DNA from: Synechococcus sp. RSCCF101
Lineage (GTDB): Bacteria; Cyanobacteriota; Cyanobacteriia; PCC-6307; Cyanobiaceae
Length of the DNA: 64,000 nt
Direction of reading: 5' to 3'
NCBI RefSeq assembly: GCF_008807075.1
Contig: NZ_CP035632.1
Span: 1,054,001-1,118,000 of the forward strand
Shown: piece by piece, positions 1 to 64,000 of the stretch
How the letters are laid out: each line of letters opens with the position of its first letter
Numbering within the stretch: position 1 is the first letter of the stretch
The notes under the pieces: generated by a model
What the model was told of the DNA's origin: nothing
The model's input: the letters and a program-made list of their open reading frames with translations, nothing else
Database searches by the model: none
Program-made: the position numbers and the translations under genes

Positions 1-2
1 CG

Positions 3-593
3 CGCCTGCACGACATCGAGACCGATTTCCTCATCTATGGCATCGAGCTGGGCGACTACCTCTCACCCGACGGCGTCAGCTGCCGCATCAGCAGCTGGAC
101 CCGGCAGGAGGACCGCTCCCTGCCGCTGCGGGGCAAGATCAGCGGCGCCTACATCACCAGTTCACTGGCCAAGACCGAGGCGGTGCAGAGCGGCTTCGAT
201 GAAGCCCTGCTGCTCAACAGCCGCGGCAAGGTGAGCGAGGCCAGCGGCATGAACCTCTTCATCGTCCGCGACGGGGTGCTGATCACCCCCGGCGTGGATC
301 AGGACATTCTCGAGGGCATCACACGCGCCAGCGTGATCGAGCTGGCCCGCGACATGGGCATTCACGTGGTGGAGCGGGCGGTGGACAAGACCGAGCTGCT
401 GGTGGCCGACGAGGTCTTCCTCACCGGAACGGCGGCCAAGATCACCCCGATCCGCCGGGTGGAGACCACCGACCTCAGCGGACCCCGCCCGCTGATGACG
501 GCGCTCAAGCAGAAGCTCACGGCCATCACCGAGGGGCGCGAACCGGCCTATGAGCACTGGGTCACCCGGATCGCCCTCGATCAGGCTTCCTAA
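3..593 (+). CDS. ilvE: Branched-chain amino acid aminotransferase, 3' part (5' end outside window)
   Basis: PLP-dependent class IV aminotransferase that interconverts branched-chain amino acids and their 2-oxo acids in the cytosol. The frame is open from base 3 and has no start, so the N-terminal third is missing. Visible family marks are the SEASGMN motif (cofactor phosphate-binding region), then [12 protein letters not shown], and a [10 protein letters not shown] segment near the C-terminus, all in the usual order. The C-terminus looks complete and ends at TAA. metH begins about 30 bases downstream on the same strand, so the two are probably cotranscribed. A class IV relative such as a D-amino acid aminotransferase is less likely given these motifs. 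Confidence 0.93.
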
Positions 594-625
594 GATCATC
601 GGCCCAGGCGGAGCGGATCGAGTTG

Positions 626-3600
626 ATGGCCCAGGCGGAGACGCACCCAGCCCCTGTCGTTGAAGCGACGGGTCGTCACGCCGAACCCGCGCCCGAGGGC
701 TCCAGCGCCTTCCTCGAACGGTTGCACGCCCGCAACCGGCCTGTGCTGGTGTTCGACGGGGCGATGGGCACCTCGCTCCAGACCATGGACCTGACGGCCG
801 AGGACTTCGGCGGGCCGGTGCTGGAGGGCTGCAACGAGAACCTGGTGGTCACCCGGCCCGACGCCGTTCAGGAGGTGCACCGCCGCTTCCTCGAGGCCGG
901 CTGCGATGTGATCGAGACCGACACCTTCGGTGCCGCCTCGGTGGTGCTGGCGGAATACGGCCTCGAGGACCGGGCGCACGAGCTGAACCGGAGGGCGGCC
1001 GAACTGGCGAAGGAGGTGGCGCAGGCCTTCTCCACGCCGGAGAAACCGCGCTTCGTGGCCGGATCGATGGGGCCCACCACCAAGCTGCCCACCCTCGGCC
1101 ACATTCCCTTCGACACCCTGAGGAACGCCTATCAGGAGCAGGCCGAGGGGCTTCTGGCAGGCGGGGTGGATCTGTTGCTGGTCGAGACCTGCCAGGACGT
1201 GCTGCAGATCAAGGCCGCCCTCCAGGGCATCGAGGCCGCCTTCGAGACCTGGGGCGGCCGGCGGCCGCTGATGGTGTCGGTGACGATGGAGACCACGGGC
1301 ACCATGCTCGTCGGCTCGGACATCGCCGCCGTGGTGGCGATCCTGGAGCCCTTCCCCATCGACGTACTCGGGCTGAACTGCGCCACCGGGCCGGAGCAGA
1401 TGAAGGAGCACATCCGCTACCTGAGCGACCACAGCCCCTTCGTGCTGAGCTGCATCCCCAACGCCGGACTGCCGGAGAACGTGGGCGGCGTGGCCCACTA
1501 CCGGCTCCGGCCGATCGAACTGCGCATGCAGCTGCTCCACTTCGTGGAGGATCTGGGGGTGCAGGTGATCGGTGGCTGCTGCGGCACCACCCCGGATCAC
1601 ATCCGCGCTCTGGCGGAGATGGCGGAGGGGATGAGCCCGAAGACCCGGGCGATCCGCGGCCCCCGGGATCAGAGCGGACGTCCCTGCCTGGGCTATGAGC
1701 CCTCAGCGGCATCGATCTACGGAACCACCACCTACGAACAGGATCAGTCGTTCCTGATCATCGGGGAGCGCCTCAATGCCAGCGGATCGCGCAAGGTGCG
1801 CGATCTTCTGGCGGTGGAGGACTGGGACGGTCTGGTGGCCCTCGCCCGCGGGCAGGTGAAGGAGAACGCCCACGTTCTGGACGTGAACGTGGATTACGTG
1901 GGCCGCGACGGTGAGCGGGACATGCATGAGCTGGTCAGTCGTCTGGTCACGAACGTGACGCTGCCGCTGATGCTCGATTCCACCGAGTGGCAGAAAATGG
2001 AGGCCGGCCTCAAGGTGGCCGGCGGCAAGTGCATCCTCAATTCCACCAACTACGAGGACGGCGAGGAGCGCTTCTTCCGCGTCCTGCGGCTGGCGCGGGA
2101 TTACGGCGCCGGTGTGGTGGTGGGCACCATCGATGAACAGGGCATGGCCCGCACCGCGGACGCCAAGTTCGCCATCGCTCAGCGGGCCTACAGGGATGCG
2201 CTCGAATTCGGCATTCCCGCCCGGGAGCTCTTCTACGACCCCCTGGCCCTGCCCGTCTCCACCGGCATCGAGGACGACCGGCGCAACGGAGCGGAGACGA
2301 TCGAGGCCATCCGCCGCATCCGCCGCGATCTCCCCGGTGTGCATGTGCTGCTGGGGGTGTCCAACATCAGCTTCGGGCTGTCACCCGCCGCGCGCATCAC
2401 CCTGAATTCGGTCTTCCTGCATGACTGCTGCGCAGCCGGAATGGACGCCGCCATCGTCTCGCCGGCCAAGATCCTGCCCCTGATGAAGGTGTCAGAGGAG
2501 CACCAGCGCATCTGCCGCGATCTGATCCACGACCGGCGCCGCTTCGAGGGTGACGCATGCATCTACGACCCGCTCACCGAGCTCACCAGCCTGTTCGAGG
2601 GGGTGAGCGCCAAGGAGGCCCGCGCGTCGGGTCCCAGCCTGCAGGATCTGCCGGTCGAAGAGCGCCTCACCCGTCACATCATCGACGGCGAGCGGATCGG
2701 GCTGGAAGCGGCTCTCGATGAGGCGCTCAACCAGCATCCACCGCTGGAGATCGTCAACACCTTCCTGCTGGATGGCATGAAAGTGGTGGGAGAACTCTTC
2801 GGCAGCGGCCAGATGCAGCTGCCCTTCGTGCTGCAATCCGCCCAGACCATGAAGGCGGCGGTGGCCCATCTCGAACCGCACATGGAGAAGACCGAGGGGG
2901 GCAGCACCGCCAAGGCGAAGTTCCTGATCGCGACGGTGAAGGGCGATGTGCACGACATCGGCAAGAACCTCGTCGACATCATTCTCACCAACAATGGCTA
3001 CGAGGTGATCAATCTTGGCATCAAGCAGGAGGTGGGAGCCATCATCGAAGCCCAGCAGGAGCATCAGGCCGATTGCATCGCCATGAGCGGCCTGCTGGTC
3101 AAGTCCACCGCGTTCATGAAGGACAACCTCAGCGCCTTCAACGAGGCGGGAATTCATGTGCCCGTGGTGCTCGGTGGCGCGGCGCTCACTCCGCGCTTCG
3201 TGAATCGCGACTGCGCCGAGGTCTACGACGGCAAGGTGATCTACGGGCGCGATGCGTTCACCGACCTCCGTTTCATGGATGCCTACGTCGAGGCCCTGCG
3301 CGATGGCGTCTGGGACCACCGGCGCGGCTTCCTCTCCGGCACACCGGAGGGTATCCAGCTGGGTGGCGATGCCGGCGCCGGTGACGCCGCAGGCCCCGAC
3401 GATGACTCCGGCAGCACGGGGGAGGGCAGTCCCTCGGGGGATGGAACCGGCTCAGCGCCGATCCGTCGCGATCGGTCCGAGGCGGTGCCGGAGGAGCGGG
3501 CGGTTGAGCCTCCGTTCCTCGGCTGCCGCCATCTGCACGGCGATGCCATCCCCCTGGAGGAGGTGGCGGCCTATCTCGATCGCAATGCCCTCTATGCCGG

Positions 3601-4312
3601 GCAGTGGCAGCTGCGCAAGGCCAAGGGCCAGAGCCGCCAGGACTACGAGGCAATGCTGGCCGAGAAGGCCGAACCGGTGCTCAGCCACTGGCTGGGACGG
3701 GCCTGCGAGGAGGGCCTGCTGCAGCCGGCCGTGGCCTACGGCTATTTCCCCTGCGGCCGGGATGGGAACAGCGTGGTGGTCTACGCACCGGATGGAGCGG
3801 CAGGGGGAGCGGAACTGGGCCGCTTCGAGCTGCCCCGCCAGCGCAGCGGCAACCGGTACTGCATCGCCGACTTCTACAGGGATCTGCAGGACGGCAGGCC
3901 CGGCGATGTGCTGCCGATGCAAGCGGTGACCATGGGCGAGGAGGCGAGTCGGTTCGCTCAGGCCCTCTTCAGCGCCGACAACTACGCCGATTACCTCTAT
4001 TTCCATGGCCTCGCGGTGCAGATGGCCGAGGCCCTGGCGGAGTGGGTCCATGCCCGGATCCGCCGGGAATGCGGCTTCGGGGACCAGGAGCCCGACAGCC
4101 TGCGGGGTGTGCTCGCCCAGCACTACCGGGGCAGCCGATACTCCTTCGGCTACCCGGCCTGCCCGAATGTGGCCGACTCGCGCCAGCAGCTGGCGTGGCT
4201 GGACGCCGGATCCATCGGTCTGAGCATGGACGAGAGCGACCAGCTCAATCCCGAACAGAGCACCACCGCGCTTGTGGCGCTTCACAGTCAGGCGCGCTAC
4301 TTCAGCGCCTGA
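626..4312 (+). CDS. metH: B12-dependent methionine synthase
   Basis: Transfers the methyl group of 5-methyltetrahydrofolate to homocysteine through cobalamin. All four modules are present in 1,228 residues. The homocysteine-binding barrel is at about 20-340, with zinc cysteines at 252, 318 and 319 (GLNCATG and GGCCGTT). The pterin-binding barrel is at about 375-640 ([11 protein letters not shown]). The B12 cap and Rossmann modules are at about 670-905, with the cobalt-ligand His776 in GDVHDIG. The reactivation domain occupies about 955-1228. The ATG at 626 was chosen; a TTG codon directly precedes it in frame. Oddity: an acidic, Gly/Ser-rich linker of about 45 residues (about 912-955) separates the B12 and activation modules. 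No room exists upstream for a cobalamin riboswitch because ilvE ends about 30 bases before. Confidence 0.97.
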
Positions 4313-4348
4313 ATCGGCTCCCGGAGGGGGTCGGGACCAGCCGGCTCC

Positions 4349-4576
4349 TCAGCTGCAGAGGGCTTCCATGGTGTCGATGACCTCCTGCTGGAAGTCATCG
4401 AGTGAATCGGAGTCGCTCAGGTCCACCCCTTCACCCGCTGCGTTCTGGGTGAGCTCCTGGAAATGGAACGCCCCCTCCCCGTGGGCGAGGAATTCGATGG
4501 CCGAGCTCTCACCACTCTCCTTGAAGGCATCGCACAGGGCGAGGAACGCCGCGTCTTCCTGAAACTCCCACTGCAT
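4349..4576 (-). CDS. Small acidic conserved hypothetical protein (75 aa)
   Basis: Convergent with metH. The product is strongly acidic (many Glu/Asp, essentially no Lys/Arg), has no membrane segment or signal, and ends in a helical segment rich in Asp, Ser and Glu (DLSDSDSLDDF). I recognise no domain. It is kept as a gene because it fills the spacer neatly, begins with ATG, and has the composition of a real cytosolic acidic protein rather than the Arg/Pro/Ala-rich composition of GC-rich shadow frames. Function unknown. Confidence 0.6.
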   Translation of the reverse strand: MQWEFQEDAAFLALCDAFKESGESSAIEFLAHGEGAFHFQELTQNAAGEGVDLSDSDSLDDFQQEVIDTMEALCS

Positions 4577-4709
4577 GTGCTGCTCTGCCGCGTTCCGTGC
4601 GTTGTTTCAAAACCTTTAAGGCCTGCCCCCCCGGTGTCGTCAACCGCCTGTGGGCAGGCAGCGGCATTGATTCGTCAGACTCGAACCCAGGTCTTCACAT
4701 CCGGCATCG

Positions 4710-5108
4710 ATGGAATCGGCGCCTGCATCCGCCCCGGACACCGCACGCAATGTTCTCGATCAACCCCTGCAGCGCTGCAGCTGTGAGCCGATGACCGGCT
4801 GGTTCCGGGATGGCAGCTGCCGCACCGATGCCGCCGATCTCGGCCGTCACACGGTCTGCTGCGTCATGAACGAGGCCTTTCTCTCGTACAGCAAGGCTCA
4901 GGGCAACGACCTCTCCACCCCAGTGCCGGCCTTCGGCTTTCCCGGCCTCAGGCCGGGCGATCACTGGTGCGTCTGCGCCAGCCGCTGGCTTCAGGCCCAT
5001 GACGACGGCATGGCACCACCGGTGCGGCTGGACGCCACCGAGATCAGCACCCTGGAGGTCATTCCGATCGCCACCCTGAAGGCCAGGGCCTACCAGGGGA
5101 TGGCCTGA
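4710..5108 (+). CDS. DUF2237 family protein
   Basis: A 132-residue protein with the cysteine-containing signature of the DUF2237 family: CSCEPMTGW at about residue 28, a TDAADLGRHTVCCVMNEAFL segment, FGFPGLRPGDHWCVC around residue 80, and VRLDATEISTLEVI near the end. The family is found in bacteria and some eukaryotes; its biochemical role is not established. Its 3' end overlaps the convergent SDR gene by 19 bases. Full length for the family. Confidence 0.85.
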   Translation: MESAPASAPDTARNVLDQPLQRCSCEPMTGWFRDGSCRTDAADLGRHTVCCVMNEAFLSYSKAQGNDLSTPVPAFGFPGLRPGDHWCVCASRWLQAHDDGMAPPVRLDATEISTLEVIPIATLKARAYQGMA

Positions 5109-5836
5109 CCGTCCCAGGCCAGGAAGTCCCCGCTCCGCTCGGGCGTCTGGGCCTGGAGCACATCGAGCAGATGGCCGGCGGCCCGCTCCGGGGTGAACAG
5201 GCGGCCCTGGGGAACGGACGCCTGAAACGGTCTGGAGAGCGGCGTGTCCGTCGTGCCGGGATGGAGCAGGGTGACGCAGGTCTGGGGGCGCCGGCGGCGC
5301 CACTCCAGAGCCAGGCAGGTGAGGAGCTGGTTCTGGGCGGCCTTGGCCGCCCGGTAGCTGTACCAGCCGCCGCTGCGGTTGTCCCCGATGCTGCCCACAC
5401 GGGCCGAGAGGCTGGCGAACTGACAGGGCTGGTCGCGGGGCATGGCCGGAGCCAGAGCCCGGGCCAGCAGCAGGGGGCCGAAGGCGTTGACAGCGAAGAC
5501 CCGCTCCAGCGAGTGGAACGTCACATGGTCGAGCCGCTTTTCGGGGCTCAGTCCCTCCCCATGCAGCACCCCCAGAGCCACGATGACCAGCCTCAGCGGC
5601 TGTGCCTCGGCCAGAACGGCCTCACCGAGCCGGTCCAGGCTGTCACCGTCACGGACATCGAGAGGCAGCACCCTCACCGCACCGGCCCGCTCCGCCGCGA
5701 GCGCACGCTCCGGATCGCGGCTGGTGGCCCACACCCGCAGCCCCGGTGCTCGGGAGGCCAGGGCCGCCACGAGGGCATGGCCCAGACCTCCGGCACCCAC
5801 CACCAACGCCGTCCCGCTCCACCGGCCCCAGTCCAT
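5090..5836 (-). CDS. Short-chain dehydrogenase/reductase (SDR)
   Basis: NAD(P)-binding Rossmann-fold oxidoreductase of 248 residues; substrate unknown. The N-terminal nucleotide-binding glycine motif is VVGAGGLGHALV (residues about 12-23) and the catalytic Tyr-Lys pair sits in SYRAAK near residue 170; the upstream serine region SARVGSIGD is also present. It resembles the C-factor/short SDR group. It reads from the left side of a divergent spacer shared with the SpoIID gene and converges on DUF2237. Confidence 0.85.
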   Translation of the reverse strand: MDWGRWSGTALVVGAGGLGHALVAALASRAPGLRVWATSRDPERALAAERAGAVRVLPLDVRDGDSLDRLGEAVLAEAQPLRLVIVALGVLHGEGLSPEKRLDHVTFHSLERVFAVNAFGPLLLARALAPAMPRDQPCQFASLSARVGSIGDNRSGGWYSYRAAKAAQNQLLTCLALEWRRRRPQTCVTLLHPGTTDTPLSRPFQASVPQGRLFTPERAAGHLLDVLQAQTPERSGDFLAWDGQAIPW

Positions 5837-5991
5837 CCGCCCATGCCGCCGTCGGCCTCACCATGGCGCAGAGGTCTGTTCCACGCGGCTCTGGAATCGG
5901 CGATGATCGCCGCTGCAGTGATGTCCGGGCACCGGTGATCTGGCCAGGTCCCATCCGCAATGGTCACGGGAGTCGCCTGGGCCGGCGCACC

Positions 5992-6969
5992 ATGAGGGGC
6001 TCAAGCCGCGGATTCGCGGTGGCCGGAGCCCTGCTGCTCGCCCTGGGCGGGGGCATCGGGCTCGAGCGACTGCGCAGCGGCCCGGCCGGTCGGGTCGCTC
6101 TTTCCTGGCCATGGGCGCCGGAAGCGGCCTCCGCGGATGCGGAGGTCGCGCTGGCCACCCTGCTGGAGCGGCCCGAAGGCCCTGCGCGGACCGCCATCGA
6201 TTCCGCTCGGGAATCCGAGCCGGCTCCTGCCGTCCCGCCGATCCCGGTGCCCGGCGAGGGGCTGGTGATCCGGGTGGGGCTGGTCAGCCAGGGCCGGCAG
6301 GCCAGCCTGGGCGGAACGGCCGCCTGGACGTGCACCCGCTCCGATGGCGGGCGGCTGCAGATGCCTGCGGGAGGTAGCAGGGGCCTGGGCCCCATCCTCG
6401 CCGGCCGTGGCTCGGCGTTGTGCCGGTCGGTCCCGGGTGGAACGCTCACGGTCAATGGCACCGCCTACGCCGGTGAGCTGCAGCTGTTCGCGGGCGATGG
6501 GGGCGCCACGATCGTCAACAACCTGCCGCTCGAGGACTACATCGCCTCGGTGGTGGGCGCCGAGATGCCGGCGAGCTGGCCCGAGCACGCCCTCCGAGCC
6601 CAGGCCGTGGCCGCACGCTCCTATGCCCTGGCCCACATGGCCAGACCGGCGACGACCCTGTTCCACCTCGGCGACACCACCCGCTGGCAGGCATACCGGG
6701 GTCTGGCCAGCCGCCATCCGCGCACGCGTCAGGCCGCGGCCGACACCGAGGGGATGATCCTCAGTTTCCGGGGCGGCATCGTGGAGAGCCTCTATGCCGC
6801 CACCGACGGCATCAGCCGGGAGGCCCATGGCCACCTCGGCGCCAGCATGAGCCAGCACGGCGCCCGGACGCTGGCGGAGCGGGGACTCACTTACGTGCAG
6901 ATTCTGGGGCGCTACTACCAGGGCGCGTCGCTGGCGCGACTGAACCGGTCGACGGGCCGTGAGAGCTGA
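5992..6969 (+). CDS. SpoIID/LytB domain protein, secreted or membrane-anchored
   Basis: Contains the SpoIID/LytB fold, whose founding members act on peptidoglycan (SpoIID is a lytic transglycosylase). The start at ATG 5992 gives an N-terminal hydrophobic segment (residues about 7-22), consistent with a signal anchor. A Pro/Ala-rich spacer is followed by the core motif EMPASWPEHALRAQAVAARS at about residue 190 and a C-terminal GASMSQHGA with LGRYYQGA. The central stretch usually present between the two halves is much shorter than in Bacillus SpoIID. Its last codons overlap the GTG of the next gene by 11 bases, so the pair is likely translationally linked. Confidence 0.82.
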   Translation: MRGSSRGFAVAGALLLALGGGIGLERLRSGPAGRVALSWPWAPEAASADAEVALATLLERPEGPARTAIDSARESEPAPAVPPIPVPGEGLVIRVGLVSQGRQASLGGTAAWTCTRSDGGRLQMPAGGSRGLGPILAGRGSALCRSVPGGTLTVNGTAYAGELQLFAGDGGATIVNNLPLEDYIASVVGAEMPASWPEHALRAQAVAARSYALAHMARPATTLFHLGDTTRWQAYRGLASRHPRTRQAAADTEGMILSFRGGIVESLYAATDGISREAHGHLGASMSQHGARTLAERGLTYVQILGRYYQGASLARLNRSTGRES

Positions 6970-7861
6970 CTCCTCCCTCCCGCCGGTCCCGCCTGGAGCC
7001 TGGCCCGGCTCCAGGGACCTGCTGGAGAGGGCGCTGCAGCGCTCCAGAAGCGCCCTGTCGGCAGGAGCGCTGATCCCACTGGAGACCTGCCTGGAACGGG
7101 AACCGGCCCTGGAGCCGTTCCAGGTGCGCCACCTGCTCAGCCGCACCCCCAAGCATCTGCGGGAGCCGGGTCCGAGAGCGAATCCCTTCCTGCCCTGGGA
7201 CTCGCGCCTGGAGGTGGAGCGCTTCGACACGGGTCACGTGGTGCTGCTGAACAAGTTCCCCGTGCAGCCCGGCCATCTGCTGCTGATCACCGACCACTGG
7301 CAGCCTCAGGACGGCTGGCTCAACGCGAGGGACTGGGCCGCCATGGCCCGGATGGAGAGCGACACAAGCGGGCTCTGGTTCTTCAACAGCTGCGGCGCGG
7401 CCGGAGCGAGCCAGCCCCATCGCCACCTTCAGCTGCTGCCGCGCAGTGGCTCCGAGCGGGCCTGCCCGCTGGAGCAGCGCTACCGGCTCGGCGCCGAACG
7501 GGCGGCGCGGGGCAGCGGCCATCAGCGTCTGGATCCCTGGTGGGCGATGGTGAGCCCGAGGCGGGAGCGGGACCCGGCGCGGCGCGCCGGCGAGCTGGCG
7601 GGCCTGTACCGGCATCACCTGGGCGTCCTGGACTGCGGCAGCCCGGAGCAGCAGGTCCGTCCGGCAGCGCCCTACAACCTGCTCATCACGCCGGACTGGT
7701 TTCTCACCATTCGGCGTCGCCGTGAACGGCAGGCCGGTATCAGCGTCAACGCGCTCGGATTCGCCGGCTACCTGCTCACCACCGAGCGGGCCGATCGGGA
7801 CTGGCTCCGCCGCCATGGGGGTGATGGGCTGCTGCAGGAGGTGGTGGCCACGGTTCCGTAG
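6959..7861 (+). CDS. Ap4A phosphorylase / ATP adenylyltransferase-like HIT protein
   Basis: 300-residue protein of the Ap4A phosphorylase group, which splits diadenosine tetraphosphate phosphorolytically to ADP and ATP. The catalytic HIT-like motif is QPHRHLQLLP near residue 153, preceded by LNKFPVQPGHLLLIT, which is typical of the family. A C-terminal segment with PYNLLIT and FLTIRRRRE completes the domain. It starts with GTG inside the end of the SpoIID gene. Substrate specificity is inferred from family; dinucleotide polyphosphate hydrolysis is the safest statement. Confidence 0.82.
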   Translation: MRADSSLPPVPPGAWPGSRDLLERALQRSRSALSAGALIPLETCLEREPALEPFQVRHLLSRTPKHLREPGPRANPFLPWDSRLEVERFDTGHVVLLNKFPVQPGHLLLITDHWQPQDGWLNARDWAAMARMESDTSGLWFFNSCGAAGASQPHRHLQLLPRSGSERACPLEQRYRLGAERAARGSGHQRLDPWWAMVSPRRERDPARRAGELAGLYRHHLGVLDCGSPEQQVRPAAPYNLLITPDWFLTIRRRRERQAGISVNALGFAGYLLTTERADRDWLRRHGGDGLLQEVVATVP

Positions 7862-7954
7862 TTCCACGGTTGTCGGCGGCGGGGCGTTTCTGGGTGGCTG
7901 AAAGGAGGGAGAGGCCGATCAGCGCCGCTCCTCCGTTCCCTCACCCCGCCAGCC

Positions 7955-8731
7955 ATGGCCATGCTCTGCCCCTCCACCGTCCGCCCCCTGCCGGAACGGC
8001 CGTCCGACACGATTCGCCCCCTGGAACCGGCGCGGCGCAACCGACGGGTCGCCCGCTACAGGGAGCTGGTCCGACCATTGGCGGTCCACTACGCCCGCTG
8101 CAGCAACCAGGAGCTCGAGGATCTGATCCAGGTGGGACTGATGGGCCTGATGCGGGCCGCCGAGGGCTTCGACGACAGTCGCCAGGACTGCTTTCCGGCC
8201 TACGCCCGATCCCACATCCGGGGGGCGATCCTGCACTACCTGCGGGATCAGGCGCCGGTCATCCGGCTGCCGCGCCGCCAGGTGGAGCTCGAGAAGAGCG
8301 TGCGGCGCTTGGAGGGCCGGGCTCACGGCGTGGCAGATGCACCGTTGACGCCCCTGGAGATCGCCGCACGGCTGGGCATGGACGCAGCGGCGTGGCAGCG
8401 CTTCGAGCGCAACAGGCAGCTCAGCCGGATCACGAGCCTGGAGGGGATCGACCGGCCCGATGTCAGCCCCTCGGAAGAGCCCGAGAACAGGGAGCGACGG
8501 GACCGGGTCGCGCGTGCCCTGAATCAGCTGGAACCCTGCAGGCGCCGGATCGTTGCCGCCGTGGTGATGGAGGGCCGGAGCCTGAGGCAGGTGGGGGCCG
8601 AGCTGGGGATCAGCCCGATGACGGTGCAGCGACGGCTGAAGAGCGCCCTGGCGGAACTGGCCCGCAGCCTGGCTGATCTTCAGGACTGGGGAGCCTGCTC
8701 GGAGGGTGCGGCCGCATCCCGGTCGATCTGA
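7955..8731 (+). CDS. sigF: RNA polymerase sigma factor, SigF-like (group 3 sigma-70)
   Basis: 258-residue alternative sigma factor. Region 2 shows NQELEDLIQVGLMGLMRAAEGFD and YARSHIRGAILHYLRD (promoter -10 recognition and core binding), region 3 covers about 125-160, and region 4 is a helix-turn-helix (LRQVGAELGISPMTVQRRLKSAL) near the C-terminus. The absence of region 1.1 and the short length fit group 3. In cyanobacteria SigF-type factors control motility and cell-surface genes, but the regulon here is unknown. The 3' end overlaps the convergent 68-aa gene by about 50 bases. Start ATG 7955; no obvious anti-sigma gene adjoins. Confidence 0.88.
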   Translation: MAMLCPSTVRPLPERPSDTIRPLEPARRNRRVARYRELVRPLAVHYARCSNQELEDLIQVGLMGLMRAAEGFDDSRQDCFPAYARSHIRGAILHYLRDQAPVIRLPRRQVELEKSVRRLEGRAHGVADAPLTPLEIAARLGMDAAAWQRFERNRQLSRITSLEGIDRPDVSPSEEPENRERRDRVARALNQLEPCRRRIVAAVVMEGRSLRQVGAELGISPMTVQRRLKSALAELARSLADLQDWGACSEGAAASRSI

Positions 8732-8886
8732 GACTGGAGGGCGCTGATGGCCCCGTCGAGGGCCGCCAGCTGACGCTCGAGACCGTCCCGCCAGAACTGC
8801 AGCATCGACAGCTTGCGTTGCTGATGGCGGCGACGGGCGTCCAGGTGGTCGCCGGACCCGGAGCAGCAGGTGAAGGGAGGCAGCAT
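8680..8886 (-). CDS. Small conserved coiled-coil-like protein (68 aa)
   Basis: Short protein with a helical centre: RKLSMLQFWRDGLERQLAAL then DGAISALQSQI. This pattern (a basic helix leading into a short leucine-zipper-like helix) resembles a small protein widely present in cyanobacteria without assigned function; the resemblance is from memory. It overlaps the end of sigF on the opposite strand. An internal ATG at about 8805 could be the real start. No enzymatic motif. Confidence 0.55.
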   Translation of the reverse strand: MLPPFTCCSGSGDHLDARRRHQQRKLSMLQFWRDGLERQLAALDGAISALQSQIDRDAAAPSEQAPQS

Positions 8887-9156
8887 TCCCAGCGAGGAGT
8901 GAATCGGGCTGGTTCTAGCGACTGGCCTGCGGCCACCGGGGCCGGGGGTGTGAGCCTCACCGGGTGGCCGGGCCGGGTCGGCCGGGCGTCCCGGCCACTT
9001 ATGGTCCGCCGCAGTACGCCGGATCCGCTTGTGGCACGCGAGGACTCGACGCCCTCGCCACGCCTGTCAAGGGCCTGGCAGCCAAAACAATTCCGAGAAT
9101 CGGCGTCCTCCCGCGGGGCGCTGGTCAGGTTGGAGAGAGGTGCACGGGCTGAGGCC
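8887..9156. other. 270-base spacer with a perfect GC hairpin
   Basis: Divergent spacer between the 68-aa gene and the DUF3370 gene. It holds a perfect 7-bp inverted repeat with a 3-base loop at 8980-8996 (GGCCGGG-CGT-CCCGGCC), with no T-run on either side, so it is not a classical terminator. No tRNA or recognisable small RNA was found. Promoters for both flanking genes should lie here but no convincing -35/-10 pair was seen. Confidence 0.4.
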
Positions 9157-10791
9157 ATGCGGTTTGGAGTCGTTCTGCTGATCGGTGGCTGCCTGGCCCC
9201 CGGCCTGCTGCCCTCTGCAGCCGGGGCTTCGGTGGCCCTGATGGCCGGCCAGTCCGCCCGGCCACTCAACGGCCGCTTCAACAGCGTTCCGGTGCTCCAC
9301 TCCAACCAGCCGGAGGAAGTTCATGGCCCCGGAATCCTGGTGGACACGGCTGCCGGCAGCGCCATCGCAGCCGAGACCGGCCAGCGTCTCGGCAACGCCA
9401 CCTACACCTTCAATGGCGACTTCGGACTGCACGTCCACCACAAGTACTACCCATCCGACAGCAGCCGCCTCGGAGGGCGGCGGCGGCGCGGACTGCTGAC
9501 GATCGCCACCGTCGTCACCAATCCCTCGGCGGCTCCGGTCACCCTCACGTTCGATCGCGGTGCGGTGCGCAACAGCTTCGAGGCGCCCTACCTCTCCAAC
9601 AACCTGATGGGGGTGAAGCCGCTCGGGCCGCGTCCATGGAACACGGGTCCCGGTGACGCCACCGCCGTGCAGATGCTGCGCGGCAAGCTGGACCGGGATC
9701 TGCGGGAGCCCTTCGTCATCCCTCCCCGCAGCCAGAGGGTGCTGCTGGAGAAGGTCCTTCCAGCGCGCGGCATCGTCAATGCCCTGGTGCGGGGCCGCAG
9801 CGATGGCCCATTCACCATGGCTGTCGTGGCGGTCGAGGAGCGGAGCAGCGAGGCCGAGATCCTGGCGATGCTCAACAGCCGCCGGCTGGCTCCCGGGCGC
9901 ATCTACCTCTCCCGCCTGGGAGAGATCAGCAACGGAACGGTCTTCTCCCGCGTGGCCGGTGTGGCCATCGGGGATGCGTACGACGCCAGCCTCAACCACG
10001 ACCTCAGCCAGGGCCCGCTGCACGTCCCTCTCACCAGCACCCGTCGCACCCACTTCGGGACCAACGACATCCAGGTGAACCGGCTGGCCAGCCGCATGAT
10101 CGACTCGTCGGTGAACAACGTCGGCACCTACGGAGTCCGCTTCGATGTGGATCTGGCCCTGCAGGGCGAAGGCCCGCACGAACTGGTGCTCAGCCACCCC
10201 GTGCTCGCCGATCGACCCGCGTTCACCGCCTTCCGGGGGTCGATCGGGATCGAGACGCGTGAGGGCTATCGGGAAGTACACGTGGGCATGCGATCCGGCC
10301 AGAGCCTGCCTCTCACCACGCTGGATCTGAAGCCGGGTGTGACCAACCCGGTCACGGTGAGCCTCGTCTACCCGGCGGATGCCACGCCCGGCCACCTTCT
10401 GAGCGTGGTGCCCCGGCAGCAGCTGGCCCTCCTGCAGCGGCGCGTGACGGCTCAGCCCGCGCCGGCCGCCGCACACGAGCCCCCCCCGGCGGCGGTCACG
10501 CCCCGGCCAGCCGTTGCGCCCGCTCAGCCCGCACCGGCGACGGCGCCCCCGATCGTGCCGACGACCACGGGAACAACGCTGATGCCGGCCCGTCCCACAC
10601 CGCCGACGGCGCCCACCCCCCCCGCGGTGCCCACCGCGGCGGCGGCCCCACCGGTGCGCACCCTTCCGCCGATCCCCGCCGCCCGACCCACTCCCACGGC
10701 GATCCGAAGCGAGCGGGCGGAGCTGCAGCGGCGCTATCAGCAGGCCATCGAAGCCCAGCGGGCCTGGTTGCGGGAACTGCAGGCCCGGTAG
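9157..10791 (+). CDS. DUF3370 domain protein, secreted
   Basis: 544-residue exported protein of the cyanobacterial DUF3370 family. Starting at ATG 9157 gives a standard signal peptide: a short basic start, a hydrophobic core to about residue 18, and an Ala-rich cleavage site near AAGA-S. The body (about 30-420) carries family features such as LNGRFNSVPVLHSNQPEEVHG, GDFGLHVHHKYY and later SVNNVGTYGVRFDV. The last 120 residues are an Ala/Pro/Thr-rich low-complexity tail followed by a short basic helix. Probable location is the periplasm or cell surface. Function of the family is not known. The frame is open for about 340 bases upstream, but that part lacks a signal peptide. Confidence 0.85.
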   Translation: MRFGVVLLIGGCLAPGLLPSAAGASVALMAGQSARPLNGRFNSVPVLHSNQPEEVHGPGILVDTAAGSAIAAETGQRLGNATYTFNGDFGLHVHHKYYPSDSSRLGGRRRRGLLTIATVVTNPSAAPVTLTFDRGAVRNSFEAPYLSNNLMGVKPLGPRPWNTGPGDATAVQMLRGKLDRDLREPFVIPPRSQRVLLEKVLPARGIVNALVRGRSDGPFTMAVVAVEERSSEAEILAMLNSRRLAPGRIYLSRLGEISNGTVFSRVAGVAIGDAYDASLNHDLSQGPLHVPLTSTRRTHFGTNDIQVNRLASRMIDSSVNNVGTYGVRFDVDLALQGEGPHELVLSHPVLADRPAFTAFRGSIGIETREGYREVHVGMRSGQSLPLTTLDLKPGVTNPVTVSLVYPADATPGHLLSVVPRQQLALLQRRVTAQPAPAAAHEPPPAAVTPRPAVAPAQPAPATAPPIVPTTTGTTLMPARPTPPTAPTPPAVPTAAAAPPVRTLPPIPAARPTPTAIRSERAELQRRYQQAIEAQRAWLRELQAR

Positions 10792-10815
10792 GCTCCCAGA
10801 GCGGAACGCGGACGG

Positions 10816-11889
10816 GTGGCGCAGCCTTCACAACCTTCCCGCCGGCGCATCACCCTCACGCTTCCGGACACGCTGCTGGAGCAGATCGATGCGCTGAAGC
10901 AGCAATGGGGGCTGCGCAGTCGCGGCGACATCCTGACCCGGCTGCTGGAGGAGCTCTTCGAAGACAGGCCGCTCGATTCCGAAGCGGATGACGATGGGCT
11001 CTCCTCCAGCCTCGAGGACGAGCTCGATACCCAGGGAGCGCTGGTGCTGCTCCGGACTGGCGATCTGGAACGCCTCGGACCGGAGGACGAGGGCGCCCCT
11101 GGGGCCGACGAGCCGGCGGGAACCGGCGCTTCGGACGCTGGGCCGACGCCAGGAGCACGGCCTCCGCAACCGGCTGGAGCTTCCCATCGGGGCCGGGGCC
11201 TCGGCATCGACCTGCCGGGATTCGTGCGGTCCCGCTCCAGCCGGCTGCGGAACAGTCTTCGTCCGCCCGAACGGAATGGCAACGCCCTCGAGGAGGCACA
11301 TCCGGGCCTGGTCGCCCTGAATCAGGAGCAGCTGGAGGCCGCGCTGCTGGAGGTGACCCAGCACTGGCAGAGCCTCTACGGCCAGCCTCCCGGACAACCG
11401 GTGCTGGATGCCGCCCTGCAGTGGCTCCAGGCGGAGATCTGGGGTCAGAGCGAACTGGCGGAGGGACAGCCCTTCACCTGGAACCAGCTGGACCGCGTGA
11501 TGGTGACGATCAGCCCGTCCTGGCCGGTCGGAGCCCCGACCTTCGCCAGCGCGATCGTGGCCGCCGGGATGCTGGAGGACCCCTTCGGTGGCGACAGCCT
11601 GGGGGCGCGGGTGCCCACGCTGATCCGGCGCTTCGTGCATCGCTTCCGCCGCCGGCGGCGCGGCACCTCCTTCGAGGCGCTGGAGCAGACGATGAGCATC
11701 CACAGCGCTCTGCGTCTGCTGGGTCTCCCCACCACACCCGGTGAAGCGATGACGCTGCAGCGCATCCGCGATGCGTTTCGTGAGCAGGCCATGGACCACC
11801 ACCCGGATTCCGGTGGCTCCACCGAACAGATGCGCCGCCTCAACGAGGCCTATCAGCTCCTCAAGGAGTGCTACCGGGCACGCCGCTGA
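10816..11889 (+). CDS. Ribbon-helix-helix / J-domain fusion protein
   Basis: 357-residue two-ended protein. Residues about 9-50 (RRITLTLPDTLLEQIDAL then SRGDILTRLLEELF) look like a ribbon-helix-helix DNA-binding unit of the CopG/Arc type. Residues about 305-355 form helices II-III of a J domain with an intact HPD (DHHPDSGG), the signal that stimulates Hsp70/DnaK ATPase. Between them are an acidic, Gly/Ala-rich linker and a helical middle region with a basic patch (RRFVHRFRRRRRG). GTG start, 24 bases after the DUF3370 gene, so likely the same transcript. Inferred role: recruits DnaK to a DNA-bound or oligomeric partner; the target is unknown. Confidence 0.72.
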   Translation: MAQPSQPSRRRITLTLPDTLLEQIDALKQQWGLRSRGDILTRLLEELFEDRPLDSEADDDGLSSSLEDELDTQGALVLLRTGDLERLGPEDEGAPGADEPAGTGASDAGPTPGARPPQPAGASHRGRGLGIDLPGFVRSRSSRLRNSLRPPERNGNALEEAHPGLVALNQEQLEAALLEVTQHWQSLYGQPPGQPVLDAALQWLQAEIWGQSELAEGQPFTWNQLDRVMVTISPSWPVGAPTFASAIVAAGMLEDPFGGDSLGARVPTLIRRFVHRFRRRRRGTSFEALEQTMSIHSALRLLGLPTTPGEAMTLQRIRDAFREQAMDHHPDSGGSTEQMRRLNEAYQLLKECYRARR

Positions 11890-11899
11890 ACCGCCCACC

Positions 11900-12798
11900 G
11901 AGACGTCGCAGAGACATCAGCCGAGACACAGCCCTGGACCAGAACTGAGACCAGGTCGCGACAGTCGAGACCCGCTTCTGGGCAGTCCAGGCAGGGGTTG
12001 ATTCCCGAAGAGGCGCGACCAACGCCCAAGCCAGAGCCTCGCGCCGGATGACGTCGCCCCGAACCTGTCCCTGTCCTGTCCAACACCAGATGGACCCGAC
12101 CAGAACCCCTGCCACAACTGGGATGAAGAGCCCTGCGTCACTGTCGAAGACACAGATACGCAAGCCTCAGGCGCGGTCACCACAACGCAGCGAGTCGGCG
12201 CTCTGACGGCACCGGCCGATCGAATCAACGACATCGACAGCGAACCGACCCCCTCCCGATCCGCGCGAAAGAGACGCCAGAAGAGAAAGAAAGAAACACC
12301 AACTCAGGGAGACACCAACAGGAACTGAAGGAGAACGCCTGAGGGGACGAAAGAGTGAAAGAGAGCGACGGCGCGCGTGAGAGAGCACGGCAGCCGGAGA
12401 GAGAGGGGCCTGCGCGACAACCCAACAGGACGGCCGAGGAGAGTGTGGCCTGCAGGACGCGACAGAGACCAGGAGAACCCAACAACGGCCAGCAGAACAC
12501 GACAGCCGCGAGGAGAGCGATCCCAGCCCACGCAGATGAGACCCAGTCCTGGTCCCATACCCAGACCAGTGCGCGACAACGTCGACCGATTCAGGCCACG
12601 ACCGACCTGCGTGCTCGCGCCCCCGAGAGAGCATCACAGGCCTGGGGAGTCCAAGCGCTCAGGCGGGGAAGACACCTCAGCGCGGCGCCAGAAAAAGGCG
12701 CAGCCAGCTCGCCTGAGACCCGGACCGAGTCCAAGCCCTGATCCCATCCATACACAGCGAGACAAGGCACAGAGCACAGGACACAGGAGCCGAGAGAC
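11900..12798 (+). repeat. Recurrent GAGAC pentamer, all in one orientation
   Basis: GAGAC occurs at 11900, 11911, 11923, 11947, 11967, 12271, 12309, 12465, 12538, 12715, 12759 and 12794. The first three are spaced 11 and 12 bases apart, close to one helical turn, and the next two 24 and 20 bases on. I saw no GTCTC on the + strand in this interval; the reverse form appears only after 12840. With base composition considered, about two to three copies would be expected. Confidence 0.45.
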
Positions 12799-12944
12799 CA
12801 AGCAGGAGCGGGCCGAAGCGCTCGCAGGCATCTCAAGCCGGTCTCATCCTCGGTCTCGCAGACGATCCCACCTGGGATGCCCTGGACTCCTGGGCTGGGG
12901 TGCCTCGCCACACCAGAGCACCGGCGCCGACATCGACGTGCGCC

Positions 12945-12979
12945 TGGGATGTGAGTGCCGGGTGGGATGTGAGTGCCGG
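12945..12979 (+). repeat. Two tandem copies of a 17-base unit (period 18)
   Basis: TGGGATGTGAGTGCCGG occurs at 12945-12961 and again at 12963-12979, separated by one base. Only two copies exist, so it is a local duplication, not a satellite or CRISPR. It lies in the 3' flank of apcD, just beyond its putative terminator. Confidence 0.7.
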
Positions 12980-12996
12980 TCAGCCTCAGACACAGC

Positions 12997-13038
12997 AAAA
13001 CCCTGCCCAGTGCGGCTCAGGCCACAGCAGGGCAGGGT
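12997..13038 (-). terminator. Probable rho-independent terminator of apcD
   Basis: On the minus strand a 9-bp perfect stem (ACCCTGCCC at 13038-13030 pairing with GGGCAGGGT at 13008-13000) encloses a loop of about 21 bases and is followed directly by a four-T run. It begins about 60 bases beyond the apcD stop codon. The loop is long and the T-run short, so efficiency is uncertain. Confidence 0.6.
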
Positions 13039-13099
13039 CGCCTCAACAACGCCAGACGATCAGAGGGGGTCGTAAGGGCGGACGCCCGGGCAGCGAGGA

Positions 13100-13594
13100 T
13101 CAGCTGCTGGTCTGCATCCCCTGAATCAGGAAATCGAAGTAGGGAGCGGCCATGGCGGCCTCGTCCTGGGACAGGAGGTCGAGGGAGGCCTCCCGCATGC
13201 AACGCATGGACTCCACCATGCCCTGCATCGGCACACCGAGGCTGTTGTACATCTCGCGGGCACCGATCAGCCCGATCGACTGGATCAGCTCGGTGCTGCC
13301 GGCGAGCACGCCGTAGGTGACCAGACGCAGGTACCAGCTGAAGTCGCGCAGGCACTGGGCCCGCTGCTTGGAGCCGTAGGCGTTGCCACCCGGAGCGACA
13401 TAGTCGGGTTTGCGCTTGAACAGCTGGGTGGAGGATTGCTGAACGATCTTCTTCTCGTTCTCGGTCAGGATCTTCACGATGGTGAGCCGCTTCTCGCCGC
13501 CGGCGAGGAAGGCCTCCATCGAACGCAGTTCGCCGCTGCTGGGATAACGCAGATCGTCATCAGCCTGGAGAATCAGATCGCGGACGACGCTCAT
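13100..13594 (-). CDS. apcD: Allophycocyanin alpha-B subunit (phycobilisome terminal emitter)
   Basis: 164-residue phycobiliprotein of the phycobilisome core. ApcD is one of the red-shifted pigments that pass excitation from the core to the photosystems. The start at 13594 gives [38 protein letters not shown] and APGGNAYG fit ApcD better than ApcA, which carries IVNADAEARY at the same place. The bilin-attachment cysteine is in [17 protein letters not shown] longer in-frame upstream start exists but lacks homology. Alone here, away from the apcABC operon, as is usual for apcD. Confidence 0.93.
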
Positions 13595-13616
13595 CACGGG
13601 GTTCTGACTGGAGCAG

Positions 13617-13622
13617 ATCCTA
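13617..13622 (-). promoter_or_regulatory. Possible -10 element of apcD
   Basis: TAGGAT on the minus strand lies 23-28 bases before the apcD ATG. The matching -35 region is poor, and no strong Shine-Dalgarno follows, so this is a weak assignment. Confidence 0.25.
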
Positions 13623-13700
13623 GGCACCGGAGCCCGTTGGAACGGGTCGGCGGAGCCAGGCGTAATCAAGTGTTGAGCTGGCTCCTGAGGGCCGGCGAGA

Positions 13701-15146
13701 ATGGCATCGAGGACCTCCGCCCCTTCCGCCTTGAACAGTGCGTCCCCGCATCAGGGCCGGGTGGTGGAGCTTGAGGTCACGGATCTCACCCTGGCCGGGG
13801 AGGGAATCGGACGCCACGGCGGCGAAGTGGTCTTTGTCCCCGACCTGCTGCCGGGCGAGCGCGGCCGCGTGCGGCTGCACCATCGCCACCGGCGTCACTG
13901 GAGCGCTCAGCTGCTGGAACGGGTCAGCCGGAGTCCCCACCGCCGGACTCCACCCTGCACCGTGGCCTCACGCTGCGGCGGCTGCACCCTCCAGCACCTC
14001 GACGACGGCCGCCAGAGGGAGTGGAAGCGGAGCCAGGTGGCGCAGGCCCTCGAGCGGATCGGTGGGCTGCGCGTCGCGGTGGAGCCGCTGCTGGCTCCGG
14101 CCTCCGGCCTGGGGTACCGCAACAAGGCCCTGGTGCCGCTGGATCGCGCCGGCGACGGCCGTCTCAGGGCCGGCTTCTATCAGAGGGGAAGCCACACGAT
14201 CGTGGACATGGATCGCTGCCCGGTGCTCGATCCGCGGCTGGATCGGTTGCTGCCCCTGCTGAAGCAGGAGCTCGACGACCAGGGCTGGCCTGCCGATGTG
14301 GATCGGAGCCATGGCGGTGGTCTGCGCCATCTCGGACTGCGGATCGGAACCCGCACCGGGCAGGTGCTGGTGCTTCTGATCTCCAGCCACGACAACCTGC
14401 CGGAACTGCAGCAGCTGGCAGACCGCTGGAGAACCCGCTGGCCCCAGATCGTGGGCGTGCTGCTCAATCTCCAGCCCGAACCCAGCAACGCGATCCTCGG
14501 CCCGGAGACGCGCACCATCTCAGGTTGCAGCTGGCTGGAGGAGCACTTCGCCGGACTGAGCCTGCGGATCGGGGCGGACACCTTCTTCCAGGTCAACACC
14601 GTTCAGGCCGAGCGGGTGGCGGGGCTGCTGGAGGACGCTCTGGGGCCGGTGCCCGGGCCGGCGGCCGGACCTCCATCGACGCTGATCGACGCGTACTGCG
14701 GCATCGGCACCTTCGCCCTGCCTCTGGCGCGCAGCCCGGAGCGGTGCCCCGGCGGCGTTCTGGGCCTCGAGCAGAGCGAGCGTTCGGTGGGCCAGGCCAA
14801 TGCCAATGCCCTGCGCAATGGCCTGGAGGGCACGGCCCGGTTCGAGGCCTGTGATGTGGCGGAACGACTGCCCGACCTGCTGGCGGGGGCCCCGCCCGGG
14901 AGTGTGGACCTCGTGCTGGATCCGCCGAGACGCGGGCTCGAGGCTGCTCTGTGCAGCGCGATCGCGGCCCATCCGCCACGGCGGCTGGCCTACATCAGCT
15001 GCAATCCCGCCACCCTGGCCCGGGATCTGCAGCGCATCAGCAGCGGCAGCGATCTGCAGATCCGCTCCGTGCAGCCCATCGATTTCTTCCCCCAGACCAC
15101 CCACGTGGAGTGTCTGGCCCTGCTCACTCGCGCAGACGGGCCTTGA
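13701..15146 (+). CDS. rlmD: 23S rRNA (uracil-C5)-methyltransferase, RlmD/RumA type
   Basis: SAM-dependent RNA m5U methyltransferase of 481 residues. An N-terminal TRAM domain (about 17-75: [20 protein letters not shown]) is followed by an iron-sulfur cysteine set ([10 protein letters not shown] near residue 85-95), the SAM-binding motif [14 protein letters not shown] around residue 330, DPPRRGLE, and the catalytic cysteine in [12 protein letters not shown]. Other RumA-type targets (RlmC, TrmA-like) cannot be excluded from sequence alone. It is divergent from apcD and overlaps the end of pheT by 23 bases. Confidence 0.9.
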
Positions 15147-17583
15147 AGCGCTTTCCGGCAGCGGCCAGAACCGCGTCGATGACGGGGGCCACATCCCCGT
15201 CGGTGAGGGTGCGGGACCGATCGCGGAAGCGCAGGCGGAAGGCCTGGCTGCAGACCCCCTCGCCCAGCTGCTCGGCCTCGAAGCGATCGACCAGCTCCGC
15301 CTGCTCCAGCAGGGGCCGGCCCGCCTTCAGCAGAACCTGAATCAACTCGGCCGCACCGACCTGGCTGGGCACGACGAGCGCGAGATCCCGCTCGACGACG
15401 GGGACCGTGGGGAACGGCGCGAAGCGGGGCTGCCAGCGGTTGGCGCGTGTGGCGGCGGTCAGCAGGCGATCCAGATCCAGATCGAAGAGATGAGTCGCCT
15501 CCGGCAGACCTTCGCTCCGGGCCAGGCGCGGGTGCAGGGCTCCGAACCAGCCCAGCGGCCGGCCCTCCAGCACCAGCTCGGCGGCTCGGCCCGGATGAAG
15601 ACGGGGGTGGTTCGTCAGCGGCCGGTCCTGGATGGGCAGCCCCATGGCGAGCAGAGCGCGGCCGAGCACAGCACGGGCAGCGTGGTACCTGGGCGGGGAG
15701 GGTTTTCCATGGGTGCTCCAGCGCTCCAGGCGACGCTCACCGCAGATCACGCCGGCCAGACGGGCCACCTGCCGTTCGCGGGGATCGAGTGCAGCGCTGT
15801 CGCCGGCGGCGGGAGGGAAGATGTGCCCCATCTCGAAGGCCCAGAAGCCGGGCTGACTGGCCTGGAGATTGCGGCCGGCGGCCGCCAGCAGGGCGGGGAT
15901 GAGATCGTCGCGGAGGTGACTCGCCTCAGCCAGAAGAGGGTTGGCGATGGCCACCCGACCGGAGCCGGTGCCGCTGACCAGGCTGGCGCTGGTTGTTTCC
16001 TGCAGCCCGGCCTGGACCAGGGCGACCCTCAGCCGTCGCTCCGCCTGCTGCCGGGCCGTGAGCCCGCCCGGGGTGAGAGGGGCCGGCAGATGGCTGGAGA
16101 AGCGATCAAAGCCGACCAGCCGGGCCACCTCCTCGATCAGATCCACCTCGCGCTGGAGATCGATGCGACGCGAAGGGGGCACCTGCACCCTCCAGCCGGC
16201 CTCCGTGGGCTCCAGCCCGCAACCCAGAGCCATGAGGGTGGCCTCGATGGTCGCGTCCTCCAGCGGGGATTCACCTTCAGGGGTCAGCAGGGGGCCGAGC
16301 AGGCGATGCAGGGCCTGCCGGCGCAGCAGCAGTGGGACCACCGGCTCGGCCGCCCGGCGATGCAGCCAGCGGTGGCCCACCCGGGCACCGCAGAGGTCCT
16401 GCAGCAGCGCAACCGCACGGCCTGCCGCCAGCTCGGCCACCTCCAGCGGCAGCCCCTTCTCGAAGCGGCTGCTCGATTCGGTGCGCACCCCGGCCTGGCG
16501 GGAACTGAGCCTCACCCGCGGCGGGGCGAACACGGCGGCTTCCAGCCAGATGGAGGTGGTCCCCTCGTGGACAGAACTCTCGCTGCCTCCGATCACCCCG
16601 GCGAGGGCCACGGGCACATCCCCGAACGTGACCAGGAGCGCCTGGTCTCCGAGCTCGAGGGTCTGACCATCGAGAGCTGTGAGCCGCTCGCCATCCCGCG
16701 CCATCCGCAGACCCACCGCCTCGGGGGCGGCGGAACCTGTCGCGAGCATCGCCAGGCGCTCCCGGTCGAAGGCATGCAGGGGCTGGCCCTGCTCGAGCAT
16801 CACGTAATTGGTGACGTCGACCACGTTGTTGATCGGACGCTGGCCGGCCCTCAGCAGGGCCCGCTGCAGCCAGGCGGGTGAGGGACCGACCGTGATGCCG
16901 GTCAGTTCGGTGAGGCTGTAGAGGCCTCCCTCCTCCATCGCCGCCGCTGCCTGGGCGCTGACCGGCAGGCTGAGGGGAGCGGGCAGCTCGGCCGGCCGCG
17001 GCGGCTGTGCCTCGCTGCCGCACAGCGCAGCCACCTCCCGGGCGATCCCGAGCATGGAGAGGCCGTCGGGTCGGTTGGCCGTGATGGCCAGCTCGAGCAC
17101 CACATCGTCGAGCCCGAGCAGCGGTGCCACCGGTTCACCGGGCCGCAGCGGACCATCCACCAGCTCCTCAAGGATGGCGATGCCACTGGAGCTGTCGCTC
17201 TGGCCGAGCTCCGCCAGAGAGCAGATCATGCCGCTGCTGGCCACACCCCTCAGGGTGCTGGCCTTGATGGTGAGCCCCACGGCGGGGAGGTGGCTTCCCA
17301 CGGTGGCCACCGGCACATGGATGCCGGCCCGCACGTTCGATGCACCGCACACGATCTGAAGCGGGTCCCCGGCACCGATGGCCACCGTGCAGACGCTGAG
17401 CTTGTCGGCATCCGGATGGCGCTCGCAGGCGGTGACGGCTCCCACCACCACGCCCCGGGCCAGCGCGGCGAGGTCCTCCACCTCCTCCACCTCGAATCCG
17501 GCCACCGACAGGCGATCCGCGAGCTCCTCGGCTTCGAGATCGAACGCCACCAGCTGTCTCAGCCACTGAAGGGAGACGCGCAT
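15124..17583 (-). CDS. pheT: Phenylalanine-tRNA ligase beta subunit
   Basis: Large subunit of the alpha2-beta2 enzyme that charges tRNA-Phe. At 819 residues it has family length. The N-terminal tRNA-binding (EMAP-like) domain is at about 40-150 ([21 protein letters not shown]), then B3/B4 editing and B5 domains (about 210-480), the core fold (about 490-690), and a C-terminal ferredoxin-fold anticodon-binding domain ([19 protein letters not shown] onward). The gene for the alpha subunit (pheS) is not in this window. Convergent with rlmD; divergent from rpmG. Confidence 0.96.
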
Positions 17584-17711
17584 GCTGGGGTCCGGAAGCA
17601 GGCAGGATCTTAAGGATCAGCATCCAACCGGCCGACGACCGGGATGGCCCCGGCCGGGAGCTACTCTGGTCGATTGTCAATCGCTTCGCTCACGCGGCGC
17701 TACGTCCTTCC

Positions 17712-17906
17712 ATGGCCAAGAACAAGGGCGTCCGGATCGTGATCACGCTCGAGTGCACGGAATGCCGGTCCAATCCCGCCAAGCGGTCGCCCGGGGTGTC
17801 CCGCTACACCACCGAGAAGAACCGTCGCAACACGACAGAACGTCTGGAGATCAAGAAGTTCTGCACCCACTGCAATCGCCACACGGCCCACAAGGAAATC
17901 AAGTGA
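17712..17906 (+). CDS. rpmG: 50S ribosomal protein L33
   Basis: 64-residue large-subunit protein. It is the zinc-ribbon (C+) form, with CTEC at about residues 14-17 and CTHC at about 52-55. Typical segments [11 protein letters not shown] and LEIKKFC are present. Followed after 117 bases by rpsR, the usual cyanobacterial rpmG-rpsR order. Confidence 0.95.
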
Positions 17907-18023
17907 GCCGCTGAGCCGGTCCGTTGAGGTCACTCGCCTGCATCGGCGATGGGACCCGGCGGGCCGACCGGCATGCACCAGCACCAGACGACACGTTCCC
18001 TCGCGATCCGCACCTTGCCACTG

Positions 18024-18245
18024 ATGTCCAGTTCCTTTTTCAAGAAGCGCCTCTCGCCGATCAAGCCCGGTGATCCGATCGACTACAAGGATGTCGATCT
18101 GCTGAAGAAGTTCATCACCGAACGCGGCAAGATCCTCCCCCGCCGTCTCACCGGCCTCACCGCCCGGCAGCAGAGAGATCTCACCAACGCTGTGAAGCGG
18201 GCCCGCATCATGGCCCTGCTGCCGTTCGTCAATCCCGAGGGCTGA
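18024..18245 (+). CDS. rpsR: 30S ribosomal protein S18
   Basis: 73-residue small-subunit protein that binds next to S6. The start at ATG 18024 gives [17 protein letters not shown]; the core [19 protein letters not shown] and [13 protein letters not shown] match the family. An earlier in-frame ATG would add 25 unrelated residues. The next gene on the same strand begins 33 bases downstream. Confidence 0.95.
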
Positions 18246-18278
18246 TCGTCAGCCCGATGCCACGCCGCAGCTGATGCC

Positions 18279-20333
18279 TTGCCGGCCCCGCTGACCTTCA
18301 GCACCGGTGATCTGGTCGGTGTGGTGATCGACCGGCATCCCCGTCTCGGGGTGGTCCGGCAGGAGAGTGGCCGCCGCATCACCATCCAGCTCCAGGGTGA
18401 GCAGCGGGAGCGGAGCCTTCCCGGCCGCGATCTCACCCTTCTCGGCCATGATCCTCTCGGCGCGGCACGCAGCGTCGCCTCCAGGCCCTGGGCGATCACG
18501 GACACGACACTGCCGGCCTGGGCATGCCGCCGCGAACTGGCTGCCGCCTGGCTGCTGCTTCAGGGTGGCGAAGACGCCATCCAGCTGGAGGATCTGCTCG
18601 AGCTGCTGCTCACAGAACCCGATCCGGCCGGTGCCGGCCTGCTCTGGCTGGCCCTGCACGGAGCCCAGGACTTCTTCCGGCTGGGACGCGACGGCCGCCT
18701 GCAGGTGCGCGGCATGGCCGACATCCGCCGGCTGCGGCACCAGCGCCGGCGGGAACGCCTGAGCCTGGCCGCCCGGCAGCGATGGCTGGACGCGCTGTCC
18801 AGCCGCGATCCGGATCGCCTGAACGACGCTCTGCATGCACCGGAGGCCCACTCCGGACAGGACCTGCGCCTTCTCCAGAGCTGGGCGGCGAGCGCCGAAG
18901 CGTCCCTGGCGCCGCAGCTGCCGGAGGACCTCAGCCGCACCCTCCTGGCTGCCGGCATCACCATCAGCCCCGTCGCGATCCGCCGTCTGTTGGTGGAGCT
19001 CGGGCACTGGGACCGGCACGCGCTGCGCTGCATGGAGGGCAGCGCCTGGCTCGATGGCTTCAGCGAGACCCAGGAGGCCGAGGCGCAGCGGCTGTGCGAG
19101 GCGGCAGGCGAGGAGCAGCCGGGAGACCGCGAACGCCGGGATCTCTGCGGGCTCCGCTGCTTCACCCTCGATGATCCCGGCACCGAGGAGATCGACGACG
19201 CCGTCGGCATCAGCACCACGCCGGAGGGGGAGGAGCTGATCTGGGTGCACATCGCCGATCCGGCCCGCCTGATCGAGCCGGGGAGCCCGCTGGATCGGGA
19301 GGCCCGCCGACGCGCCACCAGCCTCTATCTGGCTTCGGGCACGATCCCGATGTTCCCGATGGCCCTTGCCCGGGGTCCCTTCAGCCTGCGCCAGGGCCTC
19401 CGCTGCCCGGCCTTCAGCGCTGCCATCCGCCTGGGTCCGGAGGGCGCCCTGCAGTCGGTGCAGCTGATGCGCAGCTGGATCCGGCCGACCTACAGGCTCA
19501 GTTACGAGGAGGGTCAGGAGCTGCTGGAGCTGGCCCCACCCGGTGATGACGACCTGCTGCGGCTGGAGCGGCTGCTCGACCGGCATCGCCAGCACCGGGT
19601 GACGCGGGGCGCGCTGCTGATGGAGCAGAACGAGGGTCGCCTGCGCAGCGAAGAGGGACGCGCCCTGGTGGAGGTCGTTGAGCCCAGCCGCGCCCGCAGC
19701 CTGGTGGCCGAGGCCATGATCCTGATGGGGGAGGCTGCGGCCCATGCCGCCATCGAGGAGCGGCTCTGCCTGCCCTTCCGCGGCCAGGTGCCGGCCGAAC
19801 TGCCCCCCGAGACGGAACTGCTTGCCCTCCCGGCCGGGCCCGTGCGCCACTGCGCCATCCGGCGCTGCCTCAGCCGCGGCGTGATGGCGGCCACCCCACA
19901 GGCCCATTTCAGCCTCGGTCTGCCCGCCTACGTGCAGGCCACCTCTCCCATCCGCCGCTACACCGACCTGGTCTGCCACCGCCAGCTCCAGGCCGGGCTG
20001 GCCGGGGCTGCCGCCATGGACGAGGCCGAGCTCAGAGCCCTGCTCGATGACCTCGATCCCCCTCTGCGCCAGGCCTCCCAGATCGCCCGGGAGGACCAGC
20101 GGCACTGGCAGCAGGTCTGGTTCGAGCAGCACGCCCGGGACCGCTGGTCCGCGGTGTTCCTGCGCTGGCTGAGGCCTCAGGACGGCCTGGGACTGGTGCG
20201 CCTGGAGGAGGAGTGCCTCGAGGTGGCTGCCGGCTGCCCCGCCGCCTGCCAGCCGGGTGAGCGACTCGTGCTGACTGTTGCCGAGGCCGACAGCATCGCC
20301 GACCGACTGCAGCTCACCGCCAGCGGGCTGTGA
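18279..20333 (+). CDS. rnb: RNB-family exoribonuclease (RNase II/R), catalytically intact
   Basis: 684-residue 3'-5' exoribonuclease. The RNB active-site loop TLDDPGTEEIDDA (around residues 300-312) keeps the aspartates that bind the two metal ions, and the later TSPIRRYTDL (around 555-565) keeps the catalytic arginine region. An N-terminal beta-barrel-like region precedes it; a short S1-like C-terminus follows. TTG is the likely start because it immediately precedes the conserved frame and no ATG is in frame nearby. Works in RNA decay; follows L33-S18, a neighbourhood seen in other picocyanobacteria (recollection). Compare with the degenerate paralogue at 45882. Confidence 0.88.
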   Translation: MPAPLTFSTGDLVGVVIDRHPRLGVVRQESGRRITIQLQGEQRERSLPGRDLTLLGHDPLGAARSVASRPWAITDTTLPAWACRRELAAAWLLLQGGEDAIQLEDLLELLLTEPDPAGAGLLWLALHGAQDFFRLGRDGRLQVRGMADIRRLRHQRRRERLSLAARQRWLDALSSRDPDRLNDALHAPEAHSGQDLRLLQSWAASAEASLAPQLPEDLSRTLLAAGITISPVAIRRLLVELGHWDRHALRCMEGSAWLDGFSETQEAEAQRLCEAAGEEQPGDRERRDLCGLRCFTLDDPGTEEIDDAVGISTTPEGEELIWVHIADPARLIEPGSPLDREARRRATSLYLASGTIPMFPMALARGPFSLRQGLRCPAFSAAIRLGPEGALQSVQLMRSWIRPTYRLSYEEGQELLELAPPGDDDLLRLERLLDRHRQHRVTRGALLMEQNEGRLRSEEGRALVEVVEPSRARSLVAEAMILMGEAAAHAAIEERLCLPFRGQVPAELPPETELLALPAGPVRHCAIRRCLSRGVMAATPQAHFSLGLPAYVQATSPIRRYTDLVCHRQLQAGLAGAAAMDEAELRALLDDLDPPLRQASQIAREDQRHWQQVWFEQHARDRWSAVFLRWLRPQDGLGLVRLEEECLEVAAGCPAACQPGERLVLTVAEADSIADRLQLTASGL

Positions 20334-20334
20334 C

Positions 20335-22149
20335 TCACCCCACCAGCCGCGAGGCCCGCAGCCAGGGTCCCGCCGGATTGAGGCAGCCCACCAGTTCCAC
20401 AGGCCGCGGCGCCTCGAGGCCTCGCAACCAGTGGTCCAGGCCCGGCTCCAGGGTGATGACCGGCAGGGGCCCATCGCTGGTCTCCAGCGCATAGCCCTCG
20501 GAGACCGAGCCCAGCAGCCGGCCGCGCAGCAGCCGCTCCAACGGCTCGGACTCTCCCTTCACCGGATCGGCCTGGGGCAGGTCCTCCAGCAGACCGGCTT
20601 CGGTCAGCCGCTCGGGCCGATCGATGAGTGACAGCTGGGACTCCCGCCAGCGTGGGTCATGCCAGGAGAGCTGCCACAGGGGGAACGGGCCGGCCGGCGC
20701 CTGAGGATCCTCGATCAGCGCCCGCTGAACCAGATCCGGACCGAGGTCGGCCGGCGCCTGCTCCAGGCTCACCGACAGGCCCGCCACCAGACCGGCCACC
20801 TGGCCGATGTTCATCACCAGCGGCTGCAGGCGGGTGGCACCGTTGGCGATGTGAGAGACGCTGATCGCCTTGTCGGCCACCAGCAGATTGCCCACCTCTG
20901 CACTGATGAGTGCACCGAGCGGAACGGTGAAGGGGGTGCCGGTCCAGCGCCCGCCCCAGCGGCAGCTCTTGGCGGCCAGTGGCCAGTCGCGACCGGGGTA
21001 GTGGTGGTCGTTGGCGTAGTTGCCCACCGCCACCGCCGAACAGCGGCCCTCGCGGTCGCGGGGCAGCGGAGCGATCGCACAGCCACCGTCCTGCGGCAGC
21101 AGCTGCTGCTCGGTGAGCAGTTCGCGCCCGATCAGGCGGCGCCCTTCGCGCCAGTAGGGCATCAGGGCCAGGCAGTGGCGGCCGTGCAGCACACCCTCCG
21201 GCACACCTCCCGGACGGGGCTCGGGATCGGGGAAACAGCCGGCGGGGCTCACCCAGCCGCCCGAGGCGGCCTCGAGGGCTGCCGCGAAGGCGGTGCTGTG
21301 GCGCTGCATGTCGAGGGCCAGCTCCTGCTCCTGCGCCGGATCCTCCGAAAAGGCCCGCTGCAGGCCGTCGCCCCAGTCGTTGCCCTGCAGGGGCCAGTTG
21401 AGCATCACCATTCCCTCCGGCAGGCGGCCGTAGGTGAGGGTGCGTTCCAGCCCGAAGCGATCGAGGCTGCCGGCGAAGGGATCCGGCATCGGCAGCAGGG
21501 GCGCGCTGGGAGGGGCCACGCCCGTGAGCTGACCCATCACCACCCAGGTGGGCGACTGGATCGGGTGGGCGGCGAAAAAGGGATCCCGCGCCAGATCGGC
21601 CGCCGCAGGAGCGCTGGGTTCCTGCCACGCCTCGTGCGGTTCCCAGCCCCAGCGATGGGCCACGCCGGCCAGGGGAAAGGTGTCACCGCGGTCGCTCCCA
21701 TCGATGAGGCAGTCGAAGCTGAGGCCCTGCTCCCCCTCCGGCGTGGCCACCCTGAGGCGGGTGAGGCGGTCGCCGCTGCGGCCGATCTCCAGGAGCCGGC
21801 AGCCCGGAATCCAGACGAGCCTGGACTCGGCCCGCACCCAGTGCCGGAGGATCGCCTCGGCGGTGGCCGGTCGGTAGCCGAAGCAGCTGACCCAGTTGTG
21901 GTCGAGTCCTTCGGGTTCGGCCCGCCGCAGGGCCCGCAGGAACGCGCCCCAGAGCCCGGTCTGCCAGCAGCTCAGTTCGTTGCCGTCGGGGCAGGTGACC
22001 CCCGCGGCACTGACCATGCCGCCGAGCCAGGAGCCCGGTGTGAGCAGGCAGGTGGCGGCCCCCATCCGGGCGGCCTGAAGGGCGGCGGCCACCCCACCGG
22101 TGCCGCCGCCCCAGACCACGACGGGAACATGGGCCTGGGCGATGGCCAT
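20335..22149 (-). CDS. FAD-dependent oxidoreductase
   Basis: 604-residue flavoprotein with an N-terminal dinucleotide-binding motif VVVWGGGTGGVAAALQAAR (about residues 9-28) and a second substrate/FAD segment CLIDGSDRGDTFPLAGV; the C-terminal part has a typical VADKAISVSHIANGATRLQP stretch. It resembles the FAD_oxidored (pfam12831-type) group; substrate unknown. The ATG at 22149 overlaps the stop of the upstream gene by one base (TGATG), so translation is probably coupled. A GTG one codon earlier is the alternative start. Confidence 0.85.
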   Translation of the reverse strand: MAIAQAHVPVVVWGGGTGGVAAALQAARMGAATCLLTPGSWLGGMVSAAGVTCPDGNELSCWQTGLWGAFLRALRRAEPEGLDHNWVSCFGYRPATAEAILRHWVRAESRLVWIPGCRLLEIGRSGDRLTRLRVATPEGEQGLSFDCLIDGSDRGDTFPLAGVAHRWGWEPHEAWQEPSAPAAADLARDPFFAAHPIQSPTWVVMGQLTGVAPPSAPLLPMPDPFAGSLDRFGLERTLTYGRLPEGMVMLNWPLQGNDWGDGLQRAFSEDPAQEQELALDMQRHSTAFAAALEAASGGWVSPAGCFPDPEPRPGGVPEGVLHGRHCLALMPYWREGRRLIGRELLTEQQLLPQDGGCAIAPLPRDREGRCSAVAVGNYANDHHYPGRDWPLAAKSCRWGGRWTGTPFTVPLGALISAEVGNLLVADKAISVSHIANGATRLQPLVMNIGQVAGLVAGLSVSLEQAPADLGPDLVQRALIEDPQAPAGPFPLWQLSWHDPRWRESQLSLIDRPERLTEAGLLEDLPQADPVKGESEPLERLLRGRLLGSVSEGYALETSDGPLPVITLEPGLDHWLRGLEAPRPVELVGCLNPAGPWLRASRLVG

Positions 22150-22769
22150 CACCGGGCGTCCATGGCGCCGCTGCCCTCGCTGCCGTCCTGCTCCAGCCGC
22201 TCGAGCGCACGGAAGCGCAGGCCCACCAGCTGGTCATAGAGGGGGTTGATCTTGCACATCGGCGGGATGTGCACCAGCTTGTGGCCGAACAGGGTGATGT
22301 CCCGCTCGAACGGACACTGGGAGGGAATCATCTTCACCAGAAAGCGGGCCATCTGGGGATTGGTCGGCTGGAAATCATCCAGCCAGTGACGCAGCCGATC
22401 CAGCGGCTGAGCATGGGTGTGCGGCCCACAGGCCTCCAGATGGTCGAGCACGTGTCCGCCCACACCGAGCACCTCGGACCAATGCTGCAACAGCGCCAGC
22501 TCCGGTTCGCTGATGTGCCCATCGGCGAGGGCCACCACCGTGGCGCTGCGCAGGAACTGCTCCGCCTCCTCGCCATCGCCGCCGAAGGCCTGCTTCAGGG
22601 CGGCATCGTCCGGGGCCACCAGATCCTCGAGGCTCAGCCCGGGGAGCTCCTCGCGCAGCTGGTCCGCCAGCAGCTGCTGTTCCTGCGGAGAGAAGTCACC
22701 ATCGGCCAGGGCCAGAGCGTGCAGGCAGCCGAGCCAGGCCTGGGAGAGAGCGGGGGAATGCGAGGACAT
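22149..22769 (-). CDS. TerB-like / Mo-dependent nitrogenase C-terminal-like protein
   Basis: 206 residues. The N-terminal 120 residues have TerB-like helical repeats with ALALADGDFSPQEQQLL and VALADGHISEPELALLQHW. The C-terminal third (CPFERDITLFGHKLVHIPPMCKINPLYDQL) matches the small Mo_nitro_C family, often annotated as Mo-dependent nitrogenase-like. No nitrogenase gene is nearby, so the name reflects homology only. Start taken at 22769 (MSSHSP); an upstream extension is Pro/Ala-rich and not conserved. Coupled to the FAD oxidoreductase; divergent from metG by about 100 bases. Confidence 0.78.
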   Translation of the reverse strand: MSSHSPALSQAWLGCLHALALADGDFSPQEQQLLADQLREELPGLSLEDLVAPDDAALKQAFGGDGEEAEQFLRSATVVALADGHISEPELALLQHWSEVLGVGGHVLDHLEACGPHTHAQPLDRLRHWLDDFQPTNPQMARFLVKMIPSQCPFERDITLFGHKLVHIPPMCKINPLYDQLVGLRFRALERLEQDGSEGSGAMDAR

Positions 22770-22870
22770 GGCCTGCGCGGGGTGGGGAGGAGGAGCGGGA
22801 GCGGCCGGATAGGATCCGCCGTCGGCGCGGGCTCGCATGTGCGGCGCAGCCGTCCAGACGATCACCGCCG

Positions 22871-24418
22871 ATGACCTACACCCTTACGACGCCCCTCTAT
22901 TACGTCAACGACAGGCCCCATCTCGGCAGCGTTTACACCACCCTGATCTGCGACGCGCTGGCCCGCTACCGGCGGCTGAAGGGGGAGGAGGTGATCTTCA
23001 TCAGCGGCTGCGACGAACACGGCCAGAAGATCCTGCGCACCGCCGAGGCGGCCGGGGAGAGCCCCCAGGCCTACACCGACCGGATCAGCGGCTGCTTCCG
23101 CTCGGTCTGGCAGCACTGGAACATCGGGCTGGACCGGTTCATCCGCACCACGGATCCGCGCCACCGGCAGGTGGTGCAGGAGTTCTTCCGCCGGGTCGAA
23201 CGCTCGGGCGATGTGGTGGAAGGCCGCCAGCAGGGCTGGTACTGCGTCGCCTGCGAGGAGTTCAAGGATGTGGCGCACGCGGCCGAGGACCCGCAGTGCC
23301 CCATCCACCACCGCTCGCTCGAATGGCGCGATGAACAGAATCTCTTCTTTCGTCTGTCCCGCTACCAGAGCGCGATCGAGGAGCTGATCCGTCGTCCCGG
23401 CTTCATCGCTCCGGCGGCTCGCCGTCATGAGGTGGAGAACTTCGTCGCCCAGGGCCTGAGGGACTTCTCCATCTCGCGCATCCATCTGCCCTGGGGCATC
23501 CCCGTGCCCGGTCACGACGGGCACACCTTCTATGTCTGGTTCGATGCGCTGCTCGGCTACATCACGGCCCTGCTGGAGCCCGACGATCCGGCGGATCTGG
23601 ATCTGGCCTGCTCCAGGGGGTGGCCGGCTTCGCTCCATGTGATCGGGAAGGACATCCTCCGCTTCCACGCCGTCTACTGGCCGGCGATGCTGCTGTCGGC
23701 GGGGCTGGAACCCCCCGCATCGGTGTTCGGCCATGGCTTCCTCACCCGGGAGGGCCGCAAGATGGGCAAGACGCTGGGCAATGTGCTGGACCCGGACCGG
23801 CTGCTCGAGGCCTGCGGCAGCGACGCGGTGCGCTGGGGCCTCCTCCGCGATGTGGCCCTGGGCGACGACGGCGACTTCCAGCAGCAGCGCTTCACCGACC
23901 TGATCAACAACGACCTGGCGAACACGATCGGCAATCTGCTCAACCGCAGCGTGTCCATGGCCCGCAAGTGGTTTGAGGCCTCCGTACCTCCGACTGGCGA
24001 GGCCCTCGCCGCATCCCATCCCCTCGCCCGGGCGGCCGCCCGCTGCCGGGAGCAGACCCTGGCGGCCTACGACCGGCCGGACTTCAAGGCAGCCGCGGAG
24101 GCCATCGTCGAGCTGGCGGTCGAGGCCAACGGCTTTCTCAATGAGAGAGCTCCGTGGAAGCGGATCAAGCAGGAGCAGGAGCGCGACCGGGTGGGGGAGG
24201 ACCTCTACGCCGTTCTGGAGGCCACGCGTGTGGCGGGGCTGCTGATGAACCCGATCGTGCCTGAGCTGAGTGCCCGGATCCTGACCCAGCTGGGGGAAGC
24301 CGAAGCCGGCCACGGCACCTGGCTGGATCAGCTCGACTGGGGCAGGCTGCCGGCCGCTCGCCCCCTGCCGGAACCCGTGCCGGTGATGCAACGCCTCGAA
24401 CTGGACAGCCCGCTGTGA
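22871..24418 (+). CDS. metG: Methionine-tRNA ligase
   Basis: Class I aminoacyl-tRNA synthetase of 515 residues that charges initiator and elongator tRNA-Met. The HIGH-type signature is PHLGSVYTT near residue 18, and the KMSKS-type loop is GRKMGKTLG at about 297. A short zinc-knuckle variant (CVAC then CPIH) lies in the connective peptide at about 128-145. The anticodon-binding helices at the end are present; no C-terminal dimer domain. The stop overlaps the GTG of lptC (GTGA). Confidence 0.96.
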   Translation: MTYTLTTPLYYVNDRPHLGSVYTTLICDALARYRRLKGEEVIFISGCDEHGQKILRTAEAAGESPQAYTDRISGCFRSVWQHWNIGLDRFIRTTDPRHRQVVQEFFRRVERSGDVVEGRQQGWYCVACEEFKDVAHAAEDPQCPIHHRSLEWRDEQNLFFRLSRYQSAIEELIRRPGFIAPAARRHEVENFVAQGLRDFSISRIHLPWGIPVPGHDGHTFYVWFDALLGYITALLEPDDPADLDLACSRGWPASLHVIGKDILRFHAVYWPAMLLSAGLEPPASVFGHGFLTREGRKMGKTLGNVLDPDRLLEACGSDAVRWGLLRDVALGDDGDFQQQRFTDLINNDLANTIGNLLNRSVSMARKWFEASVPPTGEALAASHPLARAAARCREQTLAAYDRPDFKAAAEAIVELAVEANGFLNERAPWKRIKQEQERDRVGEDLYAVLEATRVAGLLMNPIVPELSARILTQLGEAEAGHGTWLDQLDWGRLPAARPLPEPVPVMQRLELDSPL

Positions 24419-25641
24419 CACGTACCACCTGCAGCGGAGCCCCCTCGGGGCGGCGCCGGGCCCTGGCCCTGGCTGCCATCAGCGCCATGCTGATGGGCGG
24501 CTGCAGCATGGAACCGGAGGCCGCTCCGGAGCCGGAGCCCTTCGTCTTCCGGTCGCTGGATCTGCGCCAGAACGATGAGGAGGGCCGACCCGCCTGGGAC
24601 CTGCGCAGCCCCGAAGCCCGCTACGAGATCGACGAGCGGCGGGCCGAGGCGCGGGACCCGGAGGGCACGCTCTACAACGACGGCCGACCCAGCTTCCGGA
24701 TCTCCGCCCAGCGCGGCACGGTGATCAACGACGGCGAAACAGTGATCCTCAACGGGGACGTGCGCATCCGGATGCTCGGGGATGAGCCCCTGCTGATCCT
24801 GGCCCCGGAAGTGATCTGGGAACCGGGAGAGGAGCGCATGCGGATCGAGCGGGACCCGGTGGCCATCGACGGCCAATCGCGCCTGCGCGCGACACGGGCG
24901 CGCTTCCAGGTCGACGAGCAGATGCTCCAGCTCATCGGCGAGGCCCGCCTGGAGCACTGGCCCGATCGCGAGGAGTCGGCCCCCCCGATCGATGCGGACA
25001 CCGGAGATGCGGTGATCGACATCCGCACCGGAGAGGTGCGGTGGAACCTCGAGAGCGGTGCCCTCACCGCCAAGGGGCCGGTGAACGGTGAGCGCAGGCG
25101 GGAGGAGGAGACGGAACCCCAGACGCTGGTGGCCAGCGCCCTGTCCGGCAACAGCCGCGAGGGCTACATTGATCTGATGGCACCCGTGCGGGTGGAGGAC
25201 CCGGCGGAGGAGGCCTGGATGGATGGCGGTCAGGCGCGCTGGCGCTTCACCGAGCGTGAGCTGACCAGTCCGAACTCCTTCCGGTCACAGATCGGCGCCA
25301 TCTCGATCCAGGGGCGGGGCTACCGGATCGAGGAGAGCAAGACCCTCGTGATCGTCGAGAGCGACTGCGATCTGAGCCAGCCGGGCGAGCGCCTCCGGGC
25401 CGAGCGCTGCCGCTGGGACTGGGAAAAGAACCGGCTTCTCGCCGAGGGAGCCGTGGAGCTCCGGCGCGATGCCAACGACCAGGTGACCCGCGCCCAGCGG
25501 CTCGAAGGGCGCATGGGTGATGACGGCCGGGCCACCTTCAGCACGCCGGGGGGCCGGGTGCTCTCGGAGCTCACGGTGACGGAGGGAGAGGAGCCCGGGG
25601 GGAGAGATCAGCCGCGTTCAGCGCCTCCAGTGGACTTCTGA
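24415..25641 (+). CDS. lptC: LPS-export protein LptC-like lipoprotein
   Basis: 408-residue probable periplasmic component that hands lipopolysaccharide from the inner-membrane ABC complex to the LptA bridge. The N-terminus is a lipoprotein-type signal with lipobox MGGC near residue 30. Beta-jellyroll-like repeats (ILNGDVRIRMLGDE, VILAPEV-like, LLAEGAVELRR) fill the rest. Longer than E. coli LptC, as in other cyanobacteria, where two domains seem joined. GTG start overlaps the metG stop; the 3' end overlaps a convergent gene by 71 bases. Confidence 0.78.
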   Translation: MTRTTCSGAPSGRRRALALAAISAMLMGGCSMEPEAAPEPEPFVFRSLDLRQNDEEGRPAWDLRSPEARYEIDERRAEARDPEGTLYNDGRPSFRISAQRGTVINDGETVILNGDVRIRMLGDEPLLILAPEVIWEPGEERMRIERDPVAIDGQSRLRATRARFQVDEQMLQLIGEARLEHWPDREESAPPIDADTGDAVIDIRTGEVRWNLESGALTAKGPVNGERRREEETEPQTLVASALSGNSREGYIDLMAPVRVEDPAEEAWMDGGQARWRFTERELTSPNSFRSQIGAISIQGRGYRIEESKTLVIVESDCDLSQPGERLRAERCRWDWEKNRLLAEGAVELRRDANDQVTRAQRLEGRMGDDGRATFSTPGGRVLSELTVTEGEEPGGRDQPRSAPPVDF

Positions 25642-26263
25642 GCTTGCAGGCCCAGCCGTGGAGCCAGACCTCATCGCTGCGGCTGAAGCAGCGGGGGGAC
25701 CAGCCACCGAGCACGAGCCAGCCCCGTTGACCGATCGGCTCCACCATCACCGCCGGCACTCCCGGCAGCAGGGCATCGAACTCGCCGCGCCCGGGATACA
25801 GGGCCAGATTCACCAGCGACACCCGGCGGCCGCTGTCACGGCAGCGCTCGCAGATGGGCCCGGGCTCGAAGCCGGTCTCGGCCAGCAGTCCGCGCCGCAG
25901 CAGAGGCCGTCCATCCCACCAGAGCAGGACCACGGCAGCAGGGGTCCCGGTCAGAAGCATCTGGCTGCCCCAGCCCAGCTCCTGGCGCAGCGCTGCCGGC
26001 AGGGATTCGGCCAGGTCGATCCCCTCGCGCCCCTGAAGAGCGGCACGCTCCGCAGCGAGCGGCACGGCGCGGGTCCAGAGCACGGCCACCAGCATCAACC
26101 CCACCGCCATCAGGGCCGCCAGGGTGCCGGCGCGGGTGAGGGGTGGACTGGCGGCACTGGCCTGCCACTGATTGGCCACCACCAGCAGCAGGCCGAGCAC
26201 CCCCGTGCCGAGACAGATGCGGGCGGGAGAGGGCACGCCGGAGGGCTGGCAAACGCCGCCCAT
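25571..26263 (-). CDS. Cofactor assembly of complex C (CCB2/CCB4-type) protein
   Basis: 230-residue membrane protein resembling CCB2/CCB4, the factors that attach heme c(i) to cytochrome b6. Two hydrophobic segments occupy about residues 12-55. The soluble part has LLTGTPAAVVLLWWDGRPLL, a GPICERC segment, VNLALYPGRGEFDALLPG, and a C-terminal FSRSDEVWLHGWACKL, all in the order expected for the family. Start at 26263. The 3' end overlaps lptC by 71 bases on the opposite strand, an unusually long convergent overlap. Confidence 0.75.
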   Translation of the reverse strand: MGGVCQPSGVPSPARICLGTGVLGLLLVVANQWQASAASPPLTRAGTLAALMAVGLMLVAVLWTRAVPLAAERAALQGREGIDLAESLPAALRQELGWGSQMLLTGTPAAVVLLWWDGRPLLRRGLLAETGFEPGPICERCRDSGRRVSLVNLALYPGRGEFDALLPGVPAVMVEPIGQRGWLVLGGWSPRCFSRSDEVWLHGWACKLRSPLEALNAADLSPRAPLPPSP

Positions 26264-26317
26264 GCTGCGCGATCGCGGGGCCGTTGCTGCAATACGACCA
26301 GGAGACCCGATCCCCCC

Positions 26318-26722
26318 ATGAATCAAGCCGAGGCGTTCGCGGCGCTGTCCCTGGCCGCCGTGGCCTGCGACGGTGCCCTCGGACGCGAGGAAGCCCATGC
26401 TCTGCGCACCGCCCTCGAACACCGCACCCCCTACAAGGACCAGAGCGAGACGGCGATGGTGGCCCTCTTCGACGGGCTGCTCGGCAAGCTGCGCCAGAGC
26501 GACTGCGACAGCCTGGCCCGTGAGGCCGTGGCGGTGCTGGAGCCCCATCAGCAGGAAACGGCCCTGGCGGTGGCCGCCGAGCTGGTGCACAGCGACCGGG
26601 AGGTCACCAGCGAGGAGGCCGCGTTCCTGGAGCGGCTGTGTGCCCTGGTGGACCTGCCGGAGGAGAAGGGGCGCACCATCTGTGAGGTGGTGGCCACCCT
26701 GCACCGCGACAGCCTGGCCTGA
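26318..26722 (+). CDS. TerB-family protein
   Basis: 134 residues, all-helical, with the TerB pattern: ALSLAAVACDGALGREEAHAL near the start and AAELVHSDREVTSEEAAFLERL at about 85-107. TerB-like proteins are small metal-binding-type helical bundles; their role in cyanobacteria is unclear and not limited to tellurite. 37 bases separate it from the downstream psb32-like gene, suggesting co-transcription. Confidence 0.82.
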   Translation: MNQAEAFAALSLAAVACDGALGREEAHALRTALEHRTPYKDQSETAMVALFDGLLGKLRQSDCDSLAREAVAVLEPHQQETALAVAAELVHSDREVTSEEAAFLERLCALVDLPEEKGRTICEVVATLHRDSLA

Positions 26723-26759
26723 GAGGGGCAGACTGACGGGCATCCCTGCGGATCGGGCG

Positions 26760-27455
26760 ATGGCGCGAACCTTCTGGCACCCCCTGCTGACGATCGGGGC
26801 CTGCCTGCTCATGCTGTTGGCCGCCCCGGGCGCCGGCCGGGCGCTCTCCGCTGCCGATCTGCCCGCCTCGCTCCCCCAGGAGCGGGTGCTCGACAGCTCG
26901 GGCGTGCTCAGCCGCGCGGTCACCTCGGAGCTGGAACGCACCCTTGGCGAGCTGTCGGACGGCGCCCGGGTGGATGCCCGGCTGGTGACCGTGCCGCGAC
27001 TGGATTACGGGCTCAGCCCGAAGGGACTTGCCAACGACCTGATCGACCGCTGGCAGCCCGATGAGCCCGGACCGGGCGGTCTGGGTCAGCCCGGCCTGCT
27101 GCTGCTGCTGATCGACAGCCAGAACAAGTCGGCGGCCGTGGCCGTCAGTGACGATCTGGCCGGGCAGCTGCCGGCATCGCTCCTGCGCAGCACGGCCCGC
27201 GACACCATGGCGCCGGCGCTGCGGGATGGCGCTCGCTACCGGCAGGCTTCGGTGGAGGCGATCGAGCGACTGGGTGCGGTGCTGGGTGGTGGTGAGGACC
27301 CCGGCCCGCCGGAGGTGGTCGAGCAGACGCTGGTCAAGACCAACGTCCCGACCCGCGAGGAGACGCAGGAGAGCAATGCCTTCACCTGGGTCGTGGTGCT
27401 GCTGGTGGTGGGAACCATCGTTCCGATGGCCACCTGGTGGGTGTTCTCCCGCTGA
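26760..27455 (+). CDS. psb32: TPM-domain protein, Psb32-like
   Basis: 231 residues with a signal peptide (hydrophobic segment at about 8-28), a TPM domain at about 38-190 (LDSSGVLSRAVTSELERTL, LVTVPRLDYG, GLLLLLID) and a C-terminal membrane helix (WVVVLLVVGTIVPMATWW). This architecture matches Psb32, a thylakoid protein that protects photosystem II and speeds its repair, and the plant TLP18.3 homologue. It sits with pcxA 27 bases downstream. Assignment to Psb32 rather than another TPM protein is by architecture. Confidence 0.8.
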   Translation: MARTFWHPLLTIGACLLMLLAAPGAGRALSAADLPASLPQERVLDSSGVLSRAVTSELERTLGELSDGARVDARLVTVPRLDYGLSPKGLANDLIDRWQPDEPGPGGLGQPGLLLLLIDSQNKSAAVAVSDDLAGQLPASLLRSTARDTMAPALRDGARYRQASVEAIERLGAVLGGGEDPGPPEVVEQTLVKTNVPTREETQESNAFTWVVVLLVVGTIVPMATWWVFSR

Positions 27456-27482
27456 CCAGCGAAGCCGCACCCGCCACCAGCC

Positions 27483-28631
27483 ATGGGACTGACGGACTGG
27501 ATGGGAGCTTTCGGCAAGGCCGACTCCCTGGAGATCAGCAGCGACCTGGAGAAGGGCTACGAGGCGGCCCTTCTGATCCAGAGCATCGAGCTGGAGTACT
27601 ACAACGACCGTCCGGTGCGACCGGATCTGGAGCTGAGCGTGCCCCGCTCGGTGCAGAACCAGGTGCTGCGCAAATTCCGCACCGCCCTGAAGATCGCCCG
27701 CGACTGCCTGGATTTCCTGGAATCCCGCCGCAGCCAGCTGGATGGCCAGGAGCTGCGACAGCTGCAGCTGATCGAAGCGGTGACCTCCCGCTACAACGGA
27801 CGCCGGCGCAATGCGCCGCAGACGATGACGCGGGCACCGGATCCCCTTCCCCGCTCCCTGCTGGGCGTGGTGGATCGGCTGCGGCGCCAGCTCGATCCCG
27901 ATGCGGAGGCCAGCATGGTGGCTGGGTTCCGGCGCCGGCGGGATTCCACGCTGGTGTCGCTGCGGGTCCTGCTGCTGCTGATCCTCGTGCCCCTGATCAC
28001 CCAGCAGGTCACCCGCAACTACGTGATCGCGCCGGCGGTCGACCGCTTCGCGCCCGAGGTGCCCTTCCTCAGCTACACCAAGCCGCAGCTCGAGGAGGAG
28101 GCGGTGGAGAAGCTGCGGGTCTTCAAGGCCGAAATCGAATTTGACGCCCTGCTACGGGGTGAGGGGATTCCCAGTGCGGAGGTGCTGCAGGCTCAGCTGG
28201 CCGAGAAGGCGGCGGAACTCAAGGACGAGGCCGACGGGCAGAGCACCCAGGCCGTCAAGAACGTGCTCGCCGACGGAGCGGCCCTGCTGGCGTTCATCGC
28301 CGTCTGTCTGGTCTCACGCGAGGACATCCGCATCCTGCGGGGCTTTCTGGATGAGACGGTCTATGGCCTGAGCGACAGCGCCAAGGCCTTCGCGATCATC
28401 CTGTTCACCGACATCTTCGTCGGCTTTCACAGCCCCGAGGGCTGGACGGTTCTGCTCGACGGGATCGCCCACCATCTGGGGCTGCCGGCACGGGAGAACT
28501 TCATCCTCCTGTTCATCGCCACCTTCCCGGTGATCCTGGCCACCATCTTCAAGTACTGGATCTTCCGCTACCTCAACCGCGTCTCCCCCTCCTCGGTGGC
28601 CACCCTGCGCAACATGAACGGAGGCGGTTAA
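27483..28631 (+). CDS. pcxA: Proton extrusion protein PcxA/CemA family
   Basis: 382-residue membrane protein of the CemA (ycf10) family, needed for light-induced proton extrusion and pH homeostasis. It has a cytosolic N-terminal domain (about 1-155), then hydrophobic segments (LRVLLLLILVPLITQQ, a segment near ADGAALLAFIAVCLV, and a C-terminal pair around FILLFIATFPVILATIFKYWIF). The PLITQQ and KYWIFRYLNR segments are typical. The stop codon is followed after three bases by the cobU-trmL frame. Confidence 0.93.
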   Translation: MGLTDWMGAFGKADSLEISSDLEKGYEAALLIQSIELEYYNDRPVRPDLELSVPRSVQNQVLRKFRTALKIARDCLDFLESRRSQLDGQELRQLQLIEAVTSRYNGRRRNAPQTMTRAPDPLPRSLLGVVDRLRRQLDPDAEASMVAGFRRRRDSTLVSLRVLLLLILVPLITQQVTRNYVIAPAVDRFAPEVPFLSYTKPQLEEEAVEKLRVFKAEIEFDALLRGEGIPSAEVLQAQLAEKAAELKDEADGQSTQAVKNVLADGAALLAFIAVCLVSREDIRILRGFLDETVYGLSDSAKAFAIILFTDIFVGFHSPEGWTVLLDGIAHHLGLPARENFILLFIATFPVILATIFKYWIFRYLNRVSPSSVATLRNMNGGG

Positions 28632-28634
28632 GGC

Positions 28635-29687
28635 GTGCTCAGCCTGGTCAGCGGCCCGAGCCGCAGCGGCAAGAGCCGCTGGGCCGAGGAGCTGGCCGTC
28701 CGCAGCGGCCGGCCGGTGCTCTACCTGGCCACATCGGACCCGCGTCCCGGAGATGCCGGCTGGCAGGCCCGTCTGGAGGAGCATCGCCGCCGGCGCCCCG
28801 AAGCCTGGCCATGCGTGGAGGCCGGCGCTGATCTGGTGGGAGCCCTGGAGCTCTGCCACAGCGGCCCGGCACTGCTCATCGATTCCCTGGGAACCTGGCT
28901 GGCCCATCACCTGGAGGATGGGGACAGCGAGTGGAATGCGCGCGCCGGGGCACTGCTGGAGGCGCTGCGGCGGCGACCCCAGCCCGTGATCCTCGTCTGC
29001 GAGGAGGTGGGGTGGGGCGTCGTGCCACCCACGGCCATCGGCGGACGGTTCCGGGATCGCCTTGGCCGGCTCCAGGATCAGCTGGAGCAGATCGCGGACG
29101 AGTCCTGGCTGGTGGTGAGGGGGCGCGCGCTGCCCCTCAGCCGGATCGGTGAGCGGGTGCCGTGGCCCGCCGGGGCCGGCACGCCGGCAGACAGGGCCGA
29201 GGGAGCTCGGCCACGGGTGGTGCTGCTGGAACCCCAGATCCCCCCCAACACCGGAAACGTGGCCCGCAGCTGCGCCGGCTTCCGGGTGCCGCTGCACCTG
29301 GTGCAGCCGTTGGGGTTCAGCCTCGAGGACCGCCATCTGCGCCGCGCCGGCCTCGACTACTGGCCCTGGGTGGACCTCACCGTGCACGAACACTGGGAGG
29401 CCTTCGAAGCCATCCGCGCCAGGCTGGGCGGCCGGTTAGTGGCCTTCAGCCGCCATGGCGATGTGCCCCTGACCCGGCTGCGCTTTCAGGCCGGGGACTG
29501 GCTGCTCTTCGGGCGGGAGGATCGCGGACTGCCCGAGGCCGTGCGTCAGCAGGCGGATGTCTGCACGACGATCCCCATGCCGGGTGGATGCGACGCGGGG
29601 GGCGGGGTGCGCAGCTTCAACCTGGCCTCGGCCTGTGCGATCGGGCTGTTCGAGGCTCTCCGGCAGACGGATGGGCGACTGGACTAG
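28635..29687 (+). CDS. Adenosylcobinamide kinase/guanylyltransferase fused to TrmL-type tRNA methyltransferase
   Basis: One uninterrupted 350-residue frame carrying two usually separate enzymes. Residues about 1-175 are CobU (Walker A GPSRSGKS at about 7-14; EEVGWGVVP; QIADESWLVV), which phosphorylates and guanylylates cobinamide in B12 synthesis. Residues about 194-350 are TrmL/SPOUT tRNA (cytidine-34 2'-O)-methyltransferase (LEPQIPPNTGNVARSCAG; GREDRGLP; VRSFNLASACAI). About 18 Ala/Gly/Pro-rich residues join them. No stop lies between, checked codon by codon, but an internal GTG could still start a separate TrmL. GTG start at 28635. Confidence 0.82.
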   Translation: MLSLVSGPSRSGKSRWAEELAVRSGRPVLYLATSDPRPGDAGWQARLEEHRRRRPEAWPCVEAGADLVGALELCHSGPALLIDSLGTWLAHHLEDGDSEWNARAGALLEALRRRPQPVILVCEEVGWGVVPPTAIGGRFRDRLGRLQDQLEQIADESWLVVRGRALPLSRIGERVPWPAGAGTPADRAEGARPRVVLLEPQIPPNTGNVARSCAGFRVPLHLVQPLGFSLEDRHLRRAGLDYWPWVDLTVHEHWEAFEAIRARLGGRLVAFSRHGDVPLTRLRFQAGDWLLFGREDRGLPEAVRQQADVCTTIPMPGGCDAGGGVRSFNLASACAIGLFEALRQTDGRLD

Positions 29688-29803
29688 CCCCCGGTGCCAG
29701 CTCGGGGGCGAGTGTCCACCACGCCTTGTATCACGTTGAACCAATCGCTATGGTCTGCGCGATTCGAACGGTTGTTCGGATCTCTTCACATTCTCCCGCC
29801 CGC

Positions 29804-30763
29804 ATGCAGCCTCCTCACCTGCTCCTGGCCAGCATCAGCGCCACACCGCTGCTGATGCTGGCGCTGTGGTCGGGCACTCCCGGACAGGCCGACCCCGAGC
29901 AGGCAGCCGACGCGGCGCCCACCCTGCTGGCGGCCCTGCCGAACCCCGACAACCGCATCTGGGTCCGGGTGGTGGACCCCATCACCGTCTCGGGCCTGGC
30001 CTCGGCCCTCGACACCTCGCCCAGTCAGCTCTCGGAGCTGAACGATGTCAGCCTCAGCCATCGCTTCCAGTCGGGTGACTGGGTGGCACTGGAGGCCTCG
30101 GGCGCGGACCGTGTGGCCGAGGTGGGCGCCCTCGACGAGGCCCAGCTTCGACGGACCGCCCCGGAACCCGCCGCCCCAAGGCAGGACGAGCGTCTGACGG
30201 CGGCGGCCACGGTGCTCAATCCCGGTGCCGCCGCGGGTGCCCTTCTGGGCCGGGTCCAGACCCCTGAGGCCCGAGCCCTCGGTCGTGCCCGCACGACCCT
30301 GGCGATCCGGCCCACCACCAGCGGCGGCATCAGCTGGCCCGAGATTCCCGACTTCCAGACCAAGCCCAGCCAGCCGGTGCTCCAGGCCAGCTGGATCTGG
30401 CCCACCAAGGGTGTGTTCACCTCCGGCTACGGCTGGCGCTGGGGCCGCATGCACAAAGGCATCGACATCGCCAACAACGTCGGCACCCCGATCGTGGCCG
30501 CCCAGCAGGGAGTGGTGGATTACGCCGGCTGGGCCTCGGGCTACGGCTATCTGGTGGAGCTGCGGCACCCGGATGGCACCCTCACCCGGTACGCCCACAA
30601 CAGCAAGATGCTGGTGCGCAAGGGCCAGATCGTGGCCCAGGGCCAGCGCATCTCACTGATGGGCAGCACCGGACGCAGCACCGGCCCCCACCTGCACTTT
30701 GAGGTGATCCCCCCCGGTCGCGGCGCCATCAATCCGCTCAAGCTGCTTCCGTCGCGGGCCTGA
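29804..30763 (+). CDS. M23-family peptidase with LysM-like region
   Basis: 319-residue exported zinc endopeptidase acting on peptidoglycan cross-links. An N-terminal signal is followed by a region about 50-110 resembling LysM (VSGLASALDTSPSQLSELND) and a C-terminal LytM/M23 catalytic domain at about 200-319. Zinc ligands are visible in MHKGIDIA and in the HLHF motif of GPHLHFEVI. ATG 29804 was chosen because it yields the signal peptide; an earlier in-frame ATG exists. Role: cell-wall remodelling or division. Confidence 0.88.
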   Translation: MQPPHLLLASISATPLLMLALWSGTPGQADPEQAADAAPTLLAALPNPDNRIWVRVVDPITVSGLASALDTSPSQLSELNDVSLSHRFQSGDWVALEASGADRVAEVGALDEAQLRRTAPEPAAPRQDERLTAAATVLNPGAAAGALLGRVQTPEARALGRARTTLAIRPTTSGGISWPEIPDFQTKPSQPVLQASWIWPTKGVFTSGYGWRWGRMHKGIDIANNVGTPIVAAQQGVVDYAGWASGYGYLVELRHPDGTLTRYAHNSKMLVRKGQIVAQGQRISLMGSTGRSTGPHLHFEVIPPGRGAINPLKLLPSRA

Positions 30764-30813
30764 GCGGCCTGCAGGTGGGGGCGACCCTCATTCCGCTACG
30801 ATCCACTCACCGC

Positions 30814-30887
30814 GGCTCGGTAGCTCAGCTGGTTAGAGCGTGGGATTCATAACCCCAAGGTCGGGAGTTCAAGTCTCCCCCGAGCCA
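30814..30887 (+). tRNA. tRNA-Met (CAT), elongator type
   Basis: 74-nucleotide cloverleaf. The acceptor stem GGCTCGG pairs with CCGAGCC and the discriminator is A. The D-arm is AGCTCAGCTGGTTAGAGC, the anticodon loop is TTCATAA, and the T-arm is GGGAG-TTCAAGT-CTCCC. CCA is not encoded. The anticodon CAT plus this body matches elongator Met; an Ile (k2C) identity is possible but less likely because that tRNA has a different acceptor stem. Confidence 0.95.
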
Positions 30888-30900
30888 TTGTGGTCGGTCG

Positions 30901-31683
30901 TCATGCCGGCAACACCTGCCAGTAGCCATTGGCGGAACACACCTGAAGCGGCGTTCCGAACAGAGTGCTGAGGCCACGGCTGCTCAGCATGGACGCCGTT
31001 GGTCCATCCCCGATGAGCGCACCCTCCTTCAGGAAGATGCAGCGTTCGATCTCCGGGATCAGGGCATCCACCCGGTGGGTGACCATCACCAGCGTGGTGC
31101 CTCTGGCGGCCAGCCGCCGCAACAGGCCGAGAAACTGATGCTGCGCCCGCAGATCGAGCGCAGTGCAGGGCTCATCGAGAACCAGCACCTCCGGCTGGTG
31201 CACCAGGGCACGGGCCAGCAGCAGCCGGCGGCGCTGTCCGTCGGACAGCTGGCCGTAGGGGCGCTCCGCCAGATCGCTCAGGCCGAGGTCGTCCATGAGC
31301 CGGCCCACCCGCTGCCGCTGCTCCGGCGTGACCTGCTGGGACGGACCGATGCCCATGGACCCGAAGAAGCCGGAGAGCACCACATCAGCGCCGCGGATCC
31401 GGCCCCGGGTCGTCGCCTGCAGATCCATCGAGACGAGCCCGATGCGTGAGCGCAGCTGCCAGAGGTTGACCCGCTCGCTCCCAAACAGACGCAGGTGCGA
31501 ACCGGCGCGCACGACCGGATGGATCTCTCGGGTCAGCAGCTTGAGCAGAGCGCTCTTGCCCGCCCCGTTGGGGCCGAGGATGGCGGTGTGCTGGCCGGCA
31601 TGCAGCTGCAGCGACAGATCACGGAAGACGCGATGGCTTCCCAGGTAGGCCTCCACCGCCTTCAGGTCGAGGTACGGCTCCAT
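30901..31683 (-). CDS. ABC transporter ATP-binding protein (no partner nearby)
   Basis: 260-residue ABC ATPase with Walker A GPNGAGKS (about 38-45), signature LSDGQRRRLLLAR, Walker B VLVLDEPCTALD and H-loop VTHRVD. No permease or binding protein adjoins, so the transported substrate is unknown; it resembles the ModF/orphan ATPase group. Start at 31683 (MEPYLDL). Transcribed with the 87-residue protein 5 bases upstream. Confidence 0.87.
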   Translation of the reverse strand: MEPYLDLKAVEAYLGSHRVFRDLSLQLHAGQHTAILGPNGAGKSALLKLLTREIHPVVRAGSHLRLFGSERVNLWQLRSRIGLVSMDLQATTRGRIRGADVVLSGFFGSMGIGPSQQVTPEQRQRVGRLMDDLGLSDLAERPYGQLSDGQRRRLLLARALVHQPEVLVLDEPCTALDLRAQHQFLGLLRRLAARGTTLVMVTHRVDALIPEIERCIFLKEGALIGDGPTASMLSSRGLSTLFGTPLQVCSANGYWQVLPA

Positions 31684-31688
31684 GGCCG

Positions 31689-31952
31689 TCAGCGCATGTC
31701 GATCGCGTTGAGTCGGTCGCGGAAGCTCTGGGATTCGCTCTGGGGAGAGGGCTCCGGTGCGGCGGCGGCGCGACGGGAACCACGCGAGCGCCGCGAGCGC
31801 CCCGTGCCGCCGGCCGGTCCCTGGGGGCCGCGGCCCGAACGGGCGTCCCGCCTGGGCAGGGGGTTGTCCTTCAGCTCGGAGCGCAGCTGATTGAGAAGCC
31901 GGAAGTGGCCGACACTGGTGAACTTCTTGAGCAGCGCGGGGTCCCAGGCCAT
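31689..31952 (-). CDS. Conserved hypothetical protein (87 aa)
   Basis: Begins MAWDPALLKKF and continues with VGHFRLLNQLRSELKDNPL, a pattern I associate with a small cyanobacterial conserved protein of unknown function. The second half is Gly/Arg/Ser-rich and variable, ending in SFRDRLNAID. Cytosolic, basic. Five bases upstream of the ABC ATPase and read with it. Confidence 0.7.
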   Translation of the reverse strand: MAWDPALLKKFTSVGHFRLLNQLRSELKDNPLPRRDARSGRGPQGPAGGTGRSRRSRGSRRAAAAPEPSPQSESQSFRDRLNAIDMR

Positions 31953-32005
31953 GAGCGATCCCAATGCACCAACCTAGGGACCGACCCCTCCCGTCAAGAG
32001 AAGAG

Positions 32006-32014
32006 TGATAGATT
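32006..32014 (+). promoter_or_regulatory. Possible extended -10 element of the peroxiredoxin gene
   Basis: TGATAGATT fits an extended -10 (TG-n-TAnnnT) in the spacer before the peroxiredoxin gene, about 75 bases from the start codon. No clear -35 accompanies it. Confidence 0.3.
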
Positions 32015-32089
32015 GTGACGCTGTTAGCGGGAGTCGGAACGACTTCGCTTAAGAGCACCCGCTGACCGTTCCTCCCTCCGTCTTGTCAC

Positions 32090-32689
32090 ATGACCAGCAA
32101 CGGCTGCCTGCGCGTTGGCCAACAGGCCCCGGACTTCACGGCCACCGCCGTGGTGGATCAGGAGTTCAAGGAGATCACCCTCTCCCAGTACCGCGGCAAG
32201 TATGTGGTCCTGTTCTTCTATCCGCTCGACTTCACCTTCGTCTGCCCGACGGAGATCACCGCCTTCAGCGACCAGTACGCCGCCTTCTCCTCCAAGAACA
32301 CCGAGGTGCTGGGTGTGTCCGTCGACAGTGAGTTCAGCCACCTGGCCTGGATTCAGACCCCTCGCAACGAGGGCGGCATCGGCGACATCGCCTATCCCCT
32401 CGTCTCCGACCTCAAGAAGGAGATCGCTTCGGCCTACAACGTCCTCGACGACGCCGGCGTGGCCCTGCGCGGCCTGTTCATCATCGACCCCGAGGGTGTG
32501 GTGATGCACGCCACCATCAACAACCTGCCCGTGGGCCGCAACGTGGAGGAGACCCTCCGCGTGCTGCAGGCCTTCCAGTACGTGCAGGCCAACCCCGATG
32601 AGGTCTGCCCGGCCAACTGGACCCCCGGCGAAAAGACCATGAAGCCCGATCCGGAGGGCAGCAAGGAGTTCTTCGCCGCCATCGGCTGA
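32090..32689 (+). CDS. 2-Cys peroxiredoxin
   Basis: 199-residue typical 2-Cys peroxiredoxin that reduces hydrogen peroxide and organic peroxides using thioredoxin. The peroxidatic cysteine is Cys52 in FVCPTE and the resolving cysteine is Cys173 in VCPANW. Full length. It stands alone between divergent and convergent neighbours; a strong symmetric hairpin follows the stop codon. Confidence 0.96.
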
Positions 32690-32701
32690 ACCCCGCAGCC
32701 G

Positions 32702-32739
32702 CCGGCGACCGGCACGGGCTCAGGCCCTCCGGTCGCCGG
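32702..32739. terminator. Perfect 11-bp hairpin between convergent genes
   Basis: CCGGCGACCGG (32702-32712) and CCGGTCGCCGG (32729-32739) form an 11-bp perfect stem with a 16-base loop, placed 12 bases after the peroxiredoxin stop and 36 bases beyond the end of the opposing UPF0182 gene. It reads equally on both strands, and no T-run follows, so it may terminate or insulate the convergent transcripts. Confidence 0.5.
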
Positions 32740-32775
32740 TCGTCCACAGCGGCAACACGCCGCAGAGCCGGGCGG

Positions 32776-35661
32776 TCATGGGACGGTCGTCCCACCGCCG
32801 GGTTCCGGGCTGTCCGCAACACCGCCGGTCGCTCCGGGGGGCTGATCGAGAGGAACCGTTGCCGGCACGGACTGCGCGGGATCGAGCAGCGCGTCGATTC
32901 CCTCCTCCAGACTGTTCTTCATGGCGATGCGACGTCCATCGCTCACCACGACCCTGGTGAGGGTGGGCAGGCCGCCGTTGCGGGCCCGCAGATACACCGG
33001 TTCCACATAAAGCAGTGCTTCGCCAACGGGCACCACAAGCAGGTTGCCCTGGATCACCTCCGATCCCGCCCGGTCCCAGAGCCCGAACTGCTGACTGATC
33101 AGCGGGTTCTGGTTGATCAGGGCCTGAATCTGCTCCGGACCGTAGATGGGGGTCTGACTGGGGAAGCGCAGCAGCACCAGCTCGCCGTAGTTCGGCGCGT
33201 CGCTGCGGGCCACCAGCCAACCCGCCAGGTTGGGACGCGCCAGAGGCGTGAGCGGTTGCAGCAGCAGGAACTCGGGCGGGAGTGAGCTGTCCAGCTGGGC
33301 GCTGATGTGGTAAGGCTCCACCGGCACCTGGCGGCGACCGTAGAGCTCCTGCGGCACCTGCCACACGTCGTCGCCGCTGTAGAACACACGCGGATCGGTG
33401 ACGTGATAGCGAAGCAGCTGCTCGGTCTGACGCTCGAACTGGAAGCGGGGGTACATCACATGGGCCTGAATGGCGGCCGGCATGCTCTGCAGAGGCGCGA
33501 ACAGCTCCGGGAACATCCGCTGCCAGGTGCGGATCACGGGATCGTCCGGTTCATTCACGTACAGCCGCACGCTGCCGTTGTACGCATCCACCACCGCCTT
33601 GACGGCATTGCGCAGGTAGCGGATGTCCGGATCGCTGGGAACCGGCGCGCTGTAGGGGTAGCTGCGACTGGTGGTGAATCCGTCCACCACCCAGTACTGA
33701 TGCTGCTCTGCTGAGAAGAACGGATCACCCGGAACCGACACCGAAATCAGATAGGGCTCGGCATCGAAACGGATGAAGGGGGCCATCGCCCGCAGGCGGG
33801 CCCGCACCTCCCGCCGCAGCAGCAGTCGGGTGTCCTCCCGCAGAGAGCCGCGGGTGAGCAGCTTGGGTTCCCCCAGATACAGGGCGGCGGCGAGCCGCTG
33901 CCACCAGCGCCCGATCGGCACCCCAGCCCGGCCGTCGTAATGGGTGTAGACGTTGTCGTCACCCTGGGGGTAGTGGAACTCCTCCACACCGCTCGGCGCC
34001 AGGGCGTAGGGGGAGGGGAGCGCGCCGAAGTAGAGCGCCGGCCGGCCGATCGGGATGGTCTCCGCCACCCGCTCCGCACTGATGCCCAGCTGGGGCGAGC
34101 CGCTGACGCGGGTGGAGGCGCCGAGATCCTGGATGAAGAATTCGGGCAGCCCATCCGGCCCGCGCGTGTTCACCGGCGAGAGGGTGAAGCCGTAGCCGTG
34201 GGTGAACACCAGGTGCCGGTTCAACCACGTGCGGGAGCGCTCGGGCAGTGCGGCCTGGTCGAGCTCCCTCGGAACCATGATCACCTGCTGCCGGCCGGCA
34301 CGACCGGGCGGCTTCAGCTGATAGCGGTCCACCACCGGATCGGAGAAGCGGTAGTAGACCCGCAGCTGCTGAAGCTGACGGTTGGTGGCCAGCAGGGGCT
34401 GGCTGTCCCAGAGGCGGATGTTGCGGATCGTCGCCTCGCTGCTCTCCACATCCCGGCGCGTCAGCCGCTCCCTTGGGGTCACGAAGCGGGTGCGGATGGC
34501 ATCGAGCTGAAAGGCCCGTCGCGTGGCCTCGATCGATCGGGCCAGGTAGGGGGTTTCCAGCACCAGTTCCCGCGGCCTCAGGTAGAGGGCCTGGAGCAGG
34601 GGGAAGAGGAGCGACTCGATCACGCTGAACAGGGGAACCAGCAGCGCCAGAACCACCACGGCCGGCCCCCGCCGTCCCTCCTGCCGCAGCGGCCAGAGCA
34701 GCAGCAGCGCGGCGGCGCCTGCCACCAGAGAGGCGGCGGTGCGCAGCGGCAGGGAGAGATGGAGGTCCAGCCAGCCGGCTCCCGGCACACTGCCGCTCGT
34801 GCTCAGAAGCAGCTGGTGGCGGGCCAGCCAGAAGGACAGGGCCACCAGAGCCGCGAACAGGGCCAGCGGCGGCCGCAGCGCATCGAGGCTGCGGCGGCTG
34901 AACCCCTGGCTGCGGCCGTCGCTGAGCTGAGGGGGCGTGGCCATCGCGCCCCAGAGTGCGCTTCCCAGCAGGGTCACCACAAGAGCCAGCCCGACCGTGA
35001 GCAACAGCGCCAGGGCCGGGAACCGCAGCAGCGTGAAGCTCAGATCCGCTCCGAACACCGGATCGGTGCGGCCGGCGCTCTCGGCGGCCAGTGCCGGCAC
35101 CCAGACCCCCCAGCTGCGAGCCAGGGCCGTGGCGGCAAACACGCCGCTCAGCGCCACCAGCAGCCGGCCCCCCAGGCGCGGCCAGCGCAACAGCGGCAGC
35201 ACGCTCACCCCGGCCAGCAGCAGCAGCGGCAGGAGGGGCTGATCGGCGAGCAGCACGAGCCCATGCAGACGGCGGGCATCGAAGGGGCTCTCCAGCAGCC
35301 GCCAGGCCATGCGGGCCAGCAGCTGGGTGGGCAGCAGCATGGCGACCAGGGCCAGTCCGAGCCCGGCCAGGTAGCCCCTGCCGCGCAGACGCTGCAGACG
35401 ATGGCTGGAGCTGGAGGCATCCCTCAGCCGCCAGAACCGGGACAGCCAGACCTCGGCGGCCACCGCCACGACCAGCCCCAGGGCGAGGGCGGCGAGCTGG
35501 AACAGCCAGCGACGCCGGAGCACGGCGGTGAGCTGGAACTGGGCGAACCAGCCCCATTCGATCCAGACCCGGCTGCCCAGCACCGCAGCACCGGCGAGCA
35601 CCGCCAGGGCAATCAGCAGCGTCAGCACGAGGTGGCGGCGCCGCAGGGCCTTCTCCCTCAC
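32776..35661 (-). CDS. UPF0182 family large membrane protein
   Basis: 961-residue membrane protein of the UPF0182 family. The first 330 residues hold about seven hydrophobic segments (e.g. [52 protein letters not shown]); the remaining ~600 residues are a large extracytoplasmic-looking domain with NIRLWDSQPLLATN, PRELDQAALPERSRTW and FTHGYGFTLSPVN. A short acidic/Pro-rich tail ends it. Length and order fit the family. Function unknown. Start ATG 35661. Confidence 0.9.
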   Translation of the reverse strand: MREKALRRRHLVLTLLIALAVLAGAAVLGSRVWIEWGWFAQFQLTAVLRRRWLFQLAALALGLVVAVAAEVWLSRFWRLRDASSSSHRLQRLRGRGYLAGLGLALVAMLLPTQLLARMAWRLLESPFDARRLHGLVLLADQPLLPLLLLAGVSVLPLLRWPRLGGRLLVALSGVFAATALARSWGVWVPALAAESAGRTDPVFGADLSFTLLRFPALALLLTVGLALVVTLLGSALWGAMATPPQLSDGRSQGFSRRSLDALRPPLALFAALVALSFWLARHQLLLSTSGSVPGAGWLDLHLSLPLRTAASLVAGAAALLLLWPLRQEGRRGPAVVVLALLVPLFSVIESLLFPLLQALYLRPRELVLETPYLARSIEATRRAFQLDAIRTRFVTPRERLTRRDVESSEATIRNIRLWDSQPLLATNRQLQQLRVYYRFSDPVVDRYQLKPPGRAGRQQVIMVPRELDQAALPERSRTWLNRHLVFTHGYGFTLSPVNTRGPDGLPEFFIQDLGASTRVSGSPQLGISAERVAETIPIGRPALYFGALPSPYALAPSGVEEFHYPQGDDNVYTHYDGRAGVPIGRWWQRLAAALYLGEPKLLTRGSLREDTRLLLRREVRARLRAMAPFIRFDAEPYLISVSVPGDPFFSAEQHQYWVVDGFTTSRSYPYSAPVPSDPDIRYLRNAVKAVVDAYNGSVRLYVNEPDDPVIRTWQRMFPELFAPLQSMPAAIQAHVMYPRFQFERQTEQLLRYHVTDPRVFYSGDDVWQVPQELYGRRQVPVEPYHISAQLDSSLPPEFLLLQPLTPLARPNLAGWLVARSDAPNYGELVLLRFPSQTPIYGPEQIQALINQNPLISQQFGLWDRAGSEVIQGNLLVVPVGEALLYVEPVYLRARNGGLPTLTRVVVSDGRRIAMKNSLEEGIDALLDPAQSVPATVPLDQPPGATGGVADSPEPGGGTTVP

Positions 35662-35766
35662 CCCCCTGACGCGGCAACTGCACCGGACCGTAGACAGCGG
35701 CCGGGGAGCTGGCCAACAGGACGCACGGACTCCCTAGGGTTCGGCCCACTCGATGCGTGCCCGGCC

Positions 35767-36714
35767 ATGGCCCTCTCCCCGGCCTCCGCCCCTGCCGACG
35801 TCAGCGCTGCGGCACAGCTCTTCGATTACCGCCAGGCCGCCAACCCCATCCGTCCGGGCCTCTGCGAGCCGGTGCCCCTGCGCCGGTGGAGCGCATCGCT
35901 CCACGCGAGCGGGCCGAGCCGGATCATCGATCTGGACCTCAGCGAGGAACTTGGAGCCCAGATCCCCTGCACCAGTCCGGCCCTGGCGGCCAGCTTCATC
36001 CGCCTGCTCGGCGGCGACCGTCTGGAGGTCGCCGCGGAGGCCACCTCATCCCTGTTCTATGTGCTGCAGGGCTCGGGGCGCTGCCGGCGCCCGGCGCGCG
36101 GCGGCTCCGCCCCGGTGGAGATCGAGTGGGGGCAGGGGGATCTGTTCGTGCTCCCTGCCGGAGCCACTCCCGTCCTTGAAGGTGAGCAGGAGGCCGTTCT
36201 CTACTGGGTGCACGACGCACCATTGCTCCACTACCTGGGCGCCACCGCCACCACACCCCGCTTCGAGCCCTGCCACTACCCGGCCGAATGGCTCCTGCGG
36301 GAGCTGCGGGCGATCGCGGCACGGCCGGGCAGCGGGAGCGAGAACCGCGTCAGCGTCCTGCTGGCCAACCGGGACCTGCCCCGGACCCGCACGGTCAGCC
36401 ACACCCTCTGGGCCATGTTCGGCGTCGTGGCCGGAGGAACGGTGCAGCCGCCCCACAGGCATCAGTCCGTGGCGCTCGATCTGATCGTCGCCGCACCGGA
36501 GGGCTGCCACACCCTGGTGGGCCGTGACCTGGACGAGAACGGCCGCATCCTCCATCCCCAGCGGGTGGACTGGGAGCCCGGAGGCGTGTTCATCACACCG
36601 CCGGGCCTCTGGCACAGCCATGTGAACGACGCGGGCGAGCCGGCCTACCTGCTGCCGATCCAGGACGCCGGACTGCACGCCTTCCTGCGCAGCCTGGACA
36701 TCCGCTTCCGCTGA
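35767..36714 (+). CDS. Cupin-domain protein (bicupin, dioxygenase-like)
   Basis: 315-residue protein with two cupin-like beta-barrels, at about 75-160 (FYVLQGSGRC, GDLFVLPAG) and about 215-290 (metal-binding-like PPHRHQSVALDL and PPGLWHSH). The arrangement resembles gentisate 1,2-dioxygenase-type bicupins, but the substrate cannot be named. The second cupin has the histidines that usually hold the metal; the first does not. Start ATG 35767. Convergent with ftsH. Confidence 0.77.
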   Translation: MALSPASAPADVSAAAQLFDYRQAANPIRPGLCEPVPLRRWSASLHASGPSRIIDLDLSEELGAQIPCTSPALAASFIRLLGGDRLEVAAEATSSLFYVLQGSGRCRRPARGGSAPVEIEWGQGDLFVLPAGATPVLEGEQEAVLYWVHDAPLLHYLGATATTPRFEPCHYPAEWLLRELRAIAARPGSGSENRVSVLLANRDLPRTRTVSHTLWAMFGVVAGGTVQPPHRHQSVALDLIVAAPEGCHTLVGRDLDENGRILHPQRVDWEPGGVFITPPGLWHSHVNDAGEPAYLLPIQDAGLHAFLRSLDIRFR

Positions 36715-36736
36715 GCGGACCAGCGCGGGCGCGCCC

Positions 36737-38707
36737 TCAGCTCCGCAGCGCCACAGGATCGGCCGTTCGGTCCGGGGCCCCTGCCGCATCGGGATCGGGT
36801 GACCCCTGCCGGTCGAACGCGGCCACCATGGCGCGCACGGTCTCGCCCTCGAGGGTCTCCTGTTCGATCAGGGCGTCGACGAGCTGATCCATCAGCGCCT
36901 GGCGCGGTTCCAGCAGCGCCACGGCCTCCTGCAGGGCCTGACGGGCCAGCCCCTGGATGTGCAGGTCGATCTGGCGACCGGTTCGCTCGGCGTAGTGGGG
37001 CCGGGTGTGAACGAGATCGCGTCCGAGGAACACCTCACCACCATCGCTCTCGAGTGCCTGAGGGCCGAGGCTGGAGAAGCCATAGCGGGTCACCATCTCG
37101 CGGCAGATCCGGCTCACCAGCTGGAGGTCGCTGCTGGCCCCCTGGGTCACCTCGCTGGGGCCGAAGACCACCAGCTCAGCGGCCCGTCCTCCCATCGCCA
37201 CCACCAGGCGGGCCCTCAGATAGGCACGGCTGATCAGACCGGAATCGAGCACGTCCTCGTCCGGCGTGGTGCGGGCGAAGCCTCCCACCCCGCCGCTGCG
37301 GGGCAGCAGGGTCACCTTGTCCAGCTGATCCGCATCGGGCAGCAGCGTGGTGATCAGGGCGTGGCCCACCTCGTGGTAGGCGATCAGGCGCTTCTTGGCG
37401 CTGTCCTGGAGCGGGGCAGCCGTCAGACCCATCGTGATCCGCTCCAGCGCGTCATGCAGGCAGTCGTTGCCGATCTGGCGCTGCTGGCGCCGGGCCGTGA
37501 GGATCGCCGCCTCATTGAGCAGGTTCGAGAGGTCGGCACCGGAGAAGCCCGGGGTGCGCGAGGCCCACTGGGCCAGGGACACCTCATCGGCGAGCGGGCG
37601 GGTGCGGGCATGAACGGCGAGGATCGCCTCACGGCCTCTGCGGTCGGGCAGATCCACCACGATCTGCCGGTCGAAGCGGCCGGGACGCATCAGGGCGGTG
37701 TCGAGCACATCCGGGCGGTTGGTGGCCGCCAGCAGGATCACGCCGGAGTTCTCCTCGAACCCATCCATCTCGGTGAGCAGCTGGTTGAGGGTCTGCTCGC
37801 GCTCGTCGTTGCCGCCGCCAATGCCCGCGCCCCTCTGCCGGCCCACTGCATCGATCTCATCGATGAAAATGATGCAGGGCGCCTTCTCCTTCGCCTTGCG
37901 GAAGAGATCGCGCACCCGGCTGGCCCCCACGCCCACGAACAGTTCGACGAACTCGGAGGCGGCCATGGAGAAGAACGGCACACCGGCCTCGCCCGCGATG
38001 GCGCGTGCCAGCAGGGTCTTGCCCGTGCCGGGCGGGCCCACCAGCAGCACTCCCTTGGGGATGCGGGCGCCGACGCGGGTGAAGCGATCGGGCTCCTTGA
38101 GGAAACTGACCACCTCCTGCAGCTCCTCCTTGGCCTCGTTGATGCCGGCCACGTCGTCGAAGCGGATCGACACGTCGCCCTCGGGCTGGAGACGCGGCTG
38201 ACTGCGGGCGAAGCCCATCGCCTTGTTGGCCACCTGGGCGGAGCGGCGCAGCAGCAGGCTCAGGCCCACGATCAGGAGCAGGACCAGCGCTCCGTTGGTG
38301 AACAGCCCGGCCATCGCCTCCTGCTGGCGGGTGTCGCGCACGGTGAGAGGCACACCGGCGCTTTCGGCGGTGCGCAGAATCTGCTGGTCGTCGGCGAAGA
38401 CCGGCACCGTCACCCGCTCGCCGGAGCTGAGGGTGGCGATCACCTCCCGGCGGGACGGAACCAGGACCAGCTCCTTGACGCCGCCGTCACTGATCTGGGC
38501 CAGGAGCTGCGAGTAGGACGGCACCGGTGGCTCGGTCCGGCGCCTGAGGCCGAAGCCGCGGTCGTTCTCGGCCGGTGCCGGGGATTCGGGGGAGGATTCG
38601 GGGGTGGCTTCCGCGCTGGCGGTTCTGGAGCCGGAAGCGTCCGTCGACGCGGCCGTCAGAAACAGCAGGCGCGCGGCGGTGAACGACGAGCTGGCACCTG
38701 CAATCAC
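36737..38707 (-). CDS. ftsH: ATP-dependent zinc metalloprotease FtsH
   Basis: Membrane AAA protease that degrades damaged membrane proteins, including photosystem II D1. The AAA module has Walker A GPPGTGKT, Walker B IIFIDEID, the second region of homology near [20 protein letters not shown], and the zinc motif HEVGH. The membrane anchor [19 protein letters not shown] is clear, but the usual first N-terminal helix is weak. The start is uncertain: GTG at 38707 gives 656 residues, and no ATG lies between it and the divergent rpmF start. Which of the several cyanobacterial FtsH paralogues this is cannot be told. Confidence 0.9.
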
Positions 38708-38794
38708 ACCCGAACCGGCACGGAGTCGGAATCGTAGCCAGTTGACGAAGGTCAGGAACGAAGCGGACAATCGGGGTTTGGCAGCACGAGCGGC

Positions 38795-38974
38795 ATGGCC
38801 GTCCCGAAGAAGAAGACATCCAAAGGCAAGCGCAACCAGCGGCATGCCCACTGGAAGGCCAAGGCCTCGGTGGCCGCTCAGCGGGCCCTGTCGATCGGCA
38901 AGTCCGTTCTCAGTGGACGGGCCCAGGGCTTCGTCTATCCGATGGACGACGAGTCCGCCGAGGAGGAGAGCTGA
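38795..38974 (+). CDS. rpmF: 50S ribosomal protein L32
   Basis: 59 residues beginning [20 protein letters not shown] and ending in an acidic tail, typical of cyanobacterial L32 without zinc cysteines. It is divergent from ftsH and its 3' 40 bases overlap the end of glyK on the opposite strand. Confidence 0.95.
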
Positions 38975-39999
38975 GCAGCGGCCGGCTCGCCGGCAGCCAA
39001 ACCACCATCGGGAAGGTCCGCCAGCAGCCCGCTCCAGAGGCAACGGCGGCGCCCGCTCAGGATCGCTACCGCATCGGCCGATGACGCCCCGTCATCCAGC
39101 AGCGGGCGGTGATACAGGGCATCGGGCAGTCCATTGAGGATCATGCGCACGAACCGCTCACGGTCCTCACCGCTGAGGCAGCGGCCCGTGGCGCGGCGCA
39201 TGCCGGCTTCCTGCTGGGCCTTCCAGCGCCGGGTCAGGGCGGGCCGAAGTGGTCGCAGCAGCCACAGCGACTCGAACTCCTGCCAGAGCGGCAGGTAATC
39301 GGTGAGTTTCCGGTCGGTTCGCAGCAACCAGGCCGACTCGGGCGCATCGAGCCCGTGCTCCGAGCTCAGGGACCCAACCCGCAGCAGTTCCTGCAGCTCC
39401 GTGTCGCCCCGCGGGCGGCAGCCCAGGAACCACCCCTCCAGCAGCAGCACATCCGCCTCCCGCTGCCACCAGCCGGTCCGATCACCCCGCGCCTCGCGCA
39501 GCGACTTGTCGAATCGGGGCAGGCGGAGCGGCGCACCGGAGCGCCAGCGCGCAAGCTGCTGCAGCAGCAGATCCACGTCGTGGCTGCCGGGCAGGGCTCG
39601 CGGCGCCTGCCACGGGTTGCCCGCCATGCTCCGCTCCAGCTCCTCGCCCGGAAAGTAGAGATCGTCGATCGAGGCCACCGCCAGACGGAGACCCACCGCA
39701 TCCGCCAGCTCGATCAGATGCGTGGTCAGGGTGGTCTTGCCCGAGCCCGGCAGACCGCTCAGGCCGACCACCGGCCGGGTCCCCGCTGCAGCCGAGCGGC
39801 GCAACGCCTCCAGCAGCGGCAGCACCACCCCCCAGGTCAGGGACGTGCCGCGGCCGTGATGCCTCGTGAGCAGACCGGCCAGTGCCGGCTCCCGCTGCCA
39901 GTGGGCGATCCATCCGGAGGGGTCCTGAACACCGACGGACGCCAGCAGGCGGTGGTACGGCGCCGCCGGGAACGGCCCGGGACCGGGGCAGGCAGCCAT
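38935..39999 (-). CDS. glyK: D-glycerate 3-kinase
   Basis: 354-residue kinase of the GLYK family, which phosphorylates D-glycerate in the last step of the photorespiratory C2 cycle. The P-loop is [12 protein letters not shown] at about residues 80-91; later segments [18 protein letters not shown] and [11 protein letters not shown] are characteristic. ATG 39999 overlaps the stop of the ycf20-like gene (TGATG). Its 3' end overlaps rpmF by 40 bases. Confidence 0.88.
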
Positions 40000-40334
40000 C
40001 ACGATCCCACCTTGAAGGCTTCGATCACCACCGCGTAGACCACGCCGATGCGGGCGTTGTCGACCATCAGCCAGGGGAGCGGCGACGGCGTGAGGCGCAG
40101 ATGGCTGCGGATCCGCACCAGCACCTCAAGCACCAGCACCAGGACCAGCACCACCAGGGGGCGCTGACCGATCTTCTGCAGGTAGTAAACGGTGAGATTG
40201 CTGCCGGCGTAGAAGCCTCCCAGAAGGCTCAGGATCGAGAAGCTGCGTCGTCGCCAGGTGCCCCCGAGCCAGCCGGCGAGCACGTCGCGGCCGCGCTGCT
40301 GGAGCCGTTCGTAGCGGGTGAGCTGAAGTGTCAT
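39999..40334 (-). CDS. DUF565 / Ycf20-like membrane protein
   Basis: 111 residues with an N-terminal basic part and hydrophobic segments (FSILSLLGGFYAGSNLT; LVVLVLVLVLEVLV), then LVDNARIG-type WLMVDNARIGVVYAVVIEAFKVG. This matches the DUF565/Ycf20 family conserved in cyanobacteria and plastids, linked to non-photochemical quenching in algae. First four bases overlap the HAD gene (ATGA); last base is shared with glyK. One operon of three genes. Confidence 0.85.
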   Translation of the reverse strand: MTLQLTRYERLQQRGRDVLAGWLGGTWRRRSFSILSLLGGFYAGSNLTVYYLQKIGQRPLVVLVLVLVLEVLVRIRSHLRLTPSPLPWLMVDNARIGVVYAVVIEAFKVGS

Positions 40335-41152
40335 GCCCCGTCAGGGTCGCGGGGATCCGGGGCTGCGGCCAGCAGGCTCTGCAGATCGCGGAGCCTCAGG
40401 CGGCCGTTCAGCAGCGGCAGGGAGCCGTGCTCCGGCGTCAGGGCTGTTCCGCCGGAATCGAACTCGGGCAGCACGGCCGCGGCCCCCGCCTCCGCCAGAT
40501 CGCGGCAGGGCACGGGACGGGACAGGGCGCTGCGCACGAGGACGCAGGGGAGTGAGGCCGCCACGGCGGACCGGAGGCCGGCGAGGGAGTCCTCGATGGC
40601 GACACACAGCGCGGCCGGGAGCTGCAGAGCCTGCAGGGCCTGCCGGTACGCCTCCGGGTCGGGCTTCTTGCGGCGCACCTGCTCGCCGCAGACCCGCACC
40701 GTGAACCACGGCGCCAGATCCGGCGCCAGCCGCGCCAGCAGGGCATCCACGGAAGCCCCGGCACTGGTGGTGACAATGGCCTGCGTTACCCCGGCTGCGT
40801 GCGCCTCCTCGATGAGGGCCCGCACACCGGGGCGAAGGCTCAGCTCACCCCCATCCACGATCCGCGCGTAGTGGCGCTGCTTGGCGGCGATCAACGCGTC
40901 CAGATCGAGGTCGCCCCGGTGGTCCACCTCCCGGGCATGGCGCTGAAGGCGCTCGCGGCCGCCGCTGGTCTCCAGCAGCTGCAGGTAGCGGGGCTCATCC
41001 CACTGCCAAGGCAGCCCCTGCTCGGCGAAGGCCCGGTTGTAGGCGACCCGGTGCCCCTGCAGCTCCGTTTCGGCAAGGGTGCCGTCCACATCCCAGAGCA
41101 GGGCAGCCGGCTGCGGCGGCGGGGCCATCGGCACCGAAGAGGAGGGTCCCAT
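40331..41152 (-). CDS. HAD-superfamily phosphatase, CbbY-like
   Basis: 273 residues. Haloacid dehalogenase motif I is WDVDGTLAETE (about residues 20-30), motif II is in AIVTTSAG, and motif III/IV covers RRKKPDPEAY and IEDSLAGLRSAVAA. A helical cap lies after motif I. CbbY/phosphoglycolate-type sugar phosphatase is likely; the sequence resembles CbbY more than Gph. Start 41152 or, less likely, ATG 41128. First gene of the ycf20-glyK operon and divergent from recJ. Confidence 0.82.
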   Translation of the reverse strand: MGPSSSVPMAPPPQPAALLWDVDGTLAETELQGHRVAYNRAFAEQGLPWQWDEPRYLQLLETSGGRERLQRHAREVDHRGDLDLDALIAAKQRHYARIVDGGELSLRPGVRALIEEAHAAGVTQAIVTTSAGASVDALLARLAPDLAPWFTVRVCGEQVRRKKPDPEAYRQALQALQLPAALCVAIEDSLAGLRSAVAASLPCVLVRSALSRPVPCRDLAEAGAAAVLPEFDSGGTALTPEHGSLPLLNGRLRLRDLQSLLAAAPDPRDPDGA

Positions 41153-41180
41153 TCTCCCGGCCGCACGGGATCACCGCACA

Positions 41181-43103
41181 ATGAGGCCATCCGCAGCGTC
41201 CGCCCTGCCCGCCCGGCCCCCCCGATGCTGGCTGCTGCCCAGCGCCCTGGCTCCGCTGGAGCAGGCGTGGGATCTGCCCCTACCCGACGCGCTGATCACG
41301 CTGCTGCGCCGGCGGGGCTTCGAGAGCGCCGAGGCGGTGAGGTCCCTGCTCGAGCCTCCGGAGCCGGAGCCGCCGGAACTGCACTACCCCGACCTGCCCG
41401 GCGCTGTCGAGCGGTTGTGGTCCGCCTGCAGGCGGGGGGAACAGGTGGGCATCTGCGGTGACTACGACGCCGACGGCATGACCAGCACGGCCCTGCTGGT
41501 GGGCACCCTGGCCAGCCTCGGCGCCAGCCCGCTGGCCGCGATTCCATCGCGTTCCGAGGAGGGGTACGGCCTCAATGCCGCCATGGTCGACCGGCTCGCG
41601 GATGCCGGCGTGAGCCTGATCGTGACCGTGGACAACGGCGTCAGCGCCGAGGCCGGCCTTGAGCGCTGCCGCGAGCGTGGGCTCGATGTGGTGCTGACCG
41701 ACCACCACACGCTGCCGCAGCCGCCACCGCAGGTGCTGGCCCTGCTCCATCCCGCCACGACCCCGGCCGGGTCCCCCTACCGGGGCCTGGCCGGGGTGGG
41801 ACTGGCCTATGTGCTGGCGGAGAGCCTCTGCCGCCATGCGCGGCGTCCGGAGGCGATCGGGCCCGCCCGCGATCTCTGCTGCATCGGGACCCTGGCCGAC
41901 ATGGCACCGGTGACCGGCGTCAACCGCCACTGGCTCCGCCAGGGCCTGCCGCAGCTGCGCGGAACCCGCCTGAAGGGTCTCCGGGCCCTGATGCAGGTGG
42001 CCGGAGTGGAGGATCAAGCGGTCGGGGCCGAGGAGGTGGGATTCCGGATCGCACCGCGGCTCAACGCGGTGGGACGACTGGGCGATCCCCTGCGGGTGGT
42101 GACCCTGCTCACCAGCAGCGATGACGAGGAAGCGCTGGCCTGCGCCCGGGACTGCGATCAGCTGAACCGCCAGCGTCGCGAGCTCTGTGACGCGATCGAG
42201 GCCGAGGCCCTGGCCCTGGTGGATGCCGATGGCGAGGCCCTGCCGCCGCTCCTGTTCATCGCCCAGCCCCACTGGCACCACGGGGTGATCGGGATCGTGG
42301 CCGCACGTCTGGTGGACCGCTACGGCCGGCCGGTGGCGCTCCTCTCCTCCGAGGGGGGCGGCCGCCTGCGGGCCTCGATGCGCGCCCCGGCAGGCTTCGC
42401 GGTGGATGAGGCGCTGAGGCAGGCGGCCGACCTGCTGGAGCGGTACGGCGGTCACCCGGCGGCCGGCGGCTTCACCGTCAGCGCCGATCGGGTGGCAGCC
42501 CTGCGGGAGCGCCTCCTGGAGACCGGCGCGCGCTGGCTGGAGGGGGCGGGCGCCGCGGTACCGGTGCGACCGGAGGTGCGGTTGAGCCTCCGGGAGCTGA
42601 CCATGGAGTTCTGGCAGGGGTGCCGGCGTCTGGAACCCCACGGCATCGGCCACGAGCGACCTCTGTTCTGGACGCCCCGCTGCCGGGTGGTGGAGCAGCG
42701 GCGCGTGCGGGGCGGCCATCTGCAGCTCACCCTGGAGCAGGACGGATGCCGGCAGCGCGGCATCGCCTGGCGCTGGGATGGCGATTCCGTGCTGCCGGAG
42801 TGGGTGGATGTGGCCTTTCACCTCAGCCTCAATCGGTTCCGCGACAGGGAGCAGCTCCAGCTGGAACTGGTGGATGTGCGCGCGAGCAGCGCCGAGGCCC
42901 GGGTGGTGCTCGAGCGCCGCAACCGCCGCTACTGGTGCCGCTTCGACGGGCGGCATCTGCACATCCGCAACACCCGCGGCGAGGAGCTGGAGCGGACGCT
43001 CAGCGCCGGCGGCGGCCCGTCGAGCGACCCGGACCATCCGGACCATCCCTATGTGGCCGGGTTGCTGCAGGATGCCTGCATGGCCCTCGGTCTGGTGAGC
43101 TGA
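41181..43103 (+). CDS. recJ: Single-stranded-DNA exonuclease RecJ
   Basis: 640-residue 5'-3' ssDNA exonuclease for recombination and repair. DHH motifs are present: GDYDADGMTSTALL (about 93-106), TVDNGVSA, and VLTDHHTLP (DHH) around residue 175; the DHHA1-like region contains YGGHPAAGGFTVS. A C-terminal oligonucleotide-binding region ends the protein. ATG 41181. Its stop is followed directly by the ATG of the chloride channel gene. Confidence 0.9.
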   Translation: MRPSAASALPARPPRCWLLPSALAPLEQAWDLPLPDALITLLRRRGFESAEAVRSLLEPPEPEPPELHYPDLPGAVERLWSACRRGEQVGICGDYDADGMTSTALLVGTLASLGASPLAAIPSRSEEGYGLNAAMVDRLADAGVSLIVTVDNGVSAEAGLERCRERGLDVVLTDHHTLPQPPPQVLALLHPATTPAGSPYRGLAGVGLAYVLAESLCRHARRPEAIGPARDLCCIGTLADMAPVTGVNRHWLRQGLPQLRGTRLKGLRALMQVAGVEDQAVGAEEVGFRIAPRLNAVGRLGDPLRVVTLLTSSDDEEALACARDCDQLNRQRRELCDAIEAEALALVDADGEALPPLLFIAQPHWHHGVIGIVAARLVDRYGRPVALLSSEGGGRLRASMRAPAGFAVDEALRQAADLLERYGGHPAAGGFTVSADRVAALRERLLETGARWLEGAGAAVPVRPEVRLSLRELTMEFWQGCRRLEPHGIGHERPLFWTPRCRVVEQRRVRGGHLQLTLEQDGCRQRGIAWRWDGDSVLPEWVDVAFHLSLNRFRDREQLQLELVDVRASSAEARVVLERRNRRYWCRFDGRHLHIRNTRGEELERTLSAGGGPSSDPDHPDHPYVAGLLQDACMALGLVS

Positions 43104-44489
43104 ATGGGATCGTCCCTGCCGAGGCGCCTGGGGCACCTGAGCGACGGGCTGGCGCGGATTCTGCGCCACACCCTGCTGCTGCTGCTGCTGGGCGGGCTGG
43201 TGGGACTGGCCTGCTGGCCGCTGAACGTGATCGACCGGCTCCAGGATGAGCTGCTGGGCCTGCTCCCCGCCTATTCGGGCGACACCTGGAGCAGCGCCGG
43301 TGTGCTGCTGGCCCTCAGCCCGCTGCTGGCCATGCCTGTTCTGCTCCGGCTTCAGGCCGGTGCCTGGCGGGACGGGGCCGGCTCCGGCATTCCCCAGAGC
43401 ATCCGCAGCCTCTCCGACCGGCAGGAGGAGAACGCGGACATGGGTGCCGCGCCCACGCTGCAGCGGGCCGTGCTCTGGACCGTGGCCAGCCTGGCCCTGA
43501 TGCCGCTCGGACGGGAGGGACCGGTGGTCCAGGTGGGTGCGGCGGTGGCCCATGGCCTGCGGCATCGCCTCGGCTCCTGGCTGCCGAGGCTGTCGCCCTC
43601 CCAGCTGCTGGCGATCGGCGGCGGCGCGGGGCTGGCCGGAGGCTTCAACACCCCTCTGATGGGGCTGGTGTTCATGGCCGAGGAACTCACCTCCAGCTTC
43701 AGCATGACCCTGGTCTGGCCGTCGCTGCTGGTGTGCGGCATGGCGGCCCTGATGAGCGATCTGGGCGGCCAGCCGATGTTCGCGCTCGGTCGGCTGAACA
43801 CCCTCAGCCCGGAGACGGAGCAGGTGCTCTGGGCCGTGCCTGTGGGCCTCGTGGTGGGGCTGGTGGGGGGGGCCTTCAGCTGGGTGCTGCTTCGCCTCAC
43901 CACGGCCCTGCGAAAGCGTGTGAGCCGTCGGCCGCTCCGCTACGGGCTCGTTCTCGGCCTCGGGCTGGCCGGGCTGGCCCTGCTGAGCCGCGGCGTGAGC
44001 GCCGGGGACGGGGAACGGTTGATGAGCGCCTTCCTCGATGGCGACACCCCGTTCATCGCCGGTGGCCCGGATCCCTCGAGCGCGGGACTTGCCGGGGTCC
44101 TGAGCACGCTCGCTGTGACGCTCTGCCGCTGGATCGGCCCCCTGATCCCCCTGGCGTCAGGCGTGCCCGGCGGCCTGATCGATCCATCCCTCACCCTGGG
44201 CGGCGTGCTCGGCCATGGCGGGCTGGCCGCTCTCGGTGGGGATCCCCACCTGGGACTGGCCCTCGGCATGGCGGCCGGCCTGGCGGGGGCCACCCAGCTG
44301 CCGGCGATGACGGTGATCTTCTGCATGCGGCTGGCAGCCGACCAGCAGCTGGTGCCGGGGCTGGTGGTCTCAGCCGTGGTGGCGGCCTACACCGCCCGGC
44401 TGCTCCAGGACGAGCCGATCTATCACGCCCTGGCCGAATGCCACGGGCTCAACCCGCCGCGCAGGGACGGGACCGGCGGCGGAGAGTGA
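43104..44489 (+). CDS. Chloride channel (CLC) family protein
   Basis: 461-residue multi-pass membrane protein of the CLC family (channel or H+/Cl- exchanger). The selectivity motifs GSGIPQ (about 92-97) and GREGPVVQVG (about 134-143) are present, with the gating glutamate retained. The third motif reads SGVPGGLIDPS instead of GxFxP. About ten hydrophobic segments. TGAATG joins it to recJ, so the two are translated from one message. Confidence 0.9.
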   Translation: MGSSLPRRLGHLSDGLARILRHTLLLLLLGGLVGLACWPLNVIDRLQDELLGLLPAYSGDTWSSAGVLLALSPLLAMPVLLRLQAGAWRDGAGSGIPQSIRSLSDRQEENADMGAAPTLQRAVLWTVASLALMPLGREGPVVQVGAAVAHGLRHRLGSWLPRLSPSQLLAIGGGAGLAGGFNTPLMGLVFMAEELTSSFSMTLVWPSLLVCGMAALMSDLGGQPMFALGRLNTLSPETEQVLWAVPVGLVVGLVGGAFSWVLLRLTTALRKRVSRRPLRYGLVLGLGLAGLALLSRGVSAGDGERLMSAFLDGDTPFIAGGPDPSSAGLAGVLSTLAVTLCRWIGPLIPLASGVPGGLIDPSLTLGGVLGHGGLAALGGDPHLGLALGMAAGLAGATQLPAMTVIFCMRLAADQQLVPGLVVSAVVAAYTARLLQDEPIYHALAECHGLNPPRRDGTGGGE

Positions 44490-44505
44490 CGCCGGCAGAA
44501 CCGGT

Positions 44506-44613
44506 TCAGAGGGCGCCGCGGCGGTAGAAGAGGATGAAGATCACAGCCGGCCCGGCCAGGGTGATCAGGGCAAGGGCAACGAAGTTGGCGATCAGCTGGA
44601 AATCAAGGCCCAT
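44506..44613 (-). CDS. psb30: Photosystem II protein Psb30 (Ycf12)
   Basis: 35-residue single-helix membrane protein found by direct translation of the minus strand from CAT at 44611-44613 to the TGA at 44506-44508. The sequence runs [11 protein letters not shown], then [16 protein letters not shown], and ends FYRRGAL. The GPAVI and RRGAL positions match Psb30/Ycf12 (LAGP.VI...R.G). It belongs to photosystem II near the cytochrome b559 side. Alone, convergent with the chloride channel gene, divergent from YkgJ. Confidence 0.88.
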
Positions 44614-44641
44614 GGAGCGCCGGACAGACAACAACGTGCCC

Positions 44642-45100
44642 ATGATCTCAGCACACCCGCAGGCCTCGGGGACACAACCGGCCGGAGCCGTCGCAGTCTG
44701 TGATCCAGGCGGAGACGGCTCGCGCCTGCCGGTTGACGCCTCCCTGCGGGGCTGGCGCTGCAGCCCGACTTGCGGCGCCTGCTGCCGGCTGGACCCCGGT
44801 GAACGCCAGGAGGCCCTGGCCGCACTGGATGAGGACGCCCGGGCCAGCTACCTGGAGATGGTGGGACCCGACGGCTGGTGCCGCCATTTCGACACCGGCT
44901 CCCGTCGCTGCCGCATCTACGACGAGCGGCCGTTCTTCTGCCGCGTCGAGAATCTCGCCGACCTCTTCGCCGTTCCGGCCGAAAAGGCTGCGGACTTCGC
45001 CTGCAGCTGCTGTCGCCAGCAGATCCGGCAGGGCTACGGCGGCCGCAGCCTGGAGATGCGACAGTTCAACACCTCGATCCGTCGGCTCCGCCAGCGATGA
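44642..45100 (+). CDS. YkgJ-type cysteine-cluster protein
   Basis: 152 residues with the zinc/iron-chelate cysteine pattern CSPTCGACC (CxxxCxxCC) near residue 40, [20 protein letters not shown], and a late CSCC. Typical of cyanobacterial YkgJ-family proteins, function unproven. The N-terminal ~30 residues look non-conserved; GTG/ATG alternatives exist, ATG 44642 chosen. ATGA overlap with the next gene implies coupled translation. Confidence 0.8.
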
Positions 45101-45456
45101 CCACCCCGTCCATGGAGTCCTCGGCCGAGAAGGCCGCGGCCGATCGCGGCCGATCCGGCTCCTTCGGCGCCGTGGTGCTGTCCAGCTTCACCACCGTGTT
45201 CCTGGCGGAGCTCGGGGACAAGACCCAGCTCGCCACCCTGCTGCTCTCGGCGGAGTCGGGCCGGCCGGTCTGGGTCTTTGCCGGCGCGGCCCTCGCCCTC
45301 ACCAGCTCCAGCCTGGTGGGCGTTCTGATCGGGCGATGGCTGTCCACTGTGCTTCCTCCGGAGCGGCTGGAGCGGATGGCGGGTGTGCTGATGGTCGGTC
45401 TCGGCCTCTGGCTGGGGGTGCAGGCGATCGGCAACCTGCTGGAGCTGCCGTCCTGA
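45097..45456 (+). CDS. UPF0016/GDT1-type cation exporter, half 1
   Basis: 119-residue membrane protein with one copy of the family motif ELGDKTQ (about residues 36-42) and three hydrophobic segments. Full-length relatives (TMEM165/GDT1, cyanobacterial manganese exporter Mnx/SynPAM71) have two such repeats in one chain; here each repeat is a separate gene. Followed after 47 bases by the second half, implying a heterodimer in the membrane that exports Mn2+ (inferred from homologues). Confidence 0.85.
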   Translation: MTTPSMESSAEKAAADRGRSGSFGAVVLSSFTTVFLAELGDKTQLATLLLSAESGRPVWVFAGAALALTSSSLVGVLIGRWLSTVLPPERLERMAGVLMVGLGLWLGVQAIGNLLELPS

Positions 45457-45503
45457 TCGATCCGGCCCCGCTGAACCTGTCCCGCCCCCGCCCGACCGCA
45501 CCG

Positions 45504-45812
45504 ATGCAGCTCCCTCTGATCGCCTCCACCTTCATCACGGTGTTTCTGGCCGAGCTGGGCGACAAGACCCAGCTCGCCACCGTGGCCCTGAGCAGCACGA
45601 CCCATGCCCCCGTGGCCGTGTTCATCGGCAGCTCGACGGCCCTGGTCCTGGCCAGCCTGCTGGGGGCTGCCGCCGGAGGCTCCCTGGCGGCGATGCTGCC
45701 CGGCCACTGGCTGCAGCTGGCCGCGGCCATCGGTTTCCTGATCATCGGCGGCAACCTGCTCCTCCGGCCTGCCGAGGGAGAGGCATCGCCACTCCCTACA
45801 GTCGAGGACTGA
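45504..45812 (+). CDS. UPF0016/GDT1-type cation exporter, half 2
   Basis: 102 residues, again one ELGDKTQ motif (about residues 16-22) and three hydrophobic segments, lacking the charged N-terminal extension of half 1. ATG 45504. Together the halves rebuild the two-repeat antiparallel topology of the family. Same transcript as half 1. Confidence 0.85.
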   Translation: MQLPLIASTFITVFLAELGDKTQLATVALSSTTHAPVAVFIGSSTALVLASLLGAAAGGSLAAMLPGHWLQLAAAIGFLIIGGNLLLRPAEGEASPLPTVED

Positions 45813-45881
45813 CCTCACCTGCCGGTCAGCGACGGTGGATCGCTCCATCCCCACCACCGCGCCGGCCCTTCGAACGCCCCG

Positions 45882-48197
45882 ATGACATTCACGGTCGCCG
45901 ACCTCCTCGACCAGCTTCCAGCGACCGGGTCACTGAGCCTGACCAAGCTGGAGAAAGCCCTGGGGCTCACCAGCAAGTCGGGTCGGCAGCAGCTGGCGAC
46001 AGCCCTGCAGGCCCTGGAGCGACTGGGACTGGTGGCTCAGGAGGGCAAGGAGGTTGAAAAGCGGGAGGACGACCGCTTCATCCCGGCGAGGCTGCGCTGT
46101 TCGAGCAAGGGCTTCTGCTTCGCCCTCAGGGAGGACGAGGGCGATGACATCTACATCCGCGATCAGCACCTCAATCACGCCTGGAACGGCGATCGGGTGC
46201 TGGTCACGATCCACAGGGACGGTGGGCGCCGCCGCTCGCCGGAGGGGATCGTGCAGTGCATTCTCGAGCGCCAGTGCGGCAGCGTGCTGGCCCAGGGCCA
46301 GCGGCGCGGCGAGGACGCGGTGGCCGTCCCTCTCGACGACCGGCTGCTGACCACCATCGCCCTGGACGGCTCGGACGACAGCGTGCCGGCCGCGCCGGAC
46401 CCTGACGGATCGGCAGATGGCGCGGTCCTGGAGGTCCGCGTCGATCGCTATCCGATCGGCCAGCATCCGGCCCGCGGCCATGTGGTGCGCCGCCTGAACC
46501 CGGAGGAGGGCTCCGCCGCAGACAGCGCCCTGCTGCTGGCCAAGCACAACCTGCATCAACGGCCGGATCCCCCCCGCAGCAGCCTGCGCACCCCGCTGGA
46601 GAAGGAGCGGGAGGACCTCACCCACCAGGCGCCCCTCCTGATGGAGGAGTGGCAGGGGACCGATGCTCCGGCCCTGCCCGCCGTGTGGCTGGAGCGGGAG
46701 GGCGAGCTGACCCGACTCTGGGTGCATGCGCCCTCGCTGGCCGAGCGGACCGGCTTCGGCGGTGCCCTCGATCAGTGGATGCGCCGCTTCGGGGAGAGCC
46801 TCTGCCTCGGGGAGCAATGGAAGACCCTCGCCCCGGCCGCGATGGCGAGCGCAGCACTCTTCACTCCTGGCGAAAGCCAGCTGGCCCTGTCGGTGTGCCT
46901 GGAGATCGACGAGAACGGCGATCTGCTCGCTCATCGCTTCTGCCGCAGCCTCATCCGCCCGGCCGCCGCGGTGACCCCCGCCATCCTGGACACGCTCCGG
47001 GCCCGGAAACCCGGCTCCCGGGCCGTGCCCGCCGCCCTCAAGCCGATCAAGGCCCAGCTCGATCTGCTGCTCGAGCTGCTGGCACTCAGTGAGCGCCTGC
47101 GGCAGCGCCGCCTCGCCGCCGGATCGGTGGATCTCTGCCTGGCGGCCGCCGGCATCGACAGCCTCGGCGACCTGCGGCACCCGTTCCCCGACGGAAGCCA
47201 TCAGGGCTGGATGCCCGGCGATGGACAGCGCGGCCCCCTGGCTGTTCTGGCGGAGCTGGTGCAGCCGGCCCATGTCGCCCTGGGCCGCCATCTCAGAGAC
47301 CTCGGCCTGCCGGCCCTCTATGCCGTTCAGGGCCCGCCGCAGGACAACGATCTCAACGATGTCGCGAAGGCGGCCATCGCCCTCGATCTCCCTGTCGAGC
47401 TGGATGACGACGGCAACGCCCCGGATGTGTCCAGCCTGGCCGCCATCTTCCGCCAGAGCGACCGGGCCCGGGTGCTCCAGCAGCAGCTGGCGGGGGTCCT
47501 GCCGGCGGTGCAGCTGTCGGCCACACCCGGTGAGCACCGGCTGGCCGGCGAGGCCGAGGCCTACGCCCCCTGGTGCGCCGCTGGGCTGCACTACGCCGAC
47601 CTCTTCAACCAGCACGTGCTGGCGACCCTGTTGAGTGACGGCAAGGACCGCCCATCGGTCCGCCACAAGACCCGCGTGGACCTGGGCCTGTCCAGCAGTC
47701 CCGCCGCGATCGACTGGCCGGTGCTCACCCCCAGCCTGCTGACTCCCCTCCAGCAGGCCGTTCAGACCTCGCTGATCCCGCGGCTGAACGCCCGCACCCG
47801 CCAGAGCGCCGAGCTGAGCCGTGACCTGATCCAGATGGCTCAGGCCCGTCAGGCCGAGCCGATGGTGGGAACCAGCCAGCCGGGCTTCATCAGCGGCATC
47901 CAGAGCTACGGATTCTTCGTGGAGATCCCGCCCAGCCAGTGCGAGGGGCTGGTGCACGTCAGCTCCCTCAAGGACGACTGGTACGAGTACCGCTCACGCC
48001 AGAGCCGCCTGGTGGGGCGGAAGAACCGACGCACCTACAAGCTCGGCGATCCCGTCGAGGTGACGGTTGAGAAGGTCGATGTGCTCCGCAACCAGATCGA
48101 CCTGAGCGTGCCCGGACTGCCGGAGGAGGAGTCGGCGGATCTGGAGCCGGAGCATGGCGAGTCGGCACCACTGCCCGTGGCGCTGACCGACGCCTGA
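45882..48197 (+). CDS. RNase R-like protein (RNB fold) lacking catalytic residues, possibly Zam-type
   Basis: 771 residues arranged like RNase R: winged helix (about 1-60), cold-shock-like domain (about 62-115), RNB-like domain (about 220-620) and a C-terminal S1 RNA-binding domain (about 666-745, PGFISGIQSYGFFVEI). The RNB aspartate cluster that should appear near residues 250-275 is replaced by non-acidic residues (region LLMEEWQGTDAPAL), and the SPIRRY arginine motif is replaced by AAGLHYADL. It therefore looks inactive as a nuclease. Length and neighbourhood fit the second cyanobacterial RNB protein (Zam), but that link is from memory. Confidence 0.75.
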   Translation: MTFTVADLLDQLPATGSLSLTKLEKALGLTSKSGRQQLATALQALERLGLVAQEGKEVEKREDDRFIPARLRCSSKGFCFALREDEGDDIYIRDQHLNHAWNGDRVLVTIHRDGGRRRSPEGIVQCILERQCGSVLAQGQRRGEDAVAVPLDDRLLTTIALDGSDDSVPAAPDPDGSADGAVLEVRVDRYPIGQHPARGHVVRRLNPEEGSAADSALLLAKHNLHQRPDPPRSSLRTPLEKEREDLTHQAPLLMEEWQGTDAPALPAVWLEREGELTRLWVHAPSLAERTGFGGALDQWMRRFGESLCLGEQWKTLAPAAMASAALFTPGESQLALSVCLEIDENGDLLAHRFCRSLIRPAAAVTPAILDTLRARKPGSRAVPAALKPIKAQLDLLLELLALSERLRQRRLAAGSVDLCLAAAGIDSLGDLRHPFPDGSHQGWMPGDGQRGPLAVLAELVQPAHVALGRHLRDLGLPALYAVQGPPQDNDLNDVAKAAIALDLPVELDDDGNAPDVSSLAAIFRQSDRARVLQQQLAGVLPAVQLSATPGEHRLAGEAEAYAPWCAAGLHYADLFNQHVLATLLSDGKDRPSVRHKTRVDLGLSSSPAAIDWPVLTPSLLTPLQQAVQTSLIPRLNARTRQSAELSRDLIQMAQARQAEPMVGTSQPGFISGIQSYGFFVEIPPSQCEGLVHVSSLKDDWYEYRSRQSRLVGRKNRRTYKLGDPVEVTVEKVDVLRNQIDLSVPGLPEEESADLEPEHGESAPLPVALTDA

Positions 48198-48224
48198 GCC
48201 ACCGCCGGTTCCCCATCTTTCCCC

Positions 48225-48860
48225 GTGCGTTCCCAGCCGCAACCCCTGGTTCTCGCCGTCTCCGGAGCCTCGGGCCAGCCCCTGGCGGAGCGAGCCCTGC
48301 AGCTGCTGCTGGAGGCGGATCTGACGGTGGATCTGGTGCTCAGCAAGGGCGCCATGCAGGTCTGGCAGGCGGAGCTGGGGGTGCAGGTGCCGGTGGAGCC
48401 GGAGCGCCAGGAGCGCTTCTGGCGGGAGCGCACCGGATCGGCGGCCGGCTCCCTGCGCTGCCATCGCTGGAACGATCAGGCGGCGGCCATCGCCAGCGGC
48501 AGCTACCGCACCCGGGGCATGGTGATCCTGCCGGCCAGCATGGGCACGGTGGGCCGGATCGCTTCGGGTGTGGCGCTCGATCTGATCGAGCGCTGCGCTG
48601 ATGTGCACCTGAAGGAGGCCCGGCCCCTGGTGATCGCGCCACGGGAGCTGCCCTGGAACCTGATTCATCTGCGCAATCTCACCGCCCTGGCGGAGGCGGG
48701 AGCACGGATCGCGCCACCCATTCCCGCCTGGTACCAGCGACCCCGCAGCCTTGAGGACATGGTGGATTTCCTCGTGATCCGCATCTTCGACAGCCTCGGT
48801 CTGGAGCTCGGCCAGCTCGAGCGCTGGCAGGGTCCCCGCCGTGCGGGACCCGGCCGCTGA
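48225..48860 (+). CDS. ubiX: Flavin prenyltransferase UbiX
   Basis: 211-residue flavin prenyltransferase that makes prenyl-FMN, the cofactor of UbiD decarboxylases used for plastoquinone synthesis. The flavin site shows LAVSGASGQPLAERAL at the N-terminus, PASMGTVGRIASGVALDLIER at about 105-127, and a late RPLVIAPRELPWNLIHLRN segment, all family marks. GTG start. A putative membrane protein follows immediately. Confidence 0.9.
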   Translation: MRSQPQPLVLAVSGASGQPLAERALQLLLEADLTVDLVLSKGAMQVWQAELGVQVPVEPERQERFWRERTGSAAGSLRCHRWNDQAAAIASGSYRTRGMVILPASMGTVGRIASGVALDLIERCADVHLKEARPLVIAPRELPWNLIHLRNLTALAEAGARIAPPIPAWYQRPRSLEDMVDFLVIRIFDSLGLELGQLERWQGPRRAGPGR

Positions 48861-48864
48861 ACCC

Positions 48865-49407
48865 ATGGCCCGCTGGCGCTCGCTGCTGCTGATTCCCGCG
48901 CTGCTGCCCCTGCTGGCCGCGCTGCTGATCGGGGCCCTCAACACCTCACCGAACACCCGCCTGCGGTTGCTCACCTGGCAGACACCCGCCTGGCCCCTGG
49001 GAGCCTGGGTGGTGCTGGCCTCCGGAGGCGGCAGTCTTCTGGCGGCCGCCGGCCTGCTGCTGGCCGGGCCGTCGGCACCGGCATTCCGGCGCAGCGTCCG
49101 TCGTCCGGTTGGCGCCGCTGGCGAGGGCGACTGGCCGCCCCCTCCCGAACCGGAGCGTCGCACCAGCCGCCCCCCGTCCCCGGAGCGCGAGCGGGAGGAT
49201 GGGGGCGCCTGGCAGGGGCCGGCGAGTGCTCCCGGAGAGCCGCCACCCACGGTGGCGGTGCCCTTCCGCGTGCTGCACAGGGCCCGCTCCTCCGGCGCCG
49301 GCGGGTGGGACCGCCCCACTGAGTCCGCCCCACGGCCGCCACGGCCCGCTGCGTCGCCTGAATCCGGCGCCGACGACTGGTCCGATGCCGGCGACGACGA
49401 CTGGTGA
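48865..49407 (+). CDS. Hypothetical membrane protein with disordered tail
   Basis: 180 residues with two hydrophobic segments (LLLIPALLPLLAALLIGAL at about 6-24 and a Gly/Ala-rich helix WVVLASGGGSLLAAAGLLLAG at about 46-66), the layout of small LapA-like proteins, then a long Pro/Arg/Ser/Gly-rich acidic tail. A GTG at 48841 overlapping ubiX is the alternative start. Cyanobacterial genomes carry similar short proteins next to ubiX/acsF, by recollection. Function unknown. Confidence 0.7.
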   Translation: MARWRSLLLIPALLPLLAALLIGALNTSPNTRLRLLTWQTPAWPLGAWVVLASGGGSLLAAAGLLLAGPSAPAFRRSVRRPVGAAGEGDWPPPPEPERRTSRPPSPEREREDGGAWQGPASAPGEPPPTVAVPFRVLHRARSSGAGGWDRPTESAPRPPRPAASPESGADDWSDAGDDDW

Positions 49408-49494
49408 TCCCGGCCGGATCCGGCACCAGCGGCGCTGCTGGGCGGCGGGCGCAAGGCATACAGTTTCTGCCACCGACCCCAACCGGACGGCCCT

Positions 49495-49923
49495 GTGAGC
49501 GACGCCCCTTCGACCAAGCCCGCGGCGACGGACAAGCCGAAGGCCAAACCCAAACCGCCCAAGCCCGAGGACAAGCCGTTCGAGCGGTTCATCACTGAGG
49601 ACTATCTGCCGGCGCTCCGGCAGGAACTCGACCGGCGCGGCGGCGGCGAGGGCCTGAGCCTCGAGTTCGGCGAAGGGCCGATGCCGGTGGTGGGCAGCTC
49701 CTGCTGGATGGTGATGGGCGCTCTGGCGGCGGGGGGGCGCTTCTGGCTGTGCTTCACCGAGCCCAGCATCGACTCGGCCAAGACCGTGGCGATCGCCGAG
49801 CCGGGCTCCGAGCCCACGCTTCTGGAATCTTTCCTGATCGACGAGAAGCGGATGTCGCTGGCGCTGCTGGTCTCGCGCCTGGCGCAGCGGCTGAACGGCC
49901 AGAAATGGCTCGGTCCGAACTGA
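49495..49923 (+). CDS. DUF2996 family protein
   Basis: 142-residue cyanobacterial protein. After a Lys/Pro/Asp-rich tail (KAKPKPPKPEDKPF) comes the conserved body: FITEDYLPALRQEL, SLEFGEG, and a C-terminal FLIDEKRMSLALLVSRLAQRLNGQKWL. This pattern matches DUF2996. Function unknown. GTG start. About 100 bases upstream of acsF on the same strand. Confidence 0.85.
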   Translation: MSDAPSTKPAATDKPKAKPKPPKPEDKPFERFITEDYLPALRQELDRRGGGEGLSLEFGEGPMPVVGSSCWMVMGALAAGGRFWLCFTEPSIDSAKTVAIAEPGSEPTLLESFLIDEKRMSLALLVSRLAQRLNGQKWLGPN

Positions 49924-50022
49924 GGCCAGCCGCTCCGGCGCAGAACTGCAGCGAAGCGTCACATCAGCGTCGCCGCCGGGAACCGGGCCTTACGATTCGG
50001 CCACTGCCACAGATGAGCGTCC

Positions 50023-51108
50023 ATGGTGCCTCCCACTGCCACGGCGGCCGAAGCGGTCGGCACTCCGGACGCCCCGCTGACCAAGGATCCGGTCAAGGAC
50101 ACGATCCTGACGCCGCGCTTCTACACGACCGATTTCGACGCCATGGCGGCGATGGATCTCCGGCCGAATGAGGTGGAGCTGGAGGCCATCTGCGAGGAGT
50201 TCCGCAAGGATTACAACCGTCATCACTTCGTCCGCGACAGCAGCTTCGATGGCGCGGCCGACACGATGGACCCCGAGACCCGGCGGGTCTTCGTCGAGTT
50301 CCTCGAGCAGAGCTGCACCTCCGAGTTCTCCGGCTTCCTGCTCTACAAGGAGCTGAGCCGCCGGATCAAGACCAAGAACCCCCTGCTGGCGGAATGCTTC
50401 GCCCACATGGCCCGCGATGAGGCCCGCCATGCCGGCTTCCTCAACAAAGCCATGGCCGACTTCGGCCTGCAGCTGGATCTCGGCTTCCTCACCGCCAACA
50501 AGGCTTACACCTACTTCAAGCCCAAGTTCATCTTCTACGCCACCTACCTGTCTGAAAAGATCGGCTACTGGCGCTACATCACCATTTTCCGCCACCTCGA
50601 GCAGCACCCCGAGAGCCGCATCTTCCCGATCTTCAATTTCTTCGAGAACTGGTGCCAGGACGAGAATCGACATGGTGATTTCTTCGACGCCCTGATGAAG
50701 GCCCAGCCCGATACGGTGCGCGGCCCGATCGCCAGCCTCTGGTGTCGCTTCTTCCTGCTGGCTGTCTTCGCCACCATGTATGTGCGCGATGTGGCGCGCA
50801 AGGAGTTCTACGAGGCTCTTGGTCTCGACGCCCGCGACTACGACAAGCTCGTGATCCGCAAGACCAACGAGACCTCGGCCCGCATCTTCCCCGTCGTGCT
50901 CAACGTCGACCATCCCGGCTTCTTCGCCGGCCTGGAGCGGCTGGTCGAGCACAACGCCGCCCTCAGCGAGGTGGTGGCCTCCGAAGCCCCTGCGCCGGTG
51001 AAACTGCTGCGCAAGCTGCCCCACTGGATCGGCAACGGCCTCCAGATGGCCCGCCTGTTCCTGATGGCTCCGCTGCGCAGCTCGGCCTACCAGCCCGCCG
51101 TGCGCTGA
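50023..51108 (+). CDS. acsF: Mg-protoporphyrin IX monomethyl ester (oxidative) cyclase
   Basis: 361-residue di-iron enzyme that forms the isocyclic ring of chlorophyll in an O2-dependent step. Iron ligands lie in [20 protein letters not shown] (about 103-122), RDEARHAGF (about 131-139) and [11 protein letters not shown] (about 210-220). Full family length, no signal. Acts at the membrane with a small partner protein elsewhere in the genome. The DUF2996 gene precedes it at 99 bases. Confidence 0.96.
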
Positions 51109-51187
51109 TTCCTGACAAGCTGTCAGCAGGATTCGTCAGATCGACGCAGCATCCCCGCGTTCCAACGCCCTCTGCCCCTCATCGCCC

Positions 51188-52630
51188 TTGACCCTGCTCA
51201 GCGCACCCGCCCGGCACCTCTCCGAACCCTTCGGTGATGCCTGGCTCCCCTCCCTGGAGGATCTGATCGGTTCCGGTTGCCGGGCCGGTGCCGATCTGGT
51301 GGAGATCTTTCTCGAACGCACCGACCGAGTGGGAGTCCTGGCGGAACAGGACCGAGTCACCAGCGTGTCGCCGGGCATCGGCGCCGGTGCCGGCATCCGG
51401 GTCTTCCTCGGACAGCGGGACGGCTTCGTCAGCACCAACGACCTGAGCCCCGATGGCCTCCGGCGGGCCCTGGCCACCGCGCTGGACATGCTCGGTCTCG
51501 ATCTGTCGCTGTCACGCCCCTCCCGCGAAGGCTTCGCGGGCTTCCGCCAACTGGTGGACCACGGGTCCCGCAAAGCCGACTGGCTGGAGCGCTGCCCGGA
51601 CCTGGCCACCTCCACCGGCCGGCTGCTGGAGGGAACCCACTGCCTCGAGCGAGTGGGGCAGCACCTGCAGGTGCGCCGGGGCAGCTACGCCCGCGACTGG
51701 CAGGAGGTGCTGGTGGCCTGCAGCGATGGCACGCTGGCGCGCGACATCCGCCTGCATCAGTCCTGCGGTCTGAGCGTGCTGGCCGCCGATGGCGAGCACC
51801 GCTCCAGCGTCGGTCGCCGCTACGGCAGCAGCGACCGGCCGGATGACCTGATCCGCTGGGATGCCGAGGCGAGCGCCGCCGAGGTCTGCGAGAGCGCCGG
51901 GGCCATGCTCTACGCCGATTACGTGGAAGCCGGTCAGATGCCGGTGGTGCTGGCCAACCGCTTCGGCGGAGTCATCTTCCACGAGGCCTGCGGCCACCTG
52001 CTGGAGACCACCCAGGTGGAGCGGGGCACCACGCCCTTCGCCGACAGGGTGGGCGAGCCGATCGCTCACCCGGCCGTCACCGCCATCGATGAAGGGCTCA
52101 CCGGCGAAGCCTTCGGCAGCCTCTCGATGGATGACGAGGGCATGGAACCGCAGCGCTCGGTTCTGATCGAGAACGGCGTGCTCAAGCGCTTCCTCAGCGA
52201 CCGGGCCGGTGAACGCCGCACCGGTCACCCCCGCACCGGCAGCGGCCGCCGCCAGAGCCACAACTTCGCGGCCGCCAGCCGCATGCGCAACACCTACATC
52301 GATGCCGGACCCCACAGCCCAGGCGACCTGATCCGATCGGTCGACAATGGTCTGTACTGCAAGTCGATGGGTGGCGGCAGCGTCGGACCCACCGGCCAGT
52401 TCAACTTCTCAGTCGAGGAGGGTTATCTGATCGAGAACGGCCGGCTCGGCAAGCCGGTCAAGGGGGCCACCCTGATCGGCGATGCCAAGGAGGTGATGCC
52501 CCGGATCTCGATGTGCGCCAACGATCTGGAGCTGGCGGCCGGCTTCTGCGGCTCGGTCAGCGGCAGCGTCTTCGTCACCGTGGGCCAGCCCCACATCAAG
52601 GTCGACTCGATCACCGTGGGGGGCCGCTGA
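51188..52630 (+). CDS. tldD: TldD-type metalloprotease subunit
   Basis: 480-residue catalytic subunit of the TldD/TldE protease. The zinc motif HEACGHLLE (HExxxH) is at about residue 263. Conserved [16 protein letters not shown] and NTYIDAG segments are present. Start is TTG 51188; a later ATG would remove the conserved N-terminal domain. Two bases separate it from tldE. Confidence 0.9.
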
Positions 52631-52632
52631 GC

Positions 52633-53994
52633 ATGTCCACCCTCCTCAATGGCGATCGCCTGGCCGACACCCTCGGCCGCCTTGCCGCCGGCATGGGCAT
52701 CCAGCGCTGGGACCTCGGTGCAGGCTGCAGCGAAGACAGCAGCGTTCAGGTCGATCGCGGCGAAGCGAAGCAGCTCAAGGCCTCCCAGCGCAGCTCCATG
52801 ACCCTGCGGGTGTGGAACAGCGACGGGCTGGTGGGCGTGACCAGCAGCTCCGATCTCAGCGACGACGGACTGGAGCGGGCCCTTCAGGGCGCCCGGGAGG
52901 CCAGCGCCTTCGGCAATCCCGACGACACCCCCGCCTTCTCGCCGCTCTGCCGGGCGCCGCTGCCGGAACTCGAGCGGCCGCTGGCCGATCACCTGGGCAT
53001 CCGCCGCCTCCTCGACAGCCTCAAGGCCAGCGAAGCCGACCTGCTGCAGCGCCATCCGGCGATCGAGACGGTGCCGTACAACGGCCTGGGCGAGAGCCGC
53101 AGCGAGCGCCTTTACATCAACAGCGACGGGGCGGTGCGCGAGCAGCGCAGCACCACCGCCAGCCTCTACCTCTATGCCCGCGCCGAGGAGGCCGGACGCA
53201 AGCCCCGCAGTGCCGGCGCCGTGCGCCTGGCCCACGGCGCCGGCGATCTGGACCACGCCGGCTGCGTCGCCGAAGCGGCGGAACGCACGATCAGCCACCT
53301 GGATTACGCCGCGATCGACACCGGTCGCTATCTGGTGTGCTTCGGGCCGGAGGCCTTCCTCGATCTGATGGGGGCCTTCAGCAGCCTGTTCAATGCCCGG
53401 GCCGTTCTCGACGGGGTGAGCCTGACGCGACGCGAGAGCCTGGGCCAGCCCCTGGCGGTGCCCTTCCTCACGATCCGCGACAACGGCCTGCATCCCGCCC
53501 ATGTCGGCGCCTCCGCCTTCGATGGCGAGGGAACCCCCACCCGCGCCCTGTCCCTGGTGGAGGACGGCCTGCTGACCAACCTGCTCCACTCCGAGGCCAC
53601 CGCCCGCCAGTTCGGGGTGGCTCCCACCGGCCATGCCGGGCTCGGCGCCAAGGTGTCCGTTGGAGCCGACTGGCTGGAGGTGCTCCCCGCCTCGCCCGAG
53701 CGACGCGGCGACACCGGACTGAGCCGCGGCATGAGCGACACCTTCGTCTGGATCGACTCCCTCTCGGCCCTTCACGCCGGCGTGAAGGCCAGCCAGGGGT
53801 CCTTCTCCCTCCCCTTCGACGGCTGGCTCGTCCGCGGAGGAGAGCGGCGCTCGATCGAGGCTGCGACCGTGGCCGGTGACATCCGCAGCGTGCTCAACGC
53901 GATCGTGGCCCTGGAGGGCGAGCCCGAGATCCTGCCCGGTGGCCGCTGTCCGCACGTGTGGGTGGAGGGGCTCTCCATCACCGGCGAAGCCTGA
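52633..53994 (+). CDS. pmbA: TldE/PmbA-type protease subunit
   Basis: 453-residue inactive partner of TldD, same fold without the HExxxH zinc motif. Characteristic segments are VQVDRGEAKQLKASQRSS at the N-terminus, SLTRRESLGQPLAVPF and LTNLLHSEATARQFG in the second half, and HVWVEGLSITGEA at the end. It follows tldD with two spacer bases, so the heterodimer is made from one message. Confidence 0.9.
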   Translation: MSTLLNGDRLADTLGRLAAGMGIQRWDLGAGCSEDSSVQVDRGEAKQLKASQRSSMTLRVWNSDGLVGVTSSSDLSDDGLERALQGAREASAFGNPDDTPAFSPLCRAPLPELERPLADHLGIRRLLDSLKASEADLLQRHPAIETVPYNGLGESRSERLYINSDGAVREQRSTTASLYLYARAEEAGRKPRSAGAVRLAHGAGDLDHAGCVAEAAERTISHLDYAAIDTGRYLVCFGPEAFLDLMGAFSSLFNARAVLDGVSLTRRESLGQPLAVPFLTIRDNGLHPAHVGASAFDGEGTPTRALSLVEDGLLTNLLHSEATARQFGVAPTGHAGLGAKVSVGADWLEVLPASPERRGDTGLSRGMSDTFVWIDSLSALHAGVKASQGSFSLPFDGWLVRGGERRSIEAATVAGDIRSVLNAIVALEGEPEILPGGRCPHVWVEGLSITGEA

Positions 53995-54014
53995 GGGTCT
54001 GCGGCACCCGGCCC

Positions 54015-55061
54015 ATGCGCATCCTGTTCTGGGGCACTCCCGCCTATGCGGTGCCCACCCTGGAGGCGCTGCTGGCGGCCGGCCACACCGTGGTCGGCGT
54101 GGTGAGTCAACCCGACCGCCGCCGCGGCCGCGGCTCCTCCCTGGCCGCCTCCCCGGTGAAGACGGCGGCCCTCGAGCGGGGCCTGCCGGTGTTCACGCCG
54201 CAGCGCATCTCCCGTGACGCCGCCTGTCAGCAGCAGCTGGCCGCGCTCAACGCCGAAGCCTTCGTGGTGGTCGCCTTCGGCCAGCTGCTGCCGCCGTCGG
54301 TGCTGGCGATGCCGCCCCTGGGCTGCTGGAACGGCCACGGCTCCCTGCTGCCCCGCTGGCGCGGGGCGGCCCCGATCCAGTGGAGCCTGCTGAGCGGCGA
54401 CCAGGAAACCGGCGTGGGGGTGATGGCCATGGACCCCGGCCTCGACACGGGGCCGGTGCTGCTGGAGCGGCGTCTGTCCATCGGCCTGCTGGACAATGCC
54501 AGCCATCTGCGCGAGCGGCTCAGCCAGCTCACGGCGGAGCTGATGGTGGAGGCCATGCCTCTGATCAGCACCGCCGGAAGCGGCAGCGAGGCGGAGCGGC
54601 GGGCCCGGCTTGGGGTGCGCCATCAGGACGACGCCCTGGCCACCAAGGCGCGGTTGCTGACGAAGGAGGATTCCCGCATCGACTGGCAGGAGCCGGCACT
54701 GGTCCTGCATCGGCGCGTGATGGCGCTGCACCCCGGCGCCTGGACCCTCTGCAGTGGGCGACGCCTGAAGCTGCTGGCGAGCGAGCCGCTGCTGCCGGAG
54801 GCGCTGGGTGCCCTCAGCCCCGAGGCCGCCGCGCTGGTGAACGACGCCTCCTCATCAGGGCGGGATCCGGCCGGAGCGGCGCTGGGCGGCGTGCCCGGAA
54901 CCGTGGAGCAGCTGCTGCCCGCACTCGGCCCGGTGGTGCGCACCGGCGCCGGACGGGTGCTGCTCCGGGAGGCCCAGCTGGAGGGGAAGCGGCCGGCCTC
55001 CGGCGCCACCCTGATCCAGCAGCTGAAGCTGGCATCGGGAGACCAGCTCGGCGGCGACTGA
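54015..55061 (+). CDS. fmt: Methionyl-tRNA formyltransferase
   Basis: 348 residues, formylates initiator Met-tRNA. The formyl-transfer centre NGHGSLLPRWRGAAPIQ at about residue 110 keeps the catalytic asparagine and histidine, and VMAMDPGLDTGPVL supplies the aspartate; the typical valine before histidine is a glycine here. C-terminal OB-like domain present. ATG 54015, 20 bases after pmbA, probably the end of the tldD-tldE-fmt operon. Confidence 0.94.
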   Translation: MRILFWGTPAYAVPTLEALLAAGHTVVGVVSQPDRRRGRGSSLAASPVKTAALERGLPVFTPQRISRDAACQQQLAALNAEAFVVVAFGQLLPPSVLAMPPLGCWNGHGSLLPRWRGAAPIQWSLLSGDQETGVGVMAMDPGLDTGPVLLERRLSIGLLDNASHLRERLSQLTAELMVEAMPLISTAGSGSEAERRARLGVRHQDDALATKARLLTKEDSRIDWQEPALVLHRRVMALHPGAWTLCSGRRLKLLASEPLLPEALGALSPEAAALVNDASSSGRDPAGAALGGVPGTVEQLLPALGPVVRTGAGRVLLREAQLEGKRPASGATLIQQLKLASGDQLGGD

Positions 55062-55080
55062 GATCGCCGCAGCGGTGTGC

Positions 55081-55623
55081 TCAGCCCTCGGGCGCGGGCT
55101 GCAGGGGCAGAGCCGCCGCCAGAGCCTCCAGCCGACGGGCGTTCACACCCAGATCCGAGTCGCCGAGGCGGGATTCCGAGCGGGCGTCGATCACGCCTTC
55201 GGCAGGACGGGCCAGCAGCTCGAGATCATCCACAAACCCGAAGAGGCGGCTCTCGCTGGTGGCATGCACATAGCCATCCTGCTGCTCCCGAACGATGGTG
55301 CCGGGCAGGCCGGCAGCGACGGCCGCCAGCTGCCGGACGCCGGCCTCCGGATCGGCCACCGGCCAGCGGCGCGTGGCGCAGTGGGCCGGGCCGGGGCACG
55401 GGCGCAGCTCTCCCCGGACGGGTCCGAGCGTCTCGGGCTCAGGGCCGCTGATGTGCAGCAGAGAGGCCCCGGCCGAGGCGATCCTCCCGGGCGGTAGCGG
55501 CATAACAACACCCAGAAGCAGCAGCCCCAGGCACAGCGGAACGCTCCAGGAGCGCAGCCGATGGAGCGCCGAATCCCACCACAGGGATGAGGGCCTCAGC
55601 GGCCGGGATGGTCGTGGATCCAC
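55081..55623 (-). CDS. DUF1499 family protein with membrane anchor
   Basis: 180 residues. One hydrophobic segment near residues 25-45, then the DUF1499 pattern in the C-terminal part: GYVHATSESRLFGFVDDLEL, VIDARSESRLGDSDLGVN. Exported or membrane-tethered by topology. Family function not known. Convergent with fmt (19 bases apart). Confidence 0.82.
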   Translation of the reverse strand: MDPRPSRPLRPSSLWWDSALHRLRSWSVPLCLGLLLLGVVMPLPPGRIASAGASLLHISGPEPETLGPVRGELRPCPGPAHCATRRWPVADPEAGVRQLAAVAAGLPGTIVREQQDGYVHATSESRLFGFVDDLELLARPAEGVIDARSESRLGDSDLGVNARRLEALAAALPLQPAPEG

Positions 55624-55681
55624 GCTGCGGTCCGGCCCGGCCGGGAGTCACTGGCCGGAACCCTAGGCAGCCCGATCGCCC

Positions 55682-56041
55682 TCACCCGGCCTGGGCTCCC
55701 CGCTCGCTGTGGTGGGCGCAGCTGCTGCAGGGTCCCTCGGGCAGTACGGCGCAGCGCAGCAGGGGGGAGCGTGCGTTGTAGCGGCAGGCGGGATCGCCGA
55801 TCACCCAGCGGCCCTGCCACCACTGCGCATCGGCCGGCTGCTTCTGGGGCCGCACCTGCAGCGCGATGCTGGCGAGCACGTAGCGGCCCCGGCGCAGCCC
55901 GTAGCGGTGACGCCGCTGCAGGATCAGGTAGGGCCGTCCCCGGTGCTCCCACCAGCGGCCGGGGTGGGGGATCTCCTCGAGCACCAGGCGATCCAGCAGG
56001 GCATCGCTGCCGGCCAGACGCAGTTCCACGGGGGTGGGCAT
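55682..56041 (-). CDS. DUF6464-like conserved protein
   Basis: 119 residues. A basic, Trp/Arg-rich body (RWWEHRGRPYLILQRRHRYGL) leads to IGDPACRYNARSPLLRCAV and GPCSSCAHH, a cysteine-rich end typical of the DUF6464 family. May bind metal by its CxxC-like pairs; function unknown. It is divergent from the next gene by 64 bases. Confidence 0.72.
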   Translation of the reverse strand: MPTPVELRLAGSDALLDRLVLEEIPHPGRWWEHRGRPYLILQRRHRYGLRRGRYVLASIALQVRPQKQPADAQWWQGRWVIGDPACRYNARSPLLRCAVLPEGPCSSCAHHSERGAQAG

Positions 56042-56105
56042 CGGGCTCGGCGCGGCGCCTCACACTGGCAGGCTGAAGCCAGCCCCGCCGATCCGGATCC
56101 CAACC

Positions 56106-56906
56106 ATGGCCGAAGCGGACGCCAGCCCCGGGCCGCTGCGCTGCGAGCTGGTGCACTGCAGCGAGGGCTGCCGGATCGTGATGGTCAGCCTCTGGACGGA
56201 CGGTGCATGCCTGGCCAGTGCCCTGGGCGAGGCGCCCGAGGCGGAGGAGGCGGAGGACCGGGCGGTGGCCCGTCTGCTACAGCGCCTCAGGGAACCCTCT
56301 CCGTCCCGGGGCCGAACCGCCGATGGGCACAGGCTGGCCCCGGCTGCGGACGTCCACCCGGAGGTCCCTGAGCCCATCCCGACCCCACACGCCAACTCGC
56401 CCGAACCGCCAGCACTGGCGGCACCTGCCGCACCGCCGACGCCAGCAGCACCCCCAACGGCTCCGGCGCAGCACGAGCCCGATCCGGACCCCGAGGACTG
56501 GAGCGAGGAGCTGACCGCCATCGATCTCGAGCTGAGGCGTCTGGAGTGGGGCCGGGAGCAGGAGAACACCTACCTGGAGCGGGCCCTCGGCTGCAGCAGT
56601 CGCAGCCGCATCACCCGCTACGCGGATCTCTGCGGCTACCTCAAGGCCCTGCGGAGACTGGAGACCGGAGAGGATCCCTCCGGTGCGGGAGTGCCGCTGC
56701 AGCGGCGGGAGCTGCTCCGGCAGAGCGACGAGCTGCTCGGACGCCTGGGCTGGTCAGCCCGGCAGGGCCGGGCCTGGCTGGAGGAGCGATTCGGCCGGCA
56801 GAGCCGCCAGCAGCTCGGTGAGGACCAGCTCCTGGCCTTCAACATGAGTCTCGAGGAGGAGTGGATGCGGATGCAGGCGGAGAGCGGGAGTCACGCAAAC
56901 GGATGA
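56106..56906 (+). CDS. Conserved hypothetical protein with Pro/Ala linker
   Basis: 266 residues in two conserved blocks joined by a disordered Pro/Ala/Thr-rich linker (about 75-140). The N-block (LVHCSEGCRIVMVSLW, then a SALGEAPEAEEAEDRAVARLL stretch) and the C-block (ELTAIDLELRRLEWGREQENTYLERALG, ITRYADLCGYLKALRRL, LEERFGRQSRQQLGEDQLLAFNMSLEEEW) resemble a protein I associate with many cyanobacteria. Cytosolic, no known domain. Its last 16 bases overlap the next gene on the other strand. Confidence 0.72.
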   Translation: MAEADASPGPLRCELVHCSEGCRIVMVSLWTDGACLASALGEAPEAEEAEDRAVARLLQRLREPSPSRGRTADGHRLAPAADVHPEVPEPIPTPHANSPEPPALAAPAAPPTPAAPPTAPAQHEPDPDPEDWSEELTAIDLELRRLEWGREQENTYLERALGCSSRSRITRYADLCGYLKALRRLETGEDPSGAGVPLQRRELLRQSDELLGRLGWSARQGRAWLEERFGRQSRQQLGEDQLLAFNMSLEEEWMRMQAESGSHANG

Positions 56907-57811
56907 CCGCCCACCGCCCCTGGGGTGACGCTCAGGTTGAGGGCGCGGCAGAGCTGCTCAAGGCGGTCCCGGGCCCGGGGCCGGGGCCGCTGTTCGGTGG
57001 CGGTGGCTTCTGAGCCGTGCTCGAGCCCGTGCACGGTCCAGGCCCACTGCAGCACCTCGCTCACGAGGAACGGAAACGATGCGGCACCGCACTGGCGGAG
57101 CAGCCCGAGCCGGCGCACGGCCGTGGCCAGCTCCCGGCGCAGGCTCAGCATCACCCAGGCGGGCAGTGCTGCGGCCTCGGGACACCGCTCCAGGTGCCGG
57201 CGCCAGGGCTCCCCCCCGCGCAGACGCTCGAGTTGCTGCGCCGCAGCGAAGAGAATCCGGGCCTGACTCCAGAAGGGATCGGGCTGGGCCTCCGTCGGCA
57301 GGCGCAGGGTCACCGCCAGGAGCCGGATCAAGATCTGATGGGCCGCCACCGCATCGGCCGCCGACACGAGTCCGACCATCCAGCGGAGGCGCTCCTGCTC
57401 CGCCTGAAGGGCATCGCCCGCGTGCCCATCGAGCGGCTCCAGGGAGGTAAGGTACTGCCGGCTGAGCCACGCCGCCAACACCTGGTTCCGCTGCCGCTCC
57501 TCCACCAGCGCGCAGCCCAGGCGCCGCTCGATCGTGCGTGTGTGTGCCAGCAGGCCCCGGTGCTCGCCGGCGGCATCCCTCCACTGACCCTCCGCGCCAC
57601 GACGCCGGCAGAGCGACCGCCGATCGGCCAGGGCCTCAAGGTCCAGGCTGTGGCGCAGGCCCTCGCGATCCGCACCCTCGGGCAGCGCAGCCACCCGGGC
57701 CGTGAGCCAGAGGCGGGCGACGCGACGGGCCGACGCGGGAAGCGGCATCGCGGCGAGCTGGGCCTGAAGCGCCAGCAGATCCGCCGGATCGCCGGGGTCA
57801 GAGACGGCCAT
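56891..57811 (-). CDS. Hypothetical helical protein
   Basis: 306 residues, predicted all-alpha, rich in Leu/Ala/Arg, with no signal, membrane helix or known motif. Start taken at ATG 57811, which lies inside the end of the upstream coiled-coil gene; the overlap implies coupling. Tryptophan-containing helices (VLQWAWTVHGLEHG) are the most distinctive part. Function unknown. Confidence 0.6.
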   Translation of the reverse strand: MAVSDPGDPADLLALQAQLAAMPLPASARRVARLWLTARVAALPEGADREGLRHSLDLEALADRRSLCRRRGAEGQWRDAAGEHRGLLAHTRTIERRLGCALVEERQRNQVLAAWLSRQYLTSLEPLDGHAGDALQAEQERLRWMVGLVSAADAVAAHQILIRLLAVTLRLPTEAQPDPFWSQARILFAAAQQLERLRGGEPWRRHLERCPEAAALPAWVMLSLRRELATAVRRLGLLRQCGAASFPFLVSEVLQWAWTVHGLEHGSEATATEQRPRPRARDRLEQLCRALNLSVTPGAVGGHPFA

Positions 57812-58541
57812 CTCCCTCCAGACGGCGACGGGCGTGATCCAGCAGGGGAGGAATGCGGCGGGAGAGGGCCAGACAGCGCTCATGCTCTTCCGCGAAGACC
57901 TCAAGCTCCTCCTCGAGGCGGCGATTCAAGCGGCGCACCGACTCCAGTTCCAGGCGGAGCCGATCGCTGGTCTCACGGAGGTTGTCCAGCTCCTCCTCCC
58001 GGGCAACGCCGGCCCGCTGCTGCTGCTGCTGCGCCCGGAGAATCGCCTCGTAGTCGGCGAGGCCGGGGGCAGCAGGTGGCTCAGGCGGCAGATCCAGCTC
58101 CCGGCGGCGGAGCTCCTCCAGCGCCTCCCAGGCCTCGGCGAGATCGGATCGACTCAGGGCGGTGGCCGCGATCAGATCCACCAGGTGACTGGAGGGAGCA
58201 TCCGGCGGAGCGAGCATCGGCAGGTACTCGGGCAGCTCGCGATGGAGACGCTCCTGCTGGCCGGAGGGGATCTGGGCCACGTTCACCAGCGACACCCGCT
58301 CGCTCCAGAGGGACTTCAGCCGCGCGGCCCGATGGAGATCCTCCAGCCAGCCCCCGATCGAGGCCCGCCGCGCCGTGAGGACCTCGATCGCCCGCTGGGG
58401 TGGGGCATAGAGGATCCAGATCGGCGCGGCAGGACCGTGCTCCAGCAGCTCGTGCAGGGCCGGAAGCCCGGCCGGTCGATCCCAGGGCAGACCGGATCCG
58501 GCCAGGCCGTAGAGGCCGATCGGGGGGGGGGCAGACTCCAT
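57798..58541 (-). CDS. Coiled-coil protein linked to surface-glycan loci
   Basis: 247 residues. The first half (LAGSGLPWDRPAGLPALHELL, APIWILYAPPQRAIEVLTARR) reads like a globular domain; the second half is a long coiled coil (LDNLRETSDRLRLELESVRR, NRRLEEELEVF). The layout resembles proteins with a LQLHQVQEELE-type coiled coil found near polysaccharide genes in picocyanobacteria and proteobacteria, an analogy from memory. It overlaps the downstream helical protein by 14 bases. Confidence 0.6.
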   Translation of the reverse strand: MESAPPPIGLYGLAGSGLPWDRPAGLPALHELLEHGPAAPIWILYAPPQRAIEVLTARRASIGGWLEDLHRAARLKSLWSERVSLVNVAQIPSGQQERLHRELPEYLPMLAPPDAPSSHLVDLIAATALSRSDLAEAWEALEELRRRELDLPPEPPAAPGLADYEAILRAQQQQQRAGVAREEELDNLRETSDRLRLELESVRRLNRRLEEELEVFAEEHERCLALSRRIPPLLDHARRRLEGDGRL

Positions 58542-58591
58542 CAGCCCCCCCCGGACTGGGATCGACGGGGCCGCATCGCTAGGGTTCGCCC

Positions 58592-59293
58592 ATGCGGAAG
58601 GACACGCTGCTGGAGGCGATCAGGCGCTTCCCGGATGACGTGAGCATGCTGCAGCGTCTCGGTTCGCCGCTGGAGGCCGAGGGCAACTGGGATGAGATTC
58701 GCAGCATCTTCCAGGACCATCTCAAGCGCGTCAGCCGACATTCGCTGGCCGAAGCGTACGTAACGTATCTGCTGGCCAAGGTCTGTCTGGAAGCGGGGGA
58801 ACACCGCCAGGCGCTGACCCTGAGCAGCCGTTCCCTGCGCAGCCGCGAGGACTTCGCCTACACCCACCACATCCGCGGCCGCAGCCTGGCCGCTCTGGGG
58901 CAGATGGAGGAGGCGATGCAGGCCCAGCGGCGCTGTCTGGAGCTGGCTCCCGACTTCGCCTGGGGCTGGTACGAGCTGGGCCGGCTGCAGGCGCGCGATG
59001 TGGGCTTCCGTGAGGCCACCGGCTCATTCCGCACCGCCATCGAACTGGAGTCCGCCCGGGGAGGGTCCCAGGCCGAGCTGTTCCGGAGCGCCCTGGCCGA
59101 CCTCCGGAGCAGCCTCGAGCGGGAGGAGCGGCACGCGGCCTGCCGGCGGCTCTGGCCGGATCGCGATCCGACCGACTTCGATGCGGCGCGCTCCTCGCTG
59201 ACGGAGCTCGAGATCGCCGTGGAACGCTTCCAGCTCATGCTCGAGCGCACCGCCGCGCCCGCCGATCTGAACCCGGGGGCTCAGAGCCAGTGA
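58592..59293 (+). CDS. TPR-repeat protein
   Basis: 233 residues with about three tetratricopeptide repeats: AEAYVTYLLAKVCLEAGEHRQAL, THHIRGRSLAALGQMEEAMQ, GWYELGRLQARDVGFREA. N- and C-terminal parts are helical without a known domain. Likely a protein-interaction adaptor. It converges on and overlaps the glycosyltransferase gene by 13 bases. Confidence 0.78.
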   Translation: MRKDTLLEAIRRFPDDVSMLQRLGSPLEAEGNWDEIRSIFQDHLKRVSRHSLAEAYVTYLLAKVCLEAGEHRQALTLSSRSLRSREDFAYTHHIRGRSLAALGQMEEAMQAQRRCLELAPDFAWGWYELGRLQARDVGFREATGSFRTAIELESARGGSQAELFRSALADLRSSLEREERHAACRRLWPDRDPTDFDAARSSLTELEIAVERFQLMLERTAAPADLNPGAQSQ

Positions 59294-61239
59294 GGGTGGC
59301 TGAACTCCCGCGGCCGCCCGTCACAGAAGCCACGGCCTGAGGCTTCCGGCCACCAGGGATGACGACGCGCCAGTTCGGCGGGGAAGCGCCGCTGCAGCGT
59401 CGCCAGGGCCTGCTGCACCTCCCGGGGCCGGGCCGGACCCCGGCTCGACGTCTCCCGGTGCTGCAGGGTGGCGTGTGGGGTCACCACCACCCGGTAGCCG
59501 CGGCGCTGCAGGGCCAGGCCGTAGGCCACATCGTTGCCCTCCAGGGGGAGGGATTCATCGAATCCACCCAGGCTGAGGAACAGCTCCCGGCGGGTCATCA
59601 GGCAGGCGCCTGTCACGGCGGGCCAGGTGGTGAGCAGGCGTGAGCGACCCCGGTGGACCTCGTGATCGACGGGCAGATCGCGGTAGGCATGCAGCGCGAT
59701 CGGATCGGCCAGGGGGCTGGCGAGCCCCGTCTGCATGCCGCTGTGCTGGATCCGGCCCGAGGCCTGCAGCAGCAACGCCCCCACGGCACCGATGGCGGGC
59801 CGGCCGGCCAGGCCCGCCATCTCCTGCAGCCAGGCTCCAGCCGGTGCGGCGCGGAGCCGGCCGGTCGCCGCGGGAGGCTGATGCACGTCGTTGTTGAGGA
59901 AGAGCAGCAGGGGCTCCCGGAGCCGGCGGGCGGCGGTGTTGTTGAGGCGGCTCCAGTTGAAGGGGGCATCCAGGCGATGCACGGCGAGCCGGAAGCCCGG
60001 CCGCTCCCGCCAGCTGGCCAGCAGCGCCGCGGTGGCCTGCAGCCGGGAGCCGTTGTCGATCACCAGCACCTCGAACGGCGGTGCCTGTCCGCAGCAGCGG
60101 CGCAGCGTGTCGAGGCAGCGGGCCAGCAGATCCGGACGATCCCGGGTGGGAACCACCACCCCGATGGGCCCCGGCGCCGGGCGCCACTGGAGCTGAAATC
60201 CCTCGGGGTGCATCGGGCTGGGACGCACCGCCGCGATCGGCTCGTTCAGGCCGCGCAGGTGCGCGCCGATCACCCGGGCCCGCTCACGGCGCTCAGGCGC
60301 AGGGCCGCGGCGATGCACCAGCACCCGCGAGAGGCTGAGGCCGCCCTGTGAGCGGCTGCTGGCCCGCAGCAGCCAGGCCAGCCGGGCCGCGGCATCGGAG
60401 GCGGGCGGTGGCGGCCAGAGGTCGTGGCGGCGCAGCCAGTCGATCCGCCAGACGCTGAAGCTCTCCAGCCAGGGAAGGCTCCAGAAGGTTTCCGGCGTCC
60501 AGCCGGGCTTGAACCAGGGATCGTGCCGACGCCCCCGGGCGGAGAGCCGGTCTTCGTCGCAGCTGAGCCAGGGCGGCGGCTCGCTGCCCGCCGCCTGCGC
60601 CGCGGCCTCCGCCTGCTGCAGAGCGGCATTGATCAGGCCGATCGCCCCGGGCCGCAGCACCGCATCGGGCGCCTGCAGCAACAGCCAGCCGGGCCGCAGC
60701 CGTTCGGGCTGCAGACCCTGCGGCGCAGGCAGAGGGGGCTCGAGCCGGGCGATCCACCAGGCGTAGGAACGGTCGGTGAGCCCGTGGCGCAGCTCCTCAC
60801 CACCGAGGGCCGCCTTGCCCTCCATGGCCGCCTGCAGGCGGCCGATCCAGGCCTCGGCCGGCAGGCGCCGGCGGGCCTGGGCGTAGGCGCCGGCGGCCTC
60901 CCGCCAGGAGCCGCGGGCCTGGAGCAGCTCGCCGCAGCGGAAGGCGTTCCAACCGATCGAGGGATCCACACGCAGGCTCTCCCGCTGCAGGGCCAGCGCC
61001 TGCTCGGGTCGGCCCTGCCGGGCCCGGATCACGCCCAGCAGATGCAGCGCGGCTCCGTGGGCGGGGTCCTCGCAGAGGCAGCGCCAGAGCAGGGCTTCCG
61101 CCGCGGCGGCATCGCCCGCCTCATCGGCCCGCCGGCCTGCCGCGAAGAGTGAGCCGGGGTCCGCCACGGGCTGCACCAGGGTGCCGCGCGTAGCTTGCCC
61201 GCTGGAGCGGATGGACACCACAACGCACCATGCCGCCAC
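59281..61239 (-). CDS. TPR plus GT2-type glycosyltransferase
   Basis: 652-residue two-part protein. Residues about 28-130 contain TPR-like helices (AALHLLGVIRARQGRPEQAL). The GT-A catalytic domain (about 350-630) begins GVVVPTRDRPDLLARCLDTL, has LLLFLNNDVHQP in place of the metal-binding DxD, and GACLMTRRELFLSLGGFDESL. Transfers a sugar to an unknown acceptor, probably in surface glycan synthesis. Start uncertain: ATG 61239 overlaps the divergent gene by 10 bases; GTG codons at 61221, 61176 and 61167 are alternatives. Confidence 0.82.
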   Translation of the reverse strand: MAAWCVVVSIRSSGQATRGTLVQPVADPGSLFAAGRRADEAGDAAAAEALLWRCLCEDPAHGAALHLLGVIRARQGRPEQALALQRESLRVDPSIGWNAFRCGELLQARGSWREAAGAYAQARRRLPAEAWIGRLQAAMEGKAALGGEELRHGLTDRSYAWWIARLEPPLPAPQGLQPERLRPGWLLLQAPDAVLRPGAIGLINAALQQAEAAAQAAGSEPPPWLSCDEDRLSARGRRHDPWFKPGWTPETFWSLPWLESFSVWRIDWLRRHDLWPPPPASDAAARLAWLLRASSRSQGGLSLSRVLVHRRGPAPERRERARVIGAHLRGLNEPIAAVRPSPMHPEGFQLQWRPAPGPIGVVVPTRDRPDLLARCLDTLRRCCGQAPPFEVLVIDNGSRLQATAALLASWRERPGFRLAVHRLDAPFNWSRLNNTAARRLREPLLLFLNNDVHQPPAATGRLRAAPAGAWLQEMAGLAGRPAIGAVGALLLQASGRIQHSGMQTGLASPLADPIALHAYRDLPVDHEVHRGRSRLLTTWPAVTGACLMTRRELFLSLGGFDESLPLEGNDVAYGLALQRRGYRVVVTPHATLQHRETSSRGPARPREVQQALATLQRRFPAELARRHPWWPEASGRGFCDGRPREFSHPHWL

Positions 61240-62486
61240 TCACGGTCGCCGTCTGGGGTCATCTGGCGGGGGGCTTCGGTCTCGGTGAGGGAGCGCGCTG
61301 CACGATCCGGGCGCTGGAGGCCGCCGGCCTGCGGGTGATCCGCCGCGATCTGCCGCTGGCCACCCACAACCACCATGGGGCCGGCGGGGGCCCTTCCCCG
61401 GAAGCGGGCGGGGCCCCGGAGGAAGCAGCGGCCGCCATCGATCTGATCCACACCAACCCCAACGTGCTGCGCCAGACGCAGGGGCTGAAGCAGGCCCTGC
61501 GGGCCCGGGCGCCGCTGCGCATCGGCTACTGGGCCTGGGAGCTGGAGGATTTCCCCTTCGGCTGGGAGCGCGACTGCGCCGATTATGACCAGATCTGGTG
61601 CCCCAGCCCCCACACCGCCACGGCCCTCTCCCGGCGGCTGCCGATGCCGGTAGCGGTGGTGCCCCACCTGATCGACTGGCCGCGGGCGGAGCGGATCCGG
61701 CAGGCACGGCTCGAGCGCCGCCGGCAGGAGCCCACCGGCAGCAGCGGGCCCTTCACGGTGCTGGCCAGCTGCGATTTCTGGAGCACCGAGGCCCGCAAGA
61801 ACCCGCACGGCGCGCTCGATGCCTTCCAACTCGCCTTCCCGCCGGAGGAGGGAGACGCCGGGGTGCGCTGCGTGCTCAAGCTCACCAGTGCGGGCCAGTT
61901 TCCGGCGGAAACCGAGGCGCTGCAGCGGCGCAGCGCCGCCGATCCGCGCATCACCGTGCTGGCGGAGCACCTGAGCGAGACGGCCTTCGATGCCCTCTAC
62001 AGCGGCGCCGATGCGCTGATCAGCCTGCACCGGGCCGAAGGCTTCGGGCTGACGCTCGCCGAAGCGATGGCGGCCGAGCTGCCGGTGGTGGCCACCGCCT
62101 ACTCCGGAAACCTGCTGTTCATGCCGGAGGGTTCCGCGGCGCTGGTGCCCTTCCGGCGGGTGGTGCTGAGCCGCAGCCACGCCGATTACCGGGCCGGCAT
62201 GCACTGGGCCGAGCCCGATGCGGCCGCCGCCGGCCTGGCCCTGCAACGGCTCCGCAACGACCCGGCAGCCCGGCAGCGCCTCGGGGAGGCCGGGCGGCAG
62301 GCGGTGGCGGAGGTGCTGGGTCGCGAACCGGTGGCCGCCCGGGTGCGGGAGCAGATCGGCTCACTGCTGCGCTGGGGCGGGCGGCGGGAGCTGCTGGCCC
62401 GGCTCCGGCCCGAGGAGCCCCTGGCCCGGCTCAACCAGCCCCTGGAGCCGCTCGCGCAGGGCCCGGGCCCAGGACGGCCCGCATGA
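61230..62486 (+). CDS. GT4-type glycosyltransferase
   Basis: 418 residues, retaining GT-B fold. The N-terminus VAVWGHLAGGFGLGEGARCTIRAL is a typical acceptor-side loop, and HRAEGFGLTLAEAMAAELPVV (about 270-290) is the nucleotide-sugar binding signature of family GT4. Donor and acceptor unknown. It is divergent from the GT2 gene; its last 126 bases overlap a convergent TPR gene. Confidence 0.85.
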   Translation: MPPLTVAVWGHLAGGFGLGEGARCTIRALEAAGLRVIRRDLPLATHNHHGAGGGPSPEAGGAPEEAAAAIDLIHTNPNVLRQTQGLKQALRARAPLRIGYWAWELEDFPFGWERDCADYDQIWCPSPHTATALSRRLPMPVAVVPHLIDWPRAERIRQARLERRRQEPTGSSGPFTVLASCDFWSTEARKNPHGALDAFQLAFPPEEGDAGVRCVLKLTSAGQFPAETEALQRRSAADPRITVLAEHLSETAFDALYSGADALISLHRAEGFGLTLAEAMAAELPVVATAYSGNLLFMPEGSAALVPFRRVVLSRSHADYRAGMHWAEPDAAAAGLALQRLRNDPAARQRLGEAGRQAVAEVLGREPVAARVREQIGSLLRWGGRRELLARLRPEEPLARLNQPLEPLAQGPGPGRPA

Positions 62487-63077
62487 GGGCAGGTGCTGCA
62501 GCGCCTCGTCCAGATCGAGCGCCAGCACCAGGTGATGCATGGCGTCGGCCTGCACGGCCGCATCCGCCAGCCCCTGGCGGAGCAGCCAGTCGATCAGCTC
62601 GGAGCCCTGCACCCGCAGGGCCGCCTGGCAGGCGCCGCTGAGGATCTGGGCCCGGCGGCCCGGCTCCGTGGCGGTGGCGAGGAGGGCCTGGAGGCGCTCG
62701 ATCGCCTCGGCGGGCCGCCGATCGAAGAGCACCTCCATCGCGTTGCGCACCGTGAGCGGGCTGTCGCTGCCTTGGCGGAGGGCGGCCTCGTACCCCTGCA
62801 GGGCCCCGGTGGGATCGTGCAGGGCGCGCCGCACATCGCCGAGCTTGTGCCAGGTCCAGAAGCTGGTGGAGCCCGCATCCAGGGCGTGCCGGAGGGTGGC
62901 TTCCGCCTCCCGGAAGCGGCCCTGCATGAAGCAGGCGTAGCCGAGCAGATCGAGCAGTTCGGGCCGCTCGGGTGCCGTCTGCAGCAGCCGCCGCAGGCCG
63001 CCTTCCGCCACGGGCCAGTCGCCGGCCTCGAGGGCGGCGAGGATCACCGAACGCCAGGAGCGGTCCGCCTCAGCCAT
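62361..63077 (-). CDS. TPR-repeat protein
   Basis: 238 residues with repeats LLDLLGYACFMQGRFREAEATL, FWTWHKLGDVRRALHDPTGAL and neighbours. Start ATG 63077 overlaps the upstream glycosyltransferase by 8 bases (ATGGCTGA). The C-terminal ~40 residues cover the overlap with the GT4 gene and are Leu/Gly/Pro-rich, so the true 3' end could be earlier in evolution but the frame is open to 62361. Confidence 0.72.
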   Translation of the reverse strand: MAEADRSWRSVILAALEAGDWPVAEGGLRRLLQTAPERPELLDLLGYACFMQGRFREAEATLRHALDAGSTSFWTWHKLGDVRRALHDPTGALQGYEAALRQGSDSPLTVRNAMEVLFDRRPAEAIERLQALLATATEPGRRAQILSGACQAALRVQGSELIDWLLRQGLADAAVQADAMHHLVLALDLDEALQHLPSCGPSWARALRERLQGLVEPGQGLLGPEPGQQLPPPAPAQQ

Positions 63078-64000
63078 GGGGATTGGGCGCGGCCAACGAC
63101 CGCAGCAGGGCGAGCTGACGCTCCACAGCCTCCGCCACGCCGTAGCGCGCGGCCACCGTGCGCCGGGCCGCCAGCCGCAGGGGCTGCAGCGGGGCGGGCT
63201 GCTGCAGGGCGCCGCTGATGGCCGCCAGGGTGGCGCCTGGATCACCGGCCGGCACCAGCAGGCCGTTGCGGCCGTGCTCGATCACCTCCTCGGTGGCGGG
63301 GGTGCGGCCGGCCAGCACCAGGGCGCCGCAGCTCATCGCCTCCAGCAGGCTCCAGCTGAGCACGTAGGGCCGGCTGAGGTAGCAGTGCACGCTGCTGATA
63401 CGGAACAGGTTGAGCAGCTGGTCGTGGGGCAGATGGCCCACCAGGTGCAGCCGCGGCCAGGGCAGGGGCCTGGGCAGGGCCTGCAGGGCGTGGCGCAGCC
63501 AGCTGCCGCCGCCGGGGGGCGGGGAGCCGTAGAGCGATTCCTCGCGGCCGGCGATCACCACCTGCAGCTCGGGGAAGGCGGCCATCAGCTCCGGCAGCAG
63601 CGCCACGAAGCGATCGATGCCGCGGGTGTGCTCCAGGCTGCGGGCCGCGAAGCTGAGCACGGGCTGCGCGGCACTGAGGCGGCCACCATCGGGCAGGGTG
63701 AGAACGGCGAAGGGATCGGGCGCGCAGCGGTCGGTGTCGATCCCTTCGTGGATCACGTGCAGCCGGGGCCGGAGCCAGGCCGGGTAGGTGGCCTGCTGAA
63801 AGGCGGTGGCGGTGAGGCCGGCGGCCATGCGGCGGCTGGCCAGGGTCTCGGCCCACTGCAGCAGCTGGCGGGAGCCGATGCTCGCCCGATCCCCGCCGCG
63901 GAGGGCGAGCCCGGCCAGATCGAGCTCCATCACCGCCAGCAGAGGCACCGCAGGGAACACATCATCAAGCAGCAGCACATCGCCCCAGAAGGGGTGAGCC
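63070..64000 (-). CDS. GT4-type glycosyltransferase, 5' end outside window
   Basis: The minus frame is open through the window edge, with GDVLLLDDVFP just inside, so the N-terminus lies beyond 64000. The C-terminal GT-B lobe shows VIAGREESLYG, HLVGHLPHDQLLNLFRISSVHCYLS and EAMSCGALVLAGRTPATEEVIEHGRNGLLV, the usual GT4 order. Shares an 8-base overlap with the TPR gene and completes the glycan cluster. Confidence 0.85.
   Translation of the reverse strand, partial: AHPFWGDVLLLDDVFPAVPLLAVMELDLAGLALRGGDRASIGSRQLLQWAETLASRRMAAGLTATAFQQATYPAWLRPRLHVIHEGIDTDRCAPDPFAVLTLPDGGRLSAAQPVLSFAARSLEHTRGIDRFVALLPELMAAFPELQVVIAGREESLYGSPPPGGGSWLRHALQALPRPLPWPRLHLVGHLPHDQLLNLFRISSVHCYLSRPYVLSWSLLEAMSCGALVLAGRTPATEEVIEHGRNGLLVPAGDPGATLAAISGALQQPAPLQPLRLAARRTVAARYGVAEAVERQLALLRSLAAPNPHG

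Follow-up and report, generated by a model that had tools for sequence, protein, structure and literature searches.

Gene organisation of the locus

The genome of Synechococcus sp. RSCCF101 is a single contig of 2,984,853 bp, and the window, the whole stretch of 64,000 nucleotides analysed here, corresponds to its positions 1,054,001–1,118,000. Within the window, a gene coding for a protein with an RHH and a J domain (J gene) and the apcD gene converge on an interval which is delimited by their stop codons (11889 and 13100) and in which no gene was called (Table 1). The original prediction of a non-coding tract between convergent genes thus holds for 11890–13099: no frame of this interval matches Pfam, no ORF is supported by codon usage and no tRNA was found. 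Both domains of the J protein, RHH_1 and DnaJ, pass the Pfam cut-offs. Its AlphaFold model displays RHH-type helices at the N-terminus (residues 18–31 and 36–48) and a C-terminal J domain; in Foldseek searches the J domain alone was matched, the RHH domain giving no match. Two small repeats lie close to the apcD end: the 17-bp word TGGGATGTGAGTGCCGG, repeated perfectly in tandem (two copies with a period of 18, 12945–12979), and a 9-bp inverted repeat, ACCCTGCCC/GGGCAGGGT (13000–13038), followed by TTTTGC on the minus strand. As read from the sequence, the latter is likely to be the apcD terminator.

Table 1. Features of the J gene–apcD locus of RSCCF101 (window positions)
Feature	Start	End	Strand	Remarks
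RHH + J-domain protein gene (J gene), 357 aa	10816	11889	+	PF01402 at residues 11–47, PF00226 at residues 312–351
Non-coding interval holding the palindrome	11890	13099		1,210 bp; position and rough length kept across the family
29-bp imperfect palindrome, candidate dif: TGCGTCACTGT-CGAAGAC-ACAGATACGCA (11+7+11)	12134	12162		Single genome copy; shared by the intervals of relatives; arm covariation
T-poor tract	12163	12900	+	A203 C241 G234 T60; private to the RSCCF101 genome
apcD (allophycocyanin family)	13100	13600	-	PF00502; 72–80% identity in relatives
TrmA/RumA-type RNA methyltransferase gene (trmA)	13701	15146	+	PF05958 and TRAM; next conserved neighbour

A conserved palindrome in the interval

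A homologue of the J gene is present in 276 of 300 genomes of the family. At the best-matching loci it is followed by 850–1216 bp free of genes (24 relatives) and then by a convergent apcD. This succession, a J-domain gene, about 1 kb of non-coding DNA and then apcD or trmA, is conserved across picocyanobacteria; in Prochlorococcus, trmA lies directly beside the interval and no apcD was found there. The sole element common to the J gene/apcD intervals of relatives is a palindrome with the consensus TGCGTAYCTGY-N7-RCAGRTACGCA. Searched with the strict pattern, the genome collection yielded 72 contigs, nearly all from Synechococcus, Cyanobium, Vulcanococcus or Prochlorococcus. The fetched loci, with a median interval of about 1.0 kb, contained the J gene in 61 cases, trmA in 52 and apcD in 49, and in 43 of 43 loci the J gene and trmA had the same orientation. 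When one mismatch was tolerated, exactly one palindrome was found in RSCCF101 (2.98 Mb) and 143 of 197 good family genomes were positive, mostly with one copy each, while a reversed control pattern was almost never found in family genomes. One copy per chromosome is what is expected of a dif site, though a few genomes carry two.

Variants missed at this threshold occur at the same place in three genera (g63, g79 and g81): TGAGTAACTG..CAGTTACTCA, TGAGTACCTG..CAGGTACTCA and TGCATAACTG..CAGTTATGCA, all diverged and all symmetric. High-light Prochlorococcus (L306–L316) carry a shortened symmetric form, GTACTGYCTNAAAGACAGTAC, about 400 nt past the J gene. In about 255 genomes of other cyanobacterial families, only chance matches on one strand were obtained.

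Several genomes depart from the common pattern. Five (G086, G137, G164, G301 and G319) have two palindromes each; in the first three the second copy is not within the 80 kb around the first (about 20–60 kb on either side), and it could belong to an integrated element or a plasmid. Between the palindrome and apcD of Synechococcus SynAce01 there are a Ppx/GppA-like gene and a transposase of the IS3 type (L172:2729–5521). A contig labelled as a Bifidobacterium breve MAG is probably a contamination, since it bears a picocyanobacterial J gene together with the palindrome. Finally, genus g9 and the genomes G025 and G072 are picocyanobacteria with neither J gene nor palindrome, possibly reflecting a replacement of the system.

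The arms were then compared in 24 distinct sites, all taken from loci found via the J protein and not via the pattern. Every one of the 24 sites has complementary bases at pairs 3/27 and 4/26, with alternative pairs present; the placement of sites within loci relied on resemblance to the consensus arms, which may have favoured symmetry slightly. This does not apply to position 7, which had no part in the scoring: at pair 7/23, 20 of the 24 sites are complementary for 8.2 expected. The two-fold symmetry is therefore under selection, as for the target of a dimeric DNA-binding protein or a recombinase. Compared to the usual dif form (about 28 bp, two 11-bp arms and a 6-bp centre), the palindrome is 29 bp long (11+7+11), its centre being one base longer.

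The palindrome lies opposite the origin in most genomes

The circular distance separating the site (or the J gene) from dnaN was computed for 52 single-contig genomes, with genome lengths partly rounded to 0.1 Mb; its median is 0.482 of the genome. The mean distance is at least 0.44 in 13 of 17 genera (binomial p 1.6e-9 against uniform position). Skew profiles agree in a Prochlorococcus-type genome of 1.796 Mb (G003), whose site is at 301,309: AT skew passes from -0.074 on one side (270–290 kb) to +0.024 on the other (310–330 kb) and reverses back at dnaN.

RSCCF101 itself is an exception: its palindrome, at 1.066 Mb, is 0.362 of the genome away from dnaN. GC skew is flat in this genome and cannot place the terminus. 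AT skew can, and its switch is best fitted at 0.70–0.74 Mb, some 330 kb from the palindrome, whereas in P. aeruginosa the skew switch is described at dif (PMC6199493). An inversion beside the palindrome in the past would explain this offset and is possible. Among the proposals made for the tract was a chromosomal organisation element; the 29-bp palindrome and its position speak for such an element, the T skew does not.

The T-poor tract is private to RSCCF101

Recounting 12241–12540 gave A100 C85 G102 T13, in agreement with the hand count of about 100 A against 13 T that had drawn attention to the tract. The description 'nearly devoid of T' fits 12163–12900 (60 T in 738 bases) and not the whole 1.1 kb (11890–12996: A288 C370 G343 T106). 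The AT skew reaches 0.77, the maximum among 18,308 windows of 300 bp sampled over 464 kb of the genome (sd 0.15), and it also ranks first in this sample for windows of 600 bp (0.65) and 900 bp (0.54). With a skew of 0.466, the interval ranks first among non-coding gaps of at least 300 bp in about 780 kb, gaps being defined by a crude codon-based gene caller; a 552-bp gap comes second with 0.367. When all intergenic DNA of its replichore is pooled, the skew is only +0.012. The T depletion is therefore real and specific to the locus, given these maxima and a pooled non-coding skew close to zero.

In the 24 relatives with a complete interval, AT skew ranges from -0.21 to +0.11 and in none resembles that of RSCCF101, so that the skew is private to the RSCCF101 lineage. 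Across relatives, then, the interval keeps its position without the skew: the T-poor flank characterises the spacer of this lineage and does not belong to the conserved element. No repeats worth mention were found in it. GAGAG and AGAGA words are common, yet not enriched beyond a first-order model.

For the depletion itself we have no good explanation. Transcription-linked mutation, as originally put forward, fails in its genome-wide version because pooled intergenic skew is only about 0.01–0.03; a local version might still account for the skew. We give even chances to an unconstrained spacer having drifted through local strand-asymmetric mutation or slippage of GA/CA-rich words. The sign of the skew matches that of the local replichore (+0.03 to +0.05) and such words are abundant, but their frequency is that of the first-order model, other non-coding gaps are at about zero skew and no such drift is seen in other genera.

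A divergent tyrosine recombinase and no FtsK

For a tyrosine recombinase gene of RSCCF101 (608171–609112 of the contig, 463-aa frame, beside hemH), an orthologue, mostly 50–77% identical, is present in 112 of 121 family genomes, a few of these 112 having weaker, paralogue-level matches only. The catalytic residues R-K-R-H-Y are conserved in 30 orthologues. The protein did not match the NCBIfam models of XerC/D, and its match to the Pfam integrase model was below threshold. Such divergence fits previous reports of divergent cyanobacterial Xer proteins (PMC3025954, PMC8138268). Searches for FtsK/SpoIIIE gave no real match in 11 family genomes, control genomes being positive. The components of an FtsK-controlled XerCD/dif system, XerC and XerD orthologues together with FtsK, are thus not those found here; judged by its genes and site, the system would rather be of the FtsK-free, single-recombinase Xer/dif type known from archaea.

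The distributions of enzyme and site do not coincide everywhere. Of 23 other cyanobacterial families sampled, 13 have the recombinase, and the palindrome was not found in them. Genus g9 has kept the recombinase and lacks both palindrome and J gene, and presence of the palindrome therefore goes with the J gene more closely than with the recombinase. In G025 and G072 all three are apparently absent.

Copies of the palindrome in cyanophages

The strict palindrome was also found in 82 IMG/VR stretches, with exactly one copy in each of the 80 loci examined. These 80 loci contain neither the host flanking genes nor an integrase of the P-SSP7 or Syn5 type; as each locus covers part of a contig, an integrase may lie elsewhere on that contig. 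They share a large terminase, and many also have a T7-type RNA polymerase and ThyX (names given by sequence reading and by the similarity of one contig to cyanopodoviruses). Two palindromes of phage origin, reverse complements of each other, have exactly the sequence of a host site. A complete cyanopodovirus record, AP013539, holds a perfect palindrome (about 12,729–12,757) in a 944-bp gap free of genes and has no annotated integrase. The palindrome is absent from the records of the cultured phages S-RIP1, S-RIP2, S-TIP37, S-B28 (partial records), S-SBP1, P-SSP7 and Syn5, two of which have integrases. No case of a phage integrated at the palindrome was seen among the genomes.

Mobile elements exploiting Xer (IMEX, e.g. 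CTXphi) are integrase-less phages carrying a dif-like site of their host. Here the carriers are T7-like double-stranded DNA cyanopodoviruses, whose integration is conjectural. The phage copies fit phages exploiting the host recombinase.

A probable dif site of picocyanobacteria

Nearly all picocyanobacteria, marine and freshwater, carry the conserved palindrome, usually once and opposite the origin. It is probably a site at which joined chromosome copies are separated, and we consider it likely that the interval carries the picocyanobacterial chromosome-dimer-resolution site (dif). This site is probably served by the conserved divergent tyrosine recombinase without FtsK, a pairing of enzyme and site that we infer. 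Against this reading stand the offset from the skew switch in RSCCF101, the centre of 7 and not 6 bp, and the distribution of the recombinase in g9 and in other families. In the mechanism we envisage, this single recombinase, unlike XerC/D, would bind the arms, assemble as a tetramer on two sites and turn chromosome dimers into monomers, the 7-bp centre serving as overlap. As FtsK is not encoded, synapsis would be controlled by other means, as in archaea, and the adjacent RHH–J-domain protein is a possible control factor. The complete scheme, in which this protein replaces FtsK as the control of the divergent recombinase at the 29-bp symmetric dif and integrase-less T7-like cyanophages integrate or resolve their own multimers there, is tentative and of low probability.

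No report of the palindrome was found in the open-access literature; subscription papers and preprints were outside the search, and a prior description is possible. Prediction of dif had failed in five of five cyanobacteria (Kono 2011, PMC3025954), and a genome paper of 2019 had no dif predicted in the cyanobacterial phylum (PMC6416890).

The closest likeness is with archaeal XerA/dif (PMC2958812): a single Xer-type recombinase, no FtsK and one dif-like site in the termination region. The archaeal dif is 28 bp long and has 14 of 28 bases in common with bacterial dif (PMC2958812), whereas the present site has 29 bp and a 7-bp centre. Unlike archaeal XerA, the picocyanobacterial recombinase falls outside the XerC/D/A NCBIfam models. 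With bacterial XerCD/dif (PMC3025954) the palindrome shares 11-bp arms, a short centre, a single copy and a location near the terminus, but that system uses two recombinases, FtsK and a 6-bp spacer. XerS and its dif-like site in streptococci and lactococci (PMC2958812) also consist of one recombinase and one terminus site; xerS, however, adjoins its own site and needs FtsK, while our candidate gene is about 457 kb away and FtsK is absent. The candidate further resembles the 'Cyan' simple tyrosine recombinases, described as specific to cyanobacteria and proposed to compensate for missing Xer (PMC8138268). We found no target site for that group in its description (PMC8138268), and we liken the candidate to the group as a whole, not to an exact subgroup.

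Alternative readings

The palindrome might instead be the binding site of the adjacent RHH–J protein, marking or organising the terminus in the manner of MatP/matS or ParR, with no recombination. We regard this as unlikely, and equally so its detailed form, in which the RHH domain would occupy the two half-sites and the J domain recruit DnaK. The domain composition of the protein, with RHH_1 and DnaJ at Pfam cut-offs and RHH-type helices in the model, argues for it, as does the association of the two elements: the J gene is present in 61 of the 72 palindrome loci, the remainder being mostly truncated near the palindrome, and both were lost together in g9, G025 and G072. Much of this co-occurrence is nevertheless explained by neighbourhood alone, and phage contigs carry the palindrome with no J gene found beside it. 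It is moreover located at the 3′ end of the J gene and not at its promoter. MatP, a protein of the RHH family, binds many 13-bp matS sites across the Ter domain; here there is a single 29-bp palindrome per genome. In the dif reading, which we prefer, the RHH–J protein may still bind the palindrome, alone or as partner of the recombinase.

The T-poor tract had also been proposed to be a long RNA under composition selection. This, or its being the 3′ UTR of the J gene or of apcD, would suit an extreme composition over about 740 bp and a pair of convergent genes that make read-through RNA possible. It is very improbable: folding of 12163–12900 was slightly worse than that of shuffles on both strands (z +1.05 and +0.66), a scan of the tract revealed no promoter- or terminator-like sites, Rfam had no match in the interval, and outside the palindrome the relatives share neither the sequence nor the skew. 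Neither folding or covariation beyond chance nor conserved sequence, as expected of a structured non-coding RNA, was thus observed. The least probable reading, a bidirectional transcription terminator suggested by an 11-bp inverted repeat between convergent genes, is opposed by the lack of a following T run in RSCCF101, by conservation of the sequence itself (GCGTA-CTG/CAG-TACGC) beyond mere pairing and by the occurrence of one palindrome per genome, at the terminus, and in phages.

Implications

With a candidate 29-bp site, a candidate enzyme and the absence of FtsK, resolution of chromosome dimers becomes testable in highly abundant photosynthetic organisms. In addition, the copies in phages hint at a possible way into host chromosomes for cyanophages that seem to be lytic.
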